From: a virus
Direction: 5' to 3' (one strand)
IMG/VR virus record: IMGVR_UViG_3300044611_001441
Span: 1 to 22,147 of that record
Length of the DNA: 22,147 nt
In this document: piece by piece, positions 1 through 22,147 of the stretch
Position numbering within the stretch: the stretch's first letter is position 1
How the letters are laid out: each line of letters opens with the position of its first letter
Position numbers and translations under genes: made by a program
The notes under the pieces: model-generated
The model's input: the letters and a program-made list of their open reading frames with translations, nothing else
What the model was told of the DNA's origin: nothing
Databases searched by the model: none

Positions 1-875
1 ACTGCAATTGTATTCTGTGGAATTACATTCCTATCATCAGAATCTCTTAAAGATCCTGCAAAAGTAAATGTTTCTACACCATTTCCATCTTTTCCGCTTG
101 TTATAATATAGTTTGCAGTAATTATTGCCCCATTTTCTAATTTTTGACCAAAGAATCCATCTCCAAAAAGAAGTTGATATTTTTCATCTTGAACTTCTTG
201 AATTAAGAATATTTGGGAATTTGAATTAATTTGAAATATATTATCAACCAATGAATATTTTATTCCCAGTCCAGTGTCACTTGATCCTTTTACATAAACT
301 CTAATTGTTGATGTATCAATAAAAGAATTATTGAGAATAAATTTTTGATCTAAAGATGCATTTACAGTAAATTTTTTGTTAAGAAATGTACCTTCTTTAA
401 TTTTAATATTAGTAAATGATGCTACTCCATTTACAACAGGGACTGTGATATTTTCTGGAGCAGAAAAGACATAAGATGATCCTCTTACAGATCCTGTGCA
501 GACAAGTCCTGCCTGCAAGGTGAGTGTAGGAGTATAAACGGGTGTATTATCTTGTAAGTAACTACTTGGAGGTACATTCACCGTGAACGATACAGTTGCC
601 TCTGCAGCATTTCTTGAGTATGGTACGTATCCTATGTTTCTTGCAAGGGATACAACATTTTCTCTTACGGTTGCTGAGTCTAAAAAAGACTCATTTATAA
701 CCATGTTAGAGTTAAACGCCGTAATATAGGTGTTATATGCTAGAGTATCAATTAAAACAGAAAAGTTCGATCCTTCAAAATCAAAATCCGTAAATGTAGA
801 GTTAGCACGGAGATAATCTTTGATCGAAGTCTTTATTTGATCGAAATCTAGATTCGTAAATTTAGTAAAAGGCAT
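1..875 (-). CDS. 6: Baseplate wedge protein gp6-like, C-terminal part missing at window edge
   Basis: Reading left from the ATG at 873-875 gives an open frame of 291 codons with no stop before the window edge, so only the N-terminal half or less is present. The protein starts MPFTKFTNLDFDQIKTSIKD and contains the FTDFDFEGSNFSVLIDTLAY and AFNSNMVINESFLDSATVR stretches typical of T4-like gp6/baseplate J-like wedge proteins. A later segment, LFGDGFFGQKLENGAIITANY, is the conserved baseplate-J core. In T4, gp6 forms the ring that links baseplate wedges. Its start lies 1 base after the gp25 stop, the same 25-then-6 order expected of T4-like tail modules, so the two are almost certainly cotranscribed late. 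Confidence 0.93.
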   Translation of the reverse strand, partial: MPFTKFTNLDFDQIKTSIKDYLRANSTFTDFDFEGSNFSVLIDTLAYNTYITAFNSNMVINESFLDSATVRENVVSLARNIGYVPYSRNAAEATVSFTVNVPPSSYLQDNTPVYTPTLTLQAGLVCTGSVRGSSYVFSAPENITVPVVNGVASFTNIKIKEGTFLNKKFTVNASLDQKFILNNSFIDTSTIRVYVKGSSDTGLGIKYSLVDNIFQINSNSQIFLIQEVQDEKYQLLFGDGFFGQKLENGAIITANYIITSGKDGNGVETFTFAGSLRDSDDRNVIPQNTIA

Positions 876-876
876 T

Positions 877-1278
877 TTATCTTGTTGCCTCTAATATGAA
901 TGAAAACTGCTGTACTGGAAGTTCTTGACCAATAATTTCAAATGTGATTGTCACTTCAAATTCATTTAGATCTGGTATAGGATCAACTTGAACAATTACG
1001 TTTGCAACTCTTTGTTCATAGTTATTAATCACTTCAATAATTTGATCTTGAATTGTTGAAGCAGTTGCATAATCAACAAAATCAAACAAACTGCTTCTTA
1101 CATTTGATCCAAGAGTGGGGTTAAAAAACCTTTCAGTTGGAATTGTTTCAACTAAATTACGAACTGAGCGAATAATTGCCCTTTCATTTGTTAAAACAGA
1201 CAGATCTTTAGTCACCGGATGTGGGTCAAAAGATAAACTAATATCTTTGAAAGATCTGGATATCCTGGTGACTGCCAT
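877..1278 (-). CDS. 25: Baseplate wedge subunit gp25-like
   Basis: The protein has 133 residues, close to T4 gp25 (132). The N-terminal VTRISRSFKDISLSFDPHP followed by NERAIIRSVRNLVETIPTER, then FFNPTLGSNVRSSLFDF and a beta-rich C-terminus (VIVQVDPIPDLNEFEVTITF), is the gp25/lysozyme-like baseplate fold, a structural protein without lysozyme catalysis. It works in the wedge next to gp6, whose start follows 1 base after this stop. A late-promoter box CATAAATA lies at 1299-1306, 20 bases before the ATG, inside the end of the upstream gene. The call is firm. Confidence 0.95.
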   Translation of the reverse strand: MAVTRISRSFKDISLSFDPHPVTKDLSVLTNERAIIRSVRNLVETIPTERFFNPTLGSNVRSSLFDFVDYATASTIQDQIIEVINNYEQRVANVIVQVDPIPDLNEFEVTITFEIIGQELPVQQFSFILEATR

Positions 1279-1298
1279 TTTGAGATAAATTCTTTACT

Positions 1299-1306
1299 TA
1301 TTTATG
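1299..1306 (-). promoter_or_regulatory. Late promoter box before gp25
   Basis: Minus-strand CATAAATA, matching the NATAAATA box of T4-like cyanophage late promoters (T4 TATAAATA). It overlaps the stop codon of the upstream small gene and leaves a leader of about 15 bases before gp25. Confidence 0.7.
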
Positions 1307-1550
1307 ACGATTTCCAAGATGTTCCATATGTTGGTTCAGTTCCGTAGTCCCAATCATCATAATCTTCATCATTACGAATTTTTTCATGCAATTCTTGTTG
1401 TTTTTTTAAGTCATGACGAGGTGCAAGGTCATGCATAACTTCTTGAATTACTCTTTTTTGTGGTTGAGATTGATAATCAGTTGCAAGATGGGTGGTTCCC
1501 CACATCTCTTTCATGTATTCCCAATCTCTATCAACTGGTAAATTAGACAT
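1302..1550 (-). CDS. Small acidic hypothetical protein
   Basis: 82 residues, function not recognised. It is charged and aromatic, with an acidic tail NDEDYDDWDYG and a central HDLKKQQELHEKIR helix. A good ribosome site AGGAGC lies 5 bases before the ATG. It sits between speD and gp25 in the late block. A weak hairpin lies between it and speD, so it may have its own leader. No domain or membrane segment is visible. Confidence 0.8.
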   Translation of the reverse strand: MSNLPVDRDWEYMKEMWGTTHLATDYQSQPQKRVIQEVMHDLAPRHDLKKQQELHEKIRNDEDYDDWDYGTEPTYGTSWKSS

Positions 1551-1586
1551 TTTAGCTCCTGTTTTAATGAATAAAACAGAACTTTT

Positions 1587-1609
1587 ATAAAGGAGGTTGC
1601 TATCTCCTT
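1587..1609 (-). terminator. Possible weak terminator after speD
   Basis: In the minus direction AAGGAG, an 8-base loop and CTCCTT form a 6-bp stem followed by TTTATAAAAG. The stem lies 9 bases after the speD stop. The U-run is interrupted, so termination may be partial. The box AATAGATA at 1611-1618, beside it, could be a weak late promoter. Confidence 0.35.
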
Positions 1610-1617
1610 ATATCTAT

Positions 1618-1944
1618 TTAACGATCTATCTCACGGATGGAATATGAGTCTGAATTGAGGTATTTTAGGATCTCAATGGCAATTAATTTGGGATTTCCTT
1701 CTCCACAAGTATAAACATCAACTGCTAAACACCCATTTTCTGGCCATGTATGACACGAAACATGACTTTCTGCTAATGCTATAACAACTGTACATCCCTG
1801 AGGAAGAAAACAATGTGAAAATGTGTTCAAAATCGTCATTTTTGCACGATTTATTCCCTTAATCATAGCATTTTGAAGCGATTCTACATCATTAATCGCT
1901 TCAAAATCAACATTGTACACCTCTAAGAGCAGGTGTTTACCCAT
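1618..1944 (-). CDS. speD: S-adenosylmethionine decarboxylase proenzyme
   Basis: Makes decarboxylated S-adenosylmethionine, the aminopropyl donor for spermidine synthesis; it is a common auxiliary gene of T4-like cyanophages. From the chosen ATG the protein has 108 residues. The self-cleavage site is intact: LAESHVSCHTWPE holds Glu59-Ser60, where Ser60 becomes the pyruvoyl group. His65 and Cys80 match the processing His and catalytic Cys of the bacterial class 1b enzyme, with the same spacing as Thermotoga SpeD (63/68/83). The length fits a short class 1b proenzyme. An in-frame TTG at 1972-1974 would add 10 residues, but it lies only 7 bases from the late box at 1981-1988, at about the transcription start, so ATG 1942-1944 is preferred. 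Confidence 0.93.
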   Translation of the reverse strand: MGKHLLLEVYNVDFEAINDVESLQNAMIKGINRAKMTILNTFSHCFLPQGCTVVIALAESHVSCHTWPENGCLAVDVYTCGEGNPKLIAIEILKYLNSDSYSIREIDR

Positions 1945-1980
1945 TGAGTATTGTTCCAATTCAGTTTTACACAAAAAAAA

Positions 1981-1988
1981 TATTTATT
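1981..1988 (-). promoter_or_regulatory. Late promoter box before speD
   Basis: Minus-strand AATAAATA, overlapping the stop of the upstream gene. It implies a leader of about 30 bases for speD if the ATG at 1942-1944 is used. Confidence 0.65.
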
Positions 1989-2583
1989 TTACCCAAAATC
2001 CCAGACGTTCGTAACTTTTATCTTCAATGAAACGATATCCTTCACTATTTTTTTCTATTTTTTCTCCCCATACTGGTATTGCGACTGTATTTTGATATCT
2101 AAAATTTGGATTTCTTCTAAATTGAACTTCAATTAAATGACTTCCAATGAATTCACAATTAATCCATTCATATTTTTTGTTTAAATTTTTCAAAATTTCA
2201 GGAAAATCTATTTTTCTTTCAATTTTTTCCCATTTTTCCCATTGATGAATGGGATCATCTTCATTTTTTGTACCTAAAATTGTTAAATCTTGCTGTTCCC
2301 AATGAAAATCAACACTTAAATGTTCACCTTCGAAGATTTCACACCAAAATTCTGATGGATGTATATCATCTGTTCTTTTTTCAATCCATTCTTTACGAGC
2401 AAGACGGCTCATTCCAAACAAATTAAAAGATGGACGTACAATATAAAAGTCGGGTTTGGGAACTGTGGTTCCGGCAGGACCACAAGTATAACCTAAACGC
2501 CGACTTAGAAATAGTTTATTATAAACCCAGAGGTCTGATGGATGTATTTGATTCCATTCATCATCACACTCTAAGTAATACAT
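1984..2583 (-). CDS. Conserved hypothetical protein, aromatic-rich
   Basis: 199 residues, unusually rich in Trp, Phe and Tyr, with no signal peptide or membrane segment. The most conserved-looking part is residues 31-60: GYTCGPAGTTVP, then KPDFYIVRPSFNLFGMSR. This resembles the start of an enzyme-like domain, but I cannot name a family. The start codon overlaps the stop of the 51-residue gene upstream (TAATG), so it is translated with that gene, in the block with speD and the glycosyltransferase. Function unknown. Confidence 0.82.
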   Translation of the reverse strand: MYYLECDDEWNQIHPSDLWVYNKLFLSRRLGYTCGPAGTTVPKPDFYIVRPSFNLFGMSRLARKEWIEKRTDDIHPSEFWCEIFEGEHLSVDFHWEQQDLTILGTKNEDDPIHQWEKWEKIERKIDFPEILKNLNKKYEWINCEFIGSHLIEVQFRRNPNFRYQNTVAIPVWGEKIEKNSEGYRFIEDKSYERLGFWVK

Positions 2584-2738
2584 TATCCTTTACCTTGACC
2601 TCTATACTTTTTACGTGCTCCATTGCGAGAAGACGCAGCATATTTAGTTCCTCCTCCCATTCCTTGACGAGACTTCTTAGGAGGCCCTGGAATATAAGAA
2701 CCATTCTTACTCAATCCACCTTTTGCTTTTGTTGCCAT
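2583..2738 (-). CDS. Very small basic Gly-rich protein
   Basis: 51 residues, very basic (about 12 Lys/Arg), beginning MATKAKGGLSKNGSYIPGPPKK and ending ARKKYRGQGKG. A GGAG ribosome site lies 8 bases before the ATG. It overlaps the upstream gene by 28 bases and the downstream start by one base (TAATG). The composition suggests an RNA- or DNA-binding or virion-packed peptide; this is inference only. The conserved overlaps on both sides argue that it is a real gene. Confidence 0.72.
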   Translation of the reverse strand: MATKAKGGLSKNGSYIPGPPKKSRQGMGGGTKYAASSRNGARKKYRGQGKG

Positions 2739-2902
2739 AATTGATTCTCCATTAAAATTTCAGTTTCAAGATCTTCAGGTCTTGGAGAACCTGTCTGATA
2801 AAAATCTATCGACAAGTCCTCCATAATATTGAAATATTCTTCCTCAGTAAGACCAGTATATATTCTACGACCCTTACAAAGGATATTGTAAGATTCTGCC
2901 AT
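2711..2902 (-). CDS. Small conserved cyanophage protein (LTEEEYFxxMEDL type)
   Basis: 63 residues: a short beta start YNILCKGRRIYTGL, a helix LTEEEYFNIMEDLSIDFYQTG, and a C-terminal PEDLETEILMENQLWQ segment. I recognise this pattern as a small protein common in T4-like cyanophages, with no known function. It lies 4 bases after the glycosyltransferase and overlaps the following small gene, so it is in the same transcript. Confidence 0.82.
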   Translation of the reverse strand: MAESYNILCKGRRIYTGLTEEEYFNIMEDLSIDFYQTGSPRPEDLETEILMENQLWQQKQKVD

Positions 2903-2906
2903 TGTA

Positions 2907-3665
2907 TCAGATCACTCTTGTTTTTTCGTGTCCAACGCGAATGCGAGGATCACACCAGATTTCAAAACCTGCTTCTTTTGCATCGAGGCAGAATGATACA
3001 TCTTCTCCACACATGTCTTGAACTTGTCCAGATTCAAAGACTTGCATCTTTGGAGCAAACCAAGGATACTTGATTTCTGGATGTTCAAATACTCCATTCT
3101 TAATCAGAAGCCATCCAAACCCTGCATAGTCAACTGTAAATGGTTTACGACGCTTTGAGATACTCTCAACGGTTTCGTGATTCATCACACCACCATTACC
3201 TCTAAAGTCATCCTCATCCAACCAGTGTGCCACTGAGGTTGTATGACCATCTTCTGTTGCATACCATCCAGAAGCGATGTCCTTATCCATCAGAACAAGT
3301 TGCCAGAATTTTTCTGTATTGAAAACAATATCAGAGTCAATCCAAAGTTGCCAATCATAATTGAGTTTGCCATCCCAGGGAATCTGATCAGGCCCACGCA
3401 GTACATTCGCACCTAAACATTTGCATCTTGCAAAGTTTACCATGGATGAATAGTCCTGCGAGATCTGGATGCTTGCTCCCGATTGTACAATATCAAAACA
3501 CAGTTGTACAAAGTTTTTTAGATAGGTATATGAGACTCCTCTTCCAGGAAGACAAAAGACAATGGATTTTCCCTTCACCATTTCTCTTGCTAAATTATAG
3601 TCCCATTCTTGTGTAGTCTGTGAGGCAACTGGTGCCTTTGCTTTTACGGTAAAACCCTTGGCCAT
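2907..3665 (-). CDS. GT-A fold glycosyltransferase-like protein
   Basis: 252 residues. After a 30-residue lead, KGKSIVFCLPGRGVSYTYLKNF starts a Rossmann-like GT-A domain. WIDSDIVF (108-115) carries the DxD metal/nucleotide-sugar motif (Asp110, Asp112). The C-terminal CGEDVSFCLDAKEAGFEIWCDP (219-240) is the usual acceptor/catalytic ED region, followed by RVGHEK with a possible metal-binding His246. Cyanophages often carry such enzymes, presumably to modify virion proteins, DNA or host surface sugars; the substrate cannot be told here. A weak late-type box TATAGATA lies 37 bases upstream. Confidence 0.85.
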   Translation of the reverse strand: MAKGFTVKAKAPVASQTTQEWDYNLAREMVKGKSIVFCLPGRGVSYTYLKNFVQLCFDIVQSGASIQISQDYSSMVNFARCKCLGANVLRGPDQIPWDGKLNYDWQLWIDSDIVFNTEKFWQLVLMDKDIASGWYATEDGHTTSVAHWLDEDDFRGNGGVMNHETVESISKRRKPFTVDYAGFGWLLIKNGVFEHPEIKYPWFAPKMQVFESGQVQDMCGEDVSFCLDAKEAGFEIWCDPRIRVGHEKTRVI

Positions 3666-3701
3666 TTTTCAATACTAATGTACATTCATATCATACAATA
3701 T

Positions 3702-3709
3702 TATCTATA
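3702..3709 (-). promoter_or_regulatory. Possible late promoter variant before glycosyltransferase
   Basis: Minus-strand TATAGATA, one base from TATAAATA. The same variant occurs at 21340-21347 before another small gene, which makes chance less likely. Confidence 0.4.
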
Positions 3710-3714
3710 AGAAG

Positions 3715-3885
3715 TCAATCCGCCTCAGTTAAAATTACTTCACCCCCATCGATTGTAAACTTGATTTTTGTATCCTCATACCATGAGAGTTCATTCATAA
3801 TTTGCTCTGGGATTGTGATGTAATAGTCTCCACTAATTGGATCAACCTCTATGGATTCAAAAATATCTCCGGAATTTTTTTTCAT
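3715..3885 (-). CDS. AbrB/MazE/SpoVT-like swapped-hairpin protein
   Basis: 56 residues: DPISGDYYITIPEQIMNELSWYEDTKIKFTIDGGEVILTE. The pattern G-DYYITIP-x-x-I-x-x-x-L-x-W-x-x-D-x-x-x-F-x-x-x-x-x-x-V-x-L is the AbrB/MazE DNA-binding fold, a dimer of swapped beta hairpins. No toxin gene is adjacent, so it is more likely a regulator or structural DNA-binding protein than an antitoxin. A second protein of this type starts beyond the right edge (21995-22147). It ends 50 bases before the glycosyltransferase start. No clear ribosome site was seen. Confidence 0.72.
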   Translation of the reverse strand: MKKNSGDIFESIEVDPISGDYYITIPEQIMNELSWYEDTKIKFTIDGGEVILTEAD

Positions 3886-4100
3886 TTTTTGTGAAACCTT
3901 TTTTCGTTTTTATATATGGGCGAATTTTTTTATTTTTGAGTCTTATATAAAGATCGCTTGGGTAACACTTTGTAGGTTAGGGTAGTGTTGCGTTTTTATA
4001 TCGCACCCCATGGGCACCGCAACCGCGCCACCCTAACTGTCAAACACGAACGAACATAGGGCGGCAGAGTATAAAGAACTGCCGCCCACGAACGTATAAA
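3886..4100. other. Gene-free structured stretch
   Basis: No gene found. From 3976 to 4037 two nested inverted repeats occur: GTTAGGGT (3976-3983) with ACCCTAAC (4030-4037), enclosing GTTGCG (3987-3992) with CGCAAC (4018-4023). A TTGACA on the minus strand (4038-4043) abuts the outer arm, but no -10 box lies at the right distance. The left part is A/T-rich, with TATATAAG at about 3949-3956 as a possible -10 for the AbrB-like gene. Confidence 0.5.
4059..4087 (-). terminator. GC hairpin downstream of 93-residue gene
   Basis: GGGCGGCAG and CTGCCGCCC form a perfect 9-bp stem around the 11-base loop AGTATAAAGAA, 14 bases past the stop of the gene ending at 4101. There is no U-run after the stem, so it may protect or process the 3' end rather than terminate. 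The loop 11-mer recurs at other 3' ends in this region. Confidence 0.5.
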
Positions 4101-4382
4101 TTAAGCGCCCAATTCTCCCAGACGAAGTGCTATCTTATGGCACGCAATCCGCCGCCCGTTCAGTGTGAACGTGTGGCGACGATTGCCGTTCTTGGTAACT
4201 TTAACCGTGCAACCTAGCACTATGTCGTGGGGAGGATTGCCCTCACCAGCATAACCCTGGCAGTGCAATTCTGCCTCTCCGATCATACCGTCGCCGTGCA
4301 ATCCTCCACGGTTAATAGAGTCGATTGCGAACTGTTCAACGTCACGGATACGTTGGAAGTTCTCGTTAAATGTAGAAAGCAT
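4101..4382 (-). CDS. Hypothetical protein
   Basis: 93 residues, not recognised. It has a helical start (NENFQRIRDVEQFAIDSIN), a Gly/His-rich middle (GGLHGDGMIGEAELHCQGYAGEG) and a beta-rich end with TVKVTKNGNRRHTFTLNGRRIACHKIALRLGELGA. GC content is higher than in the left block. The leader is C/A-rich (CACTTTTCACCACACTTT) without a ribosome site, as in several neighbours. Confidence 0.75.
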   Translation of the reverse strand: MLSTFNENFQRIRDVEQFAIDSINRGGLHGDGMIGEAELHCQGYAGEGNPPHDIVLGCTVKVTKNGNRRHTFTLNGRRIACHKIALRLGELGA

Positions 4383-4406
4383 GGGTCGAAAGTGTGGTGA
4401 AAAGTG

Positions 4407-4610
4407 TCAGAAAAGAACGCGAACTTTAATCTGGTTTTTTGACTCTAACCCACCGTTAGAGTTTAAGATACCTACGCTGAGGCATTTGTTATACAAACCC
4501 ATGTAGAGTTTGCCTACGCTAAGACCTAAGATCTCATCCCATTCTGCACACTTAGGGTTGAAATTAAAGTAAAAGAACTCAGAAAAGTGCAGCGGTGTGG
4601 TGATACGCAT
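4407..4610 (-). CDS. Hypothetical protein
   Basis: 67 residues from the ATG at 4608-4610; longer readings would run into the next gene. The text MRITTPLHFSEFFYFNFNPKC is followed by AEWDEILGLSVGKLYMGLYNKCLSVGIL. No family recognised. The leader CACTTTTCACCACACTTTTC repeats that of the 93-residue gene downstream, so both probably arose or are regulated alike. Confidence 0.65.
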   Translation of the reverse strand: MRITTPLHFSEFFYFNFNPKCAEWDEILGLSVGKLYMGLYNKCLSVGILNSNGGLESKNQIKVRVLF

Positions 4611-4671
4611 GATGAAAAGTGTGGTGAAAAGTGGAAAGAAAGGGGTGAGAATGTCACCCCTTAAGTGTAAC

Positions 4672-4980
4672 TCAGCGATCGGATTTGCGAACCGTGATAA
4701 ACGGTGCCCCGATGGATTCTTCACACTTACCTTGTGAGATTCCAGTCTCTTTGAGTAAGGTGATCTGTGCATTCAACGCTTTATCAGTTACCTTGACTGA
4801 GCGTTTGCCTTTGTTCAGTGTGACCGAACCCCAGCAGGTTTTAACCGTCTGAGGTTCTTCAATCAGCGCAATCATCTGCGCTTTGAGAGAATCAACGCGC
4901 TGTTTAGCAGCGTCCGCGTCTTCCATTGCCTGCAAAAGTGCGGGCAAAAGTGTTTCAATCTGACCGACAATAAGTGTCAT
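4672..4980 (-). CDS. Hypothetical helical protein with structured leader
   Basis: 102 residues from the ATG at 4978-4980. Residues 5-45 form a likely coiled helix (IETLLPALLQAMEDADAAKQRVDSLKAQMIALIEE); the rest is KTCWGSVTLNKGKRSVKVTDKALNAQ then LLKETGISQGKCEES. Function unknown. The gene is preceded by a good sigma70-like promoter (5138-5166) and about 150 bases of leader holding a strong double hairpin (5037-5114), which makes RNA-level control plausible. Confidence 0.75.
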   Translation of the reverse strand: MTLIVGQIETLLPALLQAMEDADAAKQRVDSLKAQMIALIEEPQTVKTCWGSVTLNKGKRSVKVTDKALNAQITLLKETGISQGKCEESIGAPFITVRKSDR

Positions 4981-5036
4981 GGGTCTTGAAAAGTAAGGGA
5001 CAAAAGTGAACCTAAACCGCAAACCTTAAGGTATGA

Positions 5037-5114
5037 AATACGGCGATAGGTGATCAGTGCACCCGCGCGACCCGACCCGCGCAGCGCCTCCGCGCTGCGC
5101 CCCATCGCCGTATT
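5037..5114 (-). ncRNA. Structured leader RNA candidate
   Basis: An outer 11-bp perfect stem (AATACGGCGAT at 5037-5047 with ATCGCCGTATT at 5104-5114) encloses a 9-bp GC stem (5079-5087 with 5092-5100) capped by a 4-base loop that reads GGAG on the minus-strand RNA. It lies between a minus promoter and the 102-residue gene, so it would be in that gene's leader. No known riboswitch class is recognised. Confidence 0.5.
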
Positions 5115-5137
5115 TGTTTTTCAAGGTTCGCCTGCTC

Positions 5138-5166
5138 ACTGTAAGGGCAACGCCTGCAGGGGTCAA
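5138..5166 (-). promoter_or_regulatory. Sigma70-like promoter
   Basis: Minus-strand TTGACC (5161-5166), 17 bases, TACAGT (5138-5143). It would start transcription near 5131 and transcribe the structured leader and the 102-residue gene. Confidence 0.55.
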
Positions 5167-5294
5167 ACGCAAACGGTATCGCCCTGATACCAAAAAACAG
5201 ATCCGACTGATCAGCGATCCTAATGGGCAAACGCTTGACGGATCGGGCACTGGTGTGGTTGGGATCGCAGCAGCGTCAGGCAGTTTGTATAAAG

Positions 5295-5519
5295 AACTCA
5301 AACACCACTGATTTAATTTAACTCAAACAGTGCTAAGTGAATTTAACTCAAACAGTGTTGTCTTAATTTAACTCAAACACCACTGATTTAATTTAACTCA
5401 AACAGTGTTGTCTTAATTAAACTCAAACACCACTGATTTAATTTAACTCAAACAGTGCTAAGTGAATTTAACTCAAACAGTGTTGTCTTAATTAAACTCA
5501 AACAGTACTGAGTATAAAG
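5295..5519. repeat. Nine tandem 25-bp repeats
   Basis: Nine head-to-tail 25-bp units, each starting AACTCAAACA and most ending AATTT or AATTA. Three middle variants alternate: A (CCACTGATTT), B (GTGCTAAGTG) and C (GTGTTGTCTT) in the order A B C A C A B C, then a diverged ninth unit that runs into the 34-bp inverted repeat. No open frame on either strand uses them sensibly. The layout recalls iterons, but no replication protein is nearby. Confidence 0.85.
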
Positions 5520-5602
5520 AATAAGACAGGACTGAATGTAAAGAATAAACCACACCACTGACAATAAATTACATTCAATCCTGAGTTATTCTTTATACTC
5601 AG
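5508..5602. repeat. 34-bp near-perfect inverted repeat
   Basis: Left arm 5508-5541 and right arm 5569-5602 match at 31 of 34 positions, with a 27-base spacer. Both arms begin or end with CTGAGTATAAAGAATA. It directly follows the tandem repeats and lies downstream of the small gene ending at 5644. Transcribed, it would give a very long A/U-rich hairpin. Confidence 0.8.
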
Positions 5603-5643
5603 AAAAAAGTATAAAGAATAAAGAACTACTACAGATTCATTCT

Positions 5644-5808
5644 TTATACAAACTTAGCAGGAGATCCACAAGATTTGTAGAATGCAATCATTCTTTCTGC
5701 CTCTTCTTTTGTGGTGAAAGATTGTGTGCGCCATTCACAATTATTGTATGGTGATTGGAACTTAATTGTGTAACCAATTGAGTTAATCTCGCGGGTGTTG
5801 TTGTGCAT
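5644..5808 (-). CDS. Hypothetical small protein behind a palindrome cluster
   Basis: 54 residues from the ATG at 5806-5808 (MHNNTREINSIGYTIKFQSPY, then CEWRTQSFTTKEEAERMIAFYKSCG). A longer reading to 5868 would translate through two regulatory palindromes in low-complexity text and is rejected. The TTKEEAERMIAFYK helix after a beta pair looks like a small alpha/beta protein; family unknown. The stop codon lies within the recurring GTATAAAGAA motif. Upstream lie four 13-14 bp palindromes, two with TACAAT directly before them. Confidence 0.68.
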   Translation of the reverse strand: MHNNTREINSIGYTIKFQSPYNNCEWRTQSFTTKEEAERMIAFYKSCGSPAKFV

Positions 5809-5810
5809 GA

Positions 5811-5936
5811 ATCTAGTTGTGATTGTGTGTTGTTGTGTGTATCTCGATCGAGATTGTATGATGCACATTCTCGACGAGATTGTATGATGAATGTGTGTAC
5901 ATCTCGTCGAGATAATGTGTGCGCTCTCGACTAGAT
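5811..5936. repeat. Palindrome cluster 1 (ATCTCGWCGAGAT)
   Basis: Copies at 5841-5854 (perfect ATCTCGATCGAGAT), 5868-5880, 5901-5913 (perfect) and 5924-5936 (CTAGAT variant), plus a weak one at 5811-5823. On the minus strand CATACAAT precedes two copies directly, so each palindrome would cover a transcription start. The last copy overlaps the stop codon of the next gene. Confidence 0.75.
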
Positions 5937-6083
5937 TTTTGCCTTTGCTTTTCTTACATCACGAATGAAGTTTAGGTAATTGATGCGTGTGGTTTTTTCT
6001 AATTCTGCACACTCATCTGTACGATGTCGATGCCATTCTGCAAAGGCAGATTGCCACTCAGATTTAAGATTTAAGGTGTCCAT
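5931..6083 (-). CDS. Hypothetical small protein
   Basis: 50 residues, helical and charged: MDTLNLKSEWQSAFAEWHRHR, then DECAELEKTTRINYLNFIRDVRKAKAKI. Unknown function. The start overlaps the stop of the upstream gene (TGATG), and the stop codon TAG lies inside a regulatory palindrome. Confidence 0.72.
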   Translation of the reverse strand: MDTLNLKSEWQSAFAEWHRHRTDECAELEKTTRINYLNFIRDVRKAKAKI

Positions 6084-6238
6084 CAGTAGTGGTGGTGTGA
6101 CATAACATTGTTGGGATCATTATACCACTCAGAATGTTCATAAGATTCTGACATTCTGAGCATAAGATCGTCGGTCAATGTAACCATTCCGGTGGTTACT
6201 AACTGCAGGATTTCTTCAGCGGTAAGAAAGGTTTGCAT
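6083..6238 (-). CDS. Hypothetical small protein
   Basis: 51 residues, MQTFLTAEEILQLVTTGMV followed by TLTDDLMLRMSESYEHSEWYNDPNN and a His-rich tail. Unknown function. Coupled by TGATG to the next gene. Its leader is C-rich (CCCCCCCCCAACTATCACC) with no ribosome site. Confidence 0.7.
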   Translation of the reverse strand: MQTFLTAEEILQLVTTGMVTLTDDLMLRMSESYEHSEWYNDPNNVMSHHHY

Positions 6239-6301
6239 GGTGATAGTTGGGGGGGGGAGAGAGGAGGAGATCGATCGAATCCCCTCCCAGAGTATAAAGA
6301 A

Positions 6302-6499
6302 TCAGAGGAGATTCATTGCCCAAACATTATACTCACCAAAGTCAATTCTCTCCCATTCCATGTGACCGTATTCTGTCACAAACTCATTGGAGAGTTTGAG
6401 TAATTTAGCGGTGATCATGGCATGGTGCCATGGCACTGTGCCGTTGCTGGGATCCATGTAGGACTGGAGAGCAAGAAGGCGGTGGCGGTTGGTGATCAT
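6302..6499 (-). CDS. Hypothetical small protein with dyad promoter
   Basis: 65 residues: MITNRHRLLALQSYMDPSNG, TVPWHHAMITAKLLKLSNEF, then VTEYGHMEWERIDFGEYNVWAMNLL. Unknown. Its promoter is the 22-bp dyad module at 6524-6582, whose dyad lies inside the upstream coding sequence. Between the -10 and the ATG it shares an identical 24-base C/A-rich leader with the Gp88-like gene. The stop codon is followed at once by the recurring TTCTTTATACT. Confidence 0.75.
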   Translation of the reverse strand: MITNRHRLLALQSYMDPSNGTVPWHHAMITAKLLKLSNEFVTEYGHMEWERIDFGEYNVWAMNLL

Positions 6500-6523
6500 G
6501 GTGGTGTGGTGTGAACTGAGAGA

Positions 6524-6582
6524 AGTCTACAGGGTCAGCGGCGGATCATCTCAGCGGCGGTGGACAATGCCTCACCTGTCAC
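6524..6582 (-). promoter_or_regulatory. Dyad promoter module (gene at 6302-6499)
   Basis: Dyad 6561-6582 (GTGACAGGT...ATTGTCCA), 31 bp to the -10 TAGACT (6524-6529). No -35 box. The dyad encodes residues of the upstream membrane protein. Confidence 0.6.
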
Positions 6583-6702
6583 ACTACGGATGGGGCGGAT
6601 CGGTTCCCAAAACCAGTAGAGCAGCAGAGCAGCGATCAGAACCTTAAGCATGGTCTGGCGATGGTAGGAAGCGGAACGGGAGCGGGTGAGAGCATTCAGC
6701 AT
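6535..6702 (-). CDS. Small membrane protein
   Basis: 55 residues: a basic N-terminus (MLNALTRSRSASYHRQT), one membrane segment at about residues 18-32 (MLKVLIAALLLYWFW) and a C-terminal EPIRPIRSVTGEALSTAAEMIRR. Function unknown. Its 3' part doubles as the promoter of the next gene: the 22-bp dyad lies inside the VTGEALS codons. Confidence 0.68.
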   Translation of the reverse strand: MLNALTRSRSASYHRQTMLKVLIAALLLYWFWEPIRPIRSVTGEALSTAAEMIRR

Positions 6703-6739
6703 GGCAGGATGTTGGGGGGATTGCTCCCCCCGTAGAGGT

Positions 6740-7000
6740 TCAACCGATCAGCGCAGCGATCAGGCGATCCCGCTTACGGATGGCAGCAGGGTAGATGAAC
6801 CATGCGCCACGCTTGCCGTTGCTGGTACGGATGGCGTCTAGGATGCCCTCCCGCTCCATCTCAACCATCAGAGCGTGAACGGTGCCCTTATGCTTGCGGG
6901 GATTGAGACCCATGCCGCTCACGATCTCAGAGCATGTTTGCGGACCATTCTGAATCAGGGTGGCGCGGACGGCAGCGCGGATGATGGTGCGGAAGTTCAT
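6740..7000 (-). CDS. Winged-helix-like DNA-binding protein
   Basis: 86 residues from the ATG at 6998-7000; the earlier in-frame ATG at 7066 lies upstream of the promoter and is rejected. Residues 1-15 form a basic helix, NGPQTCSEIVSGMGLNPRKHKGTVHALMVEMEREG (18-52) looks like helix-turn-helix plus recognition helix, and ILDAIRTSNGKRGAWFIYP forms a wing. It could be a phage transcription regulator and a candidate binder of the operators described here; this is inference. The promoter is TTGACC-N17-CATACT (7025-7053). Confidence 0.7.
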   Translation of the reverse strand: MNFRTIIRAAVRATLIQNGPQTCSEIVSGMGLNPRKHKGTVHALMVEMEREGILDAIRTSNGKRGAWFIYPAAIRKRDRLIAALIG

Positions 7001-7024
7001 CGGGTGGTGTGGTGAACTGATACC

Positions 7025-7053
7025 AGTATGGGGGCAAAGGGTGCAAAGGTCAA
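7025..7053 (-). promoter_or_regulatory. Sigma70-like promoter of winged-helix gene
   Basis: Minus-strand TTGACC (7048-7053), 17 bases, CATACT (7025-7030). It uses a -35 box rather than the dyad. The leader CAGTTCACCACACCACC resembles those of the dyad promoters. Confidence 0.55.
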
Positions 7054-7146
7054 CCCTCCGAACCATAATGATTGCTGATCGGTCAGGGGGTTGACTGGGG
7101 GTGCGGATGCCGTGCTAGGATTGAGGTAGAACCTTTTTTTGTGCTT

Positions 7147-7205
7147 GTGCCAATCTGCGAACTGTCCACTGCTGGGGTCTTATGGGGTGGTGGTGCCTGT
7201 AGGAT
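7147..7205 (+). promoter_or_regulatory. Right-facing dyad promoter module
   Basis: Plus-strand dyad 7147-7168 (GTGCCAATC...AACTGTCCA), 31 bp to TAGGAT (7200-7205) preceded by TG. It faces away from all genes into a short stretch ending in a T-run. Confidence 0.5.
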
Positions 7206-7211
7206 AATGGG

Positions 7212-7279
7212 ACAATCGAAAGAGAGCGGGGGTACGCTTGATGATGAAATGGTCGCCACGCCCCCTGCCAACTTTTTTT
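7212..7279 (+). ncRNA. Candidate small RNA on the plus strand
   Basis: Stretch between a right-facing dyad promoter and the run of seven T at 7272-7278. GGGGG (about 7228-7233) can pair with CCCCC (7260-7265) before the T-run. A 24-codon frame (MGQSKESGG...) begins upstream of the predicted transcript start and is not a convincing gene. The rest of 7001-7337 holds no gene. Confidence 0.3.
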
Positions 7280-7287
7280 AGGGAAAA

Positions 7288-7320
7288 AAGTATAAAGAAA
7301 GGGGGCGAAAGTTGCCCCCC
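7288..7320 (-). terminator. Rho-independent terminator
   Basis: Minus-strand GGGGGC, loop, GCCCCC followed by TTTCTTTATACTTTTTT, 18 bases past the stop of the gene at 7338-7610. The tail contains the recurring TTCTTTATACT. Confidence 0.75.
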
Positions 7321-7337
7321 TGAATTATACTTTGAGA

Positions 7338-7610
7338 TCAGACTTCGATCTGTTCAATGTCACCATGCTTCAGTGCTCGGTGAAACAAACGACCCCAAGA
7401 TGTTGCCGCTTTGTCTTCATCATCGGAGAGAAGTGCAAACCAACGCTGACACTCTCCTTCATCCTCCCAAGCGTAGCGATAAACTTTATCACCACTGTTG
7501 AATGTTACCAACAGATCGTAGGTTCCATCTCCATTGGAAACGATTTCAAGGTGTGCAACGGCGCTGCTGTTAACGTCGGCGCTGATCGTGAAGTCGGTGG
7601 CGGTGAGCAT
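7338..7610 (-). CDS. KTSC-domain-like protein
   Basis: 90 residues. The pattern NSSAVAHLEIV, then YDLLVTFNSGDKVYRYAWEDEGECQRWFALL, SWGRLFHRALKHG follows the KTSC fold (S-x-V, VxFxSGxxYxY, W/F-x-x-L, S-x-G-x-x-F), a small domain often seen in phages and linked by context to RNA or DNA binding. The assignment is by eye and moderate. This gene, unlike its neighbours, has a good ribosome site (AGGAGGAGC). It has a dyad promoter (7636-7695) and a terminator just behind. Confidence 0.7.
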   Translation of the reverse strand: MLTATDFTISADVNSSAVAHLEIVSNGDGTYDLLVTFNSGDKVYRYAWEDEGECQRWFALLSDDEDKAATSWGRLFHRALKHGDIEQIEV

Positions 7611-7635
7611 TGCTCCTCCTGTGGTTGACTCGTTA

Positions 7636-7695
7636 ATTCTACAGGATGGATGGGGGGCAGCGATGCCCCCCGTGTGCCACTTGTCAGACTGTCAC
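7636..7695 (-). promoter_or_regulatory. Dyad promoter module (KTSC-like gene)
   Basis: Dyad 7674-7695 (GTGACAGTC...AGTGGCAC), 32 bp to TAGAAT (7636-7641) preceded by TG. The spacer holds a perfect GC hairpin (GGGGGGCA TCGC TGCCCCCC). The dyad overlaps the last codons of the upstream gene. Confidence 0.65.
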
Positions 7696-8421
7696 AGGCA
7701 GTTTCTTACTGTAACCTGAGAACTGTTGTTTAGAACGACGGGCACGAATTGCCTTGCCCCAGATAGAACCTTTAGGTTGAGTTCCATGCACTAACAGTGC
7801 AAACGGTTTGTCACCAAAACAGTGTGAATCGTCGTGATCAACTTCTAAACCTGCAGCGTTTGCTTCATCATCAGTCATAAAAACCTTAGCGTAACGCTTA
7901 AACATTCCCGCATCAATTAGGTGATCCCACTTGCCACCATACGATGCGGTGAAGTAGAAATTAGCAGGAAGATTAAGGTGCAGAAAGAGTTGCAAACTCT
8001 TAGAATAGCAGTAGAACTTCAGATCAGGATTGCGGTGTGCAACTTCAATCCAGGCATCCAAATACGCGCCAGAGAAGAAATCACCCGACTCGTGAATCCG
8101 CACCAGTTTAGTATTCTTTGTGCGGTATTCTTGAATGCCTTGGTTGATAAGATCTGCAGCAGATCCATTCTGCAGAGCATCAACAATCAGGCGAAGATTG
8201 TTTGCACGATTCTCAAACGCCGCATCGTATTGCACTTCAGAAGATGCAGCGAAGCAACGGAATTGAGTATGCTCGCCGTCTTGAATGCTACGCTTGCCGT
8301 TTGCATCAACGACAGCGAAAGATTTGCAAAACAGTGCACCGGGGCAGGTTTTGCCTGCGGGCAGGTTAAAGATTAGGGTTTGCTTGCCCAGTTTGGCGTT
8401 ACCCTTGGTGAAGTTCAGCAT
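7684..8421 (-). CDS. Gp88-family protein
   Basis: 245 residues. The order KLGKQTLIFNLPAGKTCPGALFCKS (11-35), DGEHTQFRCFAAS, KLVRIHESGDFFSGAYLDAWIEVA, then FYCYSKSL matches the phage Gene product 88 family (Cys-rich N-terminus, RCFxAS, RIHxSGDFFS). The family has no firm function; conserved Cys, His and Asp suggest metal or nucleic-acid binding. Length is normal and intact. It starts with the same 24-base C/A leader as the gene at 6302-6499 and has its own dyad promoter. Confidence 0.82.
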   Translation of the reverse strand: MLNFTKGNAKLGKQTLIFNLPAGKTCPGALFCKSFAVVDANGKRSIQDGEHTQFRCFAASSEVQYDAAFENRANNLRLIVDALQNGSAADLINQGIQEYRTKNTKLVRIHESGDFFSGAYLDAWIEVAHRNPDLKFYCYSKSLQLFLHLNLPANFYFTASYGGKWDHLIDAGMFKRYAKVFMTDDEANAAGLEVDHDDSHCFGDKPFALLVHGTQPKGSIWGKAIRARRSKQQFSGYSKKLPVTV

Positions 8422-8445
8422 GGTGGTGTGGTGTGAACTGAGAGA

Positions 8446-8505
8446 ATCCTACAGGGTAGGAAGGGGGATCAGTGACCCCCCTTGTGCCACCTTGCCAACT
8501 GTCAC
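8446..8505 (-). promoter_or_regulatory. Dyad promoter module (Gp88-like gene)
   Basis: Dyad 8484-8505 (GTGACAGTT...GGTGGCAC), 32 bp to TAGGAT (8446-8451) preceded by TG. The spacer holds a hairpin AAGGGGG/CCCCCTT. Confidence 0.65.
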
Positions 8506-8942
8506 ACTGCCCAGAGATTCTCTTCAATCAAGCGATCAATCAGGGTCTTTGAGAGTGAACCACAGTGCTCACAATGGGTTTCGATCTTAACACGTTCGTG
8601 CAGATAATTGTAGACGGTCACAGAATCATAATGCCCGAAGTGCCAGCGGTAGACTGCACTCAGAGTCTGAAGATACTTGCGGAAAACAACATAATCGTCG
8701 TAGGAAGAATGAGACTTAACCCAGTGATAGATTCCGATAAAGTGACGGAAATCAGGTGTGGTGCGGTAGTAACCTTTGCTTGCACAACGGGAATACTTAA
8801 GAGTATCAATGATGCGATCAGCATAATCCTTACGGAAGAACTTCTCTGTCACTTCCAGGCAAATTGCATCCAGTTTGTTGATACCTTCCTCGGTCAGTTG
8901 CAGAGGAAGAACAGGAGCGAAGAACGGGGTAGTGGTGTTCAT
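8502..8942 (-). CDS. Hypothetical protein
   Basis: 146 residues from the ATG at 8940-8942; the longer frame would cross the dyad promoter. Helical, with LTEEGINKLDAICLEVTEKFFRKDYADRIIDTLKYSR and an aromatic middle FRHFIGIYHWVKSHSSYDDYVVFRKYLQ. Near the end HCEHCG (a CxxC-like pair with His) could bind a metal. Family not recognised. Dyad promoter upstream, C/A-rich leader, no ribosome site. Confidence 0.75.
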   Translation of the reverse strand: MNTTTPFFAPVLPLQLTEEGINKLDAICLEVTEKFFRKDYADRIIDTLKYSRCASKGYYRTTPDFRHFIGIYHWVKSHSSYDDYVVFRKYLQTLSAVYRWHFGHYDSVTVYNYLHERVKIETHCEHCGSLSKTLIDRLIEENLWAV

Positions 8943-8984
8943 GGTGTTGGTGGTGGGCGGCGTCAGTGGTGCGCCGTTGGTGGA

Positions 8985-9044
8985 ATCATGCACGATCCGA
9001 ACCGAGCACCACAACCACCCTTGGGACAGTGGTTCGATTGGCAC
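8985..9044 (-). promoter_or_regulatory. Dyad promoter module (gene at 8502-8942)
   Basis: Dyad 9023-9044 (GTGCCAATC...CACTGTCCC), 32 bp to CATGAT (8985-8990) preceded by TG. The poorest -10 of the set apart from 11959-11964. Confidence 0.5.
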
Positions 9045-9161
9045 ACTGCTGCCTTTTTTGCACTTATATAGATGGGGGCGGACTCTAGCATCTCATGCTA
9101 GACTGGATTGTTGTGCTCATAATCGTATAACACTACTGTTATATTATAATATAATACAAAG
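9045..9161. other. Gene-free stretch with palindromes
   Basis: No gene. It contains TCTAGCAT-CTC-ATGCTAGA (about 9083-9101) and a perfect 16-bp A/T palindrome TTATATTATAATATAA (9139-9154). An A/T block similar to the latter (GTATTATATTAT..TATAAC) lies upstream of the right-facing dyad promoter at 12499-12557, in the same position relative to the dyad. Confidence 0.55.
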
Positions 9162-9192
9162 AAAAAAGAGGACGGGCACCACCCCATCCTCT
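9162..9192 (-). terminator. Rho-independent terminator
   Basis: Minus-strand GAGGATGGG, loop GTGGTG, CCCGTCCTC (9-bp stem with one wobble) then six T. It lies 97 bases past the stop of the gene at 9289-9477. No gene lies in the 97 bases between. Confidence 0.85.
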
Positions 9193-9288
9193 TGGCACTT
9201 ACCACCTCACCTATGCTAGGATTATCTGTTCTCCTTCGCGCTGGGTGACTTTTCATCAAGCGGGAGGCAAACCCCTTCCTCCCTTGTC

Positions 9289-9477
9289 TTAGAATGATAC
9301 CATCCAGTCGGTATCGTTGTCAAGCATTGCCCAGAAATGGTTTTTGCCGTTCAATGATGTAAGAAAGACCTTGTTGCCTATCTGTTGCTCGATGATACAG
9401 GTCTCGATCTTGTCCATGAGATTCGCAAAGCGATTCTTTGCTTTCTTCGAGATCGGTGTAACAGATGCGAGTTGCAT
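9289..9477 (-). CDS. Small conserved hypothetical protein behind palindrome cluster
   Basis: 62 residues from the ATG at 9475-9477: MQLASVTPISKKAKNRFANLM, DKIETCIIEQQIGNKVFLTSLNGKNHFWAMLDNDTDWMVSF. A basic helix then a beta sheet; unknown family. A GTG at 9556-9558 would extend it through three operator palindromes and is not preferred. Ends ahead of a strong terminator. Confidence 0.72.
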   Translation of the reverse strand: MQLASVTPISKKAKNRFANLMDKIETCIIEQQIGNKVFLTSLNGKNHFWAMLDNDTDWMVSF

Positions 9478-9481
9478 GATG

Positions 9482-9617
9482 TTCTCGTCGAGATGTGCAT
9501 AATCTAGTTGATGGTGCGGGTCTCGTCGAGAATGATGTGCCACTAGAAAAAGTGACACATCTCGTCGAGTTTCAGAACTGGATCTCGTCTAGTGTTGGGA
9601 CATTATCTTGACTAGAT
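9482..9617. repeat. Palindrome cluster 2 (ATCTCGWCGAGAT)
   Basis: Copies at 9482-9494, 9520-9532, 9559-9571, 9582-9594 and 9605-9617 (CTAG variants in the last two), plus a weak one at 9502-9514. The cluster lies directly upstream of the gene at 9289-9477; its right part overlaps the 3' end of the next gene. Confidence 0.75.
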
Positions 9618-9718
9618 TCACTGCTGTCCATCCCAGAACAGAGTACATCAAGAATGTGAAGGATGTCGTTCCCATTTTTACCTTGACGAAGTTGAGAGAT
9701 CAGAAGTTGTTTGGTCAT
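9572..9718 (-). CDS. Small hypothetical protein
   Basis: 48 residues: MTKQLLISQLRQGKNGNDIL, HILDVLCSGMDSSESSQDNVPTLDEIQF. A short helical pair with an acidic tail. Unknown function. Last gene of a chain of coupled genes from 10803; 2 bases after the upstream stop. Two palindromes overlap its last 12 codons or so. Confidence 0.68.
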   Translation of the reverse strand: MTKQLLISQLRQGKNGNDILHILDVLCSGMDSSESSQDNVPTLDEIQF

Positions 9719-9720
9719 AA

Positions 9721-9900
9721 TCAAACACAAAGATAAGGGAAATTAGAATCAACGAGACCAGGAACTGCAGAACTCGTTACTTTGAGTTGAGTTCCGTCAT
9801 CATACCAACCATCAGTAGAAGAATCATAAACGAGAACCTCTCTGTCAAGTTGATTCTTGTCGAGAGTCTGAATCATCTGAAGGAGTTGTTGGTAGGTCAT
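9721..9900 (-). CDS. Small hypothetical protein, paralogue of its neighbour
   Basis: 59 residues, MTYQQLLQMIQTLDKNQLDREVLVYD, then STDGWYDDGTQLKVTSSAVPGL. Its N-terminal 25 residues match the next gene upstream (MxYxxLLxxLQxLxxxQLxxDV), so the two are probably diverged tandem duplicates of a small helical/beta family common in cyanophages. TGATG overlap with that gene. Confidence 0.74.
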   Translation of the reverse strand: MTYQQLLQMIQTLDKNQLDREVLVYDSSTDGWYDDGTQLKVTSSAVPGLVDSNFPYLCV

Positions 9901-10079
9901 CAGAAACGAATGATAGGATGGTCAAGATCGAGGACATCACATTCCTCAGTTGAAAACACTAACTCTACACTTTCTTGATAATACTCATCGGGTTCATCTT
10001 CAGAGCAAATAGCAACATCTTGATTCAGTTGATCTTCACTAAGTTGTTGCAGTTGTTCGAGCAGTTCTTTATACTTCAT
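9900..10079 (-). CDS. Small hypothetical protein, paralogue of its neighbour
   Basis: 59 residues, MKYKELLEQLQQLSEDQLNQ then DVAICSEDEPDEYYQESVELVF. Same length and N-terminal pattern as the gene at 9721-9900. Coupled on both sides by TGATG. Unknown function. Confidence 0.76.
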   Translation of the reverse strand: MKYKELLEQLQQLSEDQLNQDVAICSEDEPDEYYQESVELVFSTEECDVLDLDHPIIRF

Positions 10080-10246
10080 CAGTCGTTGTCGGGATGATTT
10101 ACGATTTGATCTTCAATTTGATTCGCAAGTTCTTCCATGAACTCACGATCTTCACCATCTTCAAACTGTGCATTGTTTCGCACAATTCGCATCAGGAAGT
10201 CAATCTGCTCGTCGGTGAAGTGATACTGACGGAGAGTTTCAGTCAC
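10079..10246 (-). CDS. Small hypothetical protein, GTG start
   Basis: 55 residues beginning at a GTG whose last bases overlap the upstream stop (GTGA). The text VTETLRQYHFTDEQIDFLMR, IVRNNAQFEDGEDREFMEEL is helical and acidic. Unknown. The same GTGA coupling is used by the next gene upstream, which supports the start. Confidence 0.7.
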   Translation of the reverse strand: MTETLRQYHFTDEQIDFLMRIVRNNAQFEDGEDREFMEELANQIEDQIVNHPDND

Positions 10247-10389
10247 AGTTCATCCCTCATTTCAGTGAGTTTGTCATACAGAAGCGGAATGTCTGCCTCT
10301 GTAAGTTCAGTCAGATAGTGCCAGTCGCTAGTCTCAAGAATAGCGAGAAGTGTGTCAATCTCCTGATAGTTAAGGTGTGTGAGTGTCAC
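10243..10389 (-). CDS. Small hypothetical protein, GTG start
   Basis: 48 residues from the GTG at 10387-10389 (GTGA overlap with the upstream stop): VTLTHLNYQEIDTLLAILET, SDWHYLTELTEADIPLLYDKLTEM. An ATG at 10425 would add 12 residues but would overlap the upstream gene by 40 bases. Helical. Unknown function. Confidence 0.68.
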   Translation of the reverse strand: MTLTHLNYQEIDTLLAILETSDWHYLTELTEADIPLLYDKLTEMRDEL

Positions 10390-10514
10390 TTGCGGAGTGG
10401 TGAATTGAAGTAACGAGTGAAGCATAGCACCAGGATGATGCCAGTGGAGAGGACACCAACCAGTCCGAGAACTGTCACAGTGTCACCAGCGAAGTTGTAA
10501 GTGTCAGGTGTCAT
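10386..10514 (-). CDS. Very small membrane protein
   Basis: 42 residues with one membrane segment, about residues 13-32 (VTVLGLVGVLSTGIILVLCF), and a basic C-terminus. ATGA overlap upstream and GTGA overlap downstream. Unknown; likely an early host-takeover peptide, by inference from position and size. Confidence 0.66.
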   Translation of the reverse strand: MTPDTYNFAGDTVTVLGLVGVLSTGIILVLCFTRYFNSPLRK

Positions 10515-10642
10515 TTGTGTTTCCGATAACGGTCAGAAGCAGTAGGGTCAGGATCATAAAGACCGCCACCTTCGCGGTCTTCAAGATACCAAAGGAAAGA
10601 AAAGGTGGAGAGAATGACTCCACCCAGAATTGCAGTGATCAT
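10511..10642 (-). CDS. Very small membrane-anchored protein
   Basis: 43 residues: an N-terminal hydrophobic segment (ITAILGGVILSTFSFLWYL) and a charged tail EDREGGGLYDPDPTASDRYRK. Coupled on both sides (TGATG, ATGA). Two adjacent small membrane genes (this one and the next downstream) suggest a joint role; unknown. Confidence 0.66.
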   Translation of the reverse strand: MITAILGGVILSTFSFLWYLEDREGGGLYDPDPTASDRYRKHK

Positions 10643-10803
10643 CAATCTTCAAAGATAGAATGAATCTTGTTGCGAATAGCATAAACATCACCCGCATTGA
10701 AATCATCATCATCGAGTGCATGACCGATGAAGTTGTAGATCAGATCCCACTGATCTTCAGTGAAGAGTTGGCGGTAGACTCGCTTGGAGAGTGTGTCTGC
10801 CAT
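10642..10803 (-). CDS. Small hypothetical protein, first gene of coupled operon
   Basis: 53 residues: MADTLSKRVYRQLFTEDQWD, LIYNFIGHALDDDDFNAGDVYAIRNKIHSIFED. Helical, similar in style to the 10079-10246 protein. First of a chain of seven coupled genes that runs to 9572. Dyad promoter at 10827-10886. Confidence 0.74.
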   Translation of the reverse strand: MADTLSKRVYRQLFTEDQWDLIYNFIGHALDDDDFNAGDVYAIRNKIHSIFED

Positions 10804-10826
10804 GAGTGGTGTCTCAGAACAAAGGT

Positions 10827-10886
10827 AGTATGGCAGGGATCTTGGGGAAGATCAAGACCCCCTTGTGCCAGTTCAGTGACCGTTCA
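10827..10886 (-). promoter_or_regulatory. Dyad promoter module (operon 10803-9572)
   Basis: Dyad 10865-10886 (right half AACTGGCAC good, left half degenerate), 32 bp to CATACT (10827-10832). The spacer holds GATCTT-GGGG-AAGATC. Confidence 0.5.
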
Positions 10887-11049
10887 GAAAGTTTGCCAGT
10901 GCCTCCTGATAAGACTCATAGGTTGCTCCAGGATAGCGAGCAGCATACCAGTCGGGAACGATCTTAGGAGCAGGAGTCATGCTCTGGCGAATCTCCTGTT
11001 CAGTGTACCCTTTCTGCTGAATGTGGGCGATGTAAGGATTGGTGGTCAT
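10873..11049 (-). CDS. Small hypothetical protein
   Basis: 58 residues: MTTNPYIAHIQQKGYTEQEI, RQSMTPAPKIVPDWYAARYPG, then TYESYQEALANFLNGH. Unknown. Start overlaps the upstream stop (TGATG). Its stop lies within the dyad of the next promoter. Confidence 0.74.
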   Translation of the reverse strand: MTTNPYIAHIQQKGYTEQEIRQSMTPAPKIVPDWYAARYPGATYESYQEALANFLNGH

Positions 11050-11189
11050 CAGAAATCCCAGTTAGAGTTCAGAAATGCGTTCCAGGTTGCTTCATCATTC
11101 TGGTAGTCTTCATCCAGTTCCCGCAGTTCGGGAATGTCAAAGATTTCACCAGGCGCTTCAGCAATCTCAGACCAGAGGGTGTCTTCCAT
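11049..11189 (-). CDS. Small acidic hypothetical protein
   Basis: 46 residues from the ATG at 11187-11189; the longer frame would cross the promoter. Very acidic: MEDTLWSEIAEAPGEIFDIP, ELRELDEDYQNDEATWNAFL. It could be a DNA-mimic or inhibitor peptide, which is speculation. Dyad promoter at 11216-11273, C/A-rich leader. Confidence 0.72.
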   Translation of the reverse strand: MEDTLWSEIAEAPGEIFDIPELRELDEDYQNDEATWNAFLNSNWDF

Positions 11190-11215
11190 GAGAGGTGTGG
11201 TTGGTTGACTCTTGT

Positions 11216-11273
11216 ATTCTAAGGGCAGGGGCAGCAGTGTCGCCACCCCTTGTGACACTTCTTAAACTGCCAG
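11216..11273 (-). promoter_or_regulatory. Dyad promoter module (genes 11189-10873)
   Basis: Dyad 11252-11273 (CTGGCAGTT...AAGTGTCAC), 30 bp to TAGAAT (11216-11221). The dyad overlaps the stop of the gene at 11262-11669. Confidence 0.62.
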
Positions 11274-11669
11274 TGCCCCTGAAGGAATCTCTACAGGTTC
11301 AGGGGCGACCATAGGTTCAAACTGGTGCATGTCATAAGCATACCAGTTCCCATTGCGGAAGATGTAGGAGTATTCTTCACCATCAGCGAAGAACTCATCC
11401 ATGTCTGCATCATGTCGTGGCGGAGTATCTTCACCCCGTTGAGAATAATACTCAGGAGCATAAGTTCCGTCAGCACTCTCATCCCAGCGTTCTTTTGTCC
11501 AGCAGGATGACATGTCGCCACCATCAATCAAGGCAGAAACTTTCTCCTTGGTATTGTAGTGAGTTTGAAGAATCCTACCCAACCATTCAGGATAACCATC
11601 CCAGTGGTGATAGGCAGACAGAATCGAACCATCAGAAAGTTCGAGTCCAATGCGTGAGCGAGTTCCCAT
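11262..11669 (-). CDS. Conserved phage protein (MGTRSRIGxEL family)
   Basis: 135 residues. The start MGTRSRIGLELSDGSILSAYHHWDGYPEWLG is a well-kept signature found in small proteins of many phages, annotated only as hypothetical. It continues TKEKVSALIDGGDMSSCW and an acidic Tyr-rich second half EEYSYIFRNGNWYAYDMHQFE. Probably a compact beta protein; no catalytic motif seen. Dyad promoter at 11693-11750. Confidence 0.8.
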   Translation of the reverse strand: MGTRSRIGLELSDGSILSAYHHWDGYPEWLGRILQTHYNTKEKVSALIDGGDMSSCWTKERWDESADGTYAPEYYSQRGEDTPPRHDADMDEFFADGEEYSYIFRNGNWYAYDMHQFEPMVAPEPVEIPSGALAV

Positions 11670-11692
11670 GGTGTGATGTGGTAACTGAAGGA

Positions 11693-11750
11693 ATTGTAGG
11701 GCACTCAGAGAGGCGTCTGTATGCCCCGTGGACAGTGTTCAAAGTGTCAC
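11693..11750 (-). promoter_or_regulatory. Dyad promoter module (gene 11262-11669)
   Basis: Dyad 11729-11750 (GTGACACTT...CACTGTCCA), 30 bp to TACAAT (11693-11698). The spacer has GGGCA/TGCCC arms. Confidence 0.65.
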
Positions 11751-11929
11751 AGGAGGTCTGCGTACTCTCCTGATTCCAAAGCGTCTTCCAGAGCGATCAC
11801 AAGACCGTCGAAATCTTCTGACGATGGTAGCACACCAATAAGGATGTCAACCAAATCACCGTAATCCTCACGAAGTTCGTTCAGATATTCAGTGCGATTT
11901 GCGTAACCATTCTCAACATAAATGGACAT
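11747..11929 (-). CDS. Small hypothetical protein
   Basis: 60 residues from the ATG at 11927-11929: MSIYVENGYANRTEYLNELR, EDYGDLVDILIGVLPSSEDF, then DGLVIALEDALESGEYADLL. Acidic and helical, resembling a cyanophage small-protein type (NRxEYLxxLxxxYG ... EDFDGLVxxLED). A TTG at 11945-11947 would add six residues. A dyad lies upstream, but its -10 is poor. Confidence 0.74.
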   Translation of the reverse strand: MSIYVENGYANRTEYLNELREDYGDLVDILIGVLPSSEDFDGLVIALEDALESGEYADLL

Positions 11930-11958
11930 GAGAAGTTCAGGTGTCAAACAAGGTCAAT

Positions 11959-12015
11959 GTACTACGAAGTCTTATAAGGTCGCAATACCCCTTGTGCCAG
12001 TTCTCAAACTGTCCA
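11959..12015 (-). promoter_or_regulatory. Dyad promoter module (gene 11747-11929)
   Basis: Dyad 11994-12015 (GGACAGTT-TGAG-AACTGGCAC, one of the best). The -10 is uncertain: TAGTAC (11959-11964) fits the usual spacing at 29 bp; TATAAG (11971-11976) is a better sequence but only 17 bp away. Confidence 0.5.
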
Positions 12016-12023
12016 CATCAGAC

Positions 12024-12173
12024 TCAGAATGGATCGAACTCCTTTACATTGACATGAATACTCTCATCTCCTTCTAGGTCTAAGAGATCCTTCCAATCAA
12101 TATCATGTACATCTAGATCGTCATAGCAATCAATGTCTAGAGTAACAATGACCCTGCGTTTTTGCATTAGCAT
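12024..12173 (-). CDS. Small acidic protein behind palindrome cluster
   Basis: 49 residues, MLMQKRRVIVTLDIDCYDDL, DVHDIDWKDLLDLEGDESIH, VNVKEFDPF: a beta-helix-beta protein with many Asp. Start either ATG 12171-12173 or the ATG two codons on. Unknown family, but it reads as a compact folded protein. A TAGAAT with TG before it lies about 25 bases upstream. Confidence 0.7.
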   Translation of the reverse strand: MLMQKRRVIVTLDIDCYDDLDVHDIDWKDLLDLEGDESIHVNVKEFDPF

Positions 12174-12204
12174 AAGAACTCGATGTAATGTGTACTAGAT
12201 TCTA

Positions 12205-12360
12205 TCATGCATAGTGGCGATATGCAAGATCTTGATAGTCTTGCCCATCCCGTGCATAATCCTCGTCGAGATCTGATGTGCCTAGTTCGGCATATGTATC
12301 CTCGTCGAGATCCGCGTAATCGTTGCTGTATGTATAGTCGAGATCGTAGTCGTCGTACAT
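12205..12360 (-). CDS. Putative Asp/Tyr-rich peptide with DLDED repeats
   Basis: An open frame of 51 residues from the ATG at 12358-12360, low complexity: MYDDYDLDYTYSNDYADLDE, DTYAELGTSDLDEDYARDGQ. Three regulatory palindromes fall in frame and encode DLD(Y/ED). The palindrome spacings here (39 and 33 bp) are multiples of three, unlike the other clusters, which argues for coding; the low complexity and operator content argue against. Undecided. Confidence 0.4.
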   Translation of the reverse strand: MYDDYDLDYTYSNDYADLDEDTYAELGTSDLDEDYARDGQDYQDLAYRHYA

Positions 12361-12434
12361 AACTCGTCGAGATAACTGTGTTTATTGTACCATAAAACTC
12401 GACTAGATGCAAGTGCTGCAGATCTCGTCGAGAT
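12260..12434. repeat. Palindrome cluster 3 (ATCTCGWCGAGAT)
   Basis: Copies at 12260-12272, 12299-12311, 12332-12344, 12361-12373, 12396-12408 (CTAGAT variant) and 12422-12434 (perfect), 26-39 bp apart. They lie upstream of the gene at 12024-12173. ATCTAGAT at 12111-12118 inside that gene is a shorter relative. Confidence 0.78.
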
Positions 12435-12498
12435 TATCATAAGAGTATATATGCCTTATAGTATTATATTATGTTATAACGCTAACATTATGTGTGAT

Positions 12499-12557
12499 GT
12501 GCCAGTTCTTATAGTGTCACACGGGCGCTTGACATTTTGTGCTCGGCGTCTTATAAT
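12499..12557 (+). promoter_or_regulatory. Right-facing dyad promoter with consensus -35/-10
   Basis: Plus-strand dyad 12499-12520 (GTGCCAGTT-CTTA-TAGTGTCAC), 31 bp to TATAAT (12552-12557); here the spacer also holds TTGACA (12529-12534), exactly 17 bp from the -10. This is an ideal sigma70 promoter, pointing against all genes. Confidence 0.78.
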
Positions 12558-12593
12558 GAACGCGCTTAGTCCACAAGACCCAGACACATTTAT

Positions 12594-12673
12594 AAGGTAT
12601 TAGAAGGTATTAGAAGGTATTAGAAGGTATTAGAAGGTATTAGAAGATATTAGAAGGTATTAAAAGGATTTAG
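12594..12673. repeat. Eight tandem 10-bp repeats
   Basis: Units of AAGGTATTAG: five perfect copies (12594-12643), then three copies with one or two changes. They start about 30 bases after the predicted start of the right-facing transcript. The period is not a multiple of three and TAG recurs, so it is not coding. Confidence 0.85.
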
Positions 12674-12786
12674 AGAGTAATATAAGCATATAACACTAAC
12701 ATCATACAACGAAACAAATAACAAATATATGTTTTTTAATATATTTTTTAATTAAATTTAAATCTTTTTTACTTCATCATATCTTT

Positions 12787-12939
12787 CTAATTCCTACGCT
12801 TTAGTTCTTGAATAAGAAGATCCAAATAAGCATCAGCATCTGGTACATTCAGAATTGCGGCGTCTGCAATTTCAAATGACAGATCAGAATCATCCAGATC
12901 TTTCAGTTCTTCTTGAGTGTAAAATCCGTAATCAGTCAT
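12787..12939 (-). CDS. Small acidic hypothetical protein
   Basis: 50 residues: MTDYGFYTQEELKDLDDSDL, SFEIADAAILNVPDADAYLD, LLIQELKRRN. Helical. Overlaps the upstream gene by 8 bases. Last gene of the coupled chain 14072-12787. Unknown. Confidence 0.72.
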   Translation of the reverse strand: MTDYGFYTQEELKDLDDSDLSFEIADAAILNVPDADAYLDLLIQELKRRN

Positions 12940-13132
12940 TGTCAAGTTTGAATACAAGGTCTTCAAGTTCTTTCAGAAGTTCAGGAGTGAATCGTTCTAC
13001 AATTGGTTCATAATCAGTATCAGGATAATAGCAATAAGCATCATACTGTTCTGACAACTTCTCATCCAATGTCATCAGATTCTCAAGTTGTTGTCCGATA
13101 CTGCGAATCAGTTGATCTTGAGTTTCAGTCAT
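12932..13132 (-). CDS. Small hypothetical protein
   Basis: 66 residues: MTETQDQLIRSIGQQLENLM, TLDEKLSEQYDAYCYYPDTD, then a helix FTPELLKELEDLVFKLDND. Shares its MTET start with the next gene upstream. ATGA overlap. Unknown. Confidence 0.78.
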   Translation of the reverse strand: MTETQDQLIRSIGQQLENLMTLDEKLSEQYDAYCYYPDTDYEPIVERFTPELLKELEDLVFKLDND

Positions 13133-13416
13133 GATTTTACAGTTTGAATGAGAATTCGTTCTTTGGTAGTGTCCCGTGCTTTTGCAAGTTGTTCAATCGC
13201 CTCTTGATTTCGTTTGGGCAACTGATCCCATTCTACTTGCTTCTCAACATAAGGTAGGGGAAGAAGTTTATCCATTTTATGATAAAGTTTATCCATAGAG
13301 TTAGAGATAAACTCTGCCGTTGCTTGTGCAATCGCAAATGGAGTAAATACAATCAACCGAATAGCAACAAGGTGTGGAATGTATTTGAGATAGGGATAGG
13401 TTTTGGTTTCAGTCAT
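13129..13416 (-). CDS. Hypothetical protein with a hydrophobic segment
   Basis: 95 residues. Residues 15-38 (HLVAIRLIVFTPFAIAQATAEFI) are hydrophobic and may be a membrane anchor; then SMDKLYHKMDKLLPLPYVEK and a helix QLPKRNQEAIEQLAKARDTTKERIL. ATGA overlaps on both sides. Unknown. Confidence 0.78.
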   Translation of the reverse strand: MTETKTYPYLKYIPHLVAIRLIVFTPFAIAQATAEFISNSMDKLYHKMDKLLPLPYVEKQVEWDQLPKRNQEAIEQLAKARDTTKERILIQTVKS

Positions 13417-13586
13417 TTGCCTATAAGATAATTGAGATCGTTTGTGATACGTTGTGCTTCTTGTGGTGAATTACATTGAGAAGCAATGTAACTGAATCCA
13501 TTGGAGAATGTGCGATGAATCTGATTACCTTTGGCAGTATAAGATCCGTTCCTAACAGGAATCTGATTCAGAAGAAAGCGAATCAT
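13413..13586 (-). CDS. Small hypothetical protein
   Basis: 57 residues: MIRFLLNQIPVRNGSYTAKG, NQIHRTFSNGFSYIASQCNS, PQEAQRITNDLNYLIGK. A beta part followed by a helix, similar in build to the 54-residue protein at 5644-5808. Coupled by TAATG upstream and ATGA downstream. Confidence 0.74.
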   Translation of the reverse strand: MIRFLLNQIPVRNGSYTAKGNQIHRTFSNGFSYIASQCNSPQEAQRITNDLNYLIGK

Positions 13587-13834
13587 TAACCTCCACCATA
13601 CACATATGAGATCACTTCTTCCTTCTCATAAGGAACATTCTCAATCACTTTGATTCCTGCAGTATTGAAATCTTTTTGCTTTTCCTCATTATACTCTTTG
13701 GCATAATCAGTATCACCATCCCATCCAAACCTTTCCATAAAGATTTGTTCGCAACGAGGCATAGATTCCGCTGCGATTACACACATTCCACTGGTGTAAT
13801 CGTAAAGAACATCATTGATAATGTAGAGATTCAT
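13586..13834 (-). CDS. Small hypothetical protein
   Basis: 82 residues: MNLYIINDVLYDYTSGMCVI, AAESMPRCEQIFMERFGWDGD, ending ENVPYEKEEVISYVYGGG. It resembles the other small cyanophage proteins of the type beta hairpin, A-E-S/D, helix, ENVPYEKE; compare the MKSLYIVDYWVPFP...AESDTEAFEIL protein at 17672-17902, which shares the layout. Function unknown. Coupled on both sides. Confidence 0.8.
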   Translation of the reverse strand: MNLYIINDVLYDYTSGMCVIAAESMPRCEQIFMERFGWDGDTDYAKEYNEEKQKDFNTAGIKVIENVPYEKEEVISYVYGGG

Positions 13835-13914
13835 TTGTTTTTAAGATAACGAACAAGAAGAATTTGACCAGCACCCATGAGATAACCGATCAGAAAGAAA
13901 ATACCAGTTGCCAT
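13831..13914 (-). CDS. 27-residue membrane peptide
   Basis: MATGIFFLIGYLMGAGQILL then VRYLKNK: one membrane span with a basic end. Exactly fills the space between two coupled genes (ATGA and TGATG overlaps), which is the main support for such a short gene. Confidence 0.6.
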   Translation of the reverse strand: MATGIFFLIGYLMGAGQILLVRYLKNK

Positions 13915-14072
13915 CAGTCCTCAGGGTAGAGTTTCCAGTTGTTGGGATAAATGCCCATTTCTTCACAACGGCATTCATAAGCAATCCGTTGCAGAAGACG
14001 GAGATCCATCTGCTCTACACTGTTGATGATTGTGCGGCGGATCTGAGCGTCTTGAGTGGTGTCAGCAATCAT
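13914..14072 (-). CDS. Small hypothetical protein, first gene of coupled operon
   Basis: 52 residues: MIADTTQDAQIRRTIINSVEQ, MDLRLLQRIAYECRCEEMGIY, PNNWKLYPED. Helical with two Cys. Heads the chain 14072-12787 (seven genes). Dyad promoter at 14097-14155; short leader ACAAGCACACCTCTC. Confidence 0.74.
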   Translation of the reverse strand: MIADTTQDAQIRRTIINSVEQMDLRLLQRIAYECRCEEMGIYPNNWKLYPED

Positions 14073-14096
14073 GAGAGGTGTGCTTGTTACCTCTGT

Positions 14097-14155
14097 ATTA
14101 TAAGGGTGCTACAAGGGCAGGGAGAGGGGTGTTGTGACAGTTCTTCAACTGGCAC
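14097..14155 (-). promoter_or_regulatory. Dyad promoter module (operon 14072-12787)
   Basis: Dyad 14134-14155 (GTGCCAGTT-GAAG-AACTGTCAC, arms match at 8 of 9), 31 bp to TATAAT (14097-14102). No -35 box and no hairpin in the spacer. Confidence 0.72.
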
Positions 14156-14157
14156 AC

Positions 14158-14448
14158 TCAGCGACCAGGACGATCCTGATTCAACATATAAGTGAGTTTT
14201 GCAAGATCTCTGTCTTGTCTCTTTTGAAGTGGTGTTTTTCTTCTTCTTTCATCTCTTTCCTTTGCATAATCATCCGAATATCCACTACCAGCGTCTTCTG
14301 CTAACTTAGGAGACTTTTTCTTCAGAGGATCAAGATACTTCTCTTTCCAACCTTCTGGTGGTACAGATGGTTCTGGTTGTGGTTTGGGTTTATAAGGTTG
14401 ATAAGGTGACCCACCACTTTCAGAAATGAATTGAGAAAAAGTCTTCAT
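14158..14448 (-). CDS. Hypothetical Pro/Lys-rich protein
   Basis: 96 residues, starting MKTFSQFISES, an N-terminal motif common in T4-like cyanophage proteins. A Pro-rich part (SPYQPYKPKPQPEPSVPPEG) is followed by charged helices (DDYAKERDERRRKTPLQKRQDRDLAKL). Probably disordered and basic. An A-rich tract TAAATAAAAATA before the ATG may be a degenerate late box. Unknown. Confidence 0.75.
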   Translation of the reverse strand: MKTFSQFISESGGSPYQPYKPKPQPEPSVPPEGWKEKYLDPLKKKSPKLAEDAGSGYSDDYAKERDERRRKTPLQKRQDRDLAKLTYMLNQDRPGR

Positions 14449-14457
14449 TTTTTATTT

Positions 14458-15360
14458 TTATTTAGACCATGCCTTTTGCATCGTGAAGTTAGCATGAGAG
14501 AATACCTCACGATTGACCAGTTTGTACATACCAAACTCATTGGTCATCACATAACCTTCTGCATCAATGCGATTGCCGTTGATATACGCAGCAGGGCCAT
14601 CATTGCGACAGATATGAAGGCAATCATCTTTGATCGACTTTACCAATGACCACAGACGAATCAGGTTAGGATCACAATCAAACTCATTTACGTTCTCTAC
14701 ACTAATCTGCTCACCTGCACGAATAAAATCATTCAGTTGTTTAGTAATCTTTGCTGCTTCTTTATCATTCACAAAGGTTGCAGTGGTTGCCATTTGACGG
14801 GCAAAGTCACAGACCTCTTTTACATCAGCGAAGGATTCTTGATTGTGTAGAATATATGCATTTGGTTTGACAAACTTCACTGTATCCGTATCAGTCCAGA
14901 TACTACGATCAGGAAATGCTTGAGCATCACGAAGATCGTTCTCAGCATAATAACAAGTATGCGGAGCGATGATAATATTCTGCGTTACAATGTCACCGAA
15001 CTGATAGGTAATCACGTTAGAAGTGTACTCATTCAGACCACCGAACCCAATGAAGTCTGCTTGATAGATAGTCTCCAAACGTGGTAGATAATCAAAGCAG
15101 CAGTGAAGAATCTCCGCTACATTGCCTTCATAGTGTTGATCAATCTCTTCGTGAGAATGAGCAATACGAATCTTTTTCTTGTTGAACACTGCCTTGGTGC
15201 CAACGAAGAATGTGTTGGTTGCAGGGTCAATGCCCCACACAATCGCTGGAGCACCGTCGATCTTGACGCTCAGAGCACCAGGATTCACGAACCAATCCAG
15301 TACGCTCAGATCGCCAGTGAGGATGGTGTCTTCAGGATGTTGGAGATGAGTGTTCTTCAT
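14458..15360 (-). CDS. Nucleotidyltransferase/ligase-like protein (KxDG motif)
   Basis: 300 residues. SVKIDGAPAIVWG (31-43) contains Lys33-x-Asp35-Gly36, the adenylation motif I of the ATP-dependent ligase/capping superfamily. Near the end DAEGYVM (Glu268-Gly269) fits motif IV and MYKLVNR (Lys280) motif V; FIGFGGL in the middle may be motif III. The order and spacing fit an RNA/DNA ligase-type fold. Proteins like this in cyanophages are usually left as unknown function, so enzymatic ligase activity is inference. Dyad promoter at 15387-15444. Confidence 0.72.
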   Translation of the reverse strand: MKNTHLQHPEDTILTGDLSVLDWFVNPGALSVKIDGAPAIVWGIDPATNTFFVGTKAVFNKKKIRIAHSHEEIDQHYEGNVAEILHCCFDYLPRLETIYQADFIGFGGLNEYTSNVITYQFGDIVTQNIIIAPHTCYYAENDLRDAQAFPDRSIWTDTDTVKFVKPNAYILHNQESFADVKEVCDFARQMATTATFVNDKEAAKITKQLNDFIRAGEQISVENVNEFDCDPNLIRLWSLVKSIKDDCLHICRNDGPAAYINGNRIDAEGYVMTNEFGMYKLVNREVFSHANFTMQKAWSK

Positions 15361-15386
15361 GGTGGTGTTTGTTTGTGTATGAAAGT

Positions 15387-15444
15387 ATTATAGGGCATCC
15401 AGATTGCTTCAGATGCCCCAGTATGCCACTAATCAAAGTGTCAC
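15387..15444 (-). promoter_or_regulatory. Dyad promoter module (ligase-like gene)
   Basis: Dyad 15423-15444 (GTGACACTT...AGTGGCAT), 30 bp to TATAAT (15387-15392). The spacer holds a GGGCATC/GATGCCC hairpin. Confidence 0.68.
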
Positions 15445-15448
15445 TTGT

Positions 15449-15640
15449 TCATTTGCAAGAGACACTATTGTTTTTGAAGATAAGATTAGCAAGAGCGACC
15501 ATAGTAAGAGTTTGCCAGATCGAAAAATTAATACTAAACCAAGTCAAAATCAGTTGAAGAAGAGCTGCCTCAAAAAAGAGTAGTGCAACAGCAAAGACAA
15601 TTACACCAAAAGCAAAACCAAGAGAAGTAGAAGTTTTCAT
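15449..15640 (-). CDS. Small membrane protein, two spans
   Basis: 63 residues from the ATG at 15638-15640. Two hydrophobic segments: about 8-35 (GFAFGVIVFAVALLFFEAAL) and 38-55 (NFSIWQTLTMVALANLIF). It starts 2 bases after the upstream stop. Unknown function; inner-membrane location likely. Confidence 0.72.
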   Translation of the reverse strand: MKTSTSLGFAFGVIVFAVALLFFEAALLQLILTWFSINFSIWQTLTMVALANLIFKNNSVSCK

Positions 15641-15642
15641 AA

Positions 15643-15990
15643 TCAATTACCGAAGCGTTGTGCCCAAAGAGAACAAGAGTAATTTTTCATGTTTTCAAGC
15701 ATTTCATATCGTTTGCGAATTTCAGAATCTTCGAGATAATCAAATTCAAGCATGGAAGATCCAAGAGCAAAATCAATTGCTTCAATAGCATGATTTAGAA
15801 TATCATTGAAAAGATCATGCTCTTCAAAAGTAAATTCAATTGTGATAGGTTTCTGATCACAATAATTAGTTTCATTCAATTCAATAGAAGAGTTCAAGGA
15901 AATTCCCCAATCAACAAGTGTAGTATAAAGGCAAAATGCCTCAAAAGAAACCGGATTGTGCCACTTAAAAAACTGGCATAATCTCCACAT
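15643..15990 (-). CDS. Hypothetical protein
   Basis: 115 residues if it starts at the ATG 15988-15990, overlapping the upstream gene by 26 bases; the true start is uncertain because no start codon follows the upstream stop closely. The core TIEFTFEEHDLFNDILNHAIEAIDFALGSS is helical, then LEFDYLEDSEIRKRYEMLENM. Unknown. Confidence 0.66.
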   Translation of the reverse strand: MWRLCQFFKWHNPVSFEAFCLYTTLVDWGISLNSSIELNETNYCDQKPITIEFTFEEHDLFNDILNHAIEAIDFALGSSMLEFDYLEDSEIRKRYEMLENMKNYSCSLWAQRFGN

Positions 15991-16114
15991 TTTCAAAACC
16001 TTGAGAGATAACATGCTTCTCCCACATGGAAGCATCTTCGACTTTATAGAAAGTTGCGACTTGTTTGGAAGTCGCTTTCTTTTTGTTTTTGGTGTAAATC
16101 ACTTGGTACTTCAT
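15965..16114 (-). CDS. Small basic hypothetical protein
   Basis: 49 residues from the ATG at 16112-16114: MKYQVIYTKNKKKATSKQVA, TFYKVEDASMWEKHVISQGF, ENVEIMPVF. A beta-alpha-beta layout (VIYTKN, EDASMWEKHVISQG, VEIMPVF) common in small cyanophage proteins. Its first 70 bases overlap the end of the upstream gene in another frame, which is unusually long for this genome. Confidence 0.7.
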   Translation of the reverse strand: MKYQVIYTKNKKKATSKQVATFYKVEDASMWEKHVISQGFENVEIMPVF

Positions 16115-16322
16115 GAGGATTTTCAATAAAGATTTCAATTTGAGTTTGTTTATTCCAATGCCTGATGGTATTTGCAACAATGAAACAGTTAGTGATTAAA
16201 ATCTGCAGTGTAATTACTAAACGAATAAAGGCAACTCTGTCAGCAGTTTTGTTACAATGAGGATGAGACTTTTCTCCTAATGCACAATAAATGTAATAAA
16301 GTAATCCTTTTTTCTTTTTCAT
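16044..16322 (-). CDS. Small membrane protein, downstream half of a split gene?
   Basis: 92 residues: MKKKKGLLYYIYCALGEKSHPH, CNKTADRVAFIRLVITLQIL, ITNCFIVANTIRHWN. The pattern ALGEKxxxxCxKxADRVAxIR followed by one membrane span and xIRHW is a small cyanophage membrane protein. Its start overlaps the homing endonuclease stop (ATGA), and an orphan Trp-rich start (16973-17029) lies on the other side of the endonuclease. The poly-Lys N-terminus may be a replacement acquired on insertion. Confidence 0.72.
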   Translation of the reverse strand: MKKKKGLLYYIYCALGEKSHPHCNKTADRVAFIRLVITLQILITNCFIVANTIRHWNKQTQIEIFIENPHEVPSDLHQKQKESDFQTSRNFL

Positions 16323-16921
16323 AATTTTTCAACTTTAACCCATCCTTTGTAATAATTTTTTTCACCGTTTAAAATTCTATAAAGTTTACATGAATCGTGG
16401 TTACTTATTTTTCTACAAAATTCTCTTAAACTATTTGTTATAATAACTGTCCCATCTTTATGAGTCAACCTATAATTATTTTTGCGAACTCTTTTAATGA
16501 TATTATCAAGTCTTTCATTTTCATCCCAAGTTATTAACCTTCCAGGAACCCATTCATCTCCAGGGCATTTTTTAGATTGAGAATTTTCTACTCCATTATT
16601 CCACCATTTTCTTCCCAACACATCTTGACGTATTTTTTCTTTTTCCTGTTGAGAATATACTTTACCAGAAGAACCATTACCTCCCGCATTTTTATTTTCA
16701 AGTATACCAGTTTTTAAATCTATTCTACCTAGAATAGCAATCATGTAAATTTCGTGCTTAAATGCTTCTTCTTCAGTTAGATTTTGTTTTAAAAAAATTA
16801 TTCTATCTTTTGGAGGTCTTTTGACATTGTGCTTCCTAAATGCGCGATTTTGTTTTCCTTTACCAATATAATAAGGTGTTCTATCTTCACGCAGATATGC
16901 ATAAGTATAATATTCTTTCAT
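16319..16921 (-). CDS. GIY-YIG homing endonuclease
   Basis: 200 residues. The GIY-YIG module is at residues 5-83: YTYAYL (Tyr7), PYYIGKG (Tyr18), Arg26, HEIYMI with catalytic Glu57, and ENKNAGGNGSSG with Asn78. Then a SQQEKEKIRQ helix (NUMOD3-like), a KWWNNG...KCPGDEWVPGR module and a C-terminal LREFCRKISNHDSCKLYRIL DNA-binding module. It makes a site-specific cut that spreads its own gene. The A+T content is higher than in the neighbours, as usual for invaders. Intact. Late box in a hairpin loop just upstream. Confidence 0.9.
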   Translation of the reverse strand: MKEYYTYAYLREDRTPYYIGKGKQNRAFRKHNVKRPPKDRIIFLKQNLTEEEAFKHEIYMIAILGRIDLKTGILENKNAGGNGSSGKVYSQQEKEKIRQDVLGRKWWNNGVENSQSKKCPGDEWVPGRLITWDENERLDNIIKRVRKNNYRLTHKDGTVIITNSLREFCRKISNHDSCKLYRILNGEKNYYKGWVKVEKL

Positions 16922-16991
16922 TTGTGTCTTGGCGTTGACTATTATTATTTATTGGTGTGGGACTTACACAACTTAATCCGCCAAGACACAA
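16922..16991 (-). promoter_or_regulatory. Hairpin enclosing a late promoter at the endonuclease start
   Basis: TTGTGTCTTGGCG (16922-16934) and CGCCAAGACACAA (16979-16991) are perfect 13-bp inverted arms; the start codon of the endonuclease follows the 3' arm directly in the RNA. The 44-base loop holds the late box AATAAATA (16946-16953). RNA from upstream promoters would fold over the start site; RNA begun at the late box would lack the 5' arm. Confidence 0.7.
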
Positions 16992-17029
16992 GTTGTTGCC
17001 CACCACCTCCAGGCGTTTTTAGGTTTCAT
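16973..17029 (-). pseudogene. Orphan N-terminal fragment of small membrane-protein gene
   Basis: An 18-residue frame MKPKNAWRWWATTCVLAD, starting inside the upstream stop region (ATG 17027-17029). The Trp-rich start looks like the missing N-terminus of the ALGEK...IRHW protein now starting at 16322; the endonuclease lies between. This reading is inference from protein pattern memory. Confidence 0.42.
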
Positions 17030-17252
17030 AAACTGATTCTCTTGACTTTATGTAATTTAGTTCATTCCATTGATTTGCATAGCATAAGACCAATACTCTT
17101 TCATTGCGATGAAGACTACATGCTTCATAATTGATTGGATCTTTTGGTCTTACATCAACTTCAATAGTCACATATTCATTACTAACAAAATACACCCATC
17201 CTTCTACACCTTTTTTCCAGGTTACATAATCATTTACCTTGGGAACATACAT
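17019..17252 (-). CDS. Conserved small phage protein
   Basis: 77 residues, SH3-like beta pattern: MYVPKVNDYVTWKKGVEGWV, YFVSNEYVTIEVDVRPKDPIN, YEACSLHRNERVLVLCYANQWNEL. Widespread in cyanophages and related marine phages without known function. It overlaps the upstream gene by 19 bases. Confidence 0.83.
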   Translation of the reverse strand: MYVPKVNDYVTWKKGVEGWVYFVSNEYVTIEVDVRPKDPINYEACSLHRNERVLVLCYANQWNELNYIKSRESVYET

Positions 17253-17521
17253 TGCTCTAACGGAGTGAGTTTAGGCACCATTGCTGAATATGGTGTAGTG
17301 TCTTCAATATTTACACACTTACCGACTGTCTTACTATTGACTGGGGAGAAGTATTCTCTGGTTTTGGTATTGTAGAATCCCCAGATACAACGAACAGTCC
17401 CACCAAGATTGTAATCAAACTTACGCTGATGTAGAATCCAAATTGCAAAAACATTACGCTTGAATGGTTCAATTTCATAAGAATAACCCTTTGGTGGTTT
17501 ATGTGGAAATTCAATCAACAT
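17234..17521 (-). CDS. Conserved hypothetical protein (FPHxPPKG type)
   Basis: 95 residues from the ATG at 17519-17521 (MLIEFPHKPPKGYSYEIEPF); four more residues are possible from an upstream start. It continues NVFAIWILHQRKFDYNLGG, IWGFYNTKTREYFSPVNS and DTTPYSAMVPKLTPLE. I recognise this as a common cyanophage early protein of unknown function. Overlaps its neighbours by 11 and 19 bases. Confidence 0.83.
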   Translation of the reverse strand: MLIEFPHKPPKGYSYEIEPFKRNVFAIWILHQRKFDYNLGGTVRCIWGFYNTKTREYFSPVNSKTVGKCVNIEDTTPYSAMVPKLTPLEQCMFPR

Positions 17522-17675
17522 CCAAAACTGCACGAAGATAGTTTGGATTATAACCTGCAGAAAGATAATAATTCAAACGCTCATCACATTGTTCTTTCGT
17601 CAATTGTTTTGCGTTCTCATCAATCAATTCCCAACCATTAGTGAATAGTTCTTCAATACGATACAGTTGTGTCAT
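17511..17675 (-). CDS. Small conserved hypothetical protein
   Basis: 54 residues: MTQLYRIEELFTNGWELIDE, NAKQLTKEQCDERLNYYLSA, GYNPNYLRAVLDVD. A beta start plus the helix LTKEQCDERLNYYL; a common cyanophage type (TxGWELxD...LTKExC). Starts by ATGA overlap. Unknown function. Confidence 0.8.
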   Translation of the reverse strand: MTQLYRIEELFTNGWELIDENAKQLTKEQCDERLNYYLSAGYNPNYLRAVLDVD

Positions 17676-17902
17676 GTGGTAAATGCCTCCAGAATACCAG
17701 ATTCATATTCATCAACCAGTGAAAACTTCTGAGCGTTGACAACTCTTTCCATAATGCGATCAGTGTAACGATCATCAAACTGTTCTTCGCTTTTGAGAAT
17801 CTCAAATGCTTCGGTATCAGACTCAGCAATCAGATTGATCAGACCTCCATATTCGGAAGAAGGGAACGGCACCCAGTAGTCAACAATATACAGTGATTTC
17901 AT
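17672..17902 (-). CDS. Conserved small protein (YIVDYWVPFPSSEYGG type)
   Basis: 76 residues: MKSLYIVDYWVPFPSSEYGG, LINLIAESDTEAFEILKSEEQ, then VVNAQKFSLVDEYESGILEAFTT. A beta-alpha-beta protein conserved in cyanophages; acidic. Starts 1 base after the upstream stop and overlaps downstream by ATGA. Unknown function. Confidence 0.82.
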   Translation of the reverse strand: MKSLYIVDYWVPFPSSEYGGLINLIAESDTEAFEILKSEEQFDDRYTDRIMERVVNAQKFSLVDEYESGILEAFTT

Positions 17903-17903
17903 T

Positions 17904-18095
17904 TCAGTTTGTTTTGGACTCCTTTATTTTAGTATAGGGATTAGTGTTTGTCAAGCAGCAGAGTTGTCTTTCAATTTCAAACTTAATAGGCAGTAGATGA
18001 GAAGCAAAGAAACCAGCATACTCTCCGTCTTGTAAAAGATTGTAGATATTTTCAGTTTGTTGAAGAGCAAAAATAAGTTTAGTTCTCTGATCCAT
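17904..18095 (-). CDS. Small conserved hypothetical protein
   Basis: 63 residues: MDQRTKLIFALQQTENIYNL, LQDGEYAGFFASHLLPIKFE, IERQLCCLTN. Helical throughout; the start DQRTxLIFALQQTENxYNLL is familiar from cyanophage genomes. TGATG overlap with the upstream gene. Unknown function. Confidence 0.8.
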   Translation of the reverse strand: MDQRTKLIFALQQTENIYNLLQDGEYAGFFASHLLPIKFEIERQLCCLTNTNPYTKIKESKTN

Positions 18096-18277
18096 CAGAC
18101 AAACTCTTGAATGTAATAGTCCACAGTTACCTCCAACTCCGCTGCTTTTTGCTCATAGAAGTTATCGGTGTATTGTTTAGCAGCAACCCATGCTTCATGA
18201 TTGAATTGTTCAGTTTCAGAGTGCTTCATGAAATCCTCATATGCTTTAATGAATTGTTCAATATCTTCGTCGTTCAT
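18095..18277 (-). CDS. Small acidic hypothetical protein
   Basis: 60 residues: MNDEDIEQFIKAYEDFMKHS, ETEQFNHEAWVAAKQYTDNF, YEQKAAELEVTVDYYIQEFV. Helical and acidic. Coupled to both neighbours. Unknown. Confidence 0.78.
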   Translation of the reverse strand: MNDEDIEQFIKAYEDFMKHSETEQFNHEAWVAAKQYTDNFYEQKAAELEVTVDYYIQEFV

Positions 18278-18399
18278 TTCACTTGCTCCTGAGAATTTCC
18301 ATAGTAGGAATCAATCATCTTCCGATCACGTTCAATCAGAAAAATGTTCCATCCAATAATAAATCCAAATACAGCAATAATCAAGTAAGTCAGTTTCAT
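18274..18399 (-). CDS. Very small membrane-anchored protein
   Basis: 41 residues with an N-terminal membrane segment (LTYLIIAVFGFIIGWNIFLI) and a charged tail ERDRKMIDSYYGNSQEQVK. TGATG overlap upstream, ATGA overlap downstream. Unknown. Confidence 0.68.
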   Translation of the reverse strand: MKLTYLIIAVFGFIIGWNIFLIERDRKMIDSYYGNSQEQVK

Positions 18400-18647
18400 C
18401 AGCAAGCACCTGCCATCGGATTCACATTCACTTCTTCCGTGTTGAAACCGGTGACTTCATAACCAAGACCAATGCGCTCAGCACATTCACGCTCAAAATC
18501 ACGCTTGGTGATGCATTTGGTGCTCATGGTATCCACACCTTGAAACTTGAGAACTTTGTAAAGGAACTGAGTGCTACCTTCGATGGGAAAGTAATCCACA
18601 ACCATAGAAGGTTTTCCATCAATTTTGGAGGTGGAGATCAGTTGCAT
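18399..18647 (-). CDS. Hypothetical protein, first gene of coupled operon
   Basis: 82 residues: MQLISTSKIDGKPSMVVDYF, PIEGSTQFLYKVLKFQGVDT, then KRDFERECAERIGLGYEVTGFNTEEV. Beta-rich with one helix; four Cys. Heads the chain that runs through 17019. Dyad promoter at 18672-18730. Confidence 0.78.
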   Translation of the reverse strand: MQLISTSKIDGKPSMVVDYFPIEGSTQFLYKVLKFQGVDTMSTKCITKRDFERECAERIGLGYEVTGFNTEEVNVNPMAGAC

Positions 18648-18671
18648 GGGGTGTCTCTCGATTACCTCTGT

Positions 18672-18730
18672 ATTATAGATCAGAACGACGGCACCACGTC
18701 GTAGCGTAGACCAGTTTGCGAAGTGTCCAT
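18672..18730 (-). promoter_or_regulatory. Dyad promoter module inside upstream gene
   Basis: Dyad 18709-18730 (ATGGACACT...AAACTGGTC, degenerate ends), 31 bp to TATAAT (18672-18677). Dyad and spacer are coding sequence of the upstream gene, yet the spacing is kept. Confidence 0.6.
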
Positions 18731-18883
18731 CTGCTCCCAGATCGTGTAAAGTTTATTATACAGTGCAGGAACACTTCCAAATTCCCGTGCGATTCGGTTC
18801 TCTTCACGCAGGTTAAGTTCCTGCAGTGCAGATAGAATCACACCAATTTCATGAACATTCAGTTGTACAGTCGTTTCAGTCAT
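18680..18883 (-). CDS. Small hypothetical protein
   Basis: 67 residues: MTETTVQLNVHEIGVILSAL, QELNLREENRIAREFGSVPA, LYNKLYTIWEQMDTSQTGLR. Helical pair, reminiscent of small cyanophage proteins with the layout LxxxExxxLxxAL...LxxKL. Its 3' end carries the promoter of the next operon. Starts 4 bases after the exported protein gene. Confidence 0.78.
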   Translation of the reverse strand: MTETTVQLNVHEIGVILSALQELNLREENRIAREFGSVPALYNKLYTIWEQMDTSQTGLRYDVVPSF

Positions 18884-18887
18884 TTAA

Positions 18888-19250
18888 TCAGTCCCAAGAT
18901 ACATTTTCAAGAATAAAACCAGGCATCACATAAGTCCACCCAGATCCACCAGGTTTATAATCCCACTTATATTCAAACTTATTGTGACTATCCCAAGTCA
19001 TATATCCTTTCTCTTTATCAAAACGACCTTTGATCGTCAGACTATGCTTATTAGAGAAAATGTTACGAGTGCGAAGTGCTCCGTTCGGTTCACGAGTTTC
19101 AATCACCACACAAACATCAGGATAGGTTTGAATTCCATACTCCAAAACACAATTTGTTTCATACCGAAACGGACGGTATACTTTAGATTCAGTTTGCGCG
19201 AACGTAGGAGTCGCAAACAGAAGTGCAGCAGCAAGAAGAAGTTTTTTCAT
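18888..19250 (-). CDS. Exported protein with signal peptide
   Basis: 120 residues. MKKLLLAAALLFATPTFAQ is a classic signal peptide (cleavage after FAQ or TFA). The mature part is beta-rich with two Cys (TNCVLEYG, PDVCVVIE) that could form a disulfide, and a KWDYKPGGSGWTYVMPGF end. It probably acts in the periplasm of the infected cell. Family unknown. ATGA-type overlap with the gene downstream of the metallopeptidase. Confidence 0.78.
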   Translation of the reverse strand: MKKLLLAAALLFATPTFAQTESKVYRPFRYETNCVLEYGIQTYPDVCVVIETREPNGALRTRNIFSNKHSLTIKGRFDKEKGYMTWDSHNKFEYKWDYKPGGSGWTYVMPGFILENVSWD

Positions 19251-19396
19251 ACAGTGAATTCCTTTGAGTTCATTATAGCACGGCGGGCAGCATATGCCTC
19301 AAATTCAGATGCAAATGATGCGATGGTCTGTCCAGTATCAGACCAAACAATATACCATCGTCCAACAAATTCACGAATGTAGATTTGTTTCTTCAT
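19247..19396 (-). CDS. Small hypothetical protein
   Basis: 49 residues from the ATG at 19394-19396: MKKQIYIREFVGRWYIVWSD, TGQTIASFASEFEAYAARRA, IMNSKEFTV. Beta-beta-alpha. The longer frame would overlap the metallopeptidase end and is not preferred. Unknown. Confidence 0.74.
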   Translation of the reverse strand: MKKQIYIREFVGRWYIVWSDTGQTIASFASEFEAYAARRAIMNSKEFTV

Positions 19397-19398
19397 TA

Positions 19399-19878
19399 TT
19401 ATACTACCTGCATCAGTCGGTTTGGGAAGAACTGTGCTACTTGTGAATCTGCCCACCCGTTCTTCTCAAACAGATACTCAAGATATAAGGTTTCTTCCTG
19501 TTCCCGTGCCTCTATTTCATGTGGTTGATACCAATAGTCAATATCTTCCACACATTCTTTACCATAACACATTTTTCCATGACGAATTTGTAGTGAACCG
19601 ACTACCCATTGCCTCAGGTGAGTCAGTTCATGTAAAAGAGTTTTTATATAAGTTTCTTCATCCATATAAGTATCCAACTCAATCAAAAACTCACGCGGAC
19701 GGTAAGATTTTCCAACATAATCGCAATAACCGTGAACTGCTTCACGCCTTAAACCACGATGAAGAATCTCAACCTGAATTTTATGCCTTGGTAGAAACTT
19801 ATTCAAAAACCAAGTGGCAACATCTTCACAGATTGGTTTACGATAACCATATCCAGAGCAAACAATGTAACTTTGCAT
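19399..19878 (-). CDS. Zinc metallopeptidase (HExxH), SprT-like
   Basis: 159 residues from the ATG at 19876-19878; the extended frame upstream starts at a TTG. The catalytic motif is LLHELTHLRQW with His83, Glu84 and His87. Downstream, YWYQPHEIEARE gives candidate third ligands Glu121/Glu123, a pattern seen in phage SprT-like or M-type peptidases. N-terminal half: beta strands VEILHRGLRREAVHGYCDY and FLIELDTY. The substrate is unknown; the genes beside it encode exported proteins, but this protein has no signal peptide. Confidence 0.82.
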   Translation of the reverse strand: MQSYIVCSGYGYRKPICEDVATWFLNKFLPRHKIQVEILHRGLRREAVHGYCDYVGKSYRPREFLIELDTYMDEETYIKTLLHELTHLRQWVVGSLQIRHGKMCYGKECVEDIDYWYQPHEIEAREQEETLYLEYLFEKNGWADSQVAQFFPNRLMQVV

Positions 19879-19945
19879 GACCAATGAGAAAACCAAACAA
19901 AAGATGAAACAAAGATCAAACGATCAAGACCATTATACTTCATAA

Positions 19946-20332
19946 TCAACAGGCAAATGCAAGACCTCCAACAGATGCTCCAAGTGCAGTTGCCCACCCA
20001 TAGTTTTTAGGATAATTCATAGCAGCAGCGCGTCCAATAGCACCTCCCATCACTGCACCCAGGAGAGTTCTTGTTGGATTGCAGTTGGGATTTGTCCGCC
20101 TTCCATAGTATCCACCCCCACCATTACTGTAGTACTGATTCACAGTGCCAGGACAAGGGACATTGTAAGTTTGCACACTTACACCACCAGGAACATAATT
20201 ACCATACTGATCATATCCACCAGGACGATAAACCTCTTGGTTTTGTGTACAAACTGCATAATTGTTTACCTGTTGTGCCTGCACTGGGGTAGAAGCAAGG
20301 ATCAATGGTAGAAGGAGAAGAAGTTGTTTCAT
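19946..20332 (-). CDS. Exported Gly-rich protein with glycine zipper
   Basis: 128 residues from the ATG at 20330-20332. MKQLLLLLPLILASTPVQAQ is a signal peptide. The middle is Gly/Tyr/Asn-rich with YRPGGYDQYGNYVPGG; the end, LLGAVMGGAIGRAAAMNYP...WATALGASVGGLAF, is a glycine-zipper membrane hairpin as in outer-membrane or pore-like lipoprotein relatives. It could alter the envelope of the infected cell; this is inference. 1 base after the upstream gene. Confidence 0.78.
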   Translation of the reverse strand: MKQLLLLLPLILASTPVQAQQVNNYAVCTQNQEVYRPGGYDQYGNYVPGGVSVQTYNVPCPGTVNQYYSNGGGGYYGRRTNPNCNPTRTLLGAVMGGAIGRAAAMNYPKNYGWATALGASVGGLAFAC

Positions 20333-20333
20333 T

Positions 20334-20792
20334 TTACTTAGCATATAAATATTGCCCGCTCCAATCGGCATGTTGAAATAACCATTCGCGTTGCTCAATA
20401 ATACGGAGATCATAACGAACACCTTTGGCAGGCGCTTTCCAACTGGCACTTTTATAAAGTTGACCAGTATTCTTATCTATAAAAGCATGAACACTGCGGG
20501 AACCATTTGCGTTCATAATGATCTTGTAATACTTACGACCAGTCTCAGGATAGAACTCATAATCACAATTACCATTCTTCAGATCTTCGATACACGCTTT
20601 ATGATAATCAACAGAATTGGCATCTCCAGCAAGAGAAAAGGTCAAAACAGACTGCTGATGAGACTTGATACTGTAATCAATAAAGTTTTGACGCAGTGCT
20701 TCACATAGAGCATAGGTATGCCCCAGAATTGCCTCTGCAATGTTCTTCTTTGCCTCTGCAGCAGCGGCGTAGTCAGCGAAAGTGGTGGTCAT
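20334..20792 (-). CDS. Conserved hypothetical protein (FIDKNTGxLYKxASWKAPAKG)
   Basis: 152 residues from the ATG at 20790-20792. An Ala-rich helix (FADYAAAAEAKKNIAEAILGHTY) then YEFYPETGRKYYKIIMNANGSRSVHAFIDKNTG and LYKSASWKAPAKGVRYDL. The second half is a signature shared by many phage proteins of unknown function. It looks like a compact cytoplasmic protein. Dyad promoter at 20817-20875. Confidence 0.82.
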   Translation of the reverse strand: MTTTFADYAAAAEAKKNIAEAILGHTYALCEALRQNFIDYSIKSHQQSVLTFSLAGDANSVDYHKACIEDLKNGNCDYEFYPETGRKYYKIIMNANGSRSVHAFIDKNTGQLYKSASWKAPAKGVRYDLRIIEQREWLFQHADWSGQYLYAK

Positions 20793-20816
20793 CAGAGGTT
20801 CTCTGATTGTCTCCAT

Positions 20817-20875
20817 ATTATAATGGGTCTCCCAGCGAACCAGGAGACCCCTTGTGCCAGTTTTTAAAGTGTCAC
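20817..20875 (-). promoter_or_regulatory. Dyad promoter module (gene 20334-20792)
   Basis: Dyad 20854-20875 (GTGACACTT-TAAA-AACTGGCAC), 31 bp to TATAAT (20817-20822). The spacer is a GGGTCTCC/GGAGACCC hairpin. The dyad begins right after the cp12 stop. Confidence 0.72.
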
Positions 20876-21088
20876 TTAATCCTCATAGATTCTACATTCA
20901 AGTGCATCAGGATTAGCATCACAATAGAGCTCAAATGCGTTTGGATCATAATCATCATCAGGATGATTTGCCTTATATGCCTTCAATGACTCTAATTCTT
21001 CTTCTGTATGTCTCCGTGCTTGTGGAGAAATTGTAGGGTCACTCAGAAGATCCTCATCCTTCTGAATGTGTTGATCTATGTTGTCCAT
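20876..21088 (-). CDS. cp12: CP12-like Calvin cycle inhibitor
   Basis: 70 residues. The C-terminal FELYCDANPDALECRIYED carries the CP12 signature, with Cys56 and Cys65 as the redox pair. The N-terminal Cys pair of plant CP12 is absent, and the middle SPQARRHTEEELESLKAYK is a helix, as in cyanophage CP12. In hosts CP12 ties GAPDH and PRK together and stops the Calvin cycle; phage CP12 is thought to turn carbon flux to the pentose phosphate pathway for nucleotides. Late box 22 bases upstream. Confidence 0.9.
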   Translation of the reverse strand: MDNIDQHIQKDEDLLSDPTISPQARRHTEEELESLKAYKANHPDDDYDPNAFELYCDANPDALECRIYED

Positions 21089-21109
21089 TGGTTTGTATCG
21101 TGTTGAGAG

Positions 21110-21117
21110 TATTTATT
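21110..21117 (-). promoter_or_regulatory. Late promoter box before cp12
   Basis: Minus-strand AATAAATA next to the stop of the upstream gene, leader about 15-20 bases. It implies late-type expression of cp12. Confidence 0.65.
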
Positions 21118-21294
21118 TTATCGGGGAGTGCAATCACCCTTACCTTCCAAAGATCTTACCATCAATTCAGCAAACTTTTCCATCTTTTGTGCAGAAACAG
21201 TCTGTGGAGCATAAGTAATTGCGTCTTTCAGGGCAATGAGTTCATTCCATTCATCTGTTGAAAGGAGTTCAGTGCCTGTTTTTGCGAGAGTCAT
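21118..21294 (-). CDS. Small conserved hypothetical protein
   Basis: 58 residues: MTLAKTGTELLSTDEWNELI, ALKDAITYAPQTVSAQKMEKF, AELMVRSLEGKGDCTPR. Helical; the MEKFxELxVRSLEGKGD end is familiar from cyanophage genomes. Unknown function. Late-like box TATAGATA at 21340-21347. Confidence 0.76.
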   Translation of the reverse strand: MTLAKTGTELLSTDEWNELIALKDAITYAPQTVSAQKMEKFAELMVRSLEGKGDCTPR

Positions 21295-21339
21295 AAGTTT
21301 CTTGCGATGTGTCCCAATGTTAGCATTTCAATATATGAT

Positions 21340-21347
21340 TATCTATA
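21340..21347 (-). promoter_or_regulatory. Possible late promoter variant
   Basis: Minus-strand TATAGATA, 46 bases before the gene at 21118-21294; same variant as at 3702-3709. Confidence 0.35.
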
Positions 21348-21378
21348 AACTTAATGTTTTCTTTGGGATCGCGTAATA

Positions 21379-21774
21379 TTACTTTACAAAGTCATCAAGT
21401 GCCTCAAGGTCATCTTTGAGTTCTTTTTCTTTTTTCTGATCATGATAGAAAGACCAAAGGGCGTTATGCACTTCCATCAGATGATCAACCCAGAAACCTG
21501 ATGGATAGATTCCTAGAGCATCTTGAAGTCCACGGTGACTAGTTCCTTCCTCTTCTGCCTTACACATAATGTAGCAGATTGCCTGAACCATATCAAGTTT
21601 ATCTTCTTCGGAAAGCATAAAATACTTTCCTACAGCACGTTGCTTTCCTTCCTCAAGGTCCTTCTGAAGTTGTTTGCAAGCATCAGAGTCCCACCACTCT
21701 TGTAGTGCTTTACCAAGGTTATTTGGTTTTTGTAGTTCTTCTGGATTTACCAGTGGTTTTTCTTCAGTCATCAT
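21379..21774 (-). CDS. Conserved hypothetical protein
   Basis: 131 residues starting at tandem ATGs (either may be used). An N-terminal LGKALQEWWDSDACKQLQKDLEEG helix, then KYFMLSEEDKLDMVQAICYIMCKAEEEGTSHRGLQDALGIYPSGFWVDHLMEVHNALWSF. All-helical with a conserved feel; the SHRGLQDALGIYPSGFWVDHL part looks like a helix-turn-helix, which is unproven. ATGA overlap with the gene upstream. Confidence 0.8.
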   Translation of the reverse strand: MMTEEKPLVNPEELQKPNNLGKALQEWWDSDACKQLQKDLEEGKQRAVGKYFMLSEEDKLDMVQAICYIMCKAEEEGTSHRGLQDALGIYPSGFWVDHLMEVHNALWSFYHDQKKEKELKDDLEALDDFVK

Positions 21775-21995
21775 TCTCCAAACATAGTTCCAAAGAATCC
21801 AGAGTCTCCCAATTTGCGGTTCTCCAGTTTATCAAGAATAGAATCAGTTGTTTGCAGAGTCTCAATACGACTAATCATATCAGCAATTACACTACAAACC
21901 ATTGGACGTTCTTGACGAGCAGCATATGCTAGTGCATTACGCAAAGATTGTTCTGCTTCTTTCAAACTGGTTTCTACACTTTCAGATAACGCCAT
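21771..21995 (-). CDS. Small helical hypothetical protein
   Basis: 74 residues from the ATG at 21993-21995, chosen because GGAGGA lies at the right distance. The text MALSESVETSLKEAEQSLRN, ALAYAARQERPMVCSVIADM, ISRIETLQTTDSIL is a long helix pair. TGATG overlap with the partial AbrB-like gene. Unknown function. Confidence 0.78.
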   Translation of the reverse strand: MALSESVETSLKEAEQSLRNALAYAARQERPMVCSVIADMISRIETLQTTDSILDKLENRKLGDSGFFGTMFGE

Positions 21996-22147
21996 CAGCA
22001 TTCCTCCATTCCAATAGGTTTAGTTACTTTACGCAAGATATATGACCCATCACCTTGGTCTACCCACTCAACTTGGTCTCCCTCTTTCAAATCTGCTGCT
22101 TCTAGCAAGTCATCTGGGAAAGACACAAAGTATTCAGTTTCATCAGT
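21995..22147 (-). CDS. AbrB/MazE-like protein, N-terminus beyond window
   Basis: The last 50 residues of a minus-strand gene entering from the right edge: EYFVSFPDDLLEAADLKEGD, QVEWVDQGDGSYILRKVTKP. F-x-x-L-x-x-x-x-x-L-K-x-G-D-x-V-x-W is the MazE/AbrB swapped-hairpin pattern. It differs clearly from the 3715-3885 protein, so the phage has two. Coupled to the helical gene downstream, which is not a known toxin type. Confidence 0.72.
   Translation of the reverse strand, partial: TDETEYFVSFPDDLLEAADLKEGDQVEWVDQGDGSYILRKVTKPIGMEEC

Follow-up and report, generated by a model that had tools for sequence, protein, structure and literature searches.

What is the purpose of a perfect inverted repeat that encloses a phage late-promoter box and ends at the start codon of a mobile nuclease? 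The question is raised by a stretch of 22,147 nucleotides from the virus record IMGVR_UViG_3300044611_001441 (the window in the following), in which such a repeat precedes a putative GIY-YIG-type homing endonuclease gene of 200 aa (16319-16921, minus strand). The original prediction explained it by the logic known from T4 I-TevI, a 5' hairpin which hides the translation start on early read-through RNA and leaves it open on late RNA. We favour, with a probability of roughly 0.6, a broader reading: the hairpin is the window's copy of a leader shared among T4-like cyanophages, the loop of which blocks the start in cis and probably also in trans, the nuclease being made in low amounts and late.

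The hairpin and the nuclease gene of the window

An inverted-repeat search of the window returned two arms of 13 nt, 100% complementary and separated by 44 nt: a 5' arm or anti-start segment (16979-16991, minus strand) and a 3' arm immediately 5' of the ATG (16922-16934, minus strand), both also recovered by alignment and covariation. Between them lies the late-promoter box AATAAATA (16946-16953, minus strand; box 2), a column conserved in 48 of 48 leaders of the class termed type A below, and the ATG (16921-16919, minus strand) adjoins the 3' arm with zero intervening bases. Arms, box and start codon are therefore all found where they had been placed before, and the hairpin is confirmed as a real inverted repeat, with the translation start lying under its 3' arm. 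Of 300 windows simulated with a first-order Markov model at matched composition, 8 contained at least one perfect inverted repeat of this length or longer (13 bp, gap of 3-60). The real window holds three, of which only the one spanning 16922-16991 brackets a late box and adjoins a start codon. The other two (1870-1907 and 5586-5621) are possibly terminators.

Folding of the read-through RNA through the arms is predicted with z = -2.5 (3 of 200 shuffles were equally good). No Shine-Dalgarno sequence precedes the ATG within CGCCAAGACACAAATG of the window copy, and the part hidden by the hairpin would thus be the start region rather than a Shine-Dalgarno sequence. Judged from T4-like spacing, late RNA would begin near 16940; the predicted mean unpaired probability of the start region is 0.50 on this late RNA compared with 0.26 on read-through RNA, and the corresponding predicted medians over 179 leaders are 0.59 and 0.32.

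The assignment of the window protein to the GIY-YIG type rests on its motif residues and a moderate fold match, without an above-threshold Pfam match. The protein matches PHROG 15526 (E 3e-27), and the motif residues Y5, Y7, Y18, G20, R26, E57 and N76 are invariant across 47 relatives. Its predicted fold resembles the UvrC GIY-YIG domain moderately (prob 0.87, E 0.32, TM 0.50 by target) and also matches I-HmuI (prob 1.0). In Pfam, PF01541 gave no match above the cut-off for the window protein, the only hit being LEM-3_GIY-YIG with 18.8 bits, below the cut-off of 27.

Uninterrupted relatives (L332-L341) show that the cassette interrupts a PHROG 1679 gene within its 5' end (ATGAAACCTAAAAACGCCTGGAGATGGTGGGCA, then AAGGCGCTAGG). 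By translation and comparison with these alleles, the 18-codon start of the interrupted gene is left in the window as the frame MKPKNAWRWWATTCVLAD with its stop codon (16973-17029, minus strand), which runs through the 5' arm. The alleles further identify, on the downstream side of the cassette, a PHROG 1679 gene copy (16044-16322, minus strand), which overlaps the nuclease stop (ATGA), and the upstream PHROG 522 gene (17019-17252, minus strand), which was used for locating the empty site. At the same site as in the window, L337 carries at 760-915, after the end of the PHROG 522 gene, a second copy of the nuclease C-terminus behind the intact gene.

A leader common to unrelated mobile nucleases

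More than 150 leaders, common to unrelated mobile nuclease genes, make up the family of which the hairpin is a member. A protein-only search of viral contigs yielded 80 loci and, after removal of duplicates, 61 unique leaders; TAAATA was present within 55 nt of the start in 59 of these, and complementary arms (score of at least 22) surrounded the late box in 54, compared with 12 of 177 control late-box sites on the same contigs. IMG/VR contigs are redundant and related to one another. The type A and type B sets of the pattern scans (a gene-blind scan with the type B DNA core, returning at least 120 stretches, and a separate type A core scan) were picked on leader sequence, and their counts apply among the matches listed; unbiased rates are hence given by such protein-selected counts only (for the arms and for the upstream box discussed below). 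The arms themselves differ strongly in sequence from copy to copy, with complementarity nonetheless kept.

Both types have a second hairpin that covaries, P1, and its loop is formed by the 5' arm. In type A, this hairpin consists of an outer stem GTGGG/CCCAC, an inner stem (G/A)CAAC/GTTG(C/T) and a near-invariant unpaired GTAAG; in type B, it has a short variable stem (for example, GCTTAA/TTAAGC or CCTG/CAGG). The window copy, a type A leader, retains P1: its outer stem is formed by GTGGG (16999-17003) and CCCAC (16957-16961), its inner stem by ACAAC (16992-16996) and GTTGT (16968-16972), all on the minus strand, and an A-U pair replaces the common G-C pair of the inner stem, a compensatory change within the window itself. 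The unpaired GTAAGT (16962-16967, minus strand; A1 columns 43-48, mean entropy 0.06 bit) is almost invariant in the 48 type A leaders while the arms vary freely, and it possibly represents a protein contact.

Covariation was scored on a MAFFT alignment of the 48 type A leaders, taking P1 and the arms as the structure. Paired cells amounted to 94.9% (82.6% when shuffled) and double-change cells to 111 (29 when shuffled), and the covariation score of 0.314 was not reached by any of 500 shuffles (0.113); sliding the structure by one column lowered pairing to 40%. Double changes were found in 13 pairs: three of the five outer P1 pairs, one of the four inner P1 pairs and nine of the 13 arm pairs, a conservative count, as in four of the type A rows the arms are out of register. 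G-U content was dropped as a proof of pairing at the RNA level, because the scoring favoured G-U and because of the same four rows. Type B arms are too variable for alignment and were tested by swapping partners instead, which gave a median arm score of 30 for own and 14 for swapped partners; type B P1 pairing exceeded 300 of 300 permutations (120 leaders, among the matches listed). Pairing of P1 as well as of the arms may hence be taken as shown for the leader family by comparative analysis, and the expectation that the arms would be conserved with the gene through compensatory change is borne out by the covariation in the type A leaders. One could still regard the arms as a chance repeat or as a remnant of the upstream gene's end, all the more as the window holds two more perfect 13-bp inverted repeats; this is refuted by the compensatory changes in 48 and 120 relatives and by the excess of arms in protein-selected leaders over control sites, leaving it a negligible probability.

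The leader had been tied to a GIY-YIG gene, a view too narrow for what the scans returned: among the matches listed, it stands before GIY-YIG genes of four subtypes, HNH genes, PD-(D/E)XK-like genes and genes of NUMOD-only proteins, the PD-(D/E)XK and some of the HNH assignments being motif readings without a Pfam match. At one genomic site, represented by 13 contigs, cassettes with several different complementary arm pairs precede GIY-YIG, HNH or PD-(D/E)XK-like genes. In the complete genome of S-SRM01, the best eight distinct arm scores among 159 late-box-like sites are all upstream of nuclease genes; seven of these leaders are composite, no two of them having the same arms, and the eighth, which precedes an endonuclease VII gene, is a simple hairpin. 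The leader could serve as a practical signature for mobile nucleases missed by protein models, the window gene itself falling under the Pfam cut-offs.

Identical arms also occur before unrelated nucleases, which bears on the possibility that the repeat is a DNA operator or a mimic of the homing site and that the nuclease represses its own late promoter. I-TevI does so via an overlapping operator (PMC2988022), and here, too, the repeat flanks a late box. However, no part of the leader is as variable as the arms (in type A, about 0.8 bit of entropy compared with 0.27 for P1), which vary between closely related copies whose proteins are similar; a site bound by a protein would be expected to keep its sequence and not just its complementarity. 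We consider an operator improbable. The arms as target guides of a guide RNA were likewise ruled out, as unrelated nucleases stand behind one and the same leader and the arms find their partners within that leader.

Some further members of the family should be mentioned. In seven loci (L113, L139, L185, L193, L307, L329 and L006), the leader precedes small NUMOD-type proteins without a recognised nuclease domain, possibly decayed nucleases or stand-alone regulators. In L137 (type B core at 3061-3088), a baseplate-like gene comes after P1, the terminator and the late box, and the 3' arm is lacking, which makes this copy a relic or solo leader. One loop family of type B, AATTAGGTGACACTATAG (L091, 5120-5137, minus strand; also L095, L098, L120, L134, L169 and L180), lies one mismatch away from the promoter consensus of phage SP6; no such match is expected by chance in the L091 locus, and the loop pairs with its own 3' arm like the other loops.

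Terminator, upstream late box and a candidate antisense RNA

Most relatives carry a terminator between the arms, in type B as a separate GC hairpin with a T tract and in type A as the P1 outer stem with a T-rich tract. A stem of at least 5 bp lies between P1 and box 2 in 120 of 120 type B leaders (among the matches listed), and 47 of the 54 protein-selected leaders, both types included, are U-rich between the arms. Terminator-like matches were found in example type B leaders; the window and L248, an example of type A, gave none.

Type B, the larger class, has in addition a late-type TAAATA box upstream of P1 (box 1). Among the matches listed, it is placed exactly 4 nt before P1 in 82 of 143 type B leaders and near P1 in most others; in the protein-selected set, TAAATA is present 60-100 nt above box 2 in 41 of 50 non-type-A leaders compared with 15 of 273 control sites, and an upstream box in only one of ten type A leaders. 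Conservation starts sharply at box 1 with almost no information above (117 distinct flanks, among the matches listed); the box was a selection criterion for this set, and the informative part is the drop above it. Both type B boxes read TAAATAnTAnTGC and presumably act as promoters. NATAAATA is the late box accepted for T4-like cyanophages (PMC2984593). With T4-like spacing, RNA from box 1 would start at P1 and mRNA from box 2 at the 3' arm. The type B layout thus predicts a separate RNA of about 55 nt, with a loop antisense to the start region that lies downstream.

The full type B order (late-type box, P1 with its start-complementary loop, terminator, second late box, start region) suggests how the parts could work together. 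Early or middle transcription would be stopped at the terminator, and any RNA reading through it would be blocked, its 5' arm pairing with the start region. The late mRNA initiated at box 2 would contain the 3' arm only and be translatable. In type B, the short terminated late RNA from box 1 would probably pair with this late mRNA in trans and limit its output, the net result probably being a nuclease kept low and late. As both late RNAs would be made simultaneously, the benefit should lie in control of dose, not of timing. The existence of the short RNA, its action in trans and the direction of its effect are what we infer from this arrangement.

How much of this is needed beyond the plain logic of I-TevI and T4 gene e, in which the arms hide the start in cis, P1 and the terminator do no more than shield the gene from transcription arriving from upstream, and the upstream box is incidental? 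The geometry is identical to that of T4 e, soc, I-TevI, segB and mobE, simple late-box hairpins lacking a terminator occur within the protein family itself (L016, L023) as well as upstream of two S-SRM01 endonuclease VII genes, and the window copy, devoid of upstream box and U-tract, fits as well. On the other hand, P1 would be a competitor of the cis hairpin for the 5' arm and nonetheless covaries in both types; a terminator between the arms places them mostly on separate RNAs; and a box just above the arms would give a blocked late RNA, yet it is held at a fixed spacing in type B. We therefore judge a purely cis-acting leader unlikely, though the most serious competitor. Of the I-TevI logic initially proposed, the late box between the arms and a start predicted to be more open on late RNA stand; the model is incomplete in that it leaves unexplained the P1 hairpin holding the 5' arm, the terminator that separates the arms of most relatives, and box 1 of type B. 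Taken together, these three elements suggest that a short antisense RNA is made separately and that the cis hairpin is one of the states of the leader. In the S-SRM01 genome (L210), the classical T4 arrangement and composite leaders coexist: the hairpins at 126148 and 142277, both before endonuclease VII genes, are simple, with the late box inside and no terminator.

A further step would be to see in the leader a trans-acting antisense module, which moves between unrelated homing endonuclease families (GIY-YIG, HNH, PD-(D/E)XK-like), its short late RNA offering a variable loop that matches the start of the nuclease mRNA behind it, and of which a single phage genome holds many copies, each with a loop-target pair of its own. 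This we propose tentatively, at slightly less than even odds. With duplicate sites removed, the loops of one genome showed no significant tendency to avoid each other (five cases of cross-pairing, 8.2 expected), and selection for separate trans specificities therefore receives no support from the loop-distinctness test.

The window copy is degenerate with respect to this scheme, having neither the upstream box nor the U-tract; the position of the T tract in other leaders is taken by a 14-nt gap. Consequently, it is mainly the cis block that would be able to act there, and the most likely working state of the window is such a block, from which late RNA starting at about 16940 escapes.

Relation to known systems

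No description of this leader was found in the literature searched (outside which most subscription papers lie) or in Rfam, where neither the window nor the type A or type B loci gave a match above the gathering score; the exact 27-base type B core had no match in bacterial or archaeal genomes. If the favoured reading is true, T4-like cyanophages share an RNA device that tames many types of selfish nucleases, is separate from them and is swapped between them. It would also link the hairpin of T4 late genes with same-strand antisense RNA, and would offer naturally varied pairs of RNA loop and target for study.

Start-hiding hairpins with a late promoter inside are known from T4 e, soc, 49, I-TevI, I-TevII, I-TevIII and segB as well as from Aeh1 mobE (PMC2988022, PMC3014915). 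The free-standing position of the gene, presented as a new part of this logic, is not new, such hairpins having already been described for the free-standing T4 segB and Aeh1 mobE (PMC2988022). The present leader resembles this group in its inverted repeat, in the 3' arm at the start and in the late promoter between the arms. It differs in that the 5' arm is at the same time the loop of the conserved P1, that most relatives possess a terminator and type B an upstream box, that it is common to unrelated nuclease families, and that the region hidden in the window contains no Shine-Dalgarno sequence.

The c4 antisense RNA of the phages P1 and P7 is encoded just upstream of its target and on the same strand. 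It is 77 nt long and has loops complementary to the region around the ribosome binding site of the target (PMC12197685). As in c4, the antisense segment of the present leader is held in a hairpin loop and its target is a translation start region. Unlike c4, it has another sequence and structure (without a match in Rfam), its target is a nuclease and not an antirepressor, the arms vary between copies, and the target has a late promoter of its own behind a terminator.

A homing endonuclease of a T4-like cyanophage is also linked to RNA regulation in the case of CfrI of S-PM2, an antisense RNA of about 225 nt from the opposite strand, which extends across psbA and F-CphI (PMC2984593). The leader described here shares this link with CfrI and differs from it in being a same-strand element with paired arms.
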